Below, piece after piece: positions 1-64,000 of a stretch of DNA of 64,000 nt (its first letter is position 1; the number at the start of each line of letters is the position of its first letter). This stretch comes from Deltaproteobacteria bacterium (GTDB taxonomy: Bacteria; Bdellovibrionota; JACOXK01), in contig JACPKQ010000007.1 in assembly GCA_016186995.1 (NCBI GenBank), positions 111,196-175,195 of the forward strand. Reading direction: 5' to 3'. A program made the translations under genes and the position numbers. The notes below the pieces were generated by a model. The model saw only the letters and a program-made list of their open reading frames with translations. It made no database searches and was not told the DNA's origin.

Positions 1-1722
1 TCGCCTTATTCTGTAAGAGTTTTTTTGTCTGAAGAAAATAATTTAGAAACAATTCAAGAGGCCATTAATCAAGCTGATGTTTATCGTGTCATTTCTTCTG
101 ATTCTGATCTGATTCATTTAAGAAAAACACTTCGAGAGGTAAGAGAATACGGCATGATTTATAGTGAAAACCAAAAACTTCTTCAAAAAGCAGAAGAGCA
201 ATCTTTAGAATTAGATCAGATGATTCTTTCTTTAGAAAAAAATATTGAAGAAAGAACAAAAATACTAGCAGAATCTCGTCTTGAAATTTCTCAAACTGAA
301 GCTGAGTTAGAGCATCTTAATAAATTTCTTAAGAACATTAGTATGGCTATGACTATAGAGGATATTAAAGTATGGCTTGAAAAAGAGCTTAAAAACATTC
401 TTCCTATTGATGAACTTTCTTTAGTGGTGAACGAGCCGCAACCACGGGGTTTTAAGAATGCCGATAAATTTACGGTGGCTTTTCCTCTTATTTACGGAAC
501 AAAACTTTTAGGACATTTTTATTTACGTGGAAAAGATGAAGAACTTTTAAAACAAGCAGAACTTCTTCTAGGGTTTTTACAACAAGTAACTCATACTATT
601 GCTATTACGGTTGATCGTATTCAATCTTTTGAAGCGATTGCTCAAGATAAAAAGGCATGGGAGGCTTCTTTTGATGCGATTGTCGATCCGGTTGCTATTT
701 TAAATCATCATTATGAAGTGATTCGTGCGAATTCAGCTTATGCTCGTGCAAGTGGAACCTCTCTTCAAAAACTTTTTGGAAGAAAATGTTATGAAGTTTT
801 TGAAAATAGAAAAACATTTTGTGAGGGGTGTTATGTAAAAGAAGCATTTTCAGCTAACCAAGGTGTCATGTCTGATATTTCAAGTTTAAAACAAAATAAA
901 AAGTATAAGGCAACAAGTTACCCAGTTTTGGACAAAAACGGAAAAGTAAAATTTATTGTTCAGTATTATAAGGATGTGACTCGAGAACACAGTTATAGGG
1001 ATCAGCTTGTAAGAGCTGAAAAAACAGCAGAATTGGGCATTTTAGCAGGAAGTATTGCCCATGAAATTAATAATCCGTTAGGGGGTATTTTGGCTTTTGT
1101 GCAAATTCTTAAGTCTGAACTACAAGAAAAAGAACCACTTTTTGAAGATATTCTTGATATTGAAGAAGCGGCACTTCGTTGTAAACGTATTATTGAAAAT
1201 CTGCTTAAATTTGCAAGACAGTCTAGAGATGAGAAAAGAAAAAAATATTACCTTCAAAATATTTTAAAACTTTCTATTGCGTTGATTGAGTTTCAAGCCA
1301 AACATTTTAATATTTCAATCACAAAAAAAATATCTTCAAAACCTATTTATATTTTAGGGCACTTCAATCAACTCTGGCAGGCAATTGTAAATATATTAGA
1401 AAATGCCATTGAAGCTGTAGTTGAAAAAAAAGAGGGGGCAAAAAAAATAAAAATTACTGTGCAAACCTTTTCGAAGAAAACGGAGAAAGGTATAGAAAAA
1501 TGTGTACGTATTGCTCTTATCAATAATGGTAAACCCATTTCAAAGTCTGAGTTATCAAAAATTTTTGATCCTCTTTACACCACAAAAGACCCACAAAAAA
1601 ATCCAGGGCTTGGGCTTTCCATGAGTCAGAGTATTGTACAAGATCATGGTGGGCAATTAAGAGTGTATCAAACCCCCAAAAAAGAGACAGTATTTGCCAT
1701 AACGCTGCCTGTTTTTGAGTAA
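1..1722 (+). CDS. Hybrid sensor histidine kinase (5' end outside window)
   Basis: The reading frame is open to base 1, so the gene starts upstream. A TTG at 25 could serve as a start but splits a domain. The first ~60 residues (VYRVI, then an L-rKTLREVREY helix) look like the last strand and helix of a receiver domain. Then come a coiled coil (about 50-110), a divergent GAF-like stretch, a PAS domain (about 215-330) with a CxxC pair (FCEGC), a HisKA H-box (AHEINNPL, His about 354 counting from base 1) and a HATPase_c domain with an N-box (NILENAIEAV) and a GLGLSMS lid. No membrane segment is visible, so it is probably cytoplasmic. It lies 147 bp before an NtrC-type regulator, its likely phosphorelay partner. 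Family is confident; the signal sensed is unknown. Confidence 0.88.
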   Translation, partial: SPYSVRVFLSEENNLETIQEAINQADVYRVISSDSDLIHLRKTLREVREYGMIYSENQKLLQKAEEQSLELDQMILSLEKNIEERTKILAESRLEISQTEAELEHLNKFLKNISMAMTIEDIKVWLEKELKNILPIDELSLVVNEPQPRGFKNADKFTVAFPLIYGTKLLGHFYLRGKDEELLKQAELLLGFLQQVTHTIAITVDRIQSFEAIAQDKKAWEASFDAIVDPVAILNHHYEVIRANSAYARASGTSLQKLFGRKCYEVFENRKTFCEGCYVKEAFSANQGVMSDISSLKQNKKYKATSYPVLDKNGKVKFIVQYYKDVTREHSYRDQLVRAEKTAELGILAGSIAHEINNPLGGILAFVQILKSELQEKEPLFEDILDIEEAALRCKRIIENLLKFARQSRDEKRKKYYLQNILKLSIALIEFQAKHFNISITKKISSKPIYILGHFNQLWQAIVNILENAIEAVVEKKEGAKKIKITVQTFSKKTEKGIEKCVRIALINNGKPISKSELSKIFDPLYTTKDPQKNPGLGLSMSQSIVQDHGGQLRVYQTPKKETVFAITLPVFE

Positions 1723-1731
1723 AATTGACAG

Positions 1732-1835
1732 AAAAGTAATCAAAATGATACTGTGAATTTAGGGTTATGGTTGTGTTGCTGTTCTCAATTTTTCAATCGT
1801 ACGTGTAGAAGTAGGGTTGCTTGTTGATTACTTTT
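1732..1835. repeat. Intergenic inverted repeat between kinase and regulator genes
   Basis: An 11-bp arm AAAAGTAATCA (1732-1742) is repeated inverted as TGATTACTTTT (1825-1835), so almost the whole gap is bracketed by a perfect dyad. The interior is G/T rich. It could be a small palindromic element or a leader structure ahead of the response regulator. No sigma54 site was seen in this gap. Confidence 0.45.
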
Positions 1836-1869
1836 CATCCCTTATGGAGAGGAGACGGGCAAGACTATT

Positions 1870-3252
1870 ATGTCTTTAAAAAAAATTCTCATTATCGATG
1901 ACGAATCTTCCTGCCGAATAGCTCTTGGAAAATTTCTCACAAAAGAAAATTACGATGTTAAATCTGTTCGAAAAGGTGAAGAAGCTTTAGAACTTTTTAA
2001 AAACCAACATTTTGATCTTGTCATTACTGATTTAAAAATGCCAGATGTAGATGGCATGGAAATTGTTTCTTTCATTTCAAAAAATTTTCCAGAAACACAT
2101 TCTATTGTGATGACGGGTTTTGGAAGTATTGAATCTTCTATTGAAGCTTTAAAAAGAGGAGCCTTTCACTACATTACAAAACCGTTTCGTCTTGAAGAAA
2201 TAAAAAATCTTGTTCAAAAAGCAATAGGTGAAAAAGAACTTCAAAAAGCAAATCAACTTTACAGAAAAGAGCTTCAAGCAACTTATCAGTTTGAAAACAT
2301 TATAGGCGAAAGTCGTAAAATGAAAGACGTTTTTGAACTTATTGAAAAGGTGGCGGTTACTGATTGTACGGTGCTTATAACGGGCGAAAGTGGTACTGGG
2401 AAAGAACTTGTGGTACGGGCTATCCATTATAATAGTTTAAGGTCTAAAAAACCCTTGGTTACAGTTAATTGTGGAGCTATTCCTGAAAGCCTTCTTGAAT
2501 CAGAGCTTTTTGGGCATATGAAAGGTTCGTTCACAGGGGCCATTTCTAATAGAGAGGGGCGTTTTGAAACGGCAGACAAGGGGACCCTTTTTTTAGATGA
2601 AATTGGAAGCATGCCTTTCGCTTTACAAGTAAAACTTCTTCGTGTTCTTCAAACAAAGTCTTTTGATCCTGTCGGAGGAAAAACAAGACAAGTTGATGTT
2701 CGAATTATAGCTGCTACGAATCGTGATTTAGAGCAAGCAGTGAACAAAAATGAGTTTCGTGAAGATCTTTTCTATCGCTTGAATGTTATTCCTATTCACA
2801 TTGCTCCTTTAAGAGAGCGAAAAGAAGATATACCCCTGTTGATTGACCACTTTGTTAAAAACTTTAATAAAAGAAATCCTAACAAGAAGGTATCAGGTAT
2901 TTCAGGAGAAGCCCTTCGTATTATGCTCGATTATGATTGGCCGGGTAATGTAAGACAGCTTGAAAATATTATTGAAAGAATTTTAATACTCAAGGAAAAA
3001 GGGGGTATTCTTCCAAAAGACTTGCCACTTAAAATGTATCAAGATCAAAATGGTAAAAAACACTTTGATGTTTCTATTCCAGAAGATGGTCTTGATTTTA
3101 ATAATATGATTGATGAATTTGAAGAGAATATTTTAAGACAGGCGCTTCATCAAACAAAGTGGAATCAAAACAAAGCTGCAAAACTTTTAAAATTAAAACG
3201 CACCACTCTTATCGAAAAACTCAAAAGAAAAAAAATCTCAAAACCTCTTTAA
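1870..3252 (+). CDS. NtrC-family sigma54-dependent response regulator
   Basis: A full-length 460-residue enhancer-binding protein. Receiver domain 1-120 has the acidic DD pair at 10-11, phosphoacceptor Asp54 (VITDLKMP) and the conserved Lys104 (TKPF). The AAA+ domain has Walker A GESGTGKE (172-179), the sigma54-contact loop as GSFTGA (219-224) and Walker B TLFLDEI. A Fis-type helix-turn-helix ends the protein (AAKLLKLKRTTLIEKLKR). It should activate sigma54 promoters when phosphorylated by the adjacent kinase. Two exact sigma54 promoters occur in this window (3837 and 11416) and are plausible targets by inference. The ATG at 1870 follows GGAGAGGAG at some distance. Confidence 0.95.
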   Translation: MSLKKILIIDDESSCRIALGKFLTKENYDVKSVRKGEEALELFKNQHFDLVITDLKMPDVDGMEIVSFISKNFPETHSIVMTGFGSIESSIEALKRGAFHYITKPFRLEEIKNLVQKAIGEKELQKANQLYRKELQATYQFENIIGESRKMKDVFELIEKVAVTDCTVLITGESGTGKELVVRAIHYNSLRSKKPLVTVNCGAIPESLLESELFGHMKGSFTGAISNREGRFETADKGTLFLDEIGSMPFALQVKLLRVLQTKSFDPVGGKTRQVDVRIIAATNRDLEQAVNKNEFREDLFYRLNVIPIHIAPLRERKEDIPLLIDHFVKNFNKRNPNKKVSGISGEALRIMLDYDWPGNVRQLENIIERILILKEKGGILPKDLPLKMYQDQNGKKHFDVSIPEDGLDFNNMIDEFEENILRQALHQTKWNQNKAAKLLKLKRTTLIEKLKRKKISKPL

Positions 3253-3379
3253 AAAATACAAAAGTCAGTAAATTATTTTATGCTGTTTGTTGTTTTAGAA
3301 ATATCAAACTTCCAAGCCATGAGGAGGCATAACCATATCTCCTAATGAGCCCGCTGTAAGATTGAGAATGTTGAAGTCC

Positions 3380-3416
3380 ACCCTCTCCCTAGCCCTCTCC
3401 CATCAAGGGAGAGGGA
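3380..3416 (-). repeat. Family A palindromic repeat (TCCCTTGATGGGA core)
   Basis: Read on the minus strand this contains CTCTCCCTTGATGGGAGAG followed by GGGAGAGGGTG. The same core occurs at 32298, 42082, 43345 and 43831. Five copies within 64 kb define a dispersed REP-like family. Confidence 0.8.
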
Positions 3417-3462
3417 ATAGCTGATAACTACCAGGAAGTGACATCGGAATTCACTGCTATAA

Positions 3463-3530
3463 ACCAGGGGACCTCCTCGGCCACTTCTGTGGCCTCGAGG
3501 TGAAATGCACGCAGTGCATTTCATCCTGGT
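3463..3530. repeat. Structured palindromic element, three-way junction
   Basis: An outer stem ACCAGG/CCTGGT (3463-3468 with 3525-3530) encloses two perfect hairpins: GGCCAC-ttct-GTGGCC (3479-3494) and TGAAATGCAC-gca-GTGCATTTCA (3501-3523). The fold is clear from the sequence. It lies between a family A repeat and a truncated TfoX-like gene, so the whole 3.35-3.6 kb stretch looks like inserted repeat DNA. Confidence 0.6.
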
Positions 3531-3591
3531 GTTCGCGAGATGGTGATTCATCTGCTTGAGAAATGTTTGACAGTCTTGTAACGTGGGCCGG

Positions 3592-3765
3592 ATGAAAAAA
3601 GCCAAAATTCGAGATTTCTCATTCAAAGATTTTATCTTGGATCAACTTTCTGACTTGCCCGAGACGATTGCTTCTCCAATGTTTAGCAGCTACGGTCTTT
3701 ACTCCAACGATATATTCTTCGGGATCATAAACGATGGCATCCTTAAGATTAAAGCAACCTGTTAG
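3592..3765 (+). pseudogene. Truncated TfoX N-terminal-domain protein
   Basis: The 57 residues after the ATG resemble the start of the TfoX N-terminal domain: F-FKDFILDQLSDLP, then the hallmark MFSSYGLY (family MFGGYGLY), then FGIINDGILKIK. A TAG stop follows within the strand that family members continue for another ~40 residues. A GTG at 3583 is an alternative start. The gene sits directly downstream of palindromic repeats and lacks a clear ribosome-binding site. Most likely a decayed remnant; expression as a short protein cannot be excluded. Confidence 0.6.
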
Positions 3766-3836
3766 ATTTGTGACGCTGTCTAATATTTGAATACTTTTGA
3801 GTATGGAAAAGGGGTACGTTTAAGCTTGAAAAGGGG

Positions 3837-3852
3837 TGGCACGTGAGTTGCA
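3837..3852 (+). promoter_or_regulatory. Sigma54 (-24/-12) promoter
   Basis: TGGCACGTGAGTTGCA matches the consensus TGGCACG-N4-TTGCA exactly, with the GG and GC doublets at the correct spacing. It lies 33 bp before the ATG of the lipoprotein gene at 3886. A short dyad ATACTTTTGAGTAT (3791-3804) upstream could be an activator site, though it is close in. Confidence 0.88.
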
Positions 3853-3885
3853 AAGAAAACCCCTATCTTGAAAAAAGGGGGGACC

Positions 3886-4959
3886 ATGACATACCGAAAG
3901 CGTTTGTTAGCGATTCTTTTAGGAATTTTTTCCTTAGCGATTTTAGGCTGTGGGGCCAGAACCTCAGAAGCTCCTAAGCCTTTTTACTCTGAATTTCTCT
4001 GGACGGCGCAAAACATAGACTCGAAAGAGCCCATGCAATTTGCCAGCATGAGTGAGAATCAAATAGTAGAAACTTTAAGAACAAAATATGGAATAAAAGT
4101 GATTATTTTAAGTAGTGCTGAAACCCCCAACCCTCACTTAACGATTGGAAATTTAAGAGAAGACAGAGATCTGGTCTCCTATTTTGAACAGGACGCAGAA
4201 GATCAAATTTGTGTAAAAACAGGAACTTGTAAAGAAGAAAGTGAAGTTGCAGCAGGACAGTTCTTATATCCTTATGAACATAGGCATTCCTCTGTAGACA
4301 ATTTAGAAGCAGGCACTCATCGTCCAGGCTTAAATAAACCTATTATTGTTTTAACAAAAAGTTCGACTCGCCGGCATATGATTCATGAGTTTATGCATTA
4401 TTATTTAGGGACTTTAACCAACGATGATGTTCCTCAAACAATAGATGGAGTGCTTCATTGTAATCGCTGCTCTCGAATTGTAGAAACATTGCAACTCAAT
4501 CGCCTTCTTTCTGAGAAACAAAAATTTCATGATGAGAATATCAACACATTTTCTTCTCAGGCCCATTATAATTTAGATATGGAGTTAGAAAAAATAAGAA
4601 CACAAATAATCATCAATAATTTCACAACTCTTTTGAAAAAAGGAGAAGAGATTGATATTCATCGTTTTTGCTTTGATCATAGAAAAAAGTTGGGTTTTAA
4701 CACAGAAGAAGCCGCGCAAGATTTGGGAGCCATTGTTGGATATGTAAAGGAAATTTCTAAGAAAATGAAAGATATGAATATGGAAACCGTAGCCAAAAAT
4801 ATCCAAAAAAATATTAATTTATATTCTCCAGATGTCCAATCCACACTTTCTAAATTAGAAGATCTTTTTGAAAAGATTAACTCTAAAATAACGGAGTCCA
4901 AAGGATGGATCAGCTCTATTGGGATACCCGGTTCAATATGGGAGGAAGATCTTAACTAA
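3886..4959 (+). CDS. Lipoprotein, putative zinc metallopeptidase
   Basis: The ATG at 3886 is preferred over the TTG at 3868 because AAAAGGGGGG stands just before it. A signal peptide ends in a lipobox (LAILGC, Cys22), so the product should be lipid-anchored. HEFMH (about residues 167-171) matches the HExxH zinc motif of gluzincin-type peptidases. Further on, LHCNRCSRIVETLQ places a CxxC and a Glu downstream. The C-terminal ~150 residues are helical and charged. I recognise no named family. The exact sigma54 promoter upstream implies control by an enhancer-binding protein such as the regulator at 1870. Lipoprotein assignment is strong; enzymatic activity is inferred from the motif only. Confidence 0.75.
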   Translation: MTYRKRLLAILLGIFSLAILGCGARTSEAPKPFYSEFLWTAQNIDSKEPMQFASMSENQIVETLRTKYGIKVIILSSAETPNPHLTIGNLREDRDLVSYFEQDAEDQICVKTGTCKEESEVAAGQFLYPYEHRHSSVDNLEAGTHRPGLNKPIIVLTKSSTRRHMIHEFMHYYLGTLTNDDVPQTIDGVLHCNRCSRIVETLQLNRLLSEKQKFHDENINTFSSQAHYNLDMELEKIRTQIIINNFTTLLKKGEEIDIHRFCFDHRKKLGFNTEEAAQDLGAIVGYVKEISKKMKDMNMETVAKNIQKNINLYSPDVQSTLSKLEDLFEKINSKITESKGWISSIGIPGSIWEEDLN

Positions 4960-5017
4960 GTTTTTTAGAGATACAGTCAAACCGCTGATAGAGTGTGTAG
5001 CTACCAGACTTAAAGCC

Positions 5018-5044
5018 TGAGATTCTTCGCTTCGCTCAGAATGA
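5018..5044. repeat. Short palindromic repeat in the gap before merR
   Basis: CTGAGATTCTTCGCTTCG followed by CTCAGAATGA forms a small hairpin (CTGAG/CTCAG). It is the type of short bacterial repeat found near gene ends. Only one copy was seen here. The rest of 4960-5109 shows no gene. Confidence 0.35.
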
Positions 5045-5109
5045 ATTGATAAGGAAAATTTAGATATGACGAGTCAATAATAGTGGAATCATTTGCCAAA
5101 AGGTCTTAC

Positions 5110-5141
5110 TTGACTCTATAGTATACTATAGAGTTTATAAT
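5110..5141 (+). promoter_or_regulatory. MerR-type promoter with palindromic operator
   Basis: A -35 box TTGACT (5110-5115) and a -10 box TATAAT (5136-5141) are separated by 20 bp, the over-long spacing typical of promoters activated by MerR-family proteins through DNA untwisting. The spacer holds a perfect 22-bp palindrome (5113-5134) centred on GTATAC. The merR start is 18 bp downstream, so merR is the first gene of its own operon rather than divergent. Confidence 0.9.
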
Positions 5142-5158
5142 AATACATAGGAGGGAAA

Positions 5159-5557
5159 ATGGAGCGGGTTTTTAAAATTGGCCAGGTAGCTAAGGTGGCT
5201 CAAGTCAATATTCAAACCGTGCGGTATTATGAAAAGTTAAATCTTTTGAAACCTCAGGGACGAAAACTTTCTGGATATAGGCTCTACGATATGCACGCCA
5301 TTCTCCAGCTCAGGTTTATAAAAAAAGCGCAAGCTCTTGGGTTTACACTCTCTGAAATAAAAGCCCTCTTAGAGCTCAGTGTATCTCATTCAAACGAGTG
5401 CAATTCTGTAAGAAAAAAAGCGACTGATAAGATTTCTGAAATTGAAGATAAAATAAAACTTTTAAACAACATGAAAAAGACACTGAAAGAGCTTGTTCAT
5501 TGTTGTGAAAAAAAGAAAAAAACGGAGAAATGCCCCATATTAAAAAGTTTAAAATAG
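5159..5557 (+). CDS. merR: MerR family transcriptional regulator (mercury type)
   Basis: 132 residues with an N-terminal winged helix-turn-helix (FKIGQVAKVAQVNIQTVRYYE) and a dimerisation helix. Cysteines at 81, 116 and 125, plus Cys115, fall where MerR has its three Hg(II) ligands (82, 117, 126 in the Tn501 protein), which favours mercury sensing over other metals. It is the first gene of merR-merT-merP-CopZ-like, transcribed from the palindromic 20-bp-spacer promoter at 5110. AGGAGGG stands 3 bp before the ATG. Family is very confident; Hg specificity is inferred from cysteine spacing. Confidence 0.92.
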   Translation: MERVFKIGQVAKVAQVNIQTVRYYEKLNLLKPQGRKLSGYRLYDMHAILQLRFIKKAQALGFTLSEIKALLELSVSHSNECNSVRKKATDKISEIEDKIKLLNNMKKTLKELVHCCEKKKKTEKCPILKSLK

Positions 5558-5566
5558 GAGGAGTGC

Positions 5567-5893
5567 ATGAAAAAAATAACTAGTTCTGTAGCTATTATAA
5601 GTTCAGTATTTGCTTCAGCCTGTTGTCTTTTACCCGTTCTTTTGGCTGGGGTTGCAGGTATTGCAGGGGTGGCTTCGGTTTTTGAAAAACTTCGACTTCC
5701 TTTTATCGTCGTTGCTACTCTATTTCTTGGTTATGGATTTTATATAGCTTATTTTCAAAAGAAAAAAGAATGTGCTCCAGGTGAAGCATGTTCGACATCA
5801 CAAGGTAAACACAAACAGCGCATTATTCTATGGGTCATTACGGTACTCGTAACCCTTGTCATTACGTTTCCATATTGGATTCAACTCTTATAA
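5567..5893 (+). CDS. merT: MerT-like mercuric ion transport protein
   Basis: A 108-residue membrane protein with three hydrophobic segments (about 5-30, 44-62, 85-105). It has the vicinal Cys19-Cys20 in the first segment (SACCLLP) and a second pair, Cys69 and Cys75, in the loop after the second, the arrangement used by MerT to pass Hg(II) across the inner membrane. It starts 9 bp after merR with AGGAG. MerT normally delivers Hg(II) to a MerA reductase, and no merA is present in this window. Confidence 0.88.
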   Translation: MKKITSSVAIISSVFASACCLLPVLLAGVAGIAGVASVFEKLRLPFIVVATLFLGYGFYIAYFQKKKECAPGEACSTSQGKHKQRIILWVITVLVTLVITFPYWIQLL

Positions 5894-5908
5894 GGGAGGA
5901 AAAGGATC

Positions 5909-6220
5909 ATGAAACTTATTTTAATCTCATTTTTGATTGTCAGCATGGGGCTTTTAGCTCTGGGGTGTACGAATAAGAAAAAAGCTGTTCCCGAAGGGGC
6001 AGTACTTAAAGAGCTCACATTTAAGGTAGATGGCATGACCTGCGGGGGGTGTGAATACAATGTCAAAAAGTCACTTTTAAAACTAGACGGTGTTGTTGAG
6101 GCATCAGCCGACCATAAAAAAGGAGAAGCTACGGTTTCTTTTGTTGAAGGAAAAGTAACTGAAAATCAATTGATCGAGGCTGTCAATTCGAGTGGCTATA
6201 AGGCCACATTACAAAAATAG
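5909..6220 (+). CDS. merP: MerP-like lipoprotein with heavy-metal-associated domain
   Basis: 103 residues. The signal peptide ends in a lipobox (LLALGC, Cys20), so this copy appears lipid-anchored, unlike the free periplasmic MerP of classic operons. The HMA domain (about 35-103) carries GMTCGGC with metal-binding Cys45 and Cys48 in a beta-alpha-beta-beta-alpha-beta pattern. It lies 16 bp after merT with AGGGAGG upstream. It probably scavenges the metal ion outside the inner membrane and hands it to MerT. Confidence 0.88.
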   Translation: MKLILISFLIVSMGLLALGCTNKKKAVPEGAVLKELTFKVDGMTCGGCEYNVKKSLLKLDGVVEASADHKKGEATVSFVEGKVTENQLIEAVNSSGYKATLQK

Positions 6221-6229
6221 GGGGATTTT

Positions 6230-6709
6230 ATGAGCACATGTTGTTCCATAAATAATAAAAAAGAAAAAGTATTAACTCCGGGAAACTGTCCAACGTGTCA
6301 GGCAAAAGGAAAAAAAGTGGGACTTATCACCCTTTTTCAACTCATCAAGCGCCCCTTTCAAAAAGAGATTAACCGAAGCAGTCAATATTACTTTTGTAGT
6401 TCCAAAGAATGTGAGGTTGTTTACTTTTCAAATCAAAACAATGACTTTTTATTTAAAAAAGAACATCTCATTGTAAAAGTTGGGCAGAAAGAAAGCACTC
6501 CAAAACAAGTGTGTTACTGTTTTGATTATACCCATCAAGACATTTTAGAAGAGGTGCAAAAAACAGGAAAAAGCACAGCCACACAAATCATTACCCAAAA
6601 TATTAAAGAAGGGCTTTGCGCCTGTGAAATGAGAAATCCTCAAGGAAGCTGTTGCCTGGGCAATGTAAAAGAAGCTGAAAATCAGGCCACTGAAAAATGT
6701 AAAAAATAA
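6230..6709 (+). CDS. CopZ-like cysteine-rich metal/[2Fe-2S] protein
   Basis: 159 residues with many cysteines: CC near the start, CPTC at 20-23, FCSSKEC in the middle, then VCYCFDY, and a late LCACEM-N-P-GSCCLG cluster. The VCYCFDYTHQDI segment followed by an AT-I-I helix and another Cys cluster matches the N-terminal half of Archaeoglobus-type CopZ, which holds a [2Fe-2S] cluster and a zinc site. It ends the mer operon, where a reductase gene might be expected. A role in metal trafficking or reduction is inference. No signal peptide, so cytoplasmic. Confidence 0.72.
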   Translation: MSTCCSINNKKEKVLTPGNCPTCQAKGKKVGLITLFQLIKRPFQKEINRSSQYYFCSSKECEVVYFSNQNNDFLFKKEHLIVKVGQKESTPKQVCYCFDYTHQDILEEVQKTGKSTATQIITQNIKEGLCACEMRNPQGSCCLGNVKEAENQATEKCKK

Positions 6710-6747
6710 TTGACCCAAGGAAAAACCACCTCCCGTATGGGGAATTT

Positions 6748-6975
6748 TTATTTTTTAAATGTTTTTTCTAAAAGTTCTATAAGTGCTTTTGGCGGATTTT
6801 CTTTTGGGATTTTGCCTGTCAACTCAACTGATTTTTTAAATTGTTTTAAATATTTTCTACAATTGTGGCACATCCATAAATGAAGGCGAAATATAAGACG
6901 TTTATGAAAAGGAAGTTCTTTTTCCATATAATCGGAAAGTCGATAAATCATTTGTTTACAGGTATACATTTTCAT
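6748..6975 (-). CDS. Zinc-finger anti-sigma factor
   Basis: 75 residues beginning MKMYTCKQMIYRLSDYMEKE, with the ZAS/zf-HC2 motif H-x3-C-x2-C (His32, Cys36, Cys39) seen in cytoplasmic anti-sigma factors. No membrane segment follows, so it is probably a soluble zinc-binding anti-sigma protein. It overlaps the ECF sigma gene by 4 bp (ATGA), the usual translational coupling for such pairs, and is convergent with the mer operon. Confidence 0.82.
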   Translation of the reverse strand: MKMYTCKQMIYRLSDYMEKELPFHKRLIFRLHLWMCHNCRKYLKQFKKSVELTGKIPKENPPKALIELLEKTFKK

Positions 6976-7601
6976 TTTTTTGTCTTAAAAAACGAGTCCA
7001 ATGCCATTTTTAATTTCAGTCTCCCTCGATGCAATATCACTCTTAAATGAGTCTCAGAAACTTGTAAAATGTTACTGATTTCTTTAATTTTTAACTCTTC
7101 TATGTCTTTTAAATAAACAGCCTCACCGTAGGGGGATGGTAGATTGTGAATGGCCTCATTTAACTGAGAGAAGATCTCTTTTTGAATGAGTAATGTTTCT
7201 GGATTTTTACCCCAATCTGAAACCTCATCATTCCAAGCATCTTTTTCATTAAAAAGATGGTTGAGTTCTAAAAGTTCCTCTTCTAATGGGGTTTCATATT
7301 TTTGTGTTTTAAAAAGGTCATAGGCTTTATGTCGAAAAATCTGAATGAGCCATGTTTTAAAGGTTGATTTTCCTTGAAATTTTTCAATGCTTTTTAAGCA
7401 GGCTTCAAAGGTATCTGAGATCAGGTCTGGAATTTCTTCCTTATTGGCGATAAACCGCATGCCGTAGTTATAGAGTATGGGTGTATATATTTTTAAGAGC
7501 TCTTCAACAGTCTTTGAATCACTTCTTTTTAAGGCCTCTATAAATAGTTGATTTTCCATAACAAATGGCACTGTAACATTTTGTCTTCTAAAGCTACTCA
7601 T
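6972..7601 (-). CDS. ECF-family RNA polymerase sigma factor
   Basis: 209 residues with sigma region 2 (YGMRFIANKEEIPDLISDTFEACLKSIEKF, STFKTWLIQIFRHKAYD) and region 4 (YGEAVYLKDIEELKIKEISNILQVSETHLRVILHRGRLKLK), joined by a linker and lacking region 3, as expected of ECF sigmas. It is coupled to the anti-sigma gene downstream and divergent from the membrane protein at 7663, a plausible target of the same regulon. The stimulus is unknown. Proximity to the mer genes suggests, but does not show, a link to metal or redox stress. Confidence 0.9.
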   Translation of the reverse strand: MSSFRRQNVTVPFVMENQLFIEALKRSDSKTVEELLKIYTPILYNYGMRFIANKEEIPDLISDTFEACLKSIEKFQGKSTFKTWLIQIFRHKAYDLFKTQKYETPLEEELLELNHLFNEKDAWNDEVSDWGKNPETLLIQKEIFSQLNEAIHNLPSPYGEAVYLKDIEELKIKEISNILQVSETHLRVILHRGRLKLKMALDSFFKTKK

Positions 7602-7662
7602 TTACGTAAAAAAGGTCGATAAAACGAAGTATAACGTATGTAACGAAATAAAGGGAGGGGTT

Positions 7663-8091
7663 ATGAATACCATTCAATTTCCAAAGGCAGTTATTTCAGG
7701 GATACTGGGTACGGGAGCTTTTACCGTTTTTACCCAGCTTCAATCGTTCATTGGGTTTCCACAAGGAGATATCCCCATGATGCTCTCATCATTTTTGGGA
7801 GCACCCTTGTTTATAGGATGGCTCATGCACTTTGGTATAGGGATTGCTTTAGCAATCATCTATGCCTTTTTAAGCAATAAGCTTCCTTTTTGTGGATGGA
7901 AACAAGGGGCATTTTATGGAATCTTTCCTTGGCTCATGGCCATGTTTCTTGTGATGCCTATGATGGGAATGCCTGTATTTACGGGGTCTTTCCTTATGGC
8001 AACAGCCAGTCTCATTGGGCACATCATCTATGGTGCTTCAGTAGGATATGTTTACATAGGACAAGAGGCATGTTCTATAAGCAATGAGTAA
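7663..8091 (+). CDS. Small polytopic membrane protein, unknown function
   Basis: 142 residues with four hydrophobic segments (about 10-30, 45-67, 83-100, 105-135). Several short glycine and methionine runs (VMPMMGMPVF) are visible. The pattern resembles the small four-helix YagU/DUF1440-like or DUF6789-like proteins, but I cannot fix the family. AGGGAGGGG precedes the ATG closely. It is divergent from the ECF sigma gene across a 61-bp gap, so the two may share regulation. Confidence 0.7.
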   Translation: MNTIQFPKAVISGILGTGAFTVFTQLQSFIGFPQGDIPMMLSSFLGAPLFIGWLMHFGIGIALAIIYAFLSNKLPFCGWKQGAFYGIFPWLMAMFLVMPMMGMPVFTGSFLMATASLIGHIIYGASVGYVYIGQEACSISNE

Positions 8092-8104
8092 CGCTTAACA
8101 TTCG

Positions 8105-8152
8105 GCTTAAACCTTTATGAAGTATTGAAATCATTTTCATAAAGGTTTAAGC
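8105..8152. terminator. Strong hairpin, possible terminator
   Basis: A perfect 17-bp stem: GCTTAAACCTTTATGAA paired with TTCATAAAGGTTTAAGC around a 14-nt loop. It lies 14 bp after the membrane protein gene. Only a weak T-rich stretch (TATTTTAT) follows, so termination is likely but not certain. It may be a palindromic element. Confidence 0.55.
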
Positions 8153-8160
8153 TATTTTAT

Positions 8161-8319
8161 ATGGTTGAAACATGTCTTCAATTTATCTCTCATGAAGGTT
8201 TTCAATTATTCGTGGCCATTTTTTTAGGGGGCCTCATCGGATTAGAACGAGAGATGAAGGGAAAGCCTTCGGGGCAGGTCATTGGAGCTTTTAACTTTTA
8301 CTCTTCTTTCTTGTCTTGA
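8161..8319 (+). pseudogene. Remnant of an MgtC/SapB N-terminus
   Basis: A 52-codon frame whose first ~39 codons read like the start of MgtC/SapB membrane proteins: an aromatic helix, then FLGGLIGLEREMKGKPSGQ, the conserved G-LIGLERE-RGRPAG signature. The similarity stops there, and the last ~13 codons run into the mlaD 3' end and hit a stop. MgtC-family proteins are normally over 140 residues, so this is a truncated relic. The break marks a recombination junction right next to mlaD. Confidence 0.7.
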
Positions 8320-9167
8320 TCAATTTCTTCAGCTTTTTTGATAGAGTAACGAATGAGATATTTAAAGGTTTTGCTCCGTGAAGCTCCTGAAAGAATGGTT
8401 TTTAAATCTTCATACACAGTAGGGTCGTTAACAAGGGCACCGATAGTGCCTTTGCCTTTATTTATTTTCCAACTCATTTGATTGAGTTGTTCAGAGAGGC
8501 CTGCTAATTCACGAGATGTTTTTTGAAAGTTCGTTTTTATTTCTTCGTCAAAAATAAGAGAGTGTAATAGACCTTTTCCTTCTTTAATTTCTTGTGAAAC
8601 AGTAGCCATGTTTTCAGAAAGAGTTGCTAGGTTATCAAGGATTTTATGACCTGATCCTGTTTTTTGGAGTTTTTCATCGATGAAAGTGACGATGTTATCT
8701 ACCTTGGATAAAATACCACCCAATTTGCTGACGTAATCTGCAAGCTCTTTGGGTGAGTCTGCTGGAATCCATCCGTTAGGTTCAATCAGAGGTTTGTTGG
8801 GATCTCCAAAAGTGATTTCAATATATTTATCTCCTAAAACGCCGAGGGTATTGATAGAGGCTCGTGAGTCAGCTCGAATATAATCTTTTTTCATATAATC
8901 AAGCTTAAGTTCAACAATGACGTATTCTCGATCTCCAGGCTCTGTAGAGAAGAAAATATTGTTAACAGTACCAATATTGTATCCAGCAAGGCGAACACTA
9001 GCACCATTTTGAAGGCCAAGAATATTTGGAAATCGACAAAAAAGAGTGTAATCGGCTTTGAAGAAAAGCTTATCGCTTCCTACCAGGAGTATCATCATAG
9101 AGATGAGCAAAACCCCTAAAAACACGAAAAAACCTACTTTAATGTCTGTCAGACGTTCTTTAATCAT
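8298..9167 (-). CDS. mlaD: MlaD family lipid-binding MCE protein
   Basis: 289 residues. One N-terminal membrane anchor (about 10-30, VGFFVFLGVLLISMMILLVG) is followed by an MCE domain (about 38-120) with the GA-VRLAGYNIGTV motif, then a helical region with repeated leucines and a charged C terminus. MCE proteins form hexameric tunnels that carry phospholipid between the membranes. It is the last gene of lipoprotein-mlaE-mlaF-mlaD and starts 4 bp inside the end of mlaF. Its 3' end overlaps the MgtC remnant on the other strand. Confidence 0.9.
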   Translation of the reverse strand: MIKERLTDIKVGFFVFLGVLLISMMILLVGSDKLFFKADYTLFCRFPNILGLQNGASVRLAGYNIGTVNNIFFSTEPGDREYVIVELKLDYMKKDYIRADSRASINTLGVLGDKYIEITFGDPNKPLIEPNGWIPADSPKELADYVSKLGGILSKVDNIVTFIDEKLQKTGSGHKILDNLATLSENMATVSQEIKEGKGLLHSLIFDEEIKTNFQKTSRELAGLSEQLNQMSWKINKGKGTIGALVNDPTVYEDLKTILSGASRSKTFKYLIRYSIKKAEEIDQDKKEE

Positions 9168-9925
9168 GAGTCTAATGGCTCCCCTGTTATAAATCCTTTT
9201 ACTATTTCATTATCGGTTTTTTTGATATTTTCTTTTGTTTCCTCGATAATAATTTTTCCCCTATAAACCATGGCGATACGGTCGGTGACCTCAAAGGCAC
9301 TTTCCATATCGTGAGTAACAATAATACAAGTGATATTTTTTCTCTTATTAAGATCCATAATAATTTCGTTAATTTTTCGGGTGTTGTAAGGATCAAGCCC
9401 TGTTGTGGGTTCATCAAAAAGAATAATTTCAGGTTCTAAAATAGTAGCTCGTGCTAGGCCAACGCGTTTTTTCATACCACCACTTAAATCTGATGGCATT
9501 AGGTTCTGTTTTTCTGAAAGCCCTACAAGCGCTAATTCTTCTGAAACTCTTTTTTGTATTTCTTCTTCTGTGAGTGTTGTATGTTCTCTTAAAGGGTAGG
9601 CTAAATTTTCACCTACTGTAAGAGAATCAAAAAGAGCTCCACCTTGAAAAAGCATGGCAATTCTTTTTCGAACTGGGATATATTCTTCTTCTTTTAAATG
9701 ACTAATATTGTGGCCATCAAAAATAATTTCTCCTTCATCAGGTTGTAAAAGTCCTATAAAATGTTTTAACATAACGGATTTTCCAATGCCTGAGCCACCT
9801 ATAATAGTAATAACCTCACCCTTTTTGATAGTGAGGTTAGCACCATCATAAACGATATTATCTCCAAATTTTTTGTGGAGATTTTTGACTTCAATAATGT
9901 TTTCAACTTTTTGATCTTTATTCAT
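9164..9925 (-). CDS. mlaF: MlaF-type ABC transporter ATPase
   Basis: 253 residues with Walker A GGSGIGKS (43-50), a Q-loop (MLFQGGALFDSLTV), signature LSGGMKKRVGLAR, Walker B EIILFDEPTTGLDP and the switch His in IIVTHDM. The LSGGM-KRVGLARA signature with GALFDSLTV is typical of the Mkl/MlaF subfamily that powers lipid transport by MlaE. The gene overlaps both neighbours by 4 bp, so translation of the three transporter components is coupled. Confidence 0.94.
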   Translation of the reverse strand: MNKDQKVENIIEVKNLHKKFGDNIVYDGANLTIKKGEVITIIGGSGIGKSVMLKHFIGLLQPDEGEIIFDGHNISHLKEEEYIPVRKRIAMLFQGGALFDSLTVGENLAYPLREHTTLTEEEIQKRVSEELALVGLSEKQNLMPSDLSGGMKKRVGLARATILEPEIILFDEPTTGLDPYNTRKINEIIMDLNKRKNITCIIVTHDMESAFEVTDRIAMVYRGKIIIEETKENIKKTDNEIVKGFITGEPLDS

Positions 9926-10701
9926 AATTCCATGAAGAGTTTTGTTAAAAAGAAGTCAGCTATCAGTATTGAAATAGTACCCAAAACAACAGATTGCGTT
10001 GTTGAGATTCCCACCCCTTGGGTTCCTCCCTTTGTGGTTAAACCTTTATAGCAACCGATCATAGAAATAATAATGGCAAAGAAAAAAGTTTTTCCCATTC
10101 CTGCAAAAAAGTCTTTAAGAATGATTGTTTCAGTAATTTTATTGTAATAAAATTGAGGGGTCAAATTAAGTTCGGTGTAACAAATAATCATACCTCCTAT
10201 AAGACCAATCAAAATTCCAAATACAGTAAGAATAGGAAGAGCAATGAGTGTTGCTGAAATGCGTGGAATCACAATTTTTTTTATGGGGCTTGTTCCTAAA
10301 GCCCGAATAGCATCAATTTGTTCTGTCACATTCATAGAACCTACTTCTGCTGCAATTCCTGCACCCACGCGTGCACACACCATAAGACTTGTAAAAACAG
10401 GGCCTAGCTCTCGAATGAAAGAAAGTGCAATAACCTTAGGAACGTAGAGCTGACCACCAAATTTCTCAAGACCATAGGCAAATTGAAGGGCAATAACCAT
10501 GCCTGTTGAAAGACAAGTAACCACGACAAGGGGAAGTGATTCATTCCCAATAGATTGAATTTGATTCAATGTGAGTTGTATATATTGAGGAGAATGAAAC
10601 ATGTCTTTAAATGTTTTAGCTGAAAGTCTCCCCAGTCCCCCTAGAAACTCTAGAAAGTCAGTCACAACTTTTCCAAATTTTTCGAAAAAAAATTCAACCA
10701 T
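9922..10701 (-). CDS. mlaE: MlaE-type ABC transporter permease
   Basis: 259 residues with about five membrane segments and the MlaE family signatures LGPVFTSLMVCARVGAGIAAE and MNVTEQIDAIRALGTSP. It forms the inner-membrane core that couples MlaF ATP hydrolysis to the MCE tunnel. It follows the lipoprotein gene with a 2-bp gap and overlaps mlaF by 4 bp. Assignment is confident; the direction of lipid transport cannot be told from the sequence. Confidence 0.94.
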   Translation of the reverse strand: MVEFFFEKFGKVVTDFLEFLGGLGRLSAKTFKDMFHSPQYIQLTLNQIQSIGNESLPLVVVTCLSTGMVIALQFAYGLEKFGGQLYVPKVIALSFIRELGPVFTSLMVCARVGAGIAAEVGSMNVTEQIDAIRALGTSPIKKIVIPRISATLIALPILTVFGILIGLIGGMIICYTELNLTPQFYYNKITETIILKDFFAGMGKTFFFAIIISMIGCYKGLTTKGGTQGVGISTTQSVVLGTISILIADFFLTKLFMEL

Positions 10702-10703
10702 TT

Positions 10704-11204
10704 TTACTCTTTGTTATCCACTGTTTTAAAAGTATGAAGAAGGTTTTCAAAATCTTTCACATCTTTTTCATAGTTTCCTGGGCGCGCTGTATAGGTAAAA
10801 TCATAAAGGCAATAATCTTTTCTTAAGACATAAATATTCATTTTAACTTGAACGCCATCAAGACTTCCTGTTGCAACAGTGTGTTTTGCTTTTCTATTTG
10901 AGAGTGTTACAAATTCCTCAACCTCAATTTCAACATCATCAACCCCGCGAAGAAGATTTTGAGAAAGAATGTCTAAAGAGGCGTTATTATATCTTTCACA
11001 AAGAGAATTAATGTAAATGGTAGCCGCAGATCGTAAGGATGAAAATGAAGCATCGGCTTGGGTATCTTGAATTGCTTCCCAGTGCTTAGGAAGTTTACCT
11101 ATCTTATAGTTTTCGCTTTTTTTCTCTTCAACATTGATATCCAAGGAGGCACAGCCCAGCACGCTTGAAATCATTAGAATGTAAAACAGCTTTTTGTACT
11201 TCAT
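10704..11204 (-). CDS. Lipoprotein encoded at the head of the mla operon
   Basis: 166 residues with a signal peptide ending in a lipobox (SSVLGC, Cys18). The mature part is mixed alpha/beta (about 110-residue core with SLRSAATIYINSLCERY and VQVKMNIYVLRKDYCLYDFTY) and ends in a charged tail. I do not recognise the family. As first gene of the mlaE-mlaF-mlaD operon, 2 bp before mlaE, it may serve the lipid transport system, perhaps as an outer-membrane-anchored partner. That role is inference from position. Confidence 0.72.
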   Translation of the reverse strand: MKYKKLFYILMISSVLGCASLDINVEEKKSENYKIGKLPKHWEAIQDTQADASFSSLRSAATIYINSLCERYNNASLDILSQNLLRGVDDVEIEVEEFVTLSNRKAKHTVATGSLDGVQVKMNIYVLRKDYCLYDFTYTARPGNYEKDVKDFENLLHTFKTVDNKE

Positions 11205-11331
11205 GAAACGTTTACTTCTCTTCTAAGGGCGTATCGGTCTTATCATTTCAATACTTTACAAAGCTTTTTTATATTTTTTTGAAGCCTAAAAGTACTGAAA
11301 ATATGCTGCTTCTAGGGGTTTAAGCCAAAGC

Positions 11332-11360
11332 TTTTCAAGTCAAAAAAATGAACTTGAAAA
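11332..11360. promoter_or_regulatory. Dyad upstream of sigma54 promoter, possible activator site
   Basis: TTTTCAAGT (11332-11340) and ACTTGAAAA (11352-11360) form an inverted repeat with an 11-bp spacer. It lies about 55-85 bp upstream of the -24 element at 11416, a reasonable place for an enhancer-binding protein dimer. Could also be a hairpin. The rest of 11205-11415 shows no gene. Confidence 0.4.
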
Positions 11361-11415
11361 ACCTTAAAGTCGAATTTTTGACATGGGAGATCACGGAATT
11401 ATTGGAAAAATTCTC

Positions 11416-11431
11416 TGGCACAGCTCTTGCT
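11416..11431 (+). promoter_or_regulatory. Sigma54 (-24/-12) promoter
   Basis: TGGCACAGCTCTTGCT fits TGGCAC-N5-TTGCW with correct GG/GC spacing. It sits 26 bp before the start of the FliA-like sigma factor gene, with AGGGGAGGG between them. This implies a cascade in which a sigma54 activator switches on an alternative sigma factor. Confidence 0.88.
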
Positions 11432-11457
11432 CTATCTAAAAAGTAAGGGGAGGGACC

Positions 11458-12219
11458 ATGAGTATTTTATTAAAAAAATATAAGAAAAAACCTAAATCTC
11501 TTTCTTCTAGGGAGAGAGACGAACTTATTAAAGAGTACACCCCACTTATCAAGTTTGTGGCCAAGAAAATCGCTATGCGATTGCCTGCTAATATTGAATT
11601 AGATGATCTTATGAGTTCAGGAGTGATAGGGCTTATGGATGCACTTGAAAAGTATGATCCTAGTCGAGACAATCAATTTAAAACTTACGCAGAGTTTCGA
11701 ATTCGAGGAGCTATTTTAGATGAATTGCGTTCTCAAGATTGGGTGCCCAGATCCATTCGTGAAAAATCAAAAATGCTTGAAAAAGCTTTTGCAAAAGCAG
11801 AAAAAAAACTAGGACGTTTTGCAAGTAATAAAGAAGTGGCTAAGGAGTTAGGAGTTTCTTTAGATGAATTGCATGATCTTTTAAGCCAGACAAAATCTGT
11901 TTCCATTTTAAATATCGATGCCGTTTCAGATTTTTCTTATTCCGACAGGAGAAGTTTACTTAATCTTATTGATGCAGGAAATAATGAAAGCCCTGTTTCT
12001 AAACTATCTCAAGAAGCAACACAAAAAATAGTTACGCAAGCGCTTGATGAATTACCTGAAAAGCAAAAGCTTGTGTTAGCACTTTATTATTATGAAGATT
12101 TAAACCTTAAAGAGATCGGAGATGTTTTAGAGGTAACAGAATCTCGTGTTTCACAGCTTCATACTCAGGCGGTTATAAAGCTTAAAGGTAAATTAAAGAA
12201 AAAACTCGATGTATTGTAA
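11458..12219 (+). CDS. fliA: FliA/WhiG-type (sigma28 group) RNA polymerase sigma factor
   Basis: 253 residues with sigma regions 2 ([65 protein letters not shown]), 3 ([21 protein letters not shown]) and 4 ([37 protein letters not shown]). The DWVPRSIR junction and the absence of region 1.1 are typical of FliA/WhiG. No flagellar gene is in this window. The sigma54 promoter at 11416 drives it, and an HD-GYP gene follows 34 bp later. FliA-group assignment is strong; the exact regulon is unknown. Confidence 0.9.
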   Translation: [253 protein letters not shown]

Positions 12220-12253
12220 GTATTTTCCTCTCTCATGCCGATAAGCTTAAAGT

Positions 12254-12922
12254 ATGGATCAAAAACAAAATGAGCTCTATTTTTTATGGTTAGTAGTTCA
12301 AGAGAATCAAGAATTTAGAAAAAGAAATAAAACTGTTGTTGAAGAAACTCTTAAAGCGCTTTTAAGAACACTTGAGATTAAAGATCGCTATACCCACGGG
12401 CATTCACAACGTGTGGCCTTTTTTGCGAGGCTTATAGCAGAGAACATGGGCTTTGAAGAAGAAGAAATTCAAGAAATTAAATTAGCCGCTATGCTCCATG
12501 ATCTTGGCAAGATAGGTACCCCCTTAGAAATTCTTAATAAACCTGGAAAACTTACGGATGAAGAATTTGATGTGATTAAAGAACATCCCATCTATAGTTA
12601 TGAAATTATTTCTCAAGTCTCAAGCCTTCAAAATATTGCACGGTGGATTCGTGCCCATCAGGAAAGAATGGATGGTTTTGGGTACCCGGACGGGCTTAAA
12701 GGGGAAGAAATTCCGCTTCAAGCTCGTATTATCACAGTGGCCGATGCCTTTGATGCTATGACTTCAGATAGGCCTTATCGCAAAGCCCTTTCTTTAGAAA
12801 CAGCTTATGAAGAGCTTAAAAGATGCGCAGGTACACAATTCGATAAAGAAGTGGTAAAAGTCTTCCTCGATGTATATCAAAATCATTTAGCGGAGAAACA
12901 AGTTCGAAAGAAGAGGGCATAA
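12254..12922 (+). CDS. HD-GYP domain protein, probable c-di-GMP phosphodiesterase
   Basis: 222 residues, nearly all HD-GYP domain. H-x-G-H at 48-50, the HD pair in MLHDLGKIG (82-83), KEHP and the output signature HQERMDGFGYPDGLKGEEIP with GYP at 143-145 are all intact, followed by DAFDAMTSDRPYR. These residues bind two or three metals and hydrolyse cyclic di-GMP. There is no receiver or sensor domain, only a short N-terminal helix. Placement after a FliA-like sigma and before hflX suggests a motility or surface-lifestyle switch, by inference. Confidence 0.92.
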   Translation: MDQKQNELYFLWLVVQENQEFRKRNKTVVEETLKALLRTLEIKDRYTHGHSQRVAFFARLIAENMGFEEEEIQEIKLAAMLHDLGKIGTPLEILNKPGKLTDEEFDVIKEHPIYSYEIISQVSSLQNIARWIRAHQERMDGFGYPDGLKGEEIPLQARIITVADAFDAMTSDRPYRKALSLETAYEELKRCAGTQFDKEVVKVFLDVYQNHLAEKQVRKKRA

Positions 12923-14170
12923 TTGGAAAAAGCAGTTTTGGTGGGTGTTCAGAAAAAAAATTCTCAGGACAATCTTCAAAGTTCACTCGAAGAGCTTCAA
13001 GCCCTTGTCAAAACAGCAGGTGGAATAACTAAAAAAATTTTTACTCAGAAACTTCAAAAAATTCACCCAGGTACTTTTATTGGTAAAGGAAAGATGGAGG
13101 AGATCAAAGAATATCTTCAAAAAGAGGATATTGATATTATCGTTCTTGATGCCAACCTTTCTCCTTCGCAACAAACTCAATTAGAAGTTTTTTTTGAAAA
13201 GCCTATTTTAGATAGAACAGCTATCATTCTTCATATTTTTGCAAAACATGCGCGAACTAAGGAAGGGGCTTTACAGGTTGAGTTTGCACAACTCGAATAT
13301 CGTCTACCACGTCTTGTAGGAAGTAAAAAATATCTTTCAAGATTGGGAGGGGGTATTGGAACGCAAGGGCCTGGAGAAACACAGCTTGAAATTGATAGAC
13401 GTCGCATTCGTCAAAAGATGGACTCCATTAAAGCAGAACTGGAAAATGTTAAAAGGCATCGGGAGATTTATAGAAGTAAAAGAAAAGGAGTTCCTCTTCC
13501 TGTTGTATCTTTGGTTGGGTATACAAATGCTGGTAAATCAACACTTTTAAACTGTCTCTGTGGAAAGACCGTTGTGAAGGCTCAAGATAAACTTTTTGAA
13601 ACCCTTGACCCAACAACACGAAAGATCAAACTTAAAAATAATCAAGCAGTTCTTATAACAGATACTGTAGGGTTTATTGAAAAACTTCCTCACCAGTTAG
13701 TAGAGGCTTTTAGAGCGACTTTTGAAGAAGTTTCTGAGAGTGATCTTCTGATTCATGTTATTGATGGCTCGCACCCGCAGTTTTTTAAACAAGCGGAAAC
13801 AGTTTTAAAAGTTTTGGAAGAATTAAGTTTATCACATAAACCTATACTTCATGTTTATAATAAACTTGATCTTTATGAAGATGATAAAGTACGTTTTTTA
13901 AAACACCCAAAACTTTTTCCTTCTCTTATTCTTTCTGCTGAAAAAAATATAAATATTGAACAGCTTTTAGAAAAGCTTGAAGAATTTTTAAGTTCGTTTG
14001 TAGAAGAAATTGAAGTGGAATTACCTTTAGATGAACAGGCTCAAAAATTAAGGGCTTTAATTTCAGAAAATGGCAAAATTCTTTTAGAGAAGGTAGAACA
14101 TAACACCCTTAAAATTAAAGCAAGTGTAAATAAAAAAATAGCACATTACTTGAGAAATAAAGTACAGTAA
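12923..14170 (+). CDS. hflX: GTPase HflX, ribosome-associated
   Basis: 415 residues. The N-terminal HflX subdomain (about 1-185) contains FIGKGKMEEIKEYL, LSPSQQTQLE and the hallmark LGGGIGTQGPGETQLEIDRR. The G domain follows, with Walker A GYTNAGKST (199-207), DTVGFIEKLP, and NKLD. HflX binds the 50S subunit and splits stalled ribosomes under stress. The start is a TTG directly after the HD-GYP stop codon, so the two are translationally linked. Confidence 0.95.
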   Translation: MEKAVLVGVQKKNSQDNLQSSLEELQALVKTAGGITKKIFTQKLQKIHPGTFIGKGKMEEIKEYLQKEDIDIIVLDANLSPSQQTQLEVFFEKPILDRTAIILHIFAKHARTKEGALQVEFAQLEYRLPRLVGSKKYLSRLGGGIGTQGPGETQLEIDRRRIRQKMDSIKAELENVKRHREIYRSKRKGVPLPVVSLVGYTNAGKSTLLNCLCGKTVVKAQDKLFETLDPTTRKIKLKNNQAVLITDTVGFIEKLPHQLVEAFRATFEEVSESDLLIHVIDGSHPQFFKQAETVLKVLEELSLSHKPILHVYNKLDLYEDDKVRFLKHPKLFPSLILSAEKNINIEQLLEKLEEFLSSFVEEIEVELPLDEQAQKLRALISENGKILLEKVEHNTLKIKASVNKKIAHYLRNKVQ

Positions 14171-14180
14171 GAATAATAAG

Positions 14181-14423
14181 TTAAATTTTGTATTTTTCTT
14201 TGAGTTTTTTTCTACGGTAAGAAATTTTAAGATAAATCCATTTTGTCTTAAGGTGTTCTTTTTTAAGTTCAATATATTCTTGAAGCATTCTGGCATCGGG
14301 TTCCTCACCTTGGTTGAGTTTCTTTTCAAAATAGTTAAATTGGGTTTCAAGGTTTTGAAGCCGTTTTTGCAGGCGGTTTGATTCTCTTAAGATTTCATCC
14401 ATTTCACGGTAGGCCTGCTTCAT
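14181..14423 (-). CDS. Small coiled-coil protein, unknown
   Basis: 80 residues, almost entirely charged helix (MDEILRESNRLQKRLQNLETQFNYF..., then LQEYIELKKEHLKTKW). No cysteines, no signal peptide. It is the only frame in the gap between hflX and gspN and lies on the same strand as the gsp cluster, 51 bp after it. I cannot name it. Spurious translation is possible, but the heptad pattern argues for a real protein. Confidence 0.5.
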   Translation of the reverse strand: MKQAYREMDEILRESNRLQKRLQNLETQFNYFEKKLNQGEEPDARMLQEYIELKKEHLKTKWIYLKISYRRKKLKEKYKI

Positions 14424-14474
14424 AAATAAGGTTTATAGCATAAACCCTGTGAAGAGGCCAGGGGGCCACAGGTG

Positions 14475-15143
14475 CTAAAGTGGTTTTGAAGAGAGAAAAC
14501 CGCGAGAGTCTTGTGTTACTTCAAAGTGATAAAAGTCATTCTTCTTGGCACCCATATTAATGCCTGTTTGAGAGAGAAGAGGCTCTAAAGAGGCTAAATT
14601 TCTTGAGAGTTTAAGCTTTACCTTAGCTTTAAATTCACTCATTCTTTGATATCTGGGATTGAATTTAAATGTCCAATCAAGATCTAAAAGAATGTCATTT
14701 GTATCCGTGTCAGAGACAACACTCACATGAAAAGGGTCTGTTTCTGAGAAATTTTGGCTTATGAGTTTTTTTAAACCTAAAATACTTGTGTTAATCCTTA
14801 AATTTTCAATTGTTGTTTTTTTAAAACCTAGGTTTTGATCTGACCAGTCAACGAGAGAAATTTTTAAATTTGCGTTTCCTAAAAGAAGAGAAAGCCAAGA
14901 AAGTCCTATTTCAAATTCTGATATATTTGTTAGCAGCGGCATCGGAGAAAGAGGGTACTTTAGCTGTACATTTCTAAAAACGATACTTCCAAAATAAGAA
15001 GGCTCGACAGTAGTTTTAAGATCTACCGAAGAAGGCAGATATCGATCTAAAATTTTCTGATAAGGAAGATTGAGATAGGTAAAGTAAAAAATAAAAACAA
15101 TACCTAAAAAAGAGTAACCTATTATTCTTACAATTTTTTTCAT
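14475..15143 (-). CDS. gspN: Type II secretion system protein GspN-like
   Basis: 222 residues: one N-terminal membrane anchor (about 7-27), then a beta-rich periplasmic domain (LKTTVEPSYFGSIVFRNVQLKYP, FEIGLSWLSLLLGNANLKI...) of the GspN/AsmA-like type. It is the last gene of gspC-N and overlaps gspM by 4 bp. GspN is not universal in T2SS; delta-type clusters often carry this form. Assigned from position plus fold pattern. Confidence 0.75.
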   Translation of the reverse strand: MKKIVRIIGYSFLGIVFIFYFTYLNLPYQKILDRYLPSSVDLKTTVEPSYFGSIVFRNVQLKYPLSPMPLLTNISEFEIGLSWLSLLLGNANLKISLVDWSDQNLGFKKTTIENLRINTSILGLKKLISQNFSETDPFHVSVVSDTDTNDILLDLDWTFKFNPRYQRMSEFKAKVKLKLSRNLASLEPLLSQTGINMGAKKNDFYHFEVTQDSRGFLSSKPL

Positions 15144-15736
15144 TTTTGTCTAAATGAATGAATATTAAAACTTACATTTAATAAATTATTTTGTATGGGT
15201 GAAGTTTGTATATTTAAATTTTGAACACTTAAAGGTCTTTCGGGTGTTTCAAGGGCTGAAAGAATATCAATCACTTGTTTCAGTGTGACATTTGCAAGTT
15301 GTACTTGGGTTTCTATTTCTTGCGTGGCTCCAACAAAACGTTTAGGACTGTCTTCCATTTGCTGAATAGAGCTTTCTGCAAGAGCTGCATTTTTCATGAA
15401 TAGGTCTTTGAGATATTGAGCAGGCACCCATTGCTTAGCTGCTTTAAGTTTATTTTCAATGGAGGCAAGTTGGCTTCTGTTTTCACTTAAGAGTTCATCG
15501 TAATCGAGGGCTAACTTAAGAAGTTTGTCTTGTTTCATTTTTGTTTCAAACTGAAGTGTATCTAGGTAACTAAAGCCTGAGTTAAAAAGTAAAAAAACTA
15601 CTAAAATAATGAGGGCACCCCCTCCAAAAAGAACCATTTTTTTTCTCTCTGGCGGAAGAGTTTCGTACATATCAGTGGCTCTTATAATAAGAGGATGGGT
15701 TTTAAGTGATTTTATATATTCAAGAATTTTTTTCAT
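15140..15736 (-). CDS. gspM: Type II secretion system protein GspM-like
   Basis: 198 residues. A short cytoplasmic N terminus (LPPERKKMV) is followed by one membrane helix (about 35-52), a long coiled coil (about 60-105) and a small alpha/beta domain, the GspM/PilO layout. GspM pairs with GspL in the inner-membrane assembly platform. It overlaps gspL and gspN by 4 bp each. Sequence identity in this family is always low, so the call rests on architecture and position. Confidence 0.82.
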   Translation of the reverse strand: MKKILEYIKSLKTHPLIIRATDMYETLPPERKKMVLFGGGALIILVVFLLFNSGFSYLDTLQFETKMKQDKLLKLALDYDELLSENRSQLASIENKLKAAKQWVPAQYLKDLFMKNAALAESSIQQMEDSPKRFVGATQEIETQVQLANVTLKQVIDILSALETPERPLSVQNLNIQTSPIQNNLLNVSFNIHSFRQK

Positions 15737-17334
15737 ATTGTTTTTACCTTGAGTTCAATTGTAAATTTTCGTTTTGGGCTTGAAGGGTCAAGGGGCTGAA
15801 TATCTGATGAAGTAATTTGAAGATAAGGTGAGTGTTGAAGCCCAGCTCTTAAAATAATACCTCCACTTTCGCTATTAGAAATGCCTTCTACCTTAATGTT
15901 TTCCTGAGAAATCTGAAGTTTTTGAATGAGCATATTTTCTCGAGGGTGGCTTGAAAGGATTTCAGTCAAGGTATTTATAATCTGGAGAGGGGTCATTCTT
16001 TGAGCTGCATCTTTTCCAAAAAGTTCTAGTTTTGTTTCAGTTTCTTGATTTTTAAGTCGAAGATATTTTTCAAGCTTTTGGCTATCATCCATGACTTCGA
16101 CATCAATCTGGGGGTGATGTTTTTTCACAATGCTTGTGACTTTTTCATTAATATTATGGCTATAGCCTGTTTGTAGTGAAAGGCGCCCAAGAAGATTAAG
16201 AGTAAGAATAAGAAGAAACAAAGCTGCATATTGAGCCATAGGTTTAAAGGTTTCTACCCATTCACCCGCCATGGCTGTTTTAGAAAACTGGGCTTTTCTT
16301 AAATTAATAGGAAGATCGTGGCTCATACTTTGAATTCCTATCGCCAGGGTTGGTAAAACCTTAGCATCGATTTCTTGAGATGCAGCAATATGGTTATACT
16401 TAAGGTTTTTAAGAATACTCAATTTTTCAATTTCAACTTGGAGTTCAGAAGTTAAAAATACATCGATATTTCTTAAAAGACTTCCGCCACCCGTCATATA
16501 TATTTTTTTAACATTTTTTTTATGTTTGGATCGAAATGCTGTGAGTGTTTGATTAAGATCTCTTACAAGAGGATTTAAGCCTTCTTTAAGATTTTTTGAA
16601 AAAACTTTTTGATCTTCGTTAAAATGGGCTTCTTCTTCACAAATGAGGTATCCCTTATCTACTTTAATATTTTCAGCATCTTCAAGGGAGGCTTTATAGG
16701 TTTTTTGAAGGTGTTCTGAAATATGAAGCCCTCCAAAAGTAATAACACGACAGGCTTGAAGTGGTCCACCTTCAAGAATGACTAAAGACGAGTGAACATG
16801 TCCTATATCAAGAATGGCAAAACAATCGGGAGCTTGTTCTATATATTGGTGGAGGCTGTATAAAGCTACTTGAGGAGCTGCAAGAACATCAGGGTCAATA
16901 TATGCAGCTTCCAATATTTTTAAATGAGAAGCAATTTTAATTTGAGGGGTAATAGCTGTAAGGAGAGTGGAGGTTTTTCCTACTTGTTGAGTAACGGTGT
17001 AATCAGTAATCACTTGTTCAAGAGCAAAGGGAGTTTGATCTTCTACTTCTCCTTGGTATGTGAGACTCATTTTTCTTTTATCTTTAAAGGGCAATTCTAA
17101 AAATTTAGTGGCAACAAACTCGGTTGGAAGTCCTACAATAATACGGGCTCTTTCTAGAGAGATGTGTGAGGTGAGTGCTCTTAAAGCACGGACATAGTCT
17201 TCAGGAGAGTGTTCCCCATGAGAAGTATTTAAAGGTTCTTCTTCAAAACGATTAATTTCAAAACCTTTAAACTGGGTTTCAAGTTCGAGAAGACTTACTT
17301 TTGAACTGCCAATGTCAAAAATAATATGTTTCAC
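15733..17334 (-). CDS. gspL: Type II secretion system protein GspL, PilM-like
   Basis: 533 residues. The first ~340 form an actin-like domain with FDIGSSKVSLLELE, CFAILDIGHVHSSLVILEGG and IYMTGGGSLLRNI, as in PilM/GspL. One membrane helix (about 366-385) follows, then a periplasmic ferredoxin-like domain. The actin-like phosphate motifs are better preserved than in gammaproteobacterial GspL. It recruits the ATPase GspE to the platform. The ATG is 23 bp after gspK. Confidence 0.88.
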   Translation of the reverse strand: MKHIIFDIGSSKVSLLELETQFKGFEINRFEEEPLNTSHGEHSPEDYVRALRALTSHISLERARIIVGLPTEFVATKFLELPFKDKRKMSLTYQGEVEDQTPFALEQVITDYTVTQQVGKTSTLLTAITPQIKIASHLKILEAAYIDPDVLAAPQVALYSLHQYIEQAPDCFAILDIGHVHSSLVILEGGPLQACRVITFGGLHISEHLQKTYKASLEDAENIKVDKGYLICEEEAHFNEDQKVFSKNLKEGLNPLVRDLNQTLTAFRSKHKKNVKKIYMTGGGSLLRNIDVFLTSELQVEIEKLSILKNLKYNHIAASQEIDAKVLPTLAIGIQSMSHDLPINLRKAQFSKTAMAGEWVETFKPMAQYAALFLLILTLNLLGRLSLQTGYSHNINEKVTSIVKKHHPQIDVEVMDDSQKLEKYLRLKNQETETKLELFGKDAAQRMTPLQIINTLTEILSSHPRENMLIQKLQISQENIKVEGISNSESGGIILRAGLQHSPYLQITSSDIQPLDPSSPKRKFTIELKVKTI

Positions 17335-17357
17335 TCTAGTCCTCTCCTTTTATCATA

Positions 17358-18401
17358 CTAGTTAATTTCAAAATAATAAATATAAGGTTTATGATCAGTA
17401 CTCAGTACTTCTCGATCCATAACAATCGTCATTGTTTTATGAGCACCACCTACTTGAGCTTTTGATTCCACCTTAAAAATGTTTCCACCTGTTGAAAGGG
17501 GTACTTTAGGATTACTATTATAGCTTGGGATTTTAAGAAGTGTATTGATTACAAATTCATCAAATGCTTTTTCATCAAGAAAAGGTCTTGCGGCTATGAT
17601 TTTTTCAACATCTTCGTCATCAAATTGTGTACTGATAGCTTTCATAATTTTGTGGGGGGCATAATTAACATTAATCGCAGAGCTGCCATAAACAGTAATA
17701 GTAGGTTTGTAAAAGTTAAAGATTTCGTCATTCATGGAAGGAATAAGATGAAGTTCTTCCACAGTATCAAAAAAATCATTTTTGGCGGTGTAGGGTAGTT
17801 TTTCATAGAGTTTTTCTTCAGGGCCACCTTGAAGGGTGCGTGAATCGACATCGACCCAATCTTCGATATTCTCGATAATATTTTGAATATTGTTTTTATA
17901 CTTATTATAGAATTCTGGGTTATTTTTTTGCTCGAATTGAAACAGATTGAAAAGAAGGTGTTTTATAACATCTCTTTCTTCCTGTTTTTCAGATCCTAAT
18001 AAATTGAGATTGATTTTTGAAGAAAGGAGTTCATTTGTAACTTGAATATTGCCTTTCAGTTTAGAAGGTTCGTGCGTTTCAATCTCTTCAGCTTGAATGG
18101 GGAGAGGATAGGTAAATCCTAATGTCCAGATAAGATCTAAAAGAGTCGTTTGCTTACCCACAAATTGTTTGACTGTTTCATTATTGGCTAGTTTTCCATG
18201 CGCAATAATAAAAAGAGTGGCCATTTTATATCCACTGAGCGCAGAATAATAGGCTTGAATATCATTGGCGCGAGCCCTGGAAGAAATAGAGTGAATGCGT
18301 GTGAGAGTTACAATCTCCGTCATAAGCAGCATAAAAATAGAAATGACACTTAAAATAAGAAGAAGCGCAATTCCCTTTTGATTATGCATCTTTTTCGTCA
18401 T
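17358..18401 (-). CDS. gspK: Type II secretion minor pseudopilin GspK
   Basis: 347 residues, the long minor pseudopilin. The leader MTKKMHNQKG precedes IALLLILSVISIFMLL; as in other GspK proteins the mature helix lacks the Glu5 found in other pilins. The large soluble domain contains the SAM-like helical insert (LLSSKINLN, ENIEDWVDVDSRTLQGGPEEKLY and INVNYAPHKIMKAI), all GspK hallmarks. GspK caps the pseudopilus with GspI and GspJ. It starts within the stop codon of gspJ. Confidence 0.92.
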   Translation of the reverse strand: MTKKMHNQKGIALLLILSVISIFMLLMTEIVTLTRIHSISSRARANDIQAYYSALSGYKMATLFIIAHGKLANNETVKQFVGKQTTLLDLIWTLGFTYPLPIQAEEIETHEPSKLKGNIQVTNELLSSKINLNLLGSEKQEERDVIKHLLFNLFQFEQKNNPEFYNKYKNNIQNIIENIEDWVDVDSRTLQGGPEEKLYEKLPYTAKNDFFDTVEELHLIPSMNDEIFNFYKPTITVYGSSAINVNYAPHKIMKAISTQFDDEDVEKIIAARPFLDEKAFDEFVINTLLKIPSYNSNPKVPLSTGGNIFKVESKAQVGGAHKTMTIVMDREVLSTDHKPYIYYFEIN

Positions 18402-19183
18402 TAAGGTCCCGGAGGTGTGGGTGGGGTTGGAGGCGTGGGTGGAGCAGGTTCTGGTTTTTGTTGTATTTCCGCTTTCTGTGCAAAAAATATCGGAACAACT
18501 GTTTTAAGTTGCACCTTTTTAAATGTTTTTTGAAAATCCTTTCTTTTAACAGAGATTTCTTTTTCTGTTTCAAGGGTAATACGAACAGCTTTTGGAAAAA
18601 GATTATCTTCACTGTTTTTTTCAGAATCCCACGACTCTATCCAGGGATGGCTTGATTGTTGTGAATCAAAATAAGCAAGCTCAAGTTTTTTAATATTTTT
18701 CAAAATGATTTCTTCTTTTTGCTCTTCTTTTGTTTCTTCATCAATGTATTTGAGTTTTTGTCGTTTAAGTCTAAAATAACCTTCGTTTTCAGGATCATTT
18801 TCTAATTTATAAAAAACACGATTATGATTTGATTCTTTAGATTCTTCATACAGTCTTACGTTTGAAAGAGAGGTAAAGTCTAATTTTGTTTTTTCTCCAA
18901 CCAAAAAAGTGGGCCAGTAAGTTGTTTTTTCAGGTCTTCCAAAAAACTGTGGTTCATCTTCCGCATCTATACTTTGTTCTAAAGGCCTTCTAAAGGCAAA
19001 ACGAATGTCTCGTTCCATAATATGAAGGGTTGTGACTGTTGCATGATAAAGATCTCTTTCAACTTTCATTTCACTTACAAGTCCGTGGATTCCTTTCATG
19101 TAAATGGTTGTTTGGGTTGTAAGAATGAGTAAAATTCCTACAGCAATGAGGAGTTCGAGAAGTGTGAAACCACGATCGGTCAT
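18401..19183 (-). CDS. gspJ: Type II secretion minor pseudopilin GspJ
   Basis: 260 residues. The leader MTDRG precedes FTLLELLIAVGILLIL, with Glu5 of the mature protein present, followed by HIMERDIRFAFRRP, typical of GspJ. It ends in an unusual proline-rich tail in which PPT is repeated three times. The tail is encoded by a GGT/GGAG-rich tandem on the complementary strand and extends past the pilin domain. It overlaps gspI by 4 bp and gspK by 1 bp. Confidence 0.9.
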   Translation of the reverse strand: MTDRGFTLLELLIAVGILLILTTQTTIYMKGIHGLVSEMKVERDLYHATVTTLHIMERDIRFAFRRPLEQSIDAEDEPQFFGRPEKTTYWPTFLVGEKTKLDFTSLSNVRLYEESKESNHNRVFYKLENDPENEGYFRLKRQKLKYIDEETKEEQKEEIILKNIKKLELAYFDSQQSSHPWIESWDSEKNSEDNLFPKAVRITLETEKEISVKRKDFQKTFKKVQLKTVVPIFFAQKAEIQQKPEPAPPTPPTPPTPPGP

Positions 19184-19719
19184 AAGCCAACCCCCATAAT
19201 ATTGAGGCTTTTGTCATATTTAACAATGTGTGTTGTGGCACTTAAATTTTTTTCCTGCGTTCCTTCACCCCACGTAATAGTGACTGTCACTTCTCTGCTT
19301 GAGTCAGAAATATATTCTTCAATTTTATCTAAGTGGGGTTCTAGAAAACTGAAAGCGGGATTTTCTTCTAGAGATTCATCTGTGCTTTTGAGAAGTGCAA
19401 AAGCTTTGTGAATGCTGAAGTGATAGGGAAGGGTTTCTGACCTCCATTTAAAACCTTCGTGTTCTTCGCCAAAATCACCCGCCTCTGTATTTTTAAAATC
19501 AATATCATTAAATGATTTTTGATCATATTCTAAAAGAATTTCTTCCATTTTTTGCTGAAGAAGGGTTTTAGCAATAATTTCATGACGAGCTTCTTTCATT
19601 TGTTGGATACCGTTTTTCTGAATACGAACCATCATGGTGGTAGCACCCAAAAAGATGCCCGTTGCAATAATGATTTCTAAAAGTGTAAGGCCTTTTTGAT
19701 TTCTAATGATACCCAACAT
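19180..19719 (-). CDS. gspI: Type II secretion minor pseudopilin GspI
   Basis: 179 residues with the short leader MLGIIRNQKG and N-methylation helix LTLLEIIIATGIFLGATTMM, keeping the conserved Glu5. The soluble domain ends in VTVTITWGEG, the strand pattern of GspI. It nucleates the pseudopilus tip with GspJ and GspK. It overlaps the end of gspH by 17 bp and gspJ by 4 bp. Confidence 0.9.
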   Translation of the reverse strand: MLGIIRNQKGLTLLEIIIATGIFLGATTMMVRIQKNGIQQMKEARHEIIAKTLLQQKMEEILLEYDQKSFNDIDFKNTEAGDFGEEHEGFKWRSETLPYHFSIHKAFALLKSTDESLEENPAFSFLEPHLDKIEEYISDSSREVTVTITWGEGTQEKNLSATTHIVKYDKSLNIMGVGL

Positions 19720-20227
19720 GAACTTCAGTTTCTCCTGTTAAAGGTGCAATTTTCAAAGTGTAATTTACGTTTTGTAAATCAATCAGGTGTATGATGGCGT
19801 CTTCAGCTTGTCCGTGCTGGAAAAAATGGATATAGGCAACACCTGTGTCTAATTTTTTATTAAGGGGTACTAAAAACACATCTTTAAATTTAAGTTCACG
19901 GGCAAGCTTTTTTTTACGGTAAGCACTTTTTTGCGATTGAGAAAACTTAAGTTCTGAAAGTTGTGATCCTTGAGCTTGTTCTACCCACAGAGTTTCTTTA
20001 TCAAGATCTATGGCAAGTCTCAGTGTTTGATTTGTGAGGATGGCTTGATTGTATAAATGCTGTATCAGACCAACCAATTTTCTTGATTCTGATTTAATGA
20101 GATAAGGAGTTTTTTTCCTTACCATATTAAGACCAAAATAAGTAATGACAAGCATCAACCCAGCTACAATGAGCAGTTCTAAAATCGTAAATCCTTTATT
20201 ATTATTCACTGTGCACTTCGATGTCAT
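19703..20227 (-). CDS. gspH: Type II secretion minor pseudopilin GspH
   Basis: The prepilin cleavage motif is NNNKG/FTILELLIVAG. ATG at 20227 gives an 11-residue leader; GTG at 20209 gives an even more typical short leader (MNNNKG), overlapping the gspG stop as GTGAATAA. Either way the gene overlaps gspG. The domain has QHLYNQAILTNQTLRLAIDLDKETLWVE, the GspH pattern (long loop, arrest of beta strands). A longer upstream frame is open but would place about 40 residues before the cleavage site, which is unlikely. Confidence 0.85.
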   Translation of the reverse strand: MTSKCTVNNNKGFTILELLIVAGLMLVITYFGLNMVRKKTPYLIKSESRKLVGLIQHLYNQAILTNQTLRLAIDLDKETLWVEQAQGSQLSELKFSQSQKSAYRKKKLARELKFKDVFLVPLNKKLDTGVAYIHFFQHGQAEDAIIHLIDLQNVNYTLKIAPLTGETEVHVGYH

Positions 20228-20642
20228 AATCGAAGCCTTTGCCCCCTGGCTTTTTGTCTCTTCCAAGAGATCGTATAACAAAATAAGAGCCTTCCGCATC
20301 TGACTCATAGTCAAGAGTGGTTCCCCATTGGTCTTTTAAAAGACTTTCATCACTAATAAAGGGACGCCATTCTTGAGGAATGGGTTCATCAATGGGTCTT
20401 TCAACAAGAGCTGTAAGGCCCTGAATACCTGTAGGATAATTATTGTATTGATCTCTGTATTGCTCTAGCTGAACTTTAAGATCTCTCATTTGTGTGAGTG
20501 TTAAATCAGATTTAATACGGTGTCTTTTATCGTTAAGTGATTTCATAATAAAATACCCGGCTGTAATAATAATGCCTGCTACAATGAGAAGTTCTAAAAT
20601 TGTCATGCCCCTTTCATTTTTGAGCCGTTCTTTTTTCTGCAT
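20202..20642 (-). CDS. gspG: Type II secretion major pseudopilin GspG
   Basis: 146 residues, leader MQKKERLKNERG before MTILELLIVAGIIITA, with Glu5. The soluble part shows the major pseudopilin signatures: LEQYRDQYNNYPTGIQGLTALVE, WGTTLDYES and IRSLGRDKKPGGKGFDYDI, the last containing the calcium-site loop region. It builds the pseudopilus shaft that pushes substrates through the secretin. A processing peptidase (GspO) is not in this window. Confidence 0.95.
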   Translation of the reverse strand: MQKKERLKNERGMTILELLIVAGIIITAGYFIMKSLNDKRHRIKSDLTLTQMRDLKVQLEQYRDQYNNYPTGIQGLTALVERPIDEPIPQEWRPFISDESLLKDQWGTTLDYESDAEGSYFVIRSLGRDKKPGGKGFDYDIEVHSE

Positions 20643-20657
20643 TTTGATTTTTCCTCC

Positions 20658-21884
20658 TTAAGTTACTGTTTGCATTAAATCCATGGCAGGAAGAATGATC
20701 GCTACCATGAGAAATAAAACCATTGCCGCCATAAATATTGTCATAACGGGTGTGAGTAATGATGTCATTGTTTCAATGTGCGTTTCTACCTCGGTATCAT
20801 AAGTATTTGCTACAGTATTAAGCATTTTCTCAAGCTCTCCTGTTTTTTCACCAACAGAAATCATGTGTACGACCATGGGAGGAAAGTACTCACTTTCTTC
20901 TAAAGGTCTTGCGATCGATTTACCTTCTTGAATAGCTGTTCGAGCTTTTTCAAGTGCTTCTGTAATCATAATATTATTAACAATGTTTTTAACAATATCC
21001 ATAGAGGTGAGAAGAGGAACTCCACTTGAAAGTAAGGTTCCTAAAGTTCTTGTAAACCTTGAAATAGCGATCATTTGAATGAGTTTGCCAAAGATAGGAG
21101 CTCTTAAAAGAAATCGGTGATAATGTTTTAACCCTTTTTCGGTTTTAATGTAACGTTTAAAAATAATAAAAAGAAGAAACAGTCCTCCTGTGACAAGATA
21201 CCAATTCCCAATGACAAAATTTCCAAAATCGATGGAAAGGGTTGTAATCAGAGGAAGTGTGACTTCACTTCCTTCAAAAAGAGCCATGATGTTAGGAAGT
21301 ACAAAGGTGAAGATAAGAACAAAAAGACCCATAGCCGCTAATACCATAATGGCTGGGTAAGCCATGGCAGAGGTAATTTTATTTTTCAGTTTCATCTGGG
21401 CTTCTGTAAAATCAGCAAGTCGTGCCATAACAATATCGAGTGTGCCACTAGCCTCTCCGACTTGAACCATGTTAATATAAATTTTTGAAAAAACTTTGGG
21501 ATGAAGGGCTAACGCTTTAGCAAGAGATTGTCCTGCATTTACTTTTTCTTTAATGTCTGTAAGCACTATACGTAATCTTTCGTTTTCAACTTGTCTTGAA
21601 AGAGCTGTGAGAGTTTCAACAATAGGAATATGAGCTCCAACAAGAGTTGCAAACTGTTTTGTCATTGTGACAATGTCCATCAGCTTGATGCGACCTCCAA
21701 TTTGCAGTTTTAAACCTTTTGTTTTTTTTTGAGTTTGCGCAAAAACAGTTCTTTCAATAATTTCGGTTGGAAAAATATTTTGTCTTCGAAGTTTAGCGCG
21801 TGCATTTTTCTCTGTGTCAGCATCAATTTTACCTTTGATAGCTGTGCCTTTGTGGCTGTATCCCTTGTATTCAAAAAGAGGCAT
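20658..21884 (-). CDS. gspF: Type II secretion inner-membrane protein GspF
   Basis: 408 residues with an N-terminal MPLFEYKGYSHKGTAIKGKIDAD segment and two tandem T2SSF domains (about 70-200 and 275-400). Each carries the A-x-G-x-I/L-P and VGE-SG-L-M motif (VQVGEASGTLDIVM; ISVGEKTGELEKML). Three membrane helices lie around 170-195, 225-243 and 375-400. It is the platform polytopic protein contacting GspE. It starts 1 bp into the end of gspE. Confidence 0.95.
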   Translation of the reverse strand: MPLFEYKGYSHKGTAIKGKIDADTEKNARAKLRRQNIFPTEIIERTVFAQTQKKTKGLKLQIGGRIKLMDIVTMTKQFATLVGAHIPIVETLTALSRQVENERLRIVLTDIKEKVNAGQSLAKALALHPKVFSKIYINMVQVGEASGTLDIVMARLADFTEAQMKLKNKITSAMAYPAIMVLAAMGLFVLIFTFVLPNIMALFEGSEVTLPLITTLSIDFGNFVIGNWYLVTGGLFLLFIIFKRYIKTEKGLKHYHRFLLRAPIFGKLIQMIAISRFTRTLGTLLSSGVPLLTSMDIVKNIVNNIMITEALEKARTAIQEGKSIARPLEESEYFPPMVVHMISVGEKTGELEKMLNTVANTYDTEVETHIETMTSLLTPVMTIFMAAMVLFLMVAIILPAMDLMQTVT

Positions 21885-23581
21885 TAAAGAATCTCCACCT
21901 GAGTTGCTCTTAAAATTTCTGCAATGCTTGTAGAACCTTCAAGTATTTTTTCGATACCACTATCACGGAGTGTGATCATACCTTCGTTGACAGCTTGCTT
22001 TTTAATAGTACCGGCATCCATGTTTTTAAGAACAAGATCTTTAACAGCATCAGACATGATCATCAGTTCGTGGATAGCAGTTCTTCCTTTGTAGCCTTTA
22101 TTAAGGCAGTCTGAGCAACCTTGAGCTTTGTAAATAGTATGTTCTGCTGCTTGGGTCTGTGTAATTCCAATTTGATCGAGTTCTTCGTCGAGTGCAGTAT
22201 GAGGTTGTTTACATGTTTCACACAGTTTTCGAATCAATCGTTGTGCTAATATGGCTAAGAGAGATGAAGAAACAAGAAAAGGTTCTACACCCATATCAAT
22301 CAAACGGGTTACAGTTGAAGGGGCATCGTTGGTGTGAATCGTTGCAAGTACTAAGTGACCTGTGAGAGAGGCTTGGATGGCTATTTCAGCCGTTTCAAGG
22401 TCTCTGATTTCTCCAATCATGATAATGTTTGGATCTTGACGAAGAATGGATCTTAAACCATTTGCAAAAGTCAGATTAATTTTAGGGTTTACCTGAATTT
22501 GCCCAACACCCTTCATTTGATATTCCACAGGATCTTCAATCGTAATAATATTGCGATCAACGGTATTAATTTTTGAAATACCTGCATAAAGCGTAGTACT
22601 TTTTCCACTTCCTGTAGGTCCAGTGACAAGAAAAATGCCGTGATTTTGGTGAATCACTTCGTTGATGTGTCGTAGATTTTGACCAGAAAAACCAAGGTTT
22701 TCAAGGGTAATGAGGGTTGTTGTTTTATCTAAAAGACGCATGACAATTCTTTCACCATGAGAGGTGGGAATGACAGAAAGCCTTACATCAATGTCTTTTC
22801 CACCTACCTTAATTCCAATTCTTCCATCTTGAGGAAGACGCTTTTCAGCAATGTTTAAATTTCCCATAATTTTAATTCTTGAAGCAATACTTCCTTGAAA
22901 GCGTTTGGGTGGTTTATAAACCTCATGCAAAATTCCATCGACCCGAAATCGTACTGAGATATCTCTTTCATAGGGCTCAATGTGAATATCTGTTGCTCCT
23001 TCTTTAACAGCTCTAAAAAGAAGAGAGTTCACAAGGCGAATAATAGGGGCTTCATCGTCAACATCTAAAAGATCAACAGGTTGATCTAATTCATAACTTA
23101 AATCTTCAAGTTCTAAAGCTTGATCTAAATCGCTAATTTCACGTTGAGATTTTTTTTCATAAACGCGGTTAATGGCATCTTGTATTTTGTGCGGGGTAGA
23201 AATAACAGTTTCTATTTGCGCTCCTAAAATGACGCGTATTTCATCCAGTGCTTCAACATTCAGTGGATCGGTTGTGGCTACCCTTACGATATTTCCCTTT
23301 TTTTCGATAGGAAGAATCTCATGTCTTTTCGCAAAAGTGATAGGAAGGTTCATAATGAGAGTGGGATCAATCTCATCACCATTGATTTCTTTTTGAAATG
23401 AAATCCCAAGTTGAACAGAAAGAGCTGTGAGAATATGCTCGACATTCAGATAGTTTTTCTCAATAAGAATCTCACCTAACTTTTTTGAAGAGGTTTTTTG
23501 AAGTAACAAAACTTCTTCAAGTTGAGTCTCTGTCAGGGGTGTGTGTTCAAGCAATATTTGTCCAATCGGTTTTCTTTTCAC
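21884..23581 (-). CDS. gspE: Type II secretion ATPase GspE
   Basis: 565 residues. An N1E-like domain (1-150) is followed by the secretion ATPase domain: Walker A GPTGSGKST (about 321-329), Asp box TIEDPVEYQ, Walker B IIMIGEIRDLETAEIA, His box GHLVLATIHTNDAPSTVTRL. A tetracysteine zinc motif (CETCKQ and CSDCLNKG) is typical of GspE rather than PilB. It powers pseudopilus assembly. It overlaps both neighbours by 1 bp. Confidence 0.96.
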   Translation of the reverse strand: MKRKPIGQILLEHTPLTETQLEEVLLLQKTSSKKLGEILIEKNYLNVEHILTALSVQLGISFQKEINGDEIDPTLIMNLPITFAKRHEILPIEKKGNIVRVATTDPLNVEALDEIRVILGAQIETVISTPHKIQDAINRVYEKKSQREISDLDQALELEDLSYELDQPVDLLDVDDEAPIIRLVNSLLFRAVKEGATDIHIEPYERDISVRFRVDGILHEVYKPPKRFQGSIASRIKIMGNLNIAEKRLPQDGRIGIKVGGKDIDVRLSVIPTSHGERIVMRLLDKTTTLITLENLGFSGQNLRHINEVIHQNHGIFLVTGPTGSGKSTTLYAGISKINTVDRNIITIEDPVEYQMKGVGQIQVNPKINLTFANGLRSILRQDPNIIMIGEIRDLETAEIAIQASLTGHLVLATIHTNDAPSTVTRLIDMGVEPFLVSSSLLAILAQRLIRKLCETCKQPHTALDEELDQIGITQTQAAEHTIYKAQGCSDCLNKGYKGRTAIHELMIMSDAVKDLVLKNMDAGTIKKQAVNEGMITLRDSGIEKILEGSTSIAEILRATQVEIL

Positions 23582-25695
23582 TATTCTCTTTCTTCCTTAT
23601 CTTCCGGTGGAGTTAAAATAGGAGGATTCATCTTATGAATCTGGTCTTTTTTCGTGTCAGCCCCACCAAAGTTTTTCTTAATAAATTCTCTTCTTTCTCC
23701 AAGCTTGCGATCAAAAATCTTTCTAAATTCGGCTGGAGAATCAACAATGTAAGGTGTTAAGAAGAGAAGAAGGCTTGTCTTGTTTGTTGTGCGACTCTTA
23801 CTTTTAAAGAGCCATCCTAAAAGAGGGATGTCTCCTAAGAAAGGAATTTTTGATTCCGCTTCAGAAACGTTGTCTCTCATGAGTCCACCAAGAACAACAG
23901 TGTCTTCATTGCGAACAACAATTTCATTTTGCATGAAACGATTAATAGTAGAAACACCTGCCAACCCCTTCACAGCATCAGGAATGTTTTGATTTACATC
24001 TTCTATTCTTTGTTCAATTTTAAGTTGAATGTATTCATTTGTTTCATTGATACGAGGTGTGATTTTAAGTTCAATTTTAACCTCATCTCTATCAAGAGGT
24101 TGTTGTTGTGGGGTGCCAGGTGTTCCAATAACGGTTGTTGTTTGACGTGGATACACGGAGCTCGATCGAAAAATAGCCTCTGTATTATCCATGGCAAGAA
24201 GTTGGGGTGTTTGAAGAATGTCTGCTTCATTTGAGGTTTCTAAATATTTAAGAAGTGCTGTGACTGTTGGAAAAGTAAAGGTTGTTCCTGTAGGGTTTGT
24301 AATAGTATAAGTTCCACCACTTCTTCCAATAACGACACCCCCTCTAAGACTTGCAGGGTTCATAAGAAAGTTAGCAAGATCTTCTGTGATAAGGCCAACA
24401 CCTGCAACAGCCCCACCACCTATAGGAAGACCTGTGTTGTAAGAAAGCCCCCTCGATTTTGTTTTATCGAGAGAAAGATCAGCAATAACAGCTTCAACAT
24501 AAACTTGTTTTCTTTGAACATCCAAGCCTTTAATAATTTCTAATAGTTGAGAATAATCTGAAGCGGTTGCTGTAATAATAAGAGAGTTCGTAGCATCATC
24601 TGCCGAAATTTGTACATCTCCTTTAAAAATAGGATTTGTAGGTTCACTTTGGCCTCCTCCTGGAAAGGGAGCTCCTCTTGTGTTTCGAAGTTGTTGTTGC
24701 TGATCTTGAGCTTTTCTTAAAATGGGAGTCAAACTTTTTTCAACTTCTTTGGCGACGGCATTTTTGAAATAGTAAATATGAACTTGTCCTGAAACCCCGC
24801 CTGACTCAACATCTAATTTTTGAATCATTTCTTCAATACGTTGAAAACCCTCTTGGTTAGCAAAAACAATAAGGGTGTTTGTGCGCTGATCAGGTACTAT
24901 TTTTTTAATCACAGCGCCACTTCGAGGATCAAAATCTGGAACAGTTCTTCCTCGATATGTTCTTACAGTGGGAGCTTGAGCTTCAGTTACATCAAATATT
25001 TTTTCAAGTTGATCTGCTATTTCAGAAGCGTTGGCGTGTTTAATTTCAATGGATCTCATTTTGACTTCATGTGTTTTTTGATCCAGAAGATGAATCATTT
25101 CCATGATTCGATTCACTGCTGTTCCAGGACCTGTGATGAAAAGAGAGTTCGTTGATTCATAAGCGACAATTCGAGTACTGGAAGGGCTCGCAAAACGTGG
25201 GTTAGGGCCTCCTCCCATAATAGTTTCTAATGTGAGCTCTATTTCTTTAGCGTTAATATGTTTAACGTGGTAAATGCGGGTAACATAAGTATCTGCATCA
25301 GGAACATCATCTTGTTTATAGGGCTTCACTCCTTGTCCCAAAGCATCACTTACAGAAACAATTTTTAAAAACTTTCCTGAAGGAATAATGGTGAGGCCCT
25401 TCATTTCAAGAGCGGTCAAGAAAACTCTGTAAGCTTCTTCAACTGTCATTTCTTCAGGGGCCAAAATAGTAATGGTTGGACCTTCCCCCGGTTTAGCACC
25501 AAATCGTGAAGGGCCTGAAGCTGCGCCTCCCAATACTCCCGGATCAAAGATAAAATTGCGTCCTGTAATTCGGTTCATGTGTTCAACAAGCTTTTTAAGT
25601 GTTGTGTTTGGAAAGTTCATTCTCACCGCATGGGCTTCAGAAAATAGAAAGAAGATAAAAAAGAATGTAAAAAATAATTTCATTTTTTGGTTCAT
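23581..25695 (-). CDS. gspD: Type II secretion secretin GspD
   Basis: 704 residues. A signal peptide ends near AHA (about 24). Then come the N0 domain (FPNTTLKKLVEHMNRITGRNFIFDP), N1-N3 domains with repeated VY-L-A-A-E and NTLIVFAN patterns, and the secretin core (about 410-660) with VEAVIADLSLDKTKSRGLS, LQTPQLLAMDNTEA and VVLGGLMRDNVSEAESKIPFLGDIPLLGWLFK. A glycine/proline insert lies in N3. It forms the outer-membrane channel. No pilotin is encoded next to it. Confidence 0.96.
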   Translation of the reverse strand: MNQKMKLFFTFFFIFFLFSEAHAVRMNFPNTTLKKLVEHMNRITGRNFIFDPGVLGGAASGPSRFGAKPGEGPTITILAPEEMTVEEAYRVFLTALEMKGLTIIPSGKFLKIVSVSDALGQGVKPYKQDDVPDADTYVTRIYHVKHINAKEIELTLETIMGGGPNPRFASPSSTRIVAYESTNSLFITGPGTAVNRIMEMIHLLDQKTHEVKMRSIEIKHANASEIADQLEKIFDVTEAQAPTVRTYRGRTVPDFDPRSGAVIKKIVPDQRTNTLIVFANQEGFQRIEEMIQKLDVESGGVSGQVHIYYFKNAVAKEVEKSLTPILRKAQDQQQQLRNTRGAPFPGGGQSEPTNPIFKGDVQISADDATNSLIITATASDYSQLLEIIKGLDVQRKQVYVEAVIADLSLDKTKSRGLSYNTGLPIGGGAVAGVGLITEDLANFLMNPASLRGGVVIGRSGGTYTITNPTGTTFTFPTVTALLKYLETSNEADILQTPQLLAMDNTEAIFRSSSVYPRQTTTVIGTPGTPQQQPLDRDEVKIELKITPRINETNEYIQLKIEQRIEDVNQNIPDAVKGLAGVSTINRFMQNEIVVRNEDTVVLGGLMRDNVSEAESKIPFLGDIPLLGWLFKSKSRTTNKTSLLLFLTPYIVDSPAEFRKIFDRKLGERREFIKKNFGGADTKKDQIHKMNPPILTPPEDKEERE

Positions 25696-25707
25696 AGTAA
25701 CTCTCCT

Positions 25708-26631
25708 CTATTTAACGACATATGTTTTTGTTATTCTCTGCCCATTTCTAATGACAGTGAGTGTGACAGGTTGAGAAATTTGATCGATATTACTTCTCAA
25801 CTGTTCAAATAAAGCAGTACCTGCTTTAAGACTGTCAATTTTTTGTCCGTTTACTTCTTCTAAAATATCATCTCTTTGAATATCAAGATTTTCATAAAAG
25901 CTTCCAGGTCGAACAGAAGTAATACGAACTCCAACAATTCTTCCCCCCACCACTTCAAAGCGAGAAGAAGCATCTGTTATTGTTTTTGCAATGTTGTCTT
26001 TATCGAGAGCTGTTCGAATCATAGTGCGATCAATCTCTTGAGTATGTCCACCAAGTGTTTGAATGCCAGGGCCGGCAGGGGCTCCAACGCCGAGAGTAGG
26101 CTCTCCTATTTCTTCAACTGGCATGGCCAAGTATTCATAACCTTGAGTTTGAGTATTGAGGAGATAAATGCGATCATATTCTATTTTTAAAATTTTAGCT
26201 GCATTGTTTAAAATCATAGAATCTTTTTGAACAGTAATAGATTCTTTTTCTCCTTGAGGAAGGATATCGGCAATTGATTTTGAAAGGTCATCGAAAACGA
26301 TGGTTCCATCAAGTTTAATTTTAAACTGAGTGGGCGTTGCTGTTGCAAAACTATCTGCTCCGTCTTGCACTTGCCCTCTATAAGTAGGGTTAAAAATATT
26401 AAAACTTAAAATTCTATTTGTATTGGGTGGACGAAGGGGAGGGAGTTCTCTTTTTACTTTTTGAACACGGACTAAAGGTGTCATGGCATGATCGATATAA
26501 GTTACAAAAATATCTGAAATTGTTTTTGCAAAGAAGCTCAAGAGAACAACATGGAAAACCCATCGGTATCTTTTGATATTTTTCCATTGGAAATTGCGAA
26601 TGGAATTTAAAAGAGTTTTAAAGTCCGCCAT
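25708..26631 (-). CDS. gspC: Type II secretion protein GspC with PDZ domain
   Basis: 307 residues. One membrane helix (about 25-45), the homology region (about 70-185, ILSFNIFNPTYRG, then LKLDGTIV and ILKIEYDRIYLLN), a linker, and a C-terminal PDZ domain (about 215-305, RFEVVGGRIVGVRITSVRPGSFYENLDIQRDDILEEVNG). GspC links the inner platform to the secretin. It is the first gene of the gspC-to-N cluster, 12 bp before gspD. Confidence 0.93.
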   Translation of the reverse strand: MADFKTLLNSIRNFQWKNIKRYRWVFHVVLLSFFAKTISDIFVTYIDHAMTPLVRVQKVKRELPPLRPPNTNRILSFNIFNPTYRGQVQDGADSFATATPTQFKIKLDGTIVFDDLSKSIADILPQGEKESITVQKDSMILNNAAKILKIEYDRIYLLNTQTQGYEYLAMPVEEIGEPTLGVGAPAGPGIQTLGGHTQEIDRTMIRTALDKDNIAKTITDASSRFEVVGGRIVGVRITSVRPGSFYENLDIQRDDILEEVNGQKIDSLKAGTALFEQLRSNIDQISQPVTLTVIRNGQRITKTYVVK

Positions 26632-26790
26632 ACTTCTATTATGGCTATAATACGGATGAGTGGCAAACCCGTTTTAACATAAAAAAGTTAAGTTATTTTA
26701 ATATGTTATCTACTTTTCAGAAACTGTGTCTGTCAAGAAACTGAACTCTTAAAGTGACATTTTGTCAAAAATCATTGTTATCGACTCAAT

Positions 26791-26857
26791 GTCATTCCTG
26801 CCCTGGGTTCCGTCCTCTGGGGGAGACACCTCCCAGGACAGGCTCCGGCAGGAATCT
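26791..26857 (+). repeat. Family C repeat (GTCATTCC...GGAATC)
   Basis: It opens GTCATTCCTGCC and closes GGCAGGAATC, with a G/C-rich interior containing nested self-complementary arms (TGGGGGAGAC-ACCTCCCA region). The same opening and closing boxes recur inside and between genes elsewhere in this window. It is intergenic, upstream of gspC. Confidence 0.75.
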
Positions 26858-26865
26858 TAAAACTT

Positions 26866-26929
26866 AAAGTTAGATTGAAGTAGTGCATATTTGAACGGAC
26901 TGTGACGTATGCACATCGACTTCAACTTT
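26866..26929. repeat. Long imperfect hairpin in the gspC upstream gap
   Basis: TTGAAGT and GTGCATA (26875-26889) pair with TATGCAC and ACTTCAA (26908-26925), with extra pairing from AAGTT/AACTT outside. It adjoins the family C repeat. The remaining parts of 26632-27026 show no gene. Confidence 0.45.
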
Positions 26930-27026
26930 TATTGATTCAAAAAAAGCGGAAAGAGACACCGACATTTTTTCTTAAACAACATCGATGTCCAAAAATATTG
27001 ACGCTGATCAAATTGTCTTAATATAA

Positions 27027-27440
27027 CTACTTAACTCTTATTTTCTGAAGAGTTTCTTCCAGATCTTGTCTAAATTTCTTATAAGTAGGCCCTTCTATAA
27101 AGTCTTGATGACTCTTCCTAAAAATTTCGTCTAGCTCTTTTTCAAAAGCATCTAAATCAAACTTGTCATTTGATGTTGTTTTATTAAAGACATGGTTTAA
27201 AATTTCATTTGCAGTTTCTTCTATAGTTTTCTTTTTTAACTCAGCTTTAATTTCTTCAGGTGAGAGGCCCAACTTAAGTGCTTCAATCACATAGGGGCGA
27301 CATGCATCAAATGACCCACAAGATCTAAGTTGAGCTTTGATTTCCATGACATCATGGGTTTTTTGACCAATATATGACCTATCGGCTGCAAAACCTGTCA
27401 TTGAAAAAAGCATAAATACAATTAATAATTTAAATTTCAT
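27027..27440 (-). CDS. Secreted hypothetical protein
   Basis: 137 residues with a clear signal peptide (MKFKLLIVFMLFSMTGFAAD, cleavage near residue 18-19). The mature part is helical and charged, with two cysteines close together (SCGSFDAC) that may form a disulfide, then EALKLGLSPEEIKAELKKKTIEE. No family recognised. It starts 15 bp after a good CTCC-complement ribosome-binding site (GGAGGGAAG). A periplasmic location is likely. Confidence 0.68.
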   Translation of the reverse strand: MKFKLLIVFMLFSMTGFAADRSYIGQKTHDVMEIKAQLRSCGSFDACRPYVIEALKLGLSPEEIKAELKKKTIEETANEILNHVFNKTTSNDKFDLDAFEKELDEIFRKSHQDFIEGPTYKKFRQDLEETLQKIRVK

Positions 27441-27742
27441 ACTTCCCTCCTAATCGGAGCATCGATATCACAGGTAATATTGAACTTCAATGACCTATAT
27501 CTTAATACCGTTCATGCTCCAAACGATCCTGTGCAGCAGATTGGAGGGCAAAATAGCCGGAAAGCGTCTATTTGAGATGTGATTGACGCGGAGCTAAAAG
27601 AGCTAAAATTCACTATAACTGCCATATTTGAAGTAGAAATAGATGGCGTATGAAGTAGATAGTGGCGTTTTTACTGTATTTTTAGCCTTTCAGGATATTT
27701 TACAGCGTATCTACTTCCTTTCAATAACACCCAAATTAGCAC
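27441..27742. other. Intergenic stretch, no gene seen
   Basis: Nothing convincing is coded here on either strand. An inverted repeat GAAGTAGATA (27652-27661) / TATCTACTTC (27708-27717) is visible, plus a loose copy of GAAGTAGA just before. It may be a regulatory or decayed repeat. Confidence 0.4.
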
Positions 27743-27771
27743 TTGCTATGATTTATCATTTTTGATAACAT
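27743..27771 (+). promoter_or_regulatory. Putative toxin-antitoxin promoter with operator dyad
   Basis: TTGCTA (27743) and TAACAT (27766) stand 17 bp apart as weak -35/-10 boxes. A perfect dyad TTATCA-TTTT-TGATAA (27753-27768) lies between and over them, where an autorepressing Xre antitoxin could bind. Confidence 0.45.
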
Positions 27772-27777
27772 ATATTT

Positions 27778-28068
27778 ATGTGGGTGATCCAGGAAAGTCC
27801 GGAAGTATACTTTGAGCTTATAGAAGCTCCTGAACTTGTTCAAAAGAAATATATTATTTGGAAAGGCATGGTAAAGCAAAATGGTCCTTTCTTGCCGGGT
27901 AAAGGGTGGGGACTTGAAAAACTTTCTGGCCCACTTCAAGGTTTTTATGCTGCAAGACTTAATAAAAAATGGAGAGTTATTTTTGAAATTTCAGGGAAAA
28001 TAAAGGTGGTGGGTGTTAGATCCATAACCCCTCATCTCTATAAGAAAGTTACAAGAAAGCTTAAATAA
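27778..28068 (+). CDS. RelE/HigB-like toxin of a type II toxin-antitoxin pair
   Basis: 96 residues. The core GWGLEKLSGPLQGFYAARLNKKWRVIFEISGKIKVVGVRSITPHLYKKV follows the RelE/ParE-superfamily pattern (L-K-L-G---G-Y--R---KWRV-F-----V-V--I--H-Y). Such toxins cleave mRNA on the ribosome. The toxin gene precedes the antitoxin, the HigBA order, with 12 bp between. The promoter dyad upstream suggests autoregulation. Confidence 0.82.
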   Translation: MWVIQESPEVYFELIEAPELVQKKYIIWKGMVKQNGPFLPGKGWGLEKLSGPLQGFYAARLNKKWRVIFEISGKIKVVGVRSITPHLYKKVTRKLK

Positions 28069-28080
28069 AAGGAGGATGAT

Positions 28081-28434
28081 ATGAAATTAGAATTGCCAGA
28101 AAAGGCTATTAAAGAAATTAAAGCTATTTTAGCTAAATATCATGCTAAATACTATAATCCACGCGTGGTAGCAGAAGTGCTAAGCCGATCTCAAAGGGTA
28201 CCAGACGTAAAATTGAAAGATTTATCAAGATTTTTAGATATTAAAGTTAAATCTTCTGATTATTTAAAGGAGCAACGAAAAAGAATGGGGTTTACATTAG
28301 CAAAATTGAGCGCTTTAACAGGCATTGCCGTTTCTAACCTTTCTGCATTAGAATCTGGAAAACGCTCACTTGGAGTCATCACGGCGAAAAAATTAGCAAA
28401 GGCATTGAAAATTCATTATAAAGCCCTTATTTGA
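28081..28434 (+). CDS. Xre-family antitoxin with helix-turn-helix
   Basis: 117 residues. A C-terminal Xre helix-turn-helix (about 62-117) reads YLKEQRKRMGFTLAKLSALTGIAVSNLSALESGKRSLGVITAKKLAKAL. The N-terminal ~60 residues form a separate region that probably covers the toxin. AAAGGAGG stands just before the ATG. It should bind the RelE-like toxin and repress the operon. Confidence 0.85.
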   Translation: MKLELPEKAIKEIKAILAKYHAKYYNPRVVAEVLSRSQRVPDVKLKDLSRFLDIKVKSSDYLKEQRKRMGFTLAKLSALTGIAVSNLSALESGKRSLGVITAKKLAKALKIHYKALI

Positions 28435-28439
28435 TTTGT

Positions 28440-28820
28440 ATGCTTCATCACATTGAAATTTATGTTTCTAATTTAGAGAAGTCCATAAAATTTTGGGGGT
28501 GGTTTTTAAAAAAATTGAATTATAAAAAATTTCAAAAATGGGATGAAGGTATAAGTTGGAAAAAAGGGGAAACTTATTTGGTGTTTGTTCAAACGAAAAA
28601 GAAATATCTTGATATTTCTTATCATAGGTGTCGTGTTGGTTTAAATCACTTAGCTTTTCATGCTTCCTCAAAAAGAGCTGTTGATGAAATGATAAAAAGC
28701 TTAGAGAAAAGAAATATCAAAATTCTCTACCCAGATAAACATCCTCATGCCGGCGGCTCCCAATATTATGGGGTCTTCTTTGAAGATCCAGACCGAATTA
28801 AGGTAGAGTTTTGCATCTAA
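28440..28820 (+). CDS. VOC (glyoxalase/dioxygenase fold) family protein
   Basis: Starting at the ATG at 28440 rather than the TTG at 28431 gives 126 residues opening LHHIEIYVSNLEKSIKFWGWFL, the first beta-alpha-beta unit of the VOC fold. The second half has GLNHLAFHASSKRAVDEMI, then the closing FFEDPDRIKVEFCI. The His near the start, the His in LNHLAF and the Glu in VEF are at metal-ligand positions. Substrate unknown. It follows the antitoxin by 5 bp and may be co-transcribed as a passenger. Confidence 0.82.
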   Translation: MLHHIEIYVSNLEKSIKFWGWFLKKLNYKKFQKWDEGISWKKGETYLVFVQTKKKYLDISYHRCRVGLNHLAFHASSKRAVDEMIKSLEKRNIKILYPDKHPHAGGSQYYGVFFEDPDRIKVEFCI

Positions 28821-29006
28821 TTTTAGCATCGATAATAACATTCTTACCACTCAATGTTTTGTCTTTAAAACATCCTGTTTTTAAGGAGACAATTTTTTTC
28901 TATCCTTCAATAACTGCCTTTTCGACGGCTATTATATGCACTTCAAGTGTTAGAACGATCGGCCTAGACTTTGGAATGGGAACGATATTCAAGGTTACAT
29001 CTTAGG
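28821..29006. other. Intergenic stretch, no gene seen
   Basis: A short frame crosses this region but has no family features. The minus strand reads a few plausible codons before a stop. It could be decayed coding DNA. Nothing can be assigned. Confidence 0.35.
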
Positions 29007-29143
29007 AACGACTTTTTGTGAGATCATCGCTTTCGGAAAATAATTTTACTTTTCAAAAATTTACTACACACTTGAGAAAATATCGTGAAAAGTTTCTCAC
29101 TTTAAAATCATATTCTTCAGGATATTACTCATGAAAAGTCGTT
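29007..29143. repeat. 137-bp element with 16-bp terminal inverted repeats
   Basis: AACGACTTTTTGTGAG (29007) matches the reverse complement of CTCATGAAAAGTCGTT (29128-29143) at 14 of 16 positions. The interior has another short dyad (CTTTTCA/TGAAAAG). It is non-coding. The ends suggest a MITE-like element or a large hairpin. Confidence 0.45.
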
Positions 29144-29250
29144 TTGAGATGAAAACTGCGTTGTATTATCATTATAAAATAGTCCAAAAATTTTCCGCTT
29201 GTAAAAAAAAAGATTAGATGATACATACAATGAAACTGAAAGGAGGTTCT

Positions 29251-29598
29251 ATGAAAAGTATAATAGGTGTAACTTTTATATTTGTTTTTGCGTTCGCAAT
29301 GACGGTGGATGCAAGTGATTATTGCCAGGCTCGCCAAAAGTTAGAGGCGCAGATTGCACTTGGTAAGGTATTAGGATTAAAAACAAGTGATGTCAGAGTT
29401 GTTCACTTTGAACCTGGTGTGTGGACGATGGGCATGGAAAATAGTGTAGGTTTTGATAGGGTCACAGTTGCAGCATGGACAACAGATCCCGCACTAGACC
29501 TAGACGTTACTGTTCGTAAGGTATATGACGTTTTTGCGACGCAACTTGGAGTATCCGCTGATTGCAAAATAACTGGCATTGAATTACGCGGCGAATAG
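29251..29598 (+). CDS. Secreted hypothetical protein
   Basis: The ATG at 29251 is chosen because AAAGGAGG precedes it; the earlier ATG codons at 29218 and 29230 lack this. 115 residues with a signal peptide (cleavage near VDA, residue 21). The mature ~94 residues are mixed alpha/beta with two cysteines, one near each end, likely a disulfide. The VRVVHFEPG-WTMGMEN and WTTDPALDLDVTV segments look like beta strands. No family recognised. Confidence 0.68.
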   Translation: MKSIIGVTFIFVFAFAMTVDASDYCQARQKLEAQIALGKVLGLKTSDVRVVHFEPGVWTMGMENSVGFDRVTVAAWTTDPALDLDVTVRKVYDVFATQLGVSADCKITGIELRGE

Positions 29599-29664
29599 CT
29601 ATCATAATAAAAAATCAGAATTGAGATAAGTCCCTCAAGAACTCATAAATGAGGGGGTAGATTA

Positions 29665-29692
29665 GGTACCCCCTGCCTTCGCAGGGATGACC
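29665..29692 (-). repeat. Family C repeat, short copy
   Basis: Read on the minus strand: GGTCATCCCTGCGAAGGCAG then GGGGTACC, with CCTGC/GCAGG arms. It lies in the gap after the secreted protein and before the NHL gene's 3' end. Confidence 0.6.
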
Positions 29693-29725
29693 CTTTAATT
29701 CAACATGTTTTAAAGCCTAGATTAC

Positions 29726-30985
29726 CTACCGGTCTTCAAATCTTAAAATTCGATTATTGACGGAGTCGGCTATAAGAAGGTGAGAAGGGTTCAGATAAAC
29801 TCCACCAGGTGAGTTTAAGGTGTTGTTAGCGGGTATTTTTGCTTGATTAGCTTGGTTATTGGTAAAATTAGTTTGCCCTAAAACAACACTTGCATTGGGG
29901 CCGGCGGCCACAGCTGTGGTAGGTATAACATTATAAAGTAAAACTCTATTATTTCCTTTATCTGCCACAATCACATTGTTGGTAGAGCCATTAGAGCTTA
30001 CAGATACAGGATTATTCAGTGTTGCTTGTGTAGAGCCTGAAGCAATTGCTGTAAAGCTTGTTTGTCCAATAACACTTAAAGCACCTGGATCGTTGCCTGA
30101 AACTTTTGAGTTAAAAACAAGAACTCTGTTATTGCCACTATCAGCTACTAAAAGATAATTGCTTGTGATCCACAGTCCTGTTGGGGTATTGAAAGATTGA
30201 GAACCATTGGTATTGAGTTGCCCACCATGGTTTGCAGCAATTGTTTTAAAATTTGTTTGACCCACGACATTATTTGCTTGAGCATGATTTGAAGTAGGTA
30301 CACTATTAAAAACCAAAATTCTATGATTGCCACTATCAACAATAAACATTTTTCCATTGGTTGGGTCTACAAAAACAGCAGTGGGTTGATTAAGGCTCGC
30401 ATTATCTGCAAGATCGGTTGCAGGGGAAGTTGAACGTTTATTATTAGCTGTATTTGTTGTAAGATTAGGTTGTCCCACAACAACGCTTGCGTTAGAACCG
30501 CTTGTTGTTGGAATCGTATTCCAAATAAGAACTCTATTATTGGCAGTGTCTGGAACATAAAGTTTTGTTCCATCACTAAAAATACCAACATGAGATTGAT
30601 TGTTAAGAAAACTTAAACCATTGGCTACAACTGTTGTTCCATTGGCATTGGATCCATTTGTTGTAAATCCTGTTTGGCCAACTACAACATTGGCATTAGT
30701 GCCACTGTTTAAAGGAAAGAAATTATAAATAAGTACTCTGTGAGAGCCACTGTCAGCAATCAAAAGCCTTATATTATCGAAATAAATTCCGTTAGGAAAA
30801 TTAAGGCCGGAAGCCGCTGTTACAGAGCTTACTGTTTGAAAATTAGACTGGCCAATAACTAAAGTAGCATTGGCATTATTGGCAAGGCTTCCAGAGTTTG
30901 AGTTAATGAGATCCCATACCTTACCACATTGGGTGAGAATGGCTAAAAAACTTAATACAACCAGTACAGATTTAATGTATTTCAT
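29726..30985 (-). CDS. NHL-repeat lipoprotein
   Basis: 419 residues with a lipobox (LAILTQC, Cys about 21), so lipid-anchored. The rest is six or seven NHL-like repeats of about 52-57 residues, each with a VVGQ-NF start, an N-P-G/V turn, IFVDSGNHRILVFN-type strands and a -N-vPT-- loop. These fold as a beta-propeller. Repeats are similar at DNA level, indicating recent tandem duplication. Low-complexity Asn/Ser is high. It follows the two-component genes on the same strand, 20 bp after the regulator, and could act as a sensor accessory or surface adhesin (inference). Confidence 0.85.
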   Translation of the reverse strand: MKYIKSVLVVLSFLAILTQCGKVWDLINSNSGSLANNANATLVIGQSNFQTVSSVTAASGLNFPNGIYFDNIRLLIADSGSHRVLIYNFFPLNSGTNANVVVGQTGFTTNGSNANGTTVVANGLSFLNNQSHVGIFSDGTKLYVPDTANNRVLIWNTIPTTSGSNASVVVGQPNLTTNTANNKRSTSPATDLADNASLNQPTAVFVDPTNGKMFIVDSGNHRILVFNSVPTSNHAQANNVVGQTNFKTIAANHGGQLNTNGSQSFNTPTGLWITSNYLLVADSGNNRVLVFNSKVSGNDPGALSVIGQTSFTAIASGSTQATLNNPVSVSSNGSTNNVIVADKGNNRVLLYNVIPTTAVAAGPNASVVLGQTNFTNNQANQAKIPANNTLNSPGGVYLNPSHLLIADSVNNRILRFEDR

Positions 30986-31005
30986 ACCACTATATTATCG
31001 GTCTT

Positions 31006-32265
31006 TTAGTTTTCTTTTTCAAGTTTTCTGTAAATAGTACGGGGATGTACCCCTAAAATATCGGCGGCTCTTTTTTTGTCTCCATCTGAAAGCTTCAAAG
31101 CTCTTTCAATCATTTTATCTTTCATTTCTTCGATGGTTGCCAAAGGAGAAACATCCACATGGATTTTAATATTTTCCTTTTCAATAATATCAAGAGGGGC
31201 GAGAAGTATTGTTCGCTCAATAATGTTTTGAAGTTCTCGAATATTTCCTGGCCAGTTATAATCAAGCAGTTTTTGAAGTGCTTCTTGTGTGATGCCAGAA
31301 ATTTTCTTATTTAATTTGTGGTTACAAAGGTGAATGAAGTGTTCAACAAGTGGGGGAATATCTTCTTTTCTTTCTCGCAAGGGTGGAATCACAAATTTAA
31401 TAACGTTAAGTCTGTAGTAAAGATCTTCACGAAATTTTTTTTCTTTAACCTTTGTATTTAAGTTTTGATTTGTAGCTGAAATAATTCGGACATCACTATA
31501 AAGTGTTTTGATACTTCCTGGTTTTGCAAACTCACCACTTTGGGTAAGTCTTAAAAGTTTTGCTTGAAGTGTAGAAGAAAGCTCAGAAATTTCATCTAAA
31601 AATAAGGTACCACCATGAGTTTCTTTAAAAATTCCTGATTCAAGCAGGTTTTCAGAAAGGGTAGCACAATTGACTTTGATAAAAGGTTTTTTACTTCTAT
31701 TTCCCTGTGTATAAATAAAGTTAGCAAGTACTTCTTTGCCAACGCCACTTTCTCCTTCAATAAGAAGTGGAGCTTCAGCTCCTGCTACTTGAATGGCAAG
31801 TCGAGTGAGCTCTCTCATTGAGGGGCTTATGCCAATCCATTTTTGGGTTGATTCAAGAGAATTTAATTTTGATTTCAGAATTTTATTTTCAAGAAGAAGA
31901 TCTTGTTTTTGAAATGCATTAAGAGCACTTTTAAGAAGTAGAGCGCGGTTAAGGGGTTTTGTGATAAAATCAAAAGCTCCTATTTTCATAGCTTGAACAG
32001 CCGTTTCTATGTCTCCATAGGCTGTCATCATAATGACTTCAACTTCTGGAAACTGCTTTTTTATTGTTTGAAGAAGAGTCATACCATCTACTTCAGGCAT
32101 GCGAATATCCAAAAAGGTGAGGTGTATCCATGTTGATTTAAGAATGTTTAAAGCTGTATGGGCATTAAGAGCTGTAAGACACTCATAATCTTCAAGTTGA
32201 AGAATTCTTTTAAGAGAATTCAAGTTTTCTTTTTCATCATCGATAATGAGCAATTTTTTCTTCAT
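31006..32265 (-). CDS. NtrC-like response regulator lacking the GAFTGA loop
   Basis: 419 residues. The receiver domain has the DD pair (9-10), Asp53 and Lys103. The AAA+ domain keeps Walker A GESGVGKE (171-178), Walker B TLFLDEI (220-226), the arginine finger region FREDLYYRLNV and a Fis-type helix-turn-helix (KKRAADILGVHPRTIYRKL). Where other members have ELFGHEKGAFTGA and a following stretch, this one reads ENLLESGIFKETHGGT, so about 23 residues including the sigma54-contact loop are absent. It may therefore act with sigma70 or without remodelling, as in TyrR or HupR-like proteins. Its partner kinase is 79 bp upstream. Confidence 0.92.
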   Translation of the reverse strand: MKKKLLIIDDEKENLNSLKRILQLEDYECLTALNAHTALNILKSTWIHLTFLDIRMPEVDGMTLLQTIKKQFPEVEVIMMTAYGDIETAVQAMKIGAFDFITKPLNRALLLKSALNAFQKQDLLLENKILKSKLNSLESTQKWIGISPSMRELTRLAIQVAGAEAPLLIEGESGVGKEVLANFIYTQGNRSKKPFIKVNCATLSENLLESGIFKETHGGTLFLDEISELSSTLQAKLLRLTQSGEFAKPGSIKTLYSDVRIISATNQNLNTKVKEKKFREDLYYRLNVIKFVIPPLRERKEDIPPLVEHFIHLCNHKLNKKISGITQEALQKLLDYNWPGNIRELQNIIERTILLAPLDIIEKENIKIHVDVSPLATIEEMKDKMIERALKLSDGDKKRAADILGVHPRTIYRKLEKEN

Positions 32266-32297
32266 TTTTCCCTTAATTATTCCCCTTTTTTACTCTT

Positions 32298-32335
32298 CCT
32301 CTCCCTTGATGGGAGAGGAATTAAGGAGAGGGTGA
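32298..32335 (+). repeat. Family A palindromic repeat
   Basis: CCTCTCCCTTGATGGGAGAGG at 32298-32318 (21 bases, TCCC-ttgat-GGGA core), then GGAGAGGGTGA. It lies between the kinase and regulator genes, which are read on the opposite strand. Confidence 0.8.
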
Positions 32336-32344
32336 TGGGGCTTC

Positions 32345-33967
32345 TCACTTTCCCGTCGGCAAAGAAACTTTGAATGTTGTTCCTAGGGGTTGATTGGGAA
32401 AACACTCAATACTTCCATTATGTTCGTGAATGATCTGTTGTGTCAAACTTAACCCTAAGCCTGAACCTTGCGCTTTTGTTGTATAGAATGGAAGAAAAAT
32501 TTTTTCATATTCTTGTTGTGTAAGTCCTTCACCGTCATCATTAAAATAAAGTTCAATCATTTTTTGTGTTTGGTTGTGGAGTGCTTTAATTTTAACATTC
32601 CCTCCACGGGGCATGGCTTCCGATGCATTTTTAAGAATATTCAAAAAGGCGAGGTTTAGTTGAGATGGGTCTCCTTGGACGAAGGGAATATTTTTTTCTA
32701 TTTCAGTTGAAATATGGATGTTAGGTGCTTTGTAAAAATCGCATAATTTTTTAAGAAGATCTTGAAGCTTGATTTTTTGTTTTTCGCTTTCTGGCATTTT
32801 TGTAAACTTAAGGTAATTATCTGTCATTGTTTTAAGCCGCTCAATCTGTGAGGAGAGGCTTATGAAGACCTCCTCGATAGTTTCTACACCCTTGTCATCC
32901 CCCGGCTTGGGCCGCGAGGAATCTAATATTTTAAACTTTTCTTTAAGATAATCGAGATTGAGTTGAATTGAGTTTAAAGGGTTTCTAATTTCATGTGCTA
33001 CTTGGGCACTCATTTTTCCAACTGTTGCAAGTCTTTCTGATTGAATGAGTCGTTCTCTTATATCTTTGTAATAATTAGAAAGAAATTCAAGATGGATATT
33101 GCGTTCTTGAATATCATGATACGCATTTTTGAGTTTTTGGCTTTGTGTTTTTAATTTTTTATCTCTTTCTTTAATGGAAAAAATCATTTGGTTAATACTT
33201 CGTACAAGTTCTCCAATTTCATATTTGGCATGTGTGAGTATGTGAGGAGAATCTACATTGTGAGAAAGTTGTCTTACTTCTCGAGTGAGTTCTTGAATGG
33301 GCTTTAAAGTTTTATAAGAAAAGAAAATAAGAAAAAGTGAAAGAAAGCATGTAAAAATAAGCCCATACCAAATCATCTGTGTGTTTTTGTGAATTTCACT
33401 TTGAATATAAACGGTTTTATTTCTTAAGCTTGTTTGAGTAGCTTCAACAATATTTGAAGTGTTTTGTTTCCAATTAAATTTTTGTAAGAAAAGAGCATCT
33501 TGATCAGTTTTAAGTTTTTGAAACTGTGAAGATTTTAAATGCCCTACTATTGTATTAAGAAGGATGTGGTAGTCTGTAAGGGCTTCTTTGATATTTTCAA
33601 ATTGAGGTTGAAGGTTTTCTCTTTCGGTTAAGCTGTTAATATAGGTTTCTATAGAGAGAGTTTGTTTTTGGATTTTTTCAGAGAATAGAGAAAGGTCTTC
33701 AATAAAGTTTTGCTTCCCAAAAATAAGAAAGGGGTTCGTCGAATGTTCTGTTACTTTTTCAAGGTACTCCATATTGTAGAGAATATCGTTTTTAAGTGTG
33801 TTTAAAGAGTAGATCAGAGGATAATAACGAGAGTTGAGTATTTTTAAGTTTTCATTAAAAGATTTCATTTTATAAAAGCTGTAGAAAGAAACCCCAGCAA
33901 AAAGCAGAAAAATGGTAAGCGTTAAGAGCGTAATTTGAGAGGAAATGGATTTAAGATTTAATCTCAT
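32345..33967 (-). CDS. Membrane sensor histidine kinase
   Basis: 540 residues from the ATG at 33967; a TTG at 34009 would add 14. Two membrane helices (about 7-27 and 178-200) flank a helical periplasmic sensor. A HAMP domain follows, then a coiled coil, HisKA (AQVAHEIRNPLNSIQ), and HATPase with N-box NILKNASEAM, DDGEG and GSGLGLSLTQQII. Between the H-box helix and the second HisKA helix a repeat-encoded peptide SSRPKPGDDKG is inserted in frame (bases 32894-32925). It should phosphorylate the regulator at 31006. Confidence 0.92.
   Translation of the reverse strand: MRLNLKSISSQITLLTLTIFLLFAGVSFYSFYKMKSFNENLKILNSRYYPLIYSLNTLKNDILYNMEYLEKVTEHSTNPFLIFGKQNFIEDLSLFSEKIQKQTLSIETYINSLTERENLQPQFENIKEALTDYHILLNTIVGHLKSSQFQKLKTDQDALFLQKFNWKQNTSNIVEATQTSLRNKTVYIQSEIHKNTQMIWYGLIFTCFLSLFLIFFSYKTLKPIQELTREVRQLSHNVDSPHILTHAKYEIGELVRSINQMIFSIKERDKKLKTQSQKLKNAYHDIQERNIHLEFLSNYYKDIRERLIQSERLATVGKMSAQVAHEIRNPLNSIQLNLDYLKEKFKILDSSRPKPGDDKGVETIEEVFISLSSQIERLKTMTDNYLKFTKMPESEKQKIKLQDLLKKLCDFYKAPNIHISTEIEKNIPFVQGDPSQLNLAFLNILKNASEAMPRGGNVKIKALHNQTQKMIELYFNDDGEGLTQQEYEKIFLPFYTTKAQGSGLGLSLTQQIIHEHNGSIECFPNQPLGTTFKVSLPTGK
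32894..32925 (+). repeat. Family C repeat inside a histidine kinase gene
   Basis: GTCATCCCCCGGCTTGG...GAGGAATCTA carries the family opening (GTCATCC) and closing (GGAATC) boxes. The kinase gene reads through it on the complementary strand without a frameshift. Confidence 0.65.
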
Positions 33968-34100
33968 GGTGGTATTTACGATTTTATGGGACTCAAGGTC
34001 TAAGGTCAAATAAACCGATAGTGTTCAATAAGTCTCAAGTTTTTCCTAACAACCTTGGTTCTGAATTGGGGATATTTTTTAGTTCGATACTTAGGTTCTT

Positions 34101-34169
34101 GATGACCTAGAGGTCTTTCAGTGCCCCTCCGCCCGGTGTGGATCCTCCCTGAAAAACCTCTAGGTCATC
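34101..34169. repeat. Intergenic palindrome with shared flanking boxes
   Basis: GATGACCTAGAGGTCTTTCA is matched inverted by the bases ending at 34169, with one mismatch over 21 bp and a 27-nt C/G-rich loop. It is preceded by ACTTAGGTTCTTGA (34089-34102) and followed by CACATAGACTCGA. Nearly the same boxes flank an unrelated stem at 44889-45092. Confidence 0.55.
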
Positions 34170-34270
34170 TTCACATAGACTCGAATGTAAATTCTCTCAT
34201 GGATACGTCAGATCCTCCCCTTCAAAACATACTAGGTAACTTTATGTGTCTCATAACGAAAATAGGTTAA

Positions 34271-34421
34271 AGAGATAGGGATAGTACTTACAGAGGGTCG
34301 TGTCGGAAGGTAATCTGGCTTGGTCCGCATGAATATGCGGCAGATTACCTGAGACGCGAGGCGCACTTTTTCGCAGGAAAAAAGTGACGCCGTACCCGAG
34401 GAAAGTACTATCCCTATCTCT
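34271..34421. repeat. 151-bp structured element, copy 1
   Basis: Ends are a perfect 19-bp inverted repeat, AGAGATAGGGATAGTACTT and its complement. Inside are GGTAATCTG/CAGATTACC enclosing CCGCAT-gaat-ATGCGG, a second hairpin GGCG-ACTTTTT/AAAAAGT-CGCC, and a GGGT/ACCC pairing. A 224-bp relative lies at 45591. It sits in the leader region of rpmF-fabD. Interpretation as RNA or MITE is open; the repeat itself is certain. Confidence 0.85.
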
Positions 34422-34468
34422 TGAAGATATAAGTTAGTTTGTAGCCATTTTAAGAACCCTACGATTTC

Positions 34469-34496
34469 TTGACAAAATAAGTGAATTTGATACTTG
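34469..34496 (+). promoter_or_regulatory. Possible promoter of the rpmF-fab operon
   Basis: A perfect -35 TTGACA (34469-34474) is followed 16 bp later by TACTTG, a poor -10. It lies 28 bp before rpmF and after the structured element. CGAGGAGAT precedes the ATG at 34525. Confidence 0.35.
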
Positions 34497-34524
34497 TTGG
34501 AAGAATTTACCGAGGAGATCATGT

Positions 34525-34707
34525 ATGGCAGTTCCAAAATATAAAACTTCAAAGAGTCGCCGCAACAAAAGAAGAACACACCAAAAATTGAAAAAAGCTC
34601 ATTTTGACTCTTGTCCTAAATGTCATGAGGCTTGTCTACGCCATCATATATGCGCTTCATGTGGATATTATAAAGGTACTGAAGTTCTTTCCGTAGAAGA
34701 AATCTAA
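34525..34707 (+). CDS. rpmF: Ribosomal protein L32, zinc-ribbon form
   Basis: 60 residues: MAVPKYKTSKSRRNKRRTH start, then the four-cysteine zinc ribbon CPKC (30-33) and CASC (43-46) and GYYKG. Full length. It leads the fatty-acid synthesis operon, a linkage widespread in bacteria, and fabD begins on the base after its stop codon. The usual DUF177 (yceD) gene upstream, and plsX and fabH downstream, are not here. Confidence 0.96.
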   Translation: MAVPKYKTSKSRRNKRRTHQKLKKAHFDSCPKCHEACLRHHICASCGYYKGTEVLSVEEI

Positions 34708-35625
34708 ATGCTTTTTGTCTTTCCAGGTCAAGGTTCTCAAAGTGTGGGTATGGGAAGAGATCTTTACAATAATTTTAAACTTGCTCAAACGACCTTCGAA
34801 GAGGCAAGTGATACACTTAGCTTAAACTTCAAAAAACTATGTTTCGAAGAGTCTCAAGAAGAACTTAAAAAAACAGCCAATACACAACCTGCACTTCTTA
34901 CAGTCTCTATTTCTTTTTTAAGAGTTTTAAATTCTGAGTCTCATCTGAAACCAAAAATTGTGGCGGGTCACAGTTTGGGTGAATATTCTGCACTTGTTTG
35001 TAATGGAGCTTTAAGTTTTCATGATGCTTTAAGGCTTGTGAGAAAACGAGGAGAGGCTATGCAAGAAGCAGTTCCGGAAGGTGTGGGTGGTATGGTTGCG
35101 GTTCTCGGTTTAAGTGCCTCTGAGATCCAAAAAATGTGTGAAGAGACTTCAAGGAAAAACTATATTGTTTCTGCGGCTAATTTTAATGAACCTTCCCAAA
35201 CCGTTTTATCAGGCCATAAAGAAGCTGTTGAAGAAGTAGGGCGTAAAGCTCAAGAAAGAGGTGCCAAAAGAGTAATACCCCTTAAAGTTTCTGCTCCTTT
35301 CCACTGTAGTTTGATGGAATCCGTAGCTTGTACGATGGAGGAAGCCCTAGAGAATACTCCCATTTCAAAATTTGAAATTCCTTATATTGCTAATTTTGAT
35401 GGAAAACTGCATCAAAACTATGAAGAGGTGAAAGAGCTTCTCGTTAAACAAATTTGTCATTCAGTTCGCTGGGTGGAATGTATGGAGGAAGCCCTGAAAC
35501 AGGGTGAGACTGAAGGCTTTGAAATAGGTTCCGGTTCTGTTTTGACAGGACTTATGAGAAAAATACAAAAAGACTTTTCTATGAAATCCATCTATGATGT
35601 GAAGTCATTAAAGGAGATACTATGA
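34708..35625 (+). CDS. fabD: Malonyl-CoA:ACP transacylase
   Basis: 305 residues. FPGQGSQSVGMG near the start, nucleophile Ser89 in GHSLGEYSALV, and His in PFHCSLM (about 198) complete the Ser-His dyad; a QTVLSG motif is also present. It loads malonyl groups onto ACP for chain elongation. It abuts rpmF and overlaps fabG by 4 bp. Confidence 0.96.
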   Translation: MLFVFPGQGSQSVGMGRDLYNNFKLAQTTFEEASDTLSLNFKKLCFEESQEELKKTANTQPALLTVSISFLRVLNSESHLKPKIVAGHSLGEYSALVCNGALSFHDALRLVRKRGEAMQEAVPEGVGGMVAVLGLSASEIQKMCEETSRKNYIVSAANFNEPSQTVLSGHKEAVEEVGRKAQERGAKRVIPLKVSAPFHCSLMESVACTMEEALENTPISKFEIPYIANFDGKLHQNYEEVKELLVKQICHSVRWVECMEEALKQGETEGFEIGSGSVLTGLMRKIQKDFSMKSIYDVKSLKEIL

Positions 35626-36371
35626 ATCTCGATCTGAAAAATAAAGTAGCTCTCATCACTGGAGGAACTCGAGGGATTGGATGTGCTATTGCTAAGTCAC
35701 TTGCTAGAGAGGGTGTACTTCCACTTTTAGCTTATTCATCCAACAAAAACGCGGCCGAAAAAGCTTTGGAAGAACTTGAAGCCCTCTATGGGAAAGCACA
35801 CATTTTTCAGTGCGATGTGAGTTCCCAAAAAGATGTTGATAAAAGTATAGAGGCACTTCTTAAAGAGTTTAGTCACATTGATATTCTTATTAATAATGCA
35901 GGTGTTACTAAAGATAATCTTCTTTTAAGAATGAAAGAAGAAGAGTGGGATCATGTTATCGATGTGAATCTTAAGGGAGCCTATTTGTGTTCTCAGAAAG
36001 TTTTAAAATCTATGCTTAAACAAAGGTGGGGGCGTATTATTAATATTGCTTCTGTTGTGGCAGAGATGGGCAATGCAGGGCAAGTCAATTATGCAGCTTC
36101 TAAGGGTGGGCTTCTTAGCTTTACAAAATCACTGGCTCGTGAGATCGCAAGTCGCAATATTACAGTGAATGCTTTAACACCTGGGTTTATTGAGACAGAT
36201 ATGACAGCTGGCTTGCCAGAAAATATGAAAGCGGCTATGTTGAAAAATATTCCTGTGGCGAGATTGGGTAGCCCAGAAGAAGTGGGGGATCTTGTTTGCT
36301 TTTTGGTATCGGAAAAAGCCGCTTACATTACAGGGCAAGTTATTGGTATTAACGGCGGTTTATATATGTAG
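35622..36371 (+). CDS. fabG: 3-oxoacyl-ACP reductase
   Basis: 249 residues of SDR fold. TGGTRGIG cofactor motif (13-20), NNAG (91-94), catalytic Ser144, Tyr157 and Lys161 (YAASKGG), and GFIETDMT. It reduces the beta-keto intermediate with NADPH. It overlaps fabD by 4 bp. A family B repeat separates it from acpP. Confidence 0.95.
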   Translation: MNLDLKNKVALITGGTRGIGCAIAKSLAREGVLPLLAYSSNKNAAEKALEELEALYGKAHIFQCDVSSQKDVDKSIEALLKEFSHIDILINNAGVTKDNLLLRMKEEEWDHVIDVNLKGAYLCSQKVLKSMLKQRWGRIINIASVVAEMGNAGQVNYAASKGGLLSFTKSLAREIASRNITVNALTPGFIETDMTAGLPENMKAAMLKNIPVARLGSPEEVGDLVCFLVSEKAAYITGQVIGINGGLYM

Positions 36372-36390
36372 CAAGTGAGGAATTTGTATT

Positions 36391-36486
36391 TGTCATTGCG
36401 AGGCAAAGCCGAAGCAATCCCCTAGAATTCTTGTAAGAATTCTAGGAGATCACCACGGTTCATTTTATGAACCTCGTGATGACAGA
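36391..36486 (+). repeat. Family B palindromic repeat between fabG and acpP
   Basis: It begins TGTCATTGCGAGG, contains GAAGCAATCC, a nested perfect hairpin (CCTAGAATTC/GAATTCTAGG), GAGATCACCACGG, and closes CCTCGTGATGACAGA. Terminal TGTCAT/ATGACA are inverted. Two relatives are at 42006 and 49692, the second inside rnhB. The acpP ribosome-binding site follows at once. Confidence 0.85.
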
Positions 36487-36502
36487 GAATAAGGGAGGAT
36501 TT

Positions 36503-36739
36503 ATGTCAGCAGAAATTGCAGAAAAAATAAAAAAGCTTATTGTAGAACAGCTGGGTGTTGAGGCAGAAAAAGTAAAACTGGAAGCTTCATTTACAGATGA
36601 TCTTGGAGCTGATTCTTTAGATGTCGTTGAACTTGTGATGGCCTTAGAGGAAGAGTTTAATATTGAAATTCCAGATGAAGATGCTGAAAAAACTCGAACT
36701 GTAGGGGATGTTGTTAAGTACATTTCAAGCAAAAAGTGA
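36503..36739 (+). CDS. acpP: Acyl carrier protein
   Basis: 78 residues from the ATG at 36503, which has GGGAGG in front; an upstream in-frame ATG at 36467 lies inside the repeat and is rejected. GADSLD with Ser38 is the phosphopantetheine site, followed by [29 protein letters not shown], all standard. Acidic, four helices. Its stop overlaps the fabF start. Confidence 0.96.
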
Positions 36740-37986
36740 GTCGCGTGACAATCCAAAAAAGAGTTGTTGTAACAGGAATGGGTGCTGTTACACCACTTGG
36801 CTTAACTATTAAAGATACATGGAATGCTTTAATACAAGGCCATAGTGGTGTTTCTCTTATTTCTCGTTTTGATACACAAGATTTCCCCTGTAAGATAGCT
36901 GCTGAAATCAAAAATTATAACCCAGACCTCTACTTTACAAAACAAGAAGCAAGACGTCTTGAGCGGTTTTCTCAATTTGCAGTTGTTGCAGCCAGAGAAG
37001 CTTTACAAGATAGTGGACTCGAACTTTCAGAAGAAGAAAAACTGAAAACAGGTGTGATTGTAGGTGTGGGCATGGGGGGAGTTGAAGTTGTTGAAAATGC
37101 CGTACTTACTTTAAAAGAAAAGGGTGTGCGGCGTCTTTCACCTTTAGTGATTCCACTGATGATTCCTAATCTTGCTGCAGGGCATGTATCTATTCAACTG
37201 GGTTTAAAAGGGCCTAATGTGTGTACGACAACAGCGTGTGCCGCTGGAAGTCATGCTATAGGTGATGCTTTTAAACATATTCAGGATGGACGTGCTCTTA
37301 TGATGTTAGCTGGGGGTGCTGAATCTGTGATTTCACCCCTAGGAATTGGTGCTTTTTGTGCCTGCAAAGCGCTTTCAACAAGAAATGATGCACCCGAAAG
37401 AGCAAGCAGACCTTTTGATGAAGAGCGTGATGGTTTTGTAATGGGTGAAGGATCTGGCATTTTAGTTTTAGAAGAACTCGATCACGCCCAAAAAAGAAAA
37501 GCAAACATTTATGCTGAGATTGTAGGGTATGGACTTAACTCAGATGCCTATCATATTACAAATCCATCAGAAGGGGGCGAAGGAGCAGCGCGATGTATGG
37601 AAATGGCTCTTTCTGACGCACGTCTTTCAAAAGAAGATATTGGATATGTGAACGCACATGGTACTTCCACCAAAGCTGGAGATATCGCTGAAAGCTCGGC
37701 ACTTAAAACAGTTTTTAAAGATCAGGCCAAAAATCTTTGTGTTAGTTCCACAAAATCAATGACCGGCCATTTATTGGGAGCATCTGGTGGAGTCGAGGCA
37801 ATTTTTTCAGTACTGGCACTTAAAAATTCGAAGTTGCCCCCAACCATCAATCTTGAAAATCAAGATAAAGAATGCGATCTTAACTATATTCCTAATGAAA
37901 CTATCGAAAAGAATGTAAATTTTGTTCTTTCAAACTCGTTTGGTTTTGGTGGCACAAATGCCAGTTTAATTTTTAAAAAGATATGA
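36736..37986 (+). CDS. fabF: 3-oxoacyl-ACP synthase II
   Basis: 416 residues with Cys168 in [12 protein letters not shown], His in VNAHGTST (about 309) and His in [12 protein letters not shown] (about 346), the KAS II catalytic triad. Start is GTG at 36736, overlapping the acpP stop; a GTG three codons on is possible. It condenses malonyl-ACP with acyl-ACP. The KAS III gene fabH, normally upstream in this cluster, is absent, so initiation must be encoded elsewhere. Confidence 0.95.
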
Positions 37987-39665
37987 AAAATATTTACATT
38001 GCTTCCGATCATAGAGGTGTAGAGCTTAAGAAAGCCCTTCTCAAAAAATTTCCTGAGTTAGAGGATTTGGGAGCTCATAATGGAGAAGAACCTGTCGATT
38101 ACCCTGATTTCGCCCACAAGTTAGCTCATAAAATAGAACACAATAAAAAGGCTCGAGGCATCCTTCTCTGTCACACAGGTATTGGAATGTCCATTGCAGC
38201 TAATAAACTCAGAGGCATTCGTGCAGCATTAGTTACTAACAACACTATGGCGGAGATGAGTCGTAAGCATAATGATGCTAATGTTTTAGTTGTGCCAGGG
38301 GGTATTTTAAAACAAGAAGAAGTTTTTTCTATGGTTGAAAAATGGCTTCATACAGATTTTGAAGCAGGTCGCCATGAAAGAAGAGTTTTAAAAATAAAAT
38401 CTCTTGAATCTGGTTTAAGCGATATTTTTTCAACTGATCCAGAAATAGCCCAAGCTGTTTTTAATGAAATTAAACGCCAAGAATATAAACTTGAAATGAT
38501 TGCAAGTGAGAATTTTGTAAGCCGGGAAGTGATGTGGGCACAAGGTACAGTGCTTACAAATAAATATGCTGAAGGGTACCCTCATAAAAGATATTACGGT
38601 GGATGTGAAAACGTAGATGTTGTTGAAGATCTTGCCATTCAAAGAGTGAAGAAAATATTTGGAGCAGATGCTGCCAATGTACAACCCCACTCAGGTTCTC
38701 AGGCCAATATGGCTTCTTACATGGCTTTACTTGAAACAGGCGATACTATTTTGGGAATGGATCTTTCTCATGGTGGACATTTAACACATGGAAGCCCCGT
38801 TAATTTTTCTGGCAGGCTTTTTAAAGTTGTTTCTTATGGGGTGAGTCCACAAGATCAACGTATTGATTTTAATGATGTAAGGCACAAAGCTTTAGCTCAC
38901 AAACCAAAACTTATTATTGCAGGGGCGAGTGCTTATCCACGAACGATTGATTTTAAAAAATTTAGAGAAATTGCAGATGAAATAGGAGCTTTTCTTCTTG
39001 TTGATATGGCTCACATTGCTGGGCTTGTAGCGGCAGGCTTACACCCCAGTCCTGTGCCGCATTCTCACATTGTAACTTCTACAACACACAAAACACTTCG
39101 AGGTCCTCGAGGTGGTTTTATTCTTATGAAAGAAGAATTTGCTAAAAAAATTAATAGTCGTATCTTTCCGGGCATTCAGGGTGGCCCCCTCATGCATGTT
39201 ATTGCTGCAAAAGCTATTGCTTTTAAAGAGGCACTCACTCCAGAGTTTAAGGAATATCAAAAGCAGGTTATTAAGAATGCGCAAGCCTTGGCGGAAGGGC
39301 TTAAAACAAAAGGGTATAAGCTTGTTTCAGGCGGCACTGATAATCACCTTGTTTTGGTAGACCTCACCAACAAAAATATAACAGGAAAAGAGGCAGAAGA
39401 GCGACTAGACAAGGCGGGTATTACTGTTAATAAAAATACAATTCCTTTTGAAACCCAAAGTCCTTTTGTTACAAGCGGTATTCGGATTGGAGTTCCTGCC
39501 ATTACGACAAGGGGTATGAAAGAGGATGAAATCTTGAAAATAGTTGATTTTATTGATATAAGCCTCCGAAGCCCAGAGGTGGCTCCCAAAATTAAGGAAG
39601 AAGTTTTTGATCTTTGTAAACAATTTCCTCTGTATCCTCACCTTCTGGGTTGGTTGCCTAAGTAG
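37983..39665 (+). CDS. glyA: RpiB-GlyA fusion: ribose-5-phosphate isomerase B / serine hydroxymethyltransferase
   Basis: One 560-residue frame. Residues 1-140 are RpiB/LacAB: ASDHRG (7-12), [15 protein letters not shown] with catalytic Cys63 (family CGTGIG, here CHTGIG), and His96 in SRKHNDANV. Residues about 146-560 are full-length [31 protein letters not shown], and PLP-Lys370 in TTHKTLRG. A linker of only ~10 residues joins them with no stop or restart. It overlaps fabF by 4 bp. Both activities appear intact. It links pentose-phosphate and one-carbon metabolism in one polypeptide. Confidence 0.93.
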
Positions 39666-39692
39666 AAATCTTAGAACCAGGAGTGATTCCAT

Positions 39693-40160
39693 ATGAAATG
39701 CCCATTCTGTTTATTTCAAGATTCAAAAGTTATCGATTCTCGTCTTGGAGAAGATGGTACAATGACTCGTCGCAGACGAGAATGTATTCAGTGTCATAAA
39801 AGATTTACAACTTATGAAAAAGTTGAAATGGTTCTTCCCTTTGTTGTTAAAAAAGATGGGCGCCGCGAAGCAGTTGATTTAGATAAGATTCGAGCTGGTA
39901 TCCGAAAAGCCTGTGAAAAAAGACCTATTTCTTCAGACCAAATTGAAAATATTATAAATTCTATTCAAAGAAAACTTTATGAAAGTGGAGAAAAGGAAAT
40001 TGTATCAAGTCGTATTGGTGAATATGTTATGGTTGCCCTCAAAGATTTAGATGAAGTGGCTTATGTTCGTTTTGCTTCTGTGTATCGTCAGTTTAAAGAT
40101 ATTTCCCAATTTATGAAAGAACTTAAAGTTTTAAAAAAAACAAATAGGAAAACAATATGA
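39693..40160 (+). CDS. nrdR: Transcriptional repressor NrdR
   Basis: 155 residues: zinc ribbon with Cys3, Cys6, Cys31 and Cys34 (MKCPFC, CIQCHKRFTTYE), then an ATP-cone domain (VVKKDGRREAVDLDKIRAGIRKACEKRPIS). It represses ribonucleotide reductase genes in response to dATP/ATP. Sitting between glyA and the rib genes is a common arrangement. It overlaps ribD by 4 bp. Confidence 0.95.
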   Translation: MKCPFCLFQDSKVIDSRLGEDGTMTRRRRECIQCHKRFTTYEKVEMVLPFVVKKDGRREAVDLDKIRAGIRKACEKRPISSDQIENIINSIQRKLYESGEKEIVSSRIGEYVMVALKDLDEVAYVRFASVYRQFKDISQFMKELKVLKKTNRKTI

Positions 40161-41284
40161 ATCGTATACACGAAGCCATTATGCAGAAAGCGCTCGAACT
40201 TGCGGTAAAAGCGCAAGGAAAAACACAAACAAATCCGCTTGTGGGAGCTGTGCTTGTTAAAGATAATATCATTATCGGTAAGGGTTTTCATTCAGCTTTT
40301 GGAGCACCTCATGCAGAGGTAGAGGCCATAGGCGACGCTCAAAAAAAAGGTTTTAGTGTTCAAGGGAGTTCTCTCTATGTAACGCTTGAGCCTTGTGTTC
40401 ATTTTGGAAAAACTCCACCGTGTACAGAACTTATTTTAAATTCGGGTATTTCAGAGGTTTTTATTGGAATGACGGATCCAGACCCAAAAGTAAAAGGGCT
40501 TGGGCTAAACATTCTTAAGGAAAATAAAATAAAAGTTGAAGTGGGTGTTTTAGAAAAGGAGTGTCAGAAGTTAAACCAGTTTTATATTAAGCACAGGGAA
40601 ACTGGGCTTCCTTATGTCATTCTTAAAGTGGCAGCTACTTTAGATGGAAAAATTGCCGATTCTCATGGAGGCTCACGATGGATTACAGGAGATGGAGCAC
40701 GCTGTTATGTTCATAAAATACGAAGTCGTATGGATGCAATTTTAGTGGGTATCAATACGGTGATCAAAGACAATCCACAACTGACTGTAAGACTTCCAGG
40801 TGTGAGTGCAAAACCTTTAAGAATTGTTTTGGATTCTCACCTAAGAATTCCTCTTGATTCAAAAATTCTTAACGATGCATCAGTTTCAAGAACCATGATT
40901 ATTATGTCCTCCTGTCATTCCGGCAAGAGCGGGGATCTATCATCTAAGATTGATGAGATCAGAAAAAAAGGAGCTCAGGTTCTTCCTTCTGCTTCTTGCC
41001 ATTCCCGCGATCTTAAAATTGCTTTAAAGCCTCTTCTTCAAAGTTTAAGTAAAGATGGTGTTATGTCTCTTATGGTTGAAGGAGGAGCAGAAACGAATGC
41101 TTCATTTTTAAAAGAAGGGCTTGTAGATCAAATTGATTATTTCTTTGCCCCACGTATTTTAGGGGCTGAAGGCTTAAATTCTATTGCTTCTTTAGGGATT
41201 GATAATATTCAAAAAGCTCTCTCATTTAAAGATTATAAGTTTGAAAGGGTTGGAAATGACCTTCTTTTTGAGGGGACTCTCTAA
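40157..41284 (+). CDS. ribD: Bifunctional riboflavin deaminase/reductase
   Basis: 375 residues. The deaminase domain (1-145) has HAEVEA (His52, Glu54) and PCVHFGKTPPC with zinc Cys80 and Cys89. The reductase domain (150-375) has KVAATLDGKIA, WITG, VDAILVGINTV and VEGGAETN. A family C repeat (40914-40940) is translated as CHSGKSGD near residue 256, and a second trace (CHSRDL) lies at about 283. Both fall in a surface loop of the reductase domain, so activity is probably kept. First of ribD-ribE-ribBA-ribH. Confidence 0.93.
   Translation: MNRIHEAIMQKALELAVKAQGKTQTNPLVGAVLVKDNIIIGKGFHSAFGAPHAEVEAIGDAQKKGFSVQGSSLYVTLEPCVHFGKTPPCTELILNSGISEVFIGMTDPDPKVKGLGLNILKENKIKVEVGVLEKECQKLNQFYIKHRETGLPYVILKVAATLDGKIADSHGGSRWITGDGARCYVHKIRSRMDAILVGINTVIKDNPQLTVRLPGVSAKPLRIVLDSHLRIPLDSKILNDASVSRTMIIMSSCHSGKSGDLSSKIDEIRKKGAQVLPSASCHSRDLKIALKPLLQSLSKDGVMSLMVEGGAETNASFLKEGLVDQIDYFFAPRILGAEGLNSIASLGIDNIQKALSFKDYKFERVGNDLLFEGTL
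40914..40940 (+). repeat. Family C repeat inside ribD
   Basis: GTCATTCCGGCAAGAGCGGG followed by GATCTAT: the opening GTCATTCC and closing GGGATC boxes flank a short arm pair. A partial second copy (GCCATTCCCGCGATC) begins at 40998. The frame is kept through both. Confidence 0.6.
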
Positions 41285-42051
41285 TGTTTTCTGGAATCAT
41301 TACATCTTTAGCCGTGATTGATGAAGTCATAAAACAATCTTCTTCTCTCACACTTCATTGTACATGGAAAAAACCACTTATAGGTGTAGAAGAAGGAGAA
41401 AGTTTAAGTCTGAACGGTATTTGTTTAACAGTCACAAAAGTCATGTCATTCCAGCCCGAAGCTCTTGGCATGACCCCTGTCATTCCCGCATCAGATGAAA
41501 GCACCAGCGGGAATCTAGATAGCGCAGCCACTTTTTTTGAAGTCGATGTTTCAATAGAAACTTTAGAGAAGACAACAGCCAAGAATTGGAAGAATGGGGA
41601 TCTCTTAAATGTTGAAAGAGCTCTTAAATATTCTGATGTGGTTGGAGGACATCTTGTCAGTGGCCATATTGATGGAGTTGGAAAAGTTTCTGAAATTTCT
41701 GTCATCCCAGCGAACCCCTCTGTCATTCCAGCGCAGGCTGGAATCCAGTCCCAATTCACAAAAATGACTCTTTCTCTTCCAAAAGCCTTTATGAAGCATA
41801 TTGTTTCGAAAGGCTCTCTTGCAGTGGATGGTGTGAGTCTCACTATCAATAAAGTTTTAGAAAAAGAAGTAGAACTTATGTTTGTTCCCTTTACGTTACA
41901 AAACACAAACTTGGGAACAAAACAAAAAGGCGATTTAGTAAACGTTGAGCTTGATATGATTGGAAAGTATGTTGCAAAACATCTGGAGGATATTGCTATA
42001 GTGCAGTCATTGCGAGGAGTCGAAGACGACGCGGCAATCCCATCGCGGTAG
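41284..42051 (+). CDS. ribE: Riboflavin synthase alpha chain with repeat-encoded insertions
   Basis: 255 residues against the usual ~200-215. The two lumazine-binding barrels are present (MFSGIITSLAVI, LNGICLTVTKV, FFEVDVSIETLEKTT, VERAL, GGHLVSGHIDGVG, VDGVSLTINKV). Three extra pieces come from palindromic repeats: residues 54-79 in barrel 1 (two family C units), 140-156 in barrel 2 (contains VIPAQAGIQ), and the last ~15 residues from a family B element. All are in frame and in loops or the tail. It dismutates two lumazines to riboflavin. Confidence 0.92.
   Translation: MFSGIITSLAVIDEVIKQSSSLTLHCTWKKPLIGVEEGESLSLNGICLTVTKVMSFQPEALGMTPVIPASDESTSGNLDSAATFFEVDVSIETLEKTTAKNWKNGDLLNVERALKYSDVVGGHLVSGHIDGVGKVSEISVIPANPSVIPAQAGIQSQFTKMTLSLPKAFMKHIVSKGSLAVDGVSLTINKVLEKEVELMFVPFTLQNTNLGTKQKGDLVNVELDMIGKYVAKHLEDIAIVQSLRGVEDDAAIPSR
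41445..41516 (+). repeat. Two family C units inside ribE, barrel 1
   Basis: First unit GTCATTCCAGCCCGAAGC...GGCATGAC, second unit GTCATTCCCGCATCAG...CAGCGGGAATC (41479-41515) with CCCGC/GCGGG arms. Together they encode about 25 residues absent from other riboflavin synthases. Confidence 0.75.
41701..41749 (+). repeat. Family C units inside ribE, barrel 2
   Basis: GTCATCCCAGCGAACCCC then GTCATTCCAGCGCAGGCTGG and AATCC. The second is the classic unit translated as VIPAQAGIQ, a peptide known from repeat read-through in many genomes. Confidence 0.8.
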
Positions 42052-42070
42052 CGATGAGATCACCACGGGT
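42006..42070 (+). repeat. Family B repeat covering the ribE 3' end
   Basis: GTCATTGCGAGG, GCGGCAATCCC, GCGATGAGATCACCACGGG match the fabG-acpP copy. It encodes the ribE C-terminal tail and supplies its TAG stop at 42049. The 3' closing box seen in other copies is missing, so this copy is truncated. Confidence 0.8.
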
Positions 42071-42081
42071 TTTCTGTTAGT

Positions 42082-42102
42082 CCCCTCCCTTGATGGGAGG
42101 GG
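42082..42102 (+). repeat. Family A repeat before ribBA
   Basis: A perfect stem CCCCTCCC-ttgat-GGGAGGGG. It lies 12 bp before the ribBA ATG, so its 3' arm (GGGAGGGG) may act as the ribosome-binding site or sequester it. Confidence 0.8.
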
Positions 42103-42114
42103 ATAGGAATTAAA

Positions 42115-43332
42115 ATGTATACAAGCGTAGAAAAAGCAATAGAAGATATCAAAAACGGAAAGATGGTTCTTTTGGTTGATGATGAAGACCGAGAGAATGA
42201 AGCTGATCTTGTTTTTGCCGCTCAATTTGCAACGTCTCACTATATTAATTTTATGATTCGAGAAGGGCGTGGGCTTGTGTGTTTAGCGCTTGAAGAAAAA
42301 TATGTTCAAAGATTAAACCTTCCTATGATGACAGAAAAAAATAATGCGCGTTTAGCCACTGCTTTTACAGTTTCTATTGATGCTAAACAAGGTATTTCTA
42401 CAGGTATTTCAGCAAAGGATAGATCTTTAACCATACAAAAAGTGATGGATGAAAACTCCACTTCAGGAGATTTTGTTGTTCCTGGGCATATTTTTCCACT
42501 TCGCGCTCAAAAAGGTGGAGTTCTTGTTCGCTCAGGCCATACCGAAGGTTCTATTGATTTAACTCGTTTAGCGGGGCTTAAAGCAGGAGCCGTTATTTGT
42601 GAGGTCATCAATGATGATGGAGAAATGGCAAGGTGTAGTGATATTATAAAATTTTCTAAGAAACATAATATTCGTATTGTGACGATTGCTGATATTATTT
42701 CTTATCGTCTCCAACATGAAAGGTTTGTTCATAGAGTAACCCAAGCCAAACTTCCTACACATTTAGATGAAAGTACAACGCAAGATTTCAAAATTTATTT
42801 GTTCCAAAATGAAATTGATCATTGTTCTCATGTTGCTCTTGTAAAAGGACGTATTGAAAAAGAAAAGCCAACCCTTGTGCGTGTGCATTCTGAATGTTTA
42901 ACAGGAGATGTTTTTGAATCTCAAAGATGCGATTGCGGTGAGCAATTGAGAGAAAGTATACGAATGATTTCAAAGGAAGGAAAAGGAGTTTTGCTTTATT
43001 TAAGACAGGAAGGAAGGGGTATTGGCATCATCAATAAAATTAAGGCTTATCACCTTCAAGATGTAGAAAATGTTGATACAGTTCAAGCTAACGAAAAATT
43101 AGGGTTACCCGCTGATTTAAGACATTATGGCATTGGTGCTCAGATTCTAGCAAGTTTAGGGGTGGGTAAGATGAAGCTTCTTACCAATAACCCTAAAAAA
43201 ATTATTGGCCTTGAGGCTTATGGTTTAGAGATGGTTGAAAGAGTCGCCATTGAAATTCCTCCCCACAAAGAAAATCGTAAGTATTTAAAAACGAAAAAAG
43301 AAAAAATGGATCATTTATTAAAATTAGTATGA
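42115..43332 (+). CDS. ribBA: Bifunctional DHBP synthase / GTP cyclohydrolase II
   Basis: 405 residues. The RibB domain (1-200) has [43 protein letters not shown]. The RibA domain (205-400) has [23 protein letters not shown] with the zinc cysteines, [13 protein letters not shown] and [11 protein letters not shown]. It makes both riboflavin precursors. No insertion is visible, unlike the other rib genes here. The start follows a family A repeat. Confidence 0.96.
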
Positions 43333-43344
43333 TCCGGGCGCCAT

Positions 43345-43381
43345 CCTCTCCCTTGATGGGAGAGGACAAAGGAGAGGGTGA
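43345..43381 (+). repeat. Family A repeat between ribBA and ribH
   Basis: TCTCCCTTGATGGGAGA core with trailing GGACAAAGGAGAGGGTGAG. The trailing purine run is the only Shine-Dalgarno-like sequence for ribH, whose start lies immediately after. Confidence 0.85.
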
Positions 43382-43389
43382 GAAGAAAA

Positions 43390-43842
43390 GTGAAGTTTGC
43401 AATTATCGTTTCAAAATTTAATGAATCTCTTACACAAAAATTGTGTGATGGTGCCAAAGAAGTATTTTTAAAAAATAATGTTTCAGAAGATAATATTGAT
43501 GTGTTTAGAGTGCCTGGTTCTTTCGAAATACCTCTTATGGCTCAAAACTTAGCACGTACAAAGAAATACGTTGGGCTTGTTGCGATTGGAATTATTATTA
43601 AAGGTGAGACAGATCATTATCAACATGTGACGGAAGGGGCAGTCTCAGGTATTTTAAAAGTTTCTTTAGAGAATAACATTCCGATTGGTAACTGTGTTCT
43701 TGCGTGCCACACATGGGCGCAAGCAGAAGCAAGATGCTCATTGTCATCTTCAGGCCCTGCCGGGGGATCCAGAATTAACCGAGGGTGTGAGGCTGCAGAA
43801 GCGGTTTTAGAAATGGTGGAACTGAATCCTCCTCTCCCTTGA
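43390..43842 (+). CDS. ribH: 6,7-dimethyl-8-ribityllumazine synthase
   Basis: About 150 residues from GTG at 43390 (GTG at 43378 is in the repeat). FAIIVSKFNESLTQKL, VFRVPGSFEIPLMAQNLA, GIIIKGETDHYQHV with the catalytic His, and NIPIGNCVLACHTWAQAEARC. The following loop, normally about ten residues, contains a repeat-encoded SSSGPAGGSRI (bases 43743-43773) before NRGCEAAEAVLEM. The C-terminal residues PPLP and the TGA stop are supplied by the next family A repeat. Confidence 0.93.
   Translation: MKFAIIVSKFNESLTQKLCDGAKEVFLKNNVSEDNIDVFRVPGSFEIPLMAQNLARTKKYVGLVAIGIIIKGETDHYQHVTEGAVSGILKVSLENNIPIGNCVLACHTWAQAEARCSLSSSGPAGGSRINRGCEAAEAVLEMVELNPPLP
43743..43773 (+). repeat. Family C repeat inside ribH
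   Basis: GTCATCTTCAGGCCCTGCCG then GGGGATCCAGA: opening GTCATC and closing GGATCC boxes. In frame near the ribH C terminus. Confidence 0.65.
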
Positions 43843-43867
43843 TGGGAGAGGACAAAGGAGAGGGTGA
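43831..43867 (+). repeat. Family A repeat overlapping ribH stop and nusB leader
   Basis: Identical core to the copy at 43345. The TGA in the loop (cccttGATGgg region) ends ribH, and GGAGAGGG follows before nusB. Confidence 0.85.
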
Positions 43868-43884
43868 TAGAGTGGTGTTTATTT

Positions 43885-44319
43885 ATGGGATATAGAAGAA
43901 AGGCTCGTGAAATGGCACTTCAGATTCTTTTTCAAGGAGAGTATTTTCCTGAAGCAAATCTTAAAGAGAATGAAAAACATTTTCTTTTCTCTTTCCCTGT
44001 ACAAAAGGAAATTGAACTTTTTGGTTCAAAGCTTTATGAAGGGGTTTGTGAACATTTAGAAGACATTGATCTTCTGCTCCAAAAGTATTCTGAACATTGG
44101 AAGCTTTATCGTATGTCCCCCATTGATAGGAATATTTTACGTATTGCTCTTTTTGAAATGGTTTATCTTAAGGATATTCCAGCCAGTGTTTCTATTGATG
44201 AGGCTATCGAAATTGCAAAACACTACGGCACCGAAGACTCGGGAGCTTTTGTAAATGGTATTCTCGACAAAATCTTGAAAAAAGAAATTCAAAAAAATAT
44301 AGTTTCTAAAACTGCTTAA
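43885..44319 (+). CDS. nusB: Transcription antitermination factor NusB
   Basis: 144 residues from ATG 43885 (MGYRRKAREMALQILFQGEYF). The all-helical NusB pattern continues with YRMSPIDRNILRIALFEMVYLKDIPASVSIDEAIEIAKHYGTEDSGAFVNGILDKI. It binds boxA RNA with NusE. Following ribH is the standard order. An upstream in-frame ATG at 43864 lies in the repeat tail and is unlikely. Confidence 0.94.
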   Translation: MGYRRKAREMALQILFQGEYFPEANLKENEKHFLFSFPVQKEIELFGSKLYEGVCEHLEDIDLLLQKYSEHWKLYRMSPIDRNILRIALFEMVYLKDIPASVSIDEAIEIAKHYGTEDSGAFVNGILDKILKKEIQKNIVSKTA

Positions 44320-44323
44320 AAAG

Positions 44324-44674
44324 CTATTCCTCGACACCAGGAAAGTATTCCACAAACTTTACTTCGATGTCTGGAAGCGTATCAACAATTTCAACAGTAA
44401 AATCAGGAAAGTGATCTACAATCTGCCACTCGCCGCAGGAGTTGGTAAAATTTTCTCTCACTTTTACTTTTAGATCGGAAAATGTATCAACAACTCTTAT
44501 TTTTATGTCTCCAAAATTTCTTACAAATCTTACTTTTCCTTGTAGAGGAATGCCTTTTACTTTACAGTCTTTTATTTTTTCTGAATTCCTGTCATCCCCA
44601 CCTGAAGCCGCAGGCACAAGCCCGGATCCAGCAAGAAAAAGCGCAAAAAGAAAAACAACAACACCTTTCTTCAT
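44324..44674 (-). CDS. Small secreted protein, 7(1)-septoil-knot type
   Basis: 116 residues. Signal peptide MKKGVVVFLFALFLAGSG. The mature part is a set of short repeats of the form F-D-K-VVDTF-D-K-V, e.g. GDIKIRVVDTFSDLKVKV and PDFTVEIVDTLPDIEVKFVEYFPG, around CGEWQIVD. I recall this pattern from the small knotted septoil beta-propeller proteins; this is from memory of the motif, not a search. A family C repeat (44591-44630) encodes the junction residues just after the signal peptide (LVPAASGGDD). Confidence 0.7.
   Translation of the reverse strand: MKKGVVVFLFALFLAGSGLVPAASGGDDRNSEKIKDCKVKGIPLQGKVRFVRNFGDIKIRVVDTFSDLKVKVRENFTNSCGEWQIVDHFPDFTVEIVDTLPDIEVKFVEYFPGVEE
44591..44630 (+). repeat. 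Family C repeat inside the secreted protein gene
   Basis: GTCATCCCCACCTGAAGCCG...GCCCGGATCCA, with opening and closing boxes as in other copies. It is read in frame on the minus strand at the signal peptide boundary. Confidence 0.65.
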
Positions 44675-45249
44675 AACGATACCTCTCGGCGTCGCTCTAG
44701 CACTTTACTCCTCAAAGCTTCGAGCTACGGCCTAGTTTGTCTTCAAAAGCAACGCCGATCACGGCGTAGCCTTTGGTGAAGACGGACCAAGATTGCCAAG
44801 GATTATAAATAAAATACTTTATCTGTAAAGCTTTAATAACAGAAGGGAGTTGCGATGAGCATGTGTGATGTTATCCACATGTTTATGCAACTTAGGTTCT
44901 TGAAATGGCAGTGTCTTTCGCTTCATGGCTCGCTGTAGTTGTTCCACGCGGACTTTCTGTCATCCCTGGGTTCAGGTCCCCGCCTGCGCGGGGATAAACT
45001 CCGGCAGGGATCCAGTATTCTATTTTTTATGAATTTTGGGCTGCGCTTTACTTCCGCTTCAGACACTGACCATTTCCTCACATAAACTCGAGTATTCATG
45101 AGATGAACAAACCACAATGTACACATGCAACAGGAGATGTGCGTGGGAGATTATAAATACAAAGTGTTTGGTATAAGCGTCCCAGAGTCGCTTACAGCTC
45201 ATCGCAACTTTCTAACAGGCTGTCCTATAATAGCTTTCACTCCTTAATT
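44675..45249. other. 575-bp gene-free region with repeats
   Basis: No gene is supported. It holds a family C copy (44959-45015), a long-range inverted repeat GAAATGGCAGTGTCT (44902) / AGACACTGACCATTTC (45060), and an outer GCATGTGT/ACACATGC pair. The boxes ACTTAGGTTCTTGA (44890) and CACATAAACTCGA (45079) match those around the 34101 palindrome. Confidence 0.5.
44959..45015 (+). repeat. Family C repeat, intergenic
   Basis: Opens GTCATCCCTGG, closes CCGGCAGGGATCCAG, with a GTCCCCGC/GCGGGGAT inner stem. Confidence 0.75.
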
Positions 45250-45531
45250 TTATTTATTTGATTGAGATTCTTTTTTTGTCTCTTTCTTTTCAGTTTTAGG
45301 TGTTTCTTTTGTGGAATCTGTTTGTGAGGTGTCTTTAGATTCTGGCTTTTTAGAAGTAGAGTAAAGGTCTTTGTACCACCCGCCACCTTTTAAGAGAAAG
45401 CTACTTTCTGAAATAAGCTTTATTAAAGTGCCAAAGCATTCTTCGCACTTATTAAGAGGTTTATCTGAGATTTTTTGAATTATTTCAAAAACCTTTTTAC
45501 ACTTTTTACACTGATATTCATATATAGGCAT
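45250..45531 (-). CDS. FmdB-family zinc-ribbon protein
   Basis: 93 residues. MPIYEYQCKKCKKVFEIIQKISD with CxxC at 8-11 and CEEC at 29-32 match the FmdB/CxxC_CXXC_SSSS putative regulatory family, and FLLKGGGWYKDLY is its usual ending. The last ~35 residues are a Lys/Glu/Ser/Thr-rich disordered tail. Single gene; function in the family is unclear. Confidence 0.9.
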   Translation of the reverse strand: MPIYEYQCKKCKKVFEIIQKISDKPLNKCEECFGTLIKLISESSFLLKGGGWYKDLYSTSKKPESKDTSQTDSTKETPKTEKKETKKESQSNK

Positions 45532-45590
45532 AGCGCGCTTTTTATCACAGTTTTAAATTTGAATCAATTTCTAGAATGACACTTTATTTA

Positions 45591-45814
45591 AGAGATAGGG
45601 ATAGTTCTTATCGAGGGTCGTGTCGGAAGGTAATCTGGCTTGGTCTGCATAGTATATGCAGCAGATTACCTGTAGAGGCGAGGTCCAGGCTTTTATGAAT
45701 CATTTTTTAGTTTCACAAAAATGATTCATAAAAAAGATAATTCCCGGAGTTAAGCTGTTCTTTTCTAATAAAAAAAGTGATGCCGTGCCCGAGGGAAGTA
45801 CTATTCCTATCTCT
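45591..45814. repeat. 224-bp structured element, copy 2
   Basis: Same ends as the 34271 copy (AGAGATAGGGATAGTTCTT here, two changes in the stem), same GGTAATCTG/CAGATTACC stem, and inner hairpin CTGCAT/ATGCAG where copy 1 has CCGCAT/ATGCGG, a compensated change. The third hairpin is replaced by a longer segment containing a perfect 17-bp stem (TTTATGAATCATTTTT region, 45690-45736). It lies just before the ORF preceding ffh. Confidence 0.85.
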
Positions 45815-45885
45815 GTAATGAAGAACCAAGGTTGTCATTCAATGAGGGATTGCTTTCTTTTCGCGTGATTGTTACATGTGAAAGA

Positions 45886-46416
45886 GTGGAAATAAAAATC
45901 ACCTCAGAGCCTATTGATCAAATCAAAGCAGGCGCTCTTGTTTCTGACATTTACGCAAGAGACTTTCCTTTGAAAGGTCACCTAGGCATGCTCGATTGGA
46001 GATTGTATGGTTTCTTTTCTCATCTTTTAGAAGATGCAAAACTGACTGGAAGGCTCAGAGAAACGTATCTTATTCCATCGCAAAACAAAACACGCACTCA
46101 ATATTTTTTATTGGCAGGTTTAGGAAGTAAAACAAGACTTACAGAAAAAAAAGTAAGCTCTGTTGTGCCTCATGTTTTAAAAACTTTACGGCGAATGAAA
46201 GTACAAGAGTTTGTTCTTGTACCCTTGGGATGGCAAGTGCTTGGGTTTAATCGTGCTTTCAAACTTTTTATGCAAGAGCTTCATAAAAATGAACCTTTGT
46301 TTCCTTCTTTTTTCTTTAAAAAAATGATTGTTTACATTCCACCAGAGGCCAAAAAATCTCGAACCCACGTTTCAAAAATGCTTCCCTTCATTCAAAAGAG
46401 AATGTCCCATGTTTGA
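45886..46416 (+). CDS. Stand-alone M17 aminopeptidase N-terminal-domain protein
   Basis: 176 residues from GTG 45886 (MEIKITSEPIDQIKAGALV); frames from GTG 45865 or TTG 45832 are also open, so the start is uncertain. The pattern ALVSDIYARDFPLKGHLGMLDWRLYG, LTGRLRETYLIPSQ, FLLAGLGSKTRL resembles the macro-like N-terminal domain of leucyl aminopeptidase (M17). The metal-binding catalytic domain is completely absent. The gene overlaps ffh by 8 bp. The role is unknown; it may bind nucleotides or partners. Confidence 0.7.
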   Translation: MEIKITSEPIDQIKAGALVSDIYARDFPLKGHLGMLDWRLYGFFSHLLEDAKLTGRLRETYLIPSQNKTRTQYFLLAGLGSKTRLTEKKVSSVVPHVLKTLRRMKVQEFVLVPLGWQVLGFNRAFKLFMQELHKNEPLFPSFFFKKMIVYIPPEAKKSRTHVSKMLPFIQKRMSHV

Positions 46417-47722
46417 AAGTTTAACTGAAAAGCTTTCAGGTATTTTTGATAAAGTTCGTTCACGTGGCATTATCACCGAAGAAAATATTGAAGGCTCTTT
46501 AAGAGATATTCGCCTTTCTCTGCTTGAAGCCGATGTTCATTATAAAGTGGCAGGCGAGCTTATTCAAAAAATAAAAGAAAAAGCATTGGGTGAAAAAGTT
46601 TTAAAAAGTCTTACTCCTGGGCAAGTTTTTACAAAAATTGTTCAAGATGAACTTGCAGTTATTATGGGTGAAGAAGCACAAGAACTTTCTTTTAAAGCAA
46701 CACCCCCAGCAGTTATTTTAATGGTTGGGTTGCAAGGTTCTGGAAAAACAATAACGTGTATAAAACTTGCGTGTTTTATCCAAAAAAATTTTAAAAAAAA
46801 GGTTTATCTTGTGCCAGCTGATATGAGTAGGCCTGCAGCTATCGATCAACTTAAAACTTTGGCCAAACAAAATGACCTTTCCTGTTACGATACAAGGCTC
46901 AAAGACAAACCTTTAAAAGTTGTAAAAAGAGCTTTAGGTGAGGCTTCCAAAAGAGGAGATGATGCTGTTCTTATTGATACAGCAGGAAGACTTCACATTG
47001 ATGAAGTTCTCATGAATGAACTTTTAGACGTTAAGAAAAAAACAAATCCTGTTGAAATTTTACTCGTTGTTGATTCGATGATGGGTAACGATGCTGTTCC
47101 CATGTCAACTCAGTTTCATGAAAAGCTAGGTTTGACGGGCGTTATACTTACGAAACTAGATGGAGATGCAAGGGGTGGTGCTGCCCTTTCTATAATGCAT
47201 GTGACAGGTATTCCTATTAAATTTGTTGGATTAGGGGAAAAATCACAAGATTTTGAGGTTTTTGATCCACAACGCATGGCTTCCCGTATTTTAGATAAGG
47301 GTGATGTGGTGGGATTGGTTGAAAAAGCGCAGGCCGTATTTGAAGAGGAAGAAATCGAAGATTTAAGTACAAATTTGTTTAAAAACGACTTTACATTAGT
47401 TGATTTTTTAAAACAGTTAAGAATGCTTAAAAAAATGGGACCACTTCAAGGAATCCTTAAAATGATCCCTCAAATGGGCACAATCTCAAAATCTCTCTTG
47501 CAAAAACCGCAAGAAAATCATATGAAGAGGGTCGAAGCGATTATTTTATCGATGACGCCTGGAGAAAGAAAGAATTACAAAATTTTAAATGGCTCAAGAC
47601 GTCTTCGTATTGCAGAAGGAAGCGGAACCTCTATTATGGAAGTGAATCGTCTTCTTAAGCAGTTTATAAACGCAAGAAAGATGATGAAAAACATGAAGAA
47701 ATTTGGTAAATTACCTATTTAG
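46409..47722 (+). CDS. ffh: Signal recognition particle protein Ffh
   Basis: 437 residues from ATG 46409 ([20 protein letters not shown]). N domain, G domain with [33 protein letters not shown], and M domain ending in Met-rich helices ([32 protein letters not shown]). It targets nascent membrane proteins together with the FtsY encoded at the window end. The 3' end abuts rpsP by 10 bp. Confidence 0.96.
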
Positions 47723-47732
47723 AGGAGGATTT

Positions 47733-47975
47733 ATGGCAGTTGTTATTAGGTTAGCTCGACACGGAAAAAAGAAACAGCCTTTCTACCGATTGGTAGTGGC
47801 TGATCAAAGATTTCCAAGAGATGGTCGTTACATCGACATTCTTGGCTATTATAACCCCCGTGGAGAAAAAGAAACCGTTCATTTGGAAAAAGAAAAGATC
47901 GAAGAATGGTTAAAAAAAGGAGCAAAACCTACCTTAAGAGTTCGTGATGTTTTAAAACTTGGCATAAGTGCATAA
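47733..47975 (+). CDS. rpsP: Ribosomal protein S16
   Basis: 80 residues from ATG 47733 with AGAGGAGG just before it: [44 protein letters not shown] is fully standard. The ffh-rpsP-khpA-trmD-rplS order is conserved across bacteria, except that rimM is missing here. Confidence 0.96.
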
Positions 47976-48019
47976 GCATTTAATAGAGAGTTAAAGCAGG
48001 TTACATTCGGGAGGCGAAC

Positions 48020-48268
48020 GTGGGAAACGAACATGAAATGAGAGAGCTCATTGAATATGTTGCCAAAGCTCTTGTAGATTTTCCTGACAAGGTCGAAGTA
48101 ACAGAAGTTGTGGGTGAGCAAACAACTGTTATTGAACTTAAGGTGGCTAAAGAAGATTTGGGTAAAGTCATTGGTAAGCAAGGTCGAACAGCTCGTGCTT
48201 TACGCATAATACTCAATGCAACTTCAACAAAGCTTAAGAAACGCTCCGTTTTAGAAATTATTGAATGA
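48020..48268 (+). CDS. khpA: KH-domain RNA-binding protein KhpA
   Basis: 82 residues with a single KH domain: [18 protein letters not shown] holds the GxxG loop. GTG start with GGGAGG upstream. KhpA is normally encoded between rpsP and rimM/trmD. It overlaps trmD by 4 bp. Confidence 0.92.
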
Positions 48269-48954
48269 AATTTGAAGTTATTACGCTTTTCCCAGGGTTT
48301 TTTACCTCTGCTCTGGACCAATCTATTTTAAAAAAAGCTCAAAATAAAGCTTTAATCGAGATCTATATCCATGACTTGCGTCCTTTTGGATTAGGTCCTC
48401 ATAAGGTGTGTGATGATGTGCCTTATGGTGGTGGAGGGGGAATGCTGATGTGTGTTGAGCCTCTTGTAAAAGCCTTAGAAAGCATTCCTAAAGTTCCCCA
48501 AAAACGCATTATTTTACTCACCCCACAAGGAGAAAAACTCACCCAAAAGAAACTTAAAGTTTTAAGTGAATATGATCAACTTATTATCGTGTGTGGGCGT
48601 TACCATGGGGTTGATGAAAGATTTAAAGCTTACATAGATGAAGAAATTTCTATTGGCGATTATGTTATTAATGGTGGAGAAACAGCAAGTCTTGTTCTTA
48701 TTGAAGGAGTGACGCGGCTTATTCCAGGGGTTTTGGGTCATGAAGGGTCTCTTACACAAGAAACATTTGAACATGATCTTCTGGGTTACCCACAGTATAC
48801 ACGCCCTCCAGTTTTTGCTGGACAAAAGGTTCCAGGTATTTTAGTGTCAGGCGATCACAAAGCAATTTCTCAATGGAGGAAGAAGAAGGCGCTTCACATA
48901 ACAAGAAAAAAGCGGCCTGATTTGTTGGATGAGTTAGACCATGAACAAGATTAG
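48265..48954 (+). CDS. trmD: tRNA (guanine-N1)-methyltransferase
   Basis: 229 residues. Knotted SPOUT fold: [64 protein letters not shown]. It methylates G37 of tRNAs to prevent frameshifting. It begins inside the khpA stop and runs 14 bp into rplS. Confidence 0.96.
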
Positions 48955-49393
48955 CGATTATATTAGAAGTAAAAAAACAGATAAGAAATTTCCTGCTTTT
49001 CGTTCTGGAGATACTATCCGTGTTGGTGTTTCCATTAAAGAAGGGGGAAAAGAACGTGTTCAAGATTTTGAAGGGCTTGTTGTAAGAATTAAAAAAGGTC
49101 CACAGGCAAGTTTCACTGTAAGAAAAGTTGCTTTTGGTGTTGGGGTTGAAAGAACCTTTCCTTTTGATTGTCCTTCTGTTCAAAGAATTGAACTTCTTAA
49201 AGAGGGTAAGGTCAGACGTTCAAGACTTTACTACATGAGAGATCGCACGGGTAAAGGAACACGTATCGAGGAGAAAGGTAAAGGGCTTAATAATAATGAA
49301 GATGGACAAGATGTTGAAGCCGCAGAAAATGAAGAAGTAGAAGTTACTGAAAAGAAAGAAGCCACCTCCCATGCTCAAGCCGTCTCTTCTTGA
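48941..49393 (+). CDS. rplS: Ribosomal protein L19 with acidic C-terminal tail
   Basis: 150 residues. The core (1-112: FRSGDTIRVGVSIKEGGKERVQDFEGLVVRIKKG, LYYMRDRTGKGTRI) is standard. A C-terminal extension of about 35 residues, rich in Glu and Asn, follows and is not part of the usual ~115-residue protein. It overlaps rnhB by 23 bp. Confidence 0.94.
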   Translation: MNKISDYIRSKKTDKKFPAFRSGDTIRVGVSIKEGGKERVQDFEGLVVRIKKGPQASFTVRKVAFGVGVERTFPFDCPSVQRIELLKEGKVRRSRLYYMRDRTGKGTRIEEKGKGLNNNEDGQDVEAAENEEVEVTEKKEATSHAQAVSS

Positions 49394-50072
49394 GCTAGAT
49401 CTTCTAAAAATGAATTCAAATATTATTGGTGTTGATGAAGTGGGCCGCGGTTGTCTTGCAGGCCCGGTTGTTTCAGCAGCAATCAGTTTTCATGATTGGT
49501 CAGAAATTAAAGGTATTCAAGACTCTAAAAAAGTTTCCAAGAAAAAAAGAGAAGCACTTATTCCATTGATTCAAAGTAAAGCTCATGTAGGAATAGGGGT
49601 TATAGAACCTCAAGAAATTGATTGTATCAATATTCTTCAAGCTTCTCTTCTTTCTATGAAAAAAGCTATTTTAAACCTTATATCTTCTTCTGTCATTGCG
49701 AGTGCAACGAAGCAACGCAATCGCGATAGCGATGAGATCACCACGGTCGCTAGGCTCCCTCGTGATTATACCCTTCAGGGTGGAAAAATCACACCTTACA
49801 TCCTCATTGATGGACACCTTACTTTAGATATAGAATTTCCCCAAAAACCCATTATTGGTGGGGATGGCTCTTGTTACTCTATTGCGGCCGCATCCATTAT
49901 TGCAAAGGTTTACAGAGATCGTCTTATGGAAAGCTATGCGAAAACTTACCCGGGTTATGATTTTGAAAACAATGTTGGTTATGGTACGCAAAAACATCGC
50001 GATGCAATTGAGGTGAATGGTGTTACTCCCATTCACAGAAAAACCTTTAGAGGGGTTCGAGAGTTTGTATAA
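49371..50072 (+). CDS. rnhB: Ribonuclease HII with repeat-encoded insertion
   Basis: 233 residues. VDEVGRGCLAGPVV (Asp22, Glu23), DSKK, LIDGH (Asp147) and GGDGSCYSIAAASIIAKVYRD supply the metal-binding carboxylates. Between the LSMKKAIL helix and YILIDGH about 30-38 residues are inserted (about 107-140). Most are encoded by a family B palindromic element (49692-49768) in frame (VIASATKQRNRDSDEITT). The insert falls in a loop, so the fold is probably intact. ATG 49410 is a possible shorter start. Confidence 0.9.
   Translation: MLKPSLLELDLLKMNSNIIGVDEVGRGCLAGPVVSAAISFHDWSEIKGIQDSKKVSKKKREALIPLIQSKAHVGIGVIEPQEIDCINILQASLLSMKKAILNLISSSVIASATKQRNRDSDEITTVARLPRDYTLQGGKITPYILIDGHLTLDIEFPQKPIIGGDGSCYSIAAASIIAKVYRDRLMESYAKTYPGYDFENNVGYGTQKHRDAIEVNGVTPIHRKTFRGVREFV
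49692..49768 (+). repeat. Family B repeat inside rnhB
   Basis: GTCATTGCGAGTGC, GAAGCAACGCAATCGC, GCGATGAGATCACCACGG and CCCTCGTGATTA follow the fabG-acpP copy box for box. It is near complete and translated. Confidence 0.85.
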
Positions 50073-50436
50073 TAAAAAAATAGGAAATGAAGGCGAGGAA
50101 GTTGCTCTTTATTATCTAGAAAAGAAGAGTTTTAAAATTATTGAAAAAAACTATTCCGTCAAAGTAGGAGAGATCGATATTATTGCTTCAAAAAATAATG
50201 TGCTTCATTTTATTGAGGTTAAAACAAGAGTGAACGATCATTTCGGTGCACCTTACAATGCTATTACACATTCTAAAATAAAAAAGATTTCTAGAGCTGC
50301 ACGATGTTTTTTGTTATCCTATTCTCATAACTTTTCTGCTTATCAATTTGATGTTATAAGCTTGGTCAAAGATAAAAGTTATAAAGTACATTTTATAGAA
50401 AATGCTTTTGATGTTTCGGACTTCTATTCTTTATGA
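50065..50436 (+). CDS. yraN: YraN/UPF0102 family nuclease-fold protein
   Basis: 123 residues from TTG 50065 (MYNKKIGNEGEEVALYYLEKKSFKIIEKNYSVKVGEIDIIA). The restriction-endonuclease-like core E-x(n)-GEIDIIA...FIEVKTRVN is intact. It overlaps the rnhB stop by 8 bp, the classic rnhB-yraN pair. Function is poorly known; linked to DNA processing in some species. Confidence 0.9.
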   Translation: MYNKKIGNEGEEVALYYLEKKSFKIIEKNYSVKVGEIDIIASKNNVLHFIEVKTRVNDHFGAPYNAITHSKIKKISRAARCFLLSYSHNFSAYQFDVISLVKDKSYKVHFIENAFDVSDFYSL

Positions 50437-51512
50437 AACAACCTTTTTATATTAAAAATCTTCTTTTTCATTGTGATCCTGAGTGGGCACACAACAGTGC
50501 TCTTTTTTATTTTCGTTTTTTAAAAAAAACTCCTTTTTGTGAAGGGTATTTTAAAAAAAAATATTTTTTTACAAGTAAGAGAATTCATCAAAATATTTTG
50601 GGTTTAGAATTTAAAAACCCACTAGGTTTAGCTGCAGGTTTTGATAAAAATGGAAAGGTAGATTCTTTCTTGGGAGCACTGGGTTTTGGCTTTTATGAGT
50701 TAGGAACCGTCACTCTTAAAGCCCAATCGGGGTTTTTAGGCAAGAGAATCCATCGTTTTCCAGAAGTTAAAGCTTTGGTCAATCGAATGGGGTTTCCTAA
50801 TGAAGGAGTGGATGTTGTAAGATCTCGCCTTGAAGCTCGTTTTCACGATGTGCCTAGGGGGATGAGTCTTGGAAAAAATGCCACAACCCTTGTAGACAGA
50901 GCATCTTTAGAATATGCAGCTCTTTTGGCAAAAAGTTTTTCGTTTTCTGATTATTTTGCCATTAATATTAGTTCACCTAACACCCCTGAATTAACGAAAC
51001 TGCAAGGAAAAGAGTTTTTAAGTAGACTTCTTTCCGATATTGATCAGGCAAACCAAACCATGGCTGATAAATATGGCGTTTCAAAAAAACCTGTTTTTAT
51101 AAAAATCTCTCCTGATTTATCAGATGAAAATTTAAAAGAACTCATAGCCTTGATTAAAGACCGATCTCAATATGGTGTTATTGCAACAAATACAACAAAT
51201 AATAGAAAATATTTTTCAAGTATGATGCCAGAGCAAGGTGGCTTGAGTGGAGAACCTTTGAAAGAACTTTCAACACACATGATTCGAAAAGTTTATGAGT
51301 TAACTGAGGGTAAGATTCCAATTATAGGGTGTGGAGGTATTTTTACGGTTGAAGACGCAATTGAAAAGATAAAAGCAGGAGCGAGTCTTTTACAGATTTA
51401 TACAAGTTTTGTTTATTACGGGCCTTCTCTGGTAAGACAATTAAGTGAGGGCATCGATCAGTACTTAAGATTCCACGGGATCCATCATATTTCTGAATTA
51501 CATGCTTCTTGA
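50433..51512 (+). CDS. pyrD: Dihydroorotate dehydrogenase, class 2
   Basis: 359 residues. NPLGLAAGFDKNGKV, GFGFYELGTVT, NRMGFPNEG, NISSPNTPELTKLQ, and GCGGIFTVEDAIEKIKAGASLLQIYT, all FMN-site motifs. The N-terminal ~45 residues form the membrane-associated helices of the quinone-linked class 2 enzyme. It catalyses the fourth step of pyrimidine synthesis. Overlaps yraN by 4 bp. Confidence 0.95.
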   Translation: MKQPFYIKNLLFHCDPEWAHNSALFYFRFLKKTPFCEGYFKKKYFFTSKRIHQNILGLEFKNPLGLAAGFDKNGKVDSFLGALGFGFYELGTVTLKAQSGFLGKRIHRFPEVKALVNRMGFPNEGVDVVRSRLEARFHDVPRGMSLGKNATTLVDRASLEYAALLAKSFSFSDYFAINISSPNTPELTKLQGKEFLSRLLSDIDQANQTMADKYGVSKKPVFIKISPDLSDENLKELIALIKDRSQYGVIATNTTNNRKYFSSMMPEQGGLSGEPLKELSTHMIRKVYELTEGKIPIIGCGGIFTVEDAIEKIKAGASLLQIYTSFVYYGPSLVRQLSEGIDQYLRFHGIHHISELHAS

Positions 51513-51562
51513 TTCTCTAGGATCTTAGTGCTATACCGGGATTACAGTTATGAGCTCATTTG

Positions 51563-51589
51563 AAAGTGGGGCAAACCCACTTTTTTTTT
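51563..51589 (+). terminator. Intrinsic terminator between pyrD and rimP
   Basis: AAAGTGGG-gcaaa-CCCACTTT followed by seven more T residues is a textbook rho-independent terminator. It could end the ffh-pyrD transcript or attenuate rimP-nusA-infB, whose upstream regions often carry such hairpins. Confidence 0.88.
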
Positions 51590-51615
51590 GGTTGTGAAAA
51601 TATTCAAGATTTTTT

Positions 51616-52122
51616 ATGAGAGAAAAAACCGATAGTGAAAAGAAGATAGAGCACGCTATTTTACCCTTACTTGAAGAGGGTGGTTATGAGCTTGTTCAGC
51701 TTTTGTTTTTTAAGTCCCCGCAAAACTGGGTATTAAGAATTTTGGTGGATCGAGAGGGGGGTATTACTATTGATGAATGTGTCAGATTAGCTAAAGAAAT
51801 GAAGCACATCATCTCAGTAGAGGAGATCCGAGAGCTCAATCGAGAGAATCTTATTTTTGAGGTTTCTTCCCCAGGGGTTGAGCGTCCATTGACAAAAGAA
51901 CAAGATTTTGCCAAATTTGCGGGGCGAAAAGTAAGAATAAAAACAATATCTTCCGTAAATGATTCAGATCCACAGAGAAAGAATTTCACGGGTGCTTTAG
52001 AAGGTTTTTCACAAGGGAATATTCATCTTAAGCTTGATGATCAAAGTAAAGTTCTTATTCCTTTTCAAAAGGTAGATAAAGCCCATCTTGTTTACGAAGG
52101 AGTTTTTAAAAAGAAAAAATAA
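51616..52122 (+). CDS. rimP: Ribosome maturation factor RimP
   Basis: 168 residues. ALPLLEEGGYELVQLLF, LRILVDREGGITIDECVRLAKEM, and VSSPGVERPLTKEQDFAKFAGRKVRI are typical. It assists 30S assembly. First gene of rimP-nusA-infB-rbfA. An unusual PQRKNF-containing loop replaces the common D-G---G segment. Confidence 0.93.
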   Translation: MREKTDSEKKIEHAILPLLEEGGYELVQLLFFKSPQNWVLRILVDREGGITIDECVRLAKEMKHIISVEEIRELNRENLIFEVSSPGVERPLTKEQDFAKFAGRKVRIKTISSVNDSDPQRKNFTGALEGFSQGNIHLKLDDQSKVLIPFQKVDKAHLVYEGVFKKKK

Positions 52123-52139
52123 GGTTATGCGGAGGAATT

Positions 52140-53492
52140 ATGGAAGGGGCAAACTTAGCAAAAATTATTGATCAAGTGGGAAAAGAAAAGGGCATTGATA
52201 AAAGTGTTATCATTGAAGCTCTTGAAGCCGCTATGATCACAGCAGCTAAAAAAAAGCTTGGTATTGAACATGATATTGAAGCGCAATTTAATGAAGAGAT
52301 AGGAGAGGTGGAGCTCTTTGAATTTAAAACAGTAGCTAAAGAAGTCAAAGATCCAGTCACACAAATTAGTTTAGAAAAAGCTTTAGAACTAGATCCAGAT
52401 ACACAAGAGGGTGACAGTTTGGGTGTGAAGATGGATACAACAGGTTTAGGTCGCATTGCGGCGCAAACTGCAAAACAAGTTATTATTCAAAAAGTTCGAG
52501 ATGCAGAAAAGGGAATTATTTATAGTGAATTTATTGATCGAAAAGGTGAGGTGATCAGTGGTATTGTCCGACGTGTCGAAAAGGGTGGTGTTATTGTCGA
52601 TTTAGGCAGAACAGAGGGTTACATTCCTCATAAAGAGATGATGCCTTCAGAGCATTTCAGAGCTGGAGATCGTGTACAATGTCTACTTCTCGATGTTTTA
52701 AAAGATACCCCAGGTTTTCAACTCATTCTTTCAAGAGCTCATCCTAAACTTTTAGTGAAACTTTTTGAAATGGAAGTTCCAGAAGTCAATGACGGTATTG
52801 TTGAGATTAAATCTGCAGCCAGGGAGCCAGGTTCAAGAGCTAAAATATCTGTTTATTCTAAAGATAGTGATGTTGATCCTGTTGGAGCCTGTGTTGGAAT
52901 GAGAGGGTCTCGAGTACAAAACGTTGTTCGTGAACTTCGTGGAGAAAAGATTGATATTGTTCCTTTTAGTCCTGATCCTACAACTTTTGTGTGCAGTGCT
53001 TTGGCGCCTGCTCAAATTTCTAAAGTTTTGGTTGATGAAAAAAATAAATCCATGGAAATTATTGTTGCCGATGACCAACTTGCTTTAGCCATTGGTAAAA
53101 GAGGCCAAAATGTAAGACTTGCTTCTGAGCTTTCAGGTTGGCGTATTGATATTATGAGTGAATCTAAATCTGTTGCTGAAAAAGCAATCGCTTTGAAACG
53201 TTTGCAAGCTGTTGACGGTATTAGTGAGACGGTTGCTATAACATGCTACCATCATGGTATTACAAAACCCGAAGATCTTGTTCGTGTTCCAGCTCAAGAT
53301 ATTTCAAAAATTACTGGTTATGACGAAGGAAAATCACAAGAGTTGCTTGATAAAGTGAAAGCATGGTTAAAGGATCATAGCAGTTCTGAAATTACTATTG
53401 AGAAAGAAAAGAAAGAGGAGCTGCCCAAAAAAGAAGAAGCCCAAAAAGAATCCTCCTTAGAGGAATCTCAAGGTAAGGAAGTACAAAAGTAA
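52140..53492 (+). CDS. nusA: Transcription termination/antitermination factor NusA
   Basis: 450 residues. N-terminal RNAP-binding domain (1-125), S1 domain (GEVISGIVRRVEKGGVIVDLGRTEGYIPHKEM), KH1 and KH2 with GMRGSRVQNVVREL and GKRGQNVRLASELSGW. A helix-hairpin-helix-like C-terminal unit (VDGISETVAITCYHHGITKPEDLV) is followed by a charged tail. Starts 17 bp after rimP with GCGGAGG. Confidence 0.95.
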   Translation: MEGANLAKIIDQVGKEKGIDKSVIIEALEAAMITAAKKKLGIEHDIEAQFNEEIGEVELFEFKTVAKEVKDPVTQISLEKALELDPDTQEGDSLGVKMDTTGLGRIAAQTAKQVIIQKVRDAEKGIIYSEFIDRKGEVISGIVRRVEKGGVIVDLGRTEGYIPHKEMMPSEHFRAGDRVQCLLLDVLKDTPGFQLILSRAHPKLLVKLFEMEVPEVNDGIVEIKSAAREPGSRAKISVYSKDSDVDPVGACVGMRGSRVQNVVRELRGEKIDIVPFSPDPTTFVCSALAPAQISKVLVDEKNKSMEIIVADDQLALAIGKRGQNVRLASELSGWRIDIMSESKSVAEKAIALKRLQAVDGISETVAITCYHHGITKPEDLVRVPAQDISKITGYDEGKSQELLDKVKAWLKDHSSSEITIEKEKKEELPKKEEAQKESSLEESQGKEVQK

Positions 53493-55901
53493 ATGGTTAC
53501 TATTCAAAAACTTGCAAAAGATATTGGTATTCCAGCACAGGCTCTTTTAGAACGACTTCTCGGTATGGGGTTTCAGCTTGATAATATTGAATCTGTTTTA
53601 ACTCAAGAGCAGGAAACGAAAGCTCGCACTGAAGTAGATCCAGCAACTTTAACCGAACAGCGAGTCAATCGAAAAATTATACGACGTCGTCGAAGAGAGG
53701 ATATTCCTCGAGAAGAAGTCCAAGTTCAACCAGAAAAGAAAACTTTAGAGGATGAAGTAAAAGCCTCTCAAGAAAGAAAAAAACAAGCCCTTTCAGAGCA
53801 AAAAAAAATAGATCCTAAAAAAGCAGCCGAAGATCTTTTTAAAAAGAAGGAAGAAATTCCTCAAGAAGAAAAATCTGTTAAGCCTCAGGAAGAGGTTCCC
53901 GCTCCCGAAGTTGTTTCTGTTTTAGAAAAAGAGAAAGCTAAAGATTTTAAACCTGTTTCTAAGGTGAAAAGATCTCAGAAAGTTCAAGAAATCAAGGCTT
54001 CTGAAGTGCGACTTGAAGATTTTAAGAGAAAAGTAAAAGTTTTTTTTCCAAGAGAACGAAAAGTTGTTAATATTCGAACTCCAAAAAAGACACAAATCAC
54101 AACACCTAAAGCAACCAAAAGAGTTATTAAAGTTGATGAAAGTATGACGGTAGGTCAGCTTGCTTCTGAACTTAAAGTTAAAACAAGTGATCTTATTACA
54201 AAGCTTATGAAGCAAGGCATGATGCTCACAGTGAACGACCCACTTGATTTTGATACGATCAGTCTTATTGCTTCCGAATATGGGCATGAAGTACAAAATA
54301 TAGCTTTTAAAGAAGAAGAAGTTATTAAAAAAGTAGAAGATAAAGCAGAAGAACTTCAACCTCGCCCACCTGTTGTTACCATTATGGGCCATGTTGACCA
54401 TGGAAAAACAACCCTTCTTGATGTCGTGAGACAATCTCATGTCGCTCAAGGTGAGGCTGGGGGTATTACACAACATATTGGTGCTTATCAGGTTGAAATA
54501 AAAGGGAAGAAAATTACTTTTATTGATACACCAGGTCATGCTGCTTTTGCTGCTATGAGAAGCCGTGGGGCTCAAGTGACCGATATTGTTGTTCTTGTTG
54601 TGGCTGCTGACGATGGCATTATGCCGCAAACAAAAGAAGCTCGGGCCCATGCAAAGGCTGCGGGAGTTCCCATCATTGTTGCTATTAACAAAATTGATAA
54701 ACCTGGGGCTAAAATTGAAAATATTAAAAAACAACTGACAGAACTTGAGCTTGTTCCAGAAGAATGGGGTGGAACGACGCTGGTTGCTCTTGTTTCTGCG
54801 GTAAAAAAACAAGGTATTCAAGAATTACTTGAGATGATTCTTCTTCAAGCAGAAATGCTTGAGCTTAAATCTAATCCAGACAAAAAAGCAGAAGGAGTTG
54901 TACTTGAATCAAGATTAGATCCTAAGAAGGGTTCCATTGTGACTCTTCTTATTTATGGGGGTACTCTACGAGCTTCTGATTATGTTGTGGCAGGAAATTG
55001 TTTTGGAAAAATTAGAAGTATGAAGAGCGATGCTGGAAAAACTCTTAAAGTAGCACCACCTTCCACACCCGTAGAAATTTTAGGTTTGTCAGGTTCGCCA
55101 GAAGCTGGGGAAGAGTTTCATGCTGTAGAAGATGCAAGTAAAGCAAAAGAGCTTATTGATTACAGAATTCAAAAAGAAAAAGAAGAAAGTCTTAAGAAGG
55201 GTACGAGAAAAGCTTTAGAAGATTTACTGAGTCAAAAAGCTCAAGGAGAAGCTAAAGAATTAAGACTTATTATTAAAGCAGATGTTCGAGGTTCTCTTGA
55301 GGCGTTAACACAGTCTATTGAAAAACTTGAGGCTGAAAATGTAAAGGTTGAAATTATTCAAAGTATGGTAGGGGGTATTAATGAAAATGATGTTCATCTT
55401 GCTATGGCTTCGAATGCAATGATTATAGGATTTCATGTTCGCCCCGAAGGGCAAGCTCGTCGCTTGGCCGAAGAAAAAGGTGTTCTCATTAAAACCTACA
55501 GAATTATTTATGAAGTTTTAGATGATATTAAAGGATTTATGGAAGGGCTCTTAGAGCCAGCTTACGAAGAAGAGTTTATAGGTCGAGCCGAAGTTCGTAA
55601 TGTTTTTAATGTTTCTAAGGTTGGAACAATCGCAGGGTGTCATGTGACAGAGGGAATGATTAAGCGTGGATCCAAAATAAGACTTTTGCGTGAAAACGTT
55701 ATTATTCATGAAGGTAAGTTGCAAAACCTTAAGAGATTTAAAGATGATGCGAGAGAAGTACAATCAGGTTATGAATGTGGAATGAATATTGAAAACTTTA
55801 ATGACATTAAAGTAGGAGATATCATAGAAGCCTTTGATCTTAAGGAAGTTAAAGTAGCTTTGAAACCTATAAAAGAAAAAATCCCCGCCGAATCTTCTTA
55901 A
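53493..55901 (+). CDS. infB: Translation initiation factor IF-2
   Basis: 802 residues. IF2N-type domain at 1-50, a long charged linker (about 60-200), a second IF2N domain (about 210-265), then the G domain (GHVDHGKTTLLD, IDTPGHAAF, NKIDKPG), and domains II-IV ending with EVRNVFNVSKVGTIAGCHVTEG. It delivers initiator tRNA to the 30S subunit. It follows nusA with no gap. Confidence 0.96.
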   Translation: MVTIQKLAKDIGIPAQALLERLLGMGFQLDNIESVLTQEQETKARTEVDPATLTEQRVNRKIIRRRRREDIPREEVQVQPEKKTLEDEVKASQERKKQALSEQKKIDPKKAAEDLFKKKEEIPQEEKSVKPQEEVPAPEVVSVLEKEKAKDFKPVSKVKRSQKVQEIKASEVRLEDFKRKVKVFFPRERKVVNIRTPKKTQITTPKATKRVIKVDESMTVGQLASELKVKTSDLITKLMKQGMMLTVNDPLDFDTISLIASEYGHEVQNIAFKEEEVIKKVEDKAEELQPRPPVVTIMGHVDHGKTTLLDVVRQSHVAQGEAGGITQHIGAYQVEIKGKKITFIDTPGHAAFAAMRSRGAQVTDIVVLVVAADDGIMPQTKEARAHAKAAGVPIIVAINKIDKPGAKIENIKKQLTELELVPEEWGGTTLVALVSAVKKQGIQELLEMILLQAEMLELKSNPDKKAEGVVLESRLDPKKGSIVTLLIYGGTLRASDYVVAGNCFGKIRSMKSDAGKTLKVAPPSTPVEILGLSGSPEAGEEFHAVEDASKAKELIDYRIQKEKEESLKKGTRKALEDLLSQKAQGEAKELRLIIKADVRGSLEALTQSIEKLEAENVKVEIIQSMVGGINENDVHLAMASNAMIIGFHVRPEGQARRLAEEKGVLIKTYRIIYEVLDDIKGFMEGLLEPAYEEEFIGRAEVRNVFNVSKVGTIAGCHVTEGMIKRGSKIRLLRENVIIHEGKLQNLKRFKDDAREVQSGYECGMNIENFNDIKVGDIIEAFDLKEVKVALKPIKEKIPAESS

Positions 55902-55917
55902 GAAGAGGTTTGTTAAA

Positions 55918-56265
55918 ATGAAAAGTATTAGAACCCGTCGAATTGCCGACCAAATTCGGGCTGAACTTGCTCACCTTCTTTTAAGAGAAATTAAAGATCC
56001 TCGTATTGGTTTAGTGACCATTACTCAAGTGAAACTGACACCTGATTTAAAACTAGCTCGTATTTATTTTGCAAATTGTAACAATGCTCTCACTGATAAA
56101 AATGCTGCTTTAGCTGGATTAAAAAGCGCAACAGGTTTTGTCAAAAGAATGCTAGGCAAGAATCTTAATTTAAGGTACATTCCTAATATAGAATTTTACT
56201 ATGATGATTCTTTTGAATACGAAGAGCATATTGAAGACATCATCAAAAAAACGAAAGAACCTTGA
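55918..56265 (+). CDS. rbfA: Ribosome-binding factor A
   Basis: 115 residues of KH-like fold: RTRRIADQIRAELAHLLLREIKDPRIGLVTITQVKLTPDLKLARIYF and LRYIPNIEFYYDDSFEY are diagnostic. It assists late 30S maturation, following infB in the usual order. Confidence 0.94.
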   Translation: MKSIRTRRIADQIRAELAHLLLREIKDPRIGLVTITQVKLTPDLKLARIYFANCNNALTDKNAALAGLKSATGFVKRMLGKNLNLRYIPNIEFYYDDSFEYEEHIEDIIKKTKEP

Positions 56266-56268
56266 ACC

Positions 56269-57249
56269 GTGTTTGAACAAGAACTTGAACGTGCAGTTAA
56301 AAAAATAAAAGAATCGGTATCTTTCCTTTTAACGTGCCATGTGGGCCCTGATGCTGATGCCTTAGGTTCAGTCCTTGCCATGGGTCTTGCTCTTAAAGAA
56401 ATAGGTAAAAATGTTGACTGGTATAATCAAGATGGATCTCCTTCTTCTTTAAGTTTTCTACCTTATGTTCATCAAGTTAAAAATTCTTTAGAGTTATCTA
56501 AAAATTATGATGTTGTTATCACTGGCGATTCAGGAGATATAGAACGTCTTGGTAAGAAATTTTTAGGGTATAAAAATTATAAATGTCTGATTAATGTTGA
56601 TCATCATCTTACAAACACTGAGTTTGGAGATATTAATGTTATTGATATCAATGCTCCAAGCACGGGCGCTGTTATGTTAGAAATTATAAAAAAGCTTCCC
56701 GTTAAAGTAACCGCTGACATTGCTAAAGCAGTGTATGTAACACTTGTAACCGATACAGGTTCTTTTCAATATCGAAACACAACAAAAGAAGCATTTGAGT
56801 TGGCAGGTGAAATGGTGGGTTTAGGAGCGAATCCAGGAGATATTTCCGAAGAACTTTATTTTAGTTTTCCCCCAGCCAAAGTTTTGTTGCTTAAAAGGGT
56901 GTTAGATACCTTAGAATTTGCTCTTGATCAAAGATATGCGTCCATTGTCTTACATGAAAAAGATTTAAAAGAAGTGAATGCTTCCAGAGAGGTCGCAGAA
57001 GATTTTATTGATCTTCCTCGTTCTATTAAACCTGTGCGAGTTGCTGCTTTTTTTAAAGAAATTTCTAAAAATAAATATAAATTAAGCTTAAGATCTAAGA
57101 ACAAAGATGTTGATGTGAGTAAAATTTGTGGCTACTTTGGCGGAGGGGGACATTATTCTGCCTCTGGATGCACTTTAGAGGGGTCACTCGATAAAGTAAA
57201 AAAAGAAGTTTTCGAACAAGTTCAAAAAGCTCTCATCCCTAAAAAATGA
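56269..57249 (+). CDS. nrnA: DHH-family oligoribonuclease / pAp phosphatase
   Basis: 326 residues. GPDADALGS, TGDSGDIERLG, VDHHLTN (DHH motif), TDTGSFQYRNT and the DHHA1 end FGGGGHYSASGC. These bind two Mn ions. NrnA degrades short RNA and dephosphorylates pAp. GTG start 3 bp after rbfA. It overlaps truB by 4 bp. Confidence 0.93.
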   Translation: MFEQELERAVKKIKESVSFLLTCHVGPDADALGSVLAMGLALKEIGKNVDWYNQDGSPSSLSFLPYVHQVKNSLELSKNYDVVITGDSGDIERLGKKFLGYKNYKCLINVDHHLTNTEFGDINVIDINAPSTGAVMLEIIKKLPVKVTADIAKAVYVTLVTDTGSFQYRNTTKEAFELAGEMVGLGANPGDISEELYFSFPPAKVLLLKRVLDTLEFALDQRYASIVLHEKDLKEVNASREVAEDFIDLPRSIKPVRVAAFFKEISKNKYKLSLRSKNKDVDVSKICGYFGGGGHYSASGCTLEGSLDKVKKEVFEQVQKALIPKK

Positions 57250-58139
57250 TAAATGGAGTCTTGAATATTAATAAACCAAAAGACATAACGTCTTTTGGTG
57301 TTGTGTCTTCTTTAAAAAAGAAACTTAATGTTAAAAAAATAGGTCATGCAGGAACATTAGACCCTATGGCAACGGGGGTTTTACTTGTGTGTTTAGGCGA
57401 GGCAACAAAGCTTGTTCCTTATTTAATGGACTTAAAAAAAGAATATGGTGCACTCATGAAATTGGGTGAAGAAACAACAACCGAAGATCGAACAGGTGTT
57501 GTCACAAAAACACAGGATTATTTTCGCCTTACAGAGACAGATATAAGAAAAGTTTTTCGTGTGTTTAGAGGAGAAAGTGAACAACGTCCCCCTTTATTTT
57601 CAGCCCTTAAGTATAAGGGGAAACCTCTTTATAAATATGCGCGCGATGGGATAGAGATATCACCCAGTACTCGAAAAATTACAGTTTATAAGCTTGAAAT
57701 TTTAGATATTTCTCTTCCTTTTGTTCGGTTTCGTGTGGAATGTTCAAAAGGAACTTATATTCGTTCTCTTTGTCGTGATATAGGAAACGTTTTAGGTGTT
57801 GGAGCTCACCTTTTTGAGCTTGAAAGAACAAGTATAGGGACTTTCCATGTTGATAAATCCATTTCTTTAGAAGATATAGAAAATAAAAAAATCCAAGTTT
57901 ATGGAATGAACGAAGCCTTGGAGCATATTTCTAATGTATCTATAAAAAAAGAAAGTATTCAAAAGATTTTAAATGGTATTCACCCCAAAAAAGAAGATTT
58001 AAAATTAAGTGGTATCCCGCGTTTTAAAGAGGGTGGTCTTGTAAAGCTTGTTTCGGGAGAAGATAAGGTTTTAGCTATGGCACGTGTTCAAAAAGGGCCT
58101 ATTTTTCAACTTTTACGTGTTTTTCCTGTATCTTTCTAA
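57246..58139 (+). CDS. truB: tRNA pseudouridine-55 synthase
   Basis: 297 residues. GVLNINKPKDITSFGVV, catalytic Asp in HAGTLDPMATGVLLV, Tyr in KEYGALMKLG, PPLFSALKYKGKPLYKYAR and FRVECSKGTYIRSLCRDIG. It modifies U55 in the T-loop. The C-terminal PUA-like extension is present. Confidence 0.95.
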   Translation: MINGVLNINKPKDITSFGVVSSLKKKLNVKKIGHAGTLDPMATGVLLVCLGEATKLVPYLMDLKKEYGALMKLGEETTTEDRTGVVTKTQDYFRLTETDIRKVFRVFRGESEQRPPLFSALKYKGKPLYKYARDGIEISPSTRKITVYKLEILDISLPFVRFRVECSKGTYIRSLCRDIGNVLGVGAHLFELERTSIGTFHVDKSISLEDIENKKIQVYGMNEALEHISNVSIKKESIQKILNGIHPKKEDLKLSGIPRFKEGGLVKLVSGEDKVLAMARVQKGPIFQLLRVFPVSF

Positions 58140-58196
58140 CTTTACAGGGGTGTTTGTGTGTGTTAGAACTTCGAGTGTAAAAAAAAGGAGAAAAAA

Positions 58197-58463
58197 GTGT
58201 TGGAAAAGACTCATGTAGAAAAAACCATCAAAGAGTATGGTCGCGGTCGAAAGGATACTGGTTCACCAGAAGTCCAAATTGCTTTGTTAACAGACAAAAT
58301 CCAAAAGCTTACTGATCATGTAGGTTCTCATACGAAAGATTTTTCGTCTCGGCGTGGGCTGCTAGGTTTAGTCAGCCAAAGAAGACAATTGTTAAGTTAT
58401 TTGCGTCGTAGTAATGAAGGACGATATGTTGATGTTGTTAAGAAATTAGGATTGCGAAAATAA
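58197..58463 (+). CDS. rpsO: Ribosomal protein S15
   Basis: 88 residues, GTG start with AAAAAGGAG in front (a TTG codon follows at once): DTGSPEVQIALLTDKIQKLTDH and FSSRRGLLGLVSQRRQLLSYLR are standard. Its position just before pnp is conserved across bacteria. Confidence 0.96.
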   Translation: MLEKTHVEKTIKEYGRGRKDTGSPEVQIALLTDKIQKLTDHVGSHTKDFSSRRGLLGLVSQRRQLLSYLRRSNEGRYVDVVKKLGLRK

Positions 58464-58476
58464 GCCGAGGTAAATC

Positions 58477-60579
58477 ATGAAAAATCAAGTTACTTGTGAA
58501 TTTGGGGGGAGACCCCTGGTTATTGAAACAGGGCATTTAGCAAAACAAGCTAATGGTTCTGTTCTTGTGAAATATGGAGAAACAGTTGTTCTTGTAACAG
58601 CAGTTGCTTCAAAAGTGAAAAAGGAAGGTATCGATTTCTTTCCTTTAACTGTAGATTATCAAGAAAAATTTTATGCAGCAGGAAAAATTCCTGGTGGTTT
58701 TTTTAAAAGAGAGGGACGTCCTACTACAGATGCTACCTTATCAGCTCGTCTCATTGATCGTCCTTTAAGACCTTCTTTTGCTGAAGGTTATGTAAATGAA
58801 ACCCAAGTGATAGCTACTGTTCTTTCAGTGGATCAACAAAATGATCCTGACATAGCAGCTCTTATTGGTGCTTCTGCAGCATTAGAAGTTTCTGATATTC
58901 CTTTTTTAGAAGCCATTGCAGGAGTCAAAGTGGGTTATGTGAATGGAGAGTTTGTTGTTAATCCAACCCCAGAACAATTTAAAGAAAGTGAACTGAATCT
59001 ATTAGTTGCTGGAAATCGTAACGCCATTCTTATGGTAGAAGGATCAGCCAAAGAACTGCCTGAAGAAAAAATTGTGGAAGCTTTGATGTTAGCCCATAAA
59101 TCTATTAAGCCAGTTTTAGATATTCAAGAAGCGCTTAAGAAAAAAGTGGGAAAAACAAAATTTAAATTTGAAAAATTTGAAGAAGATAAAGCTATTCGTG
59201 AAAAAATTAAAAAAAGTGCTTTAGATGACATTAAGAAAGCTTATGAAATATCTGAAAAATACGAAAGATACGAAGCCATTGACCAAGCTAAAAAGAAAGT
59301 GCTTGAAAAAATGACAGAGGGATTAGAGGAAGATGAACTTGAAAGAGTCAAATCATGTGCTTCCTATTCTTTTGGGACTGTTAAAGAAGAATATATTCGA
59401 GGGATTACTCTTAAGGGCAACCGAATTGGTAAAAGAAAATTTGATGAGGTGAGATCTATTACTTCTGAAGTGGGCGTGCTTCCAAGAACCCACGGTTCTT
59501 CTTTATTTACAAGAGGAGAAACACAAGCTCTTGTCACAGTAACTTTAGGAACAGGAGACGATGAGCAAATGATTGATTCCATTCATGGGCAATCTTCAGA
59601 AAGATTTATGCTTCATTATAATTTTCCTCCTTTTTCAGTGGGTGAGGTTGGCTTTATGAGAGGCCCTGGACGAAGAGAAATTGGTCATGGCACTTTAGCT
59701 AAACGAGCATTAGAAGCTGTGTTACCTACTCCAGAAGAGTGTCCTTATACATTACGCATTGTTTCTGAAATTTTAGAATCCAATGGTTCCTCTTCAATGG
59801 CAAGCGTGTGTGGTGGTTCTTTAGCGTTGATGGATGCTGGTATTCCTATTAAGGCTCCTGTTGCAGGCATTGCGATGGGTCTTATTAAAGAAGGAAAAGA
59901 TGTTGCTATTCTTTCTGATATTTTAGGTGATGAAGATCATTTTGGAGATATGGATTTTAAAGTCACAGGAACTGAAAAAGGTGTGACTGCAGTTCAGATG
60001 GATATTAAAATTTCAGGTATTTCTAAAGAACTTATGGAAAAAGCTTTAGAACAAGCGCGTGTGGGAAGGATTCATATTCTTCAAAAAATGGCAGAAGCTT
60101 TAGAAGTACCCCGTACGGATCTTTCTAAACATGCACCTAAAATTACAATCATTCAGGTGAAACCTTCACAAGTAGGCCTTATTATTGGAAAAGGTGGTTC
60201 TACTATTAAAGATATTATTGCCACAACAGGGGTTAAGATAGACATCAATGATGATGGAGTTGTGTGTGTGGTTTCTCCAGATGCAGAAGCCTCTTTAAAA
60301 GCTCAAGAGATGATTCACAAACTTGTTGAAGAAGTTGAAATTGGGAAAATTTATAAAGGAAAAATAGTTAAGATTGTTGATTTCGGTGCTTTCGTCGATA
60401 TTTTGCCTCAGGTTTCAGGGCTTGTGCATATCTCTGAGATTGACCACAAACGAATTAACAGCGTTACAGATGTTTTTAAAGTGGGTGATGAAATTGAGGT
60501 AAAATGTATTGGAAAAACACCTGACGGTAAAGTAAAGTTAAGTAGAAAAGCATTGTTAGAGAAACCAACTTCTCAATAA
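58477..60579 (+). CDS. pnp: Polyribonucleotide nucleotidyltransferase
   Basis: 700 residues. Two RNase PH domains (1-210, 310-545) with FFKREGRPTTDATLSARLIDRPLRP, HGSSLFTRGETQALVTVTLG, HYNFPPFSVGE and LGDEDHFGDMDFKV; an alpha-helical spacer; KH domain with GKGGSTIKDI; S1 domain (GKIVKIVDFGAFVDILPQVSGLVHISEI). It degrades RNA phosphorolytically. 13 bp after rpsO. Confidence 0.96.
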   Translation: MKNQVTCEFGGRPLVIETGHLAKQANGSVLVKYGETVVLVTAVASKVKKEGIDFFPLTVDYQEKFYAAGKIPGGFFKREGRPTTDATLSARLIDRPLRPSFAEGYVNETQVIATVLSVDQQNDPDIAALIGASAALEVSDIPFLEAIAGVKVGYVNGEFVVNPTPEQFKESELNLLVAGNRNAILMVEGSAKELPEEKIVEALMLAHKSIKPVLDIQEALKKKVGKTKFKFEKFEEDKAIREKIKKSALDDIKKAYEISEKYERYEAIDQAKKKVLEKMTEGLEEDELERVKSCASYSFGTVKEEYIRGITLKGNRIGKRKFDEVRSITSEVGVLPRTHGSSLFTRGETQALVTVTLGTGDDEQMIDSIHGQSSERFMLHYNFPPFSVGEVGFMRGPGRREIGHGTLAKRALEAVLPTPEECPYTLRIVSEILESNGSSSMASVCGGSLALMDAGIPIKAPVAGIAMGLIKEGKDVAILSDILGDEDHFGDMDFKVTGTEKGVTAVQMDIKISGISKELMEKALEQARVGRIHILQKMAEALEVPRTDLSKHAPKITIIQVKPSQVGLIIGKGGSTIKDIIATTGVKIDINDDGVVCVVSPDAEASLKAQEMIHKLVEEVEIGKIYKGKIVKIVDFGAFVDILPQVSGLVHISEIDHKRINSVTDVFKVGDEIEVKCIGKTPDGKVKLSRKALLEKPTSQ

Positions 60580-61050
60580 ATGAATTCAAAATACTTTATT
60601 TTGATTTTATTTGCCTTACTTTTATTTCCAAAAGTAAGGGCTGACATTTATGATTTTGAGAAGTTTCCACATCAATCCATTATTCGACATGCCTCTTTTC
60701 AACATCACATTCCTGAAGCTCTTATTCGGGCTCTTATTAAAGTAGAGTCTAATTTTAATGAGAGTGCTGTCTCACAAGTAGGGGCACAAGGGCTTATGCA
60801 AATCATGCCTCAAACAGCCCTTGAGTTAGGAGTTGATAATCCTTTCAATCCAAGACAAAATATTTTAGCAGGAACACGGTATTTTAGGGATCTTCTCAAT
60901 CAGTTTGAAGGTAATTTAGAAAAGGCTTTGGCAGCGTATAATGCAGGGCCTGATGCGGTAGAAAAGTTTGAAGGGGTTCCGCCTTTTAAAGAGACAAAAA
61001 AATTTATTAAACTTGTTCTCCATTATTACAAGAAGTACAGTCATTTTTAG
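60580..61050 (+). CDS. Secreted lytic transglycosylase, SLT domain
   Basis: 156 residues. Signal peptide to about residue 21 (KVRA). SLT goose-lysozyme-like domain: ALIKVESNFNESAVSQVGAQGLMQIMPQTA has the catalytic Glu (ES motif), then GTRYFRDLLNQFEGNLEKALAAYNAGPDAV. It cleaves peptidoglycan in the periplasm. The ATG is directly after the pnp stop. Confidence 0.92.
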   Translation: MNSKYFILILFALLLFPKVRADIYDFEKFPHQSIIRHASFQHHIPEALIRALIKVESNFNESAVSQVGAQGLMQIMPQTALELGVDNPFNPRQNILAGTRYFRDLLNQFEGNLEKALAAYNAGPDAVEKFEGVPPFKETKKFIKLVLHYYKKYSHF

Positions 61051-61601
61051 TGAATATGAAAAACATTCCAAATATGCTTACCCTTTTAAGATTGTTCTTG
61101 AGCCTGGTTGTTATGGTTTTTTTAAGAAATGATGAACAGATTCATTATGAAATTGCTTGTTCCATTGTTATTTTAGCTGGAATCACTGATTATTTAGATG
61201 GTTTTTTCGCGCGAAGGTATCACGTTGTCAGTGCTTTAGGAAAATTTTTGGATCCCCTTGTAGATAAAATTTTTGTTTTAACAGCCCTTATTATGCTTGT
61301 ATGGTTACACCGAATTGCACCTGAAATTGTCATTCTTCTCATTGCTCGCGAGGTTTTAGTTACAGGTATAAGGGCTATAGCAAGCTCTGAAGGGCTTGTG
61401 ATAGCTGCAGGTCGCTCAGGGAAAATAAAAACAGTTTTACAAATGGTTGGCGTGGGTGCTCTCATTTTAGATGATATTTATTTTGGTTTAGATACTCATA
61501 TTGTAGGTATTGTTTGCATTGGTATCTCTCTTTATTTTTCAATTATTTCCGCTATCGAATATATTTCTGCTTATCTTCAAGTAAGAGTTTCTCATACTTA
61601 A
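61050..61601 (+). CDS. pgsA: CDP-diacylglycerol-glycerol-3-phosphate phosphatidyltransferase
   Basis: 183 residues with about four membrane helices. The CDP-alcohol phosphotransferase motif D-G-x2-A-R-x8-G-x3-D-x3-D is seen as DYLDGFFARRYHVVSALGKFLDPLVDK. It makes phosphatidylglycerol phosphate. GTG 61050 overlaps the preceding stop; ATG 61056 is an alternative. Confidence 0.93.
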   Translation: MNMKNIPNMLTLLRLFLSLVVMVFLRNDEQIHYEIACSIVILAGITDYLDGFFARRYHVVSALGKFLDPLVDKIFVLTALIMLVWLHRIAPEIVILLIAREVLVTGIRAIASSEGLVIAAGRSGKIKTVLQMVGVGALILDDIYFGLDTHIVGIVCIGISLYFSIISAIEYISAYLQVRVSHT

Positions 61602-61608
61602 TTCAATG

Positions 61609-62976
61609 TTATTTTTCTAAAAACCAGCGGGCGAGTTTGATTCTTTTGTCATTATAAGGCGCATAGCGAAGTTTCAGGTCAAACCAAAAAGTGTTTTTGA
61701 GAATAGATTTTTTATGAGAGAATGTTTCAAAACTAAATTTTCCGTGATAACTGCCCATACCACTACTTCCAATGCCACCAAATGGCAGATTTGAATTAGA
61801 AACATGCATAACGCAATCGTTAATGCAGCCACCACCGAATGAAACACGTGAAAGAATTTTGTCTTGGTTCTCTTTATTGTTTGAAAAGAAATACAAAGCT
61901 AAGGGTTTAGGATGTCGATTGATACTTTCTATAACTTCTTCTAAATTTCTATAGGTTAAAATCGGAAACAAGGGACCAAATATTTCTTCCTGCATCATGC
62001 GATCGTTCCAAGAAACAGAATCAAAAAGTGTGGGAGAAATATAAAGATTTTTTTCATCTGTTTTTCCACCAAAAATGGTTTTTGTTTTATCAATAAGCGC
62101 ATTGAGACGATCAAAATGTTTTTTATTAATAATGCGACCTAGGTTTTCACTTTTTTCTGGGTTTTCTCCGTAAAATGAAAGAATATGTTCTTTCATTTTT
62201 TCAACAAAATCTTTTTTAATAGATTCATGAACGTAAAGATAATCAGGAGCAACACAGGTTTGCCCTGCATTAAAAAACTTGCCCCAAGTAATTCTTTTGG
62301 CAGAAATGTTAATATTTGCATCTTGATCTACAATGCAAGGGCTTTTACCCCCTAATTCTAAACAAACAGGGGTTAAGTGTTCAGCCGCTTCTTTCATAAC
62401 GATTTTTCCAATGTTTGTACTTCCTGTGAAAAAGATAAAATCAAAGTGTTGTTTAAGAAGCTTTTGGCATTCTTCTACACCACCTTTAACTACAAAAATG
62501 TATTCATGTCTGAAATGGGCATTAATAAGTTGTGTGATAACTTCTTCTGTGTGTGAAGCCATTTCTGAGGGTTTGATAACAACGCAGTTTCCGGCGGCTA
62601 GTGCTCCTATCAATGGAGAAATGGTGAGTTGAAAGGGATAATTCCAAGGGGCTATAATTAAAACAACACCCAGTGGTTCATAATAAATTTTTGATCTAGC
62701 TGGAAAAAGAGTAAGGGGTGAATCGACCCTTTGTGCTTTTGTCCATTTTTTTAAGTTTTTAATTACTTTATGAATTTCTTCATAAATGACACCCAACTCA
62801 CTTGCATAGGCTTCAAATTTTGGCTTATGAAGATCTTTTTCTAAAGCTTCTAAAATAAGAGATTCATTTTCTTTAATAATGCTTTTAAGTTTTTTAAGTT
62901 GTTTTAAACGAAAGGAAACATCTTTTGTTTTTCCTTGAAGAAAAAAGGTCTTTTGAGCTTGAAAGATCTTTTCCAT
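61609..62976 (-). CDS. Aldehyde dehydrogenase, ALDH3-like
   Basis: 455 residues. PWNYPFQLTISPLIGALAAGNCVVIKPSE, FTGSTNIGKIVM, LELGGKSPCIVD with the general-base Glu, and catalytic Cys in FNAGQTCVAPDYLYV; LPFGGIGSSGMGSYHGKFSFETFSHKKSI is the ALDH3 ending. This short form without an N-terminal extension oxidises medium to long aliphatic aldehydes. Convergent with pgsA, single gene. Confidence 0.93.
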   Translation of the reverse strand: MEKIFQAQKTFFLQGKTKDVSFRLKQLKKLKSIIKENESLILEALEKDLHKPKFEAYASELGVIYEEIHKVIKNLKKWTKAQRVDSPLTLFPARSKIYYEPLGVVLIIAPWNYPFQLTISPLIGALAAGNCVVIKPSEMASHTEEVITQLINAHFRHEYIFVVKGGVEECQKLLKQHFDFIFFTGSTNIGKIVMKEAAEHLTPVCLELGGKSPCIVDQDANINISAKRITWGKFFNAGQTCVAPDYLYVHESIKKDFVEKMKEHILSFYGENPEKSENLGRIINKKHFDRLNALIDKTKTIFGGKTDEKNLYISPTLFDSVSWNDRMMQEEIFGPLFPILTYRNLEEVIESINRHPKPLALYFFSNNKENQDKILSRVSFGGGCINDCVMHVSNSNLPFGGIGSSGMGSYHGKFSFETFSHKKSILKNTFWFDLKLRYAPYNDKRIKLARWFLEK

Positions 62977-63041
62977 GTCTTAAGAGCTAGTCTAAAATAC
63001 CATGATTTACAATTAAGATTTCAAAGTATAGAACAAAGCTT

Positions 63042-63455
63042 ATGACAAATATCTCTGCTAATAACAAAGCTATTAAAGAACTTTTAAGCAAAGCTAAAAC
63101 AATTGCTGTTGTGGGGTTATCACCCGATCCGGATAAACCTAGTTTTGAGGTAGCACGTTATCTTAAAGAACAAGGTTATAAAATTGTTCCTGTTCGTCCA
63201 GATGAACAAGAAGTATTGGGTGAAAAAGCCTATGCTTCTTTAAAAGATATCCCCTTTCCGGTCGATATTGTGGATGTTTTTCGAAGACCTGAGCACATGC
63301 CAGTTGTTGTCGATGAAGCCATTCCTCTTAAGCCTAAAGCCATTTGGATGCAGTTGGGTATTGAACATCAAGAGGCTGCTCGTAAGGCTTCTAAAGCTGG
63401 CATTCAAGTTATTGAAGACCGTTGCATTTTGATTGAACATAAGAAACATTTCTAG
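63042..63455 (+). CDS. CoA-binding domain protein
   Basis: 137 residues. Rossmann-like CoA_binding fold: [53 protein letters not shown], then [18 protein letters not shown] and [32 protein letters not shown]. Matches the YccU-like stand-alone proteins. Function not known in detail. Confidence 0.9.
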
Positions 63456-63456
63456 C

Positions 63457-64000
63457 ATGGATGAGATCGTTATTTCTTTAGTTCTTTTTTTGTGTTTGGG
63501 CTTTGTTTTTTTCTTTTTAAAAAAGAATAAGAAAAAAAGAGGAGAAACAAAAAAAAGCCTTCAAACAGCGCTCTTTAAAACAAATTCTGCTTGGCATCCA
63601 TTTAAAAATTTTTTTAGTAAAAAAAATTTATCTCAGGAAGATCTTGAATCCATTGAGGAACTACTCATTACAAGTGATGTGGGTATTGCAACATCTCACA
63701 AGATTCTTGAAAAATTAAAAAATAAATTATCTCGCAATGATGATATTAAAGAAAATTTAAAAAACTCTCTGGAAGAAATTATGGGTCAAGTGAATCATCG
63801 TTTTTCCGATATAAAAGAATCTTGTATTTTTCTTATTATTGGTGTGAATGGGGTTGGTAAGACGACAACCATTGCAAAACTAACACAGTATTTATTAAAT
63901 CTCCAAAAAAAAACTTTTTTAGTGGCAGGTGATACTTTTCGAGCAGCTGCCATAGAGCAACTTGAAAGCTGGGCACAAAGACTGGAGGTTCCTCTTTTTA
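63457..64000 (+). CDS. ftsY: Signal recognition particle receptor FtsY (3' end outside window)
   Basis: 181 complete codons to the window edge. An N-terminal hydrophobic anchor ([18 protein letters not shown]) and Lys-rich stretch are followed by the N domain ([25 protein letters not shown]) and the G domain start ([28 protein letters not shown]). It receives SRP-ribosome complexes; Ffh is encoded at 46409. The membrane anchor replaces the acidic A domain found in E. coli. It starts 1 bp after the CoA-binding gene. Confidence 0.94.

Follow-up and report, generated by a model that had tools for sequence, protein, structure and literature searches.

A class-wide family of folded, mobile palindromic repeats in Bdellovibrionota, with a conserved core and a variable outer stem

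Two places in the window, i.e., the whole stretch of 64,000 nucleotides analysed here, carry similar folded sequences, which we call W1 and W2 (Table 1). Are they copies of a structured RNA, or of a mobile element that happens to fold? The original prediction left both readings standing: it described a two-copy element placed before essential operons, either a structured RNA or a MITE-like element, and took the covariation between the copies as an argument for selection on structure.

The two copies and their fold

Both repeats were confirmed, with 19-bp ends, an inner stem and a compensated apical pair between W1 and W2, all as described before. The folding energy of W1 is -82.8 kcal/mol, compared with a mean of -41.2 for its shuffles (z = -9.8; none of the 200 shuffles is as low), and a second copy is nearly as stable relative to shuffles, both in its opposite strand and when folded as DNA. 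In W1, the helix P2 is flanked by a GAG/GAG internal loop above the outer stem P1. The second helix of the three-way junction holds a GGA/GA internal loop, a GGTAATCTG stem, the 7-nt open GCTTGGT and an apical CCGCAT/ATGCGG hairpin. The conserved string GGGTCGTGTCGGAAGG, previously thought to be unpaired, is in fact mostly paired (GGG with CCC, and CGTGTC with GACGCG); the GCTTGGT loop and GGA alone stay open. The claimed likeness between the copies also missed that W2 consists of the W1 fold plus an extra insert of about 80 bases, which bears a hairpin and lies in the last branch, i.e., the third hairpin.

Table 1. Positions of the two copies, their parts and adjacent modules in the window.
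Feature	Position	Strand	Covariation or folding evidence
Copy W1, full length, 151 nt	34271..34421	+	
P1 5' arm of W1, 19 nt	34271..34289	+	helix 1 of the covariation analysis
P1 3' arm of W1, 19 nt, complementary to 34271-34289	34403..34421	+	helix 1
P2 5' strand GGG of W1; partner CCC at 34395-34397	34295..34297	+	helix 2
Second helix of the W1 three-way junction, CGTGTC..GACGCG	34299..34358	+	helices 3-5 and folding
Third helix of W1: GGCGCACTTTTT hairpin, conserved CGCAGG loop, bulged A	34360..34391	+	helix 6
Copy W2, 224 nt	45591..45814	+	
Hairpin-bearing insert ATGAATCATTTTT..AAAAATGATTCAT in the third helix of W2, extent approximate	45680..45778	+	
Remnant arm of divergent subfamily C, TTCAAAACATACTAGGTAACTTTAT, immediately upstream of W1	34222..34246	+	
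Further palindromic module ATGACCTAGAGG..CCTCTAGGTCAT, part of the same nested array as W1	34107..34169	+	

Copies in the same genome and covariation of the family

The element is not restricted to two copies, since BLAST gives 38 matches in its own genome (G000; 93% complete). The 26 copies aligned from these matches are near-identical, a few being truncated or rearranged (one ends at a contig end, one is internally duplicated), and about 20 divergent copies occur besides them. They form two subfamilies of one arm sequence (AGAGATAGGG and AAAGATAGGG), and three of the 26, including W2, carry the long hairpin-bearing insert. The flanks of the copies are themselves repeats, each locus being a nested array of palindromic modules, and no constant target-site duplication was found among the own-genome copies so flanked. 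One boundary motif of the arrays, CCATTTYAAGAACTTAAG, occurs at about 72 places in this genome with at most 2 mismatches (2 in the controls). The same P1 frame also surrounds other non-coding interiors. The same genome holds a TPP riboswitch (72.7 bits; C13, positions 184-273 of L162).

In the consensus of the own-genome copies, the 19-bp P1 leads through an internal loop and the GGG/CCC pairing to a three-way junction with two branches: a long interrupted hairpin in which GCTTGGT stays open, and a GGCGCAC..GUGACGCC hairpin with the loop CGCAGG. The fold of the family as a whole has an outer stem P1 of 19-35 bp, a GAAG-type internal loop, a three-way junction and two hairpins. The core is conserved class-wide and keeps the motifs C..GGA/GA, GCGGGCAUGG or GGCUUGGU, GAGCGAG, CGCwGG and GAAG, whereas the P1 arms vary between sites and yet remain complementary.

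In 21 own-genome copies, 11 pairs show two-sided changes (3.7 in shuffles), and 39 cells hold compensated changes, a number that none of 500 shuffles reaches (9.1 in shuffles). Among 88 members of the family, 91.6% of the cells are paired, two-sided changes are found in 51 of 53 pairs, and 1565 cells are changed on both sides, compared with 455 in shuffles and no more than 390 in slid controls. The alignment of the 88 members was fitted to the covariance model, so these counts lean towards the model; despite this, the excess lies far beyond the slid controls. Covariation of this strength, and a variable outer stem around a conserved core, which is typical of aptamers, would be expected if the repeats were functional structured RNAs (riboswitches, leaders or small RNAs) with an outer stem that drifts under selected pairing. 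We return to this reading below, as the evidence on placement and on the outer stem bears on it.

Distribution across the class and the phylum

Copies in relatives were reached only by covariance models. Exact core patterns had no match in GTDB genomes or viral contigs, BLAST against 58 relatives had none beyond the own genome, and none of 14 loci of Ffh relatives (the best being 53% identical, from a Deltaproteobacteria MAG) holds a copy. A first covariance model, made from 21 copies, revealed four loci in three other members of the class, together with the divergent subfamilies of the own genome. A second model, for which the four divergent matches were used, found members in all eight class genomes (47, 11, 8, 20, 12, 8, 5 and 5 matches, counts that include a few partial or overlapping rows). 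The matches of a third model in 290 genomes of the phylum were confined to the same eight genomes, under stricter filters that may miss weak members. Rfam gave no match for the element at the gathering threshold or at E values up to 5, which bears out the original prediction in that no named class was recognised. The family was uncatalogued before and is confined to one bacterial class as far as tested. A covariance-model search had been proposed as the check, with two copies lacking relatives as the refuting outcome; it led instead to many copies, covarying stems and empty orthologous sites, in a family present throughout the class genomes.

The class genomes appear to be draft assemblies, with several copies at contig ends, which could point to an assembly artefact or to chance palindromes. 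This explanation can be dismissed with near certainty: the same fold is found in eight independent assemblies, orthologous sites are common to different genera, and covariation far above both shuffles and slid controls refutes it.

Sites between and within genes

The placement of the copies before essential operons is not a pattern. In the own genome, sites between tandem genes hold both orientations, and in the relatives, where both neighbours were called, the element runs against both neighbour genes at 8 sites, along both at 7, and lies between divergent genes at 6. A cis-regulatory RNA would be expected to lie upstream of a set of genes in one orientation throughout, and neither the own genome nor the relatives show this. 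Readings as a riboswitch or as an operon leader (fab, ffh) were rejected on this mixed orientation relative to genes. More broadly, mixed orientation also counts against a structured RNA, as does the class of the downstream gene, which is not conserved.

The own-genome copies are intergenic, none of those examined lying clearly in a gene. In the relatives, by contrast to what a functional RNA would suggest, copies lie in frame in the middle of coding regions, in either orientation, and some of the genes so occupied are essential. Going by our reading of the sequences, the genes concerned probably encode LpxB (G004), PabB (G005), PurL (G007) and a penicillin-binding protein, in which the copy precedes a PASTA-like tail (G002); in G006 and G007, in-frame copies lie in the linker between LpxB and LpxK. 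The strand and reading frame of the insert vary among these cases, and therefore no common peptide is selected.

lpxB and lpxK form a single long open frame in six relatives (G002-G007; L184, L195-L200) and are separate in the own genome; in the window, rpiB and glyA also look fused, in a single open frame of 560 aa (37983-39665). In the purL linker of G003 (L224), a different hairpin occurs twice, in tandem and in frame. Its loop GCGGCATTGCAATTCGAGC is conserved, and its long stems, though not the same in the two copies, are complementary, so that an unrelated element shows the same conserved-loop and variable-stem behaviour. A further palindrome, GTCATTGCGAGC..GCGATGACA, lies in frame in the purL linker of the own genome (L240), so repeats of several families have landed repeatedly at this linker. 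In pabB of G007 (L229), a third kind of hairpin occupies the linker where G005 and G002 carry the element, and its loop resembles the AAAGCGCAG..GCGAGCCAT module found beside many own-genome copies. Within the window, the riboflavin synthase gene ribE reads through a short, apparently in-frame palindromic repeat that encodes VIPANPSVIPAQAGIQ (about 41690-41745).

Occupied, inverted, decayed and empty orthologous sites

Between LpxB and LpxK, the linker is occupied by the element in G003, G005, G006 and G007 and free of it in G002 and G004. The boundaries match in the three congeners, the arms are 63-71% alike across these species, and the core points in one direction in G006 and in the opposite one in G005 and G007. 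In PurL, the copy is full in G007, full but inverted in G002 and G001, and reduced to decayed remnants in G004, G005 and G006; such decay also speaks against a functional RNA. PabB is occupied in G005 and G004 and, with the element inverted, in G002. Three further sites (murD-ftsW, priA-lptF and upstream of xerC) each hold a copy in one species and none in a congener. From these series, it follows that the element inserts, persists across genera, inverts and decays. In the purL copy of G001 and the pabB copy of G004, the cores resemble those of their own genomes and the arms are unrelated, so to judge from sequence these two may have arisen by separate insertion at one tolerant position.

The suggestion of a MITE-like element is supported by the many dispersed copies, the intergenic and in-frame insertions, and the orthologous sites that are empty within a genus. 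The element is mobile, RPE/MITE-like and non-coding; it is neither a riboswitch nor a leader of fab or ffh. The orthologous sites provide a natural series for the study of how repeats enter, flip within and leave proteins, and one in which the homogenisation of arms is directly testable.

Behaviour of the outer stem

Each of the 19 pairs of P1 shows all four Watson-Crick types; P1 is thus free in sequence, and complementarity alone is kept. In 13 pairs of copies from the same genome (G001, G002 and G004-G007), the cores are 85-94% identical and the arms, in gapped comparison, are no closer than shuffled arms, although within each copy they are near-perfect complements. In G003 and the own genome, the arms travel with the core; L261 and L273, from these genomes, have identical cores and several arm pairs that differ with both sides changed.

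These observations bear on the possibility of an ordinary MITE, derived by deletion from an insertion sequence and moved by a DDE transposase that binds the terminal inverted repeats. The 19-bp inverted repeats and the 26 near-identical own-genome copies that move with their arms are what one would expect of it. However, different subfamilies have unrelated terminal repeats, as do different copies in most other genomes, so there is no shared binding site for a transposase, and the conservation is in the core instead of the ends. Seven unpaired own-genome ends that we inspected enclose other non-coding palindromic modules, and no transposase was seen there in this incomplete assembly. We regard an ordinary MITE as improbable.

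Selection on RNA should favour G·U among the mismatches of a stem. Outside the own genome, P1 has 29 G·T and 23 A·C mismatches (p = 0.49), i.e., no G·U excess, which makes its covariation weak evidence for selection on RNA and fits template switching. The core has 64 G·T against 13 A·C, a wobble bias on the + strand that comes mostly from three columns (with these left out, 14 against 5, p = 0.06) and that would fit selection on RNA or on a single DNA strand. Covariation thus argues for selection on structure in part: the core may be selected as a folded strand, but the pairing of P1 is kept without a preference for G·U, its arms are unrelated between copies and the orientation of the core flips. 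A functional structured RNA could account for the bias in the core. Set against the behaviour of P1, the placement of the copies and the lack of a match in Rfam, we think it has little chance of being the explanation.

Template switching is known to homogenise the arms of inverted repeats and to invert their spacer (PMC8604942), and it can give rise to hairpin stems and preserve them (PMC8794818). We prefer it for P1 because both signatures, homogenised arms and inverted cores, are seen, and the pattern in the sequences fits this process. As A·C is as common as G·T in these stems, their covariation could have a DNA-level origin. If so, compensatory covariation, the usual proof of a selected RNA structure, can arise or persist through a process acting on DNA.

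A candidate for the mobilising enzyme

Taken together, we consider it probable that W1 and W2 are members of a mobile family of palindromic, non-coding repeats in which an enzyme acting in trans copies the folded strand and template switching maintains P1. After insertion, replication would stall at the hairpin, and a template switch would replace one arm with an inverted copy of its partner, leaving P1 matched and the core inverted. The element would need no host function, surviving where a spacer or a read-through peptide is tolerated.

Our best single guess for the enzyme, a tentative one, is a Y1/HUH transposase of the RAYT kind. Y1_Tnp genes (IS200-like/RAYT) are present in four of the eight class genomes (G001, G002, G004 and G006), one of them about 1 kb from a copy (L181). 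The only reverse transcriptase (RVT_1) among the class genomes is in G001. The own genome, the richest in copies, has no match to Y1_Tnp or RVT_1 in an assembly that is incomplete. One could go further and regard the repeats as REP/BIME-like and their mobilisation as the work of a RAYT (TnpA_REP) transposase recognising a folded single strand, with which the + strand bias of the core agrees. However, no Y1_Tnp gene was found in G003, G005, G007 or the own genome, most of those present elsewhere lack a flanking element (by the narrow model R1), and the element far exceeds REPs in size. We find this reading doubtful, somewhat more so than the enzyme on its own.

A more radical possibility is that the mobile unit is the folded core only, which would insert as a single strand and receive host-derived arms at each site by snap-back or template-switch synthesis. 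This would account for a universal core with a site-specific stem, and the same process would keep inverting the core. In its favour, copies whose cores reach 94% identity can have unrelated arms, and the two flanks of the core in lpxB of G004 together sum to the length of the native linker; a net insertion equal to the core fits this site, and roughly fits pabB and two lpxB-lpxK sites. Against it, arms travel with the core in the own genome and G003, and the empty and occupied sites at murD-ftsW, priA-lptF and upstream of xerC differ by more than the core. A net insertion equal to the core was given up as a general rule, since it fails for these three sites and for G003 and G007. Two candidate cores without arms (L287 and L288) were rejected, arms having been found beyond an insert in the third helix. 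Insertion of the core only is thus an unlikely account, although, if true, it would be an undescribed mode of insertion.

Comparison with known repeats

The closest parallel to the mobile repeat that we favour is found in Rickettsia palindromic elements (RPEs), which are dispersed between genes and in frame inside protein-coding genes (PMC10969869). Like them, the element is palindromic and foldable, with about 150 bp against a range of 100-150 bp, is inserted in frame within protein-coding genes (in the copies of relatives), and is apparently selfish and tolerated in linkers. The family differs in its bacteria and in having a conserved three-way-junction core, site-specific arms and core inversion. 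RPEs presumably share no sequence with it. The element works like an RPE, and is a new class-wide repeat family of RPE/MITE-like breadth with unusual structure and arm behaviour. With MITEs (CREE, ERIC, RUP, QMITE and others), it has in common that it is short and non-autonomous, with terminal inverted repeats and many dispersed copies. MITEs share end sequences with a parental IS, whereas the ends here differ between copies, and neither a parent nor a target-site duplication was found.

REPs and BIMEs are also palindromic and intergenic, possibly with an HUH enzyme acting on the folded single strand, and RAYT-like genes occur in half of the class. REPs are palindromes of 20-40 bp with GTAG/CGTC tags (PMC3733652); the multi-helix fold of 150 nt differs from them in size. 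A further difference is that no RAYT was found in the own genome. HEARO and IscB-associated RNAs are multi-copy and structured RNA-like, and some occur without the protein; the element differs from them in having no Rfam match at the thresholds given above. A large, well-supported structured family, present in every class genome examined, was thus missing from Rfam.

The BOX elements of Streptococcus pneumoniae are modular palindromic repeats in which modules are swapped or inserted. They differ, by description, in that BOX modules are in tandem and those seen here are nested. The hairpin module of the W2 insert is found in the other hairpin of the divergent copies L282-L284, and the module ATGAATCATTTTTTAGTTTCACAAAAATGATTCAT lies in different branches of different copies (L282-L284, L068, L069 and the W2 insert), as though hairpins enter the loops of other hairpins.
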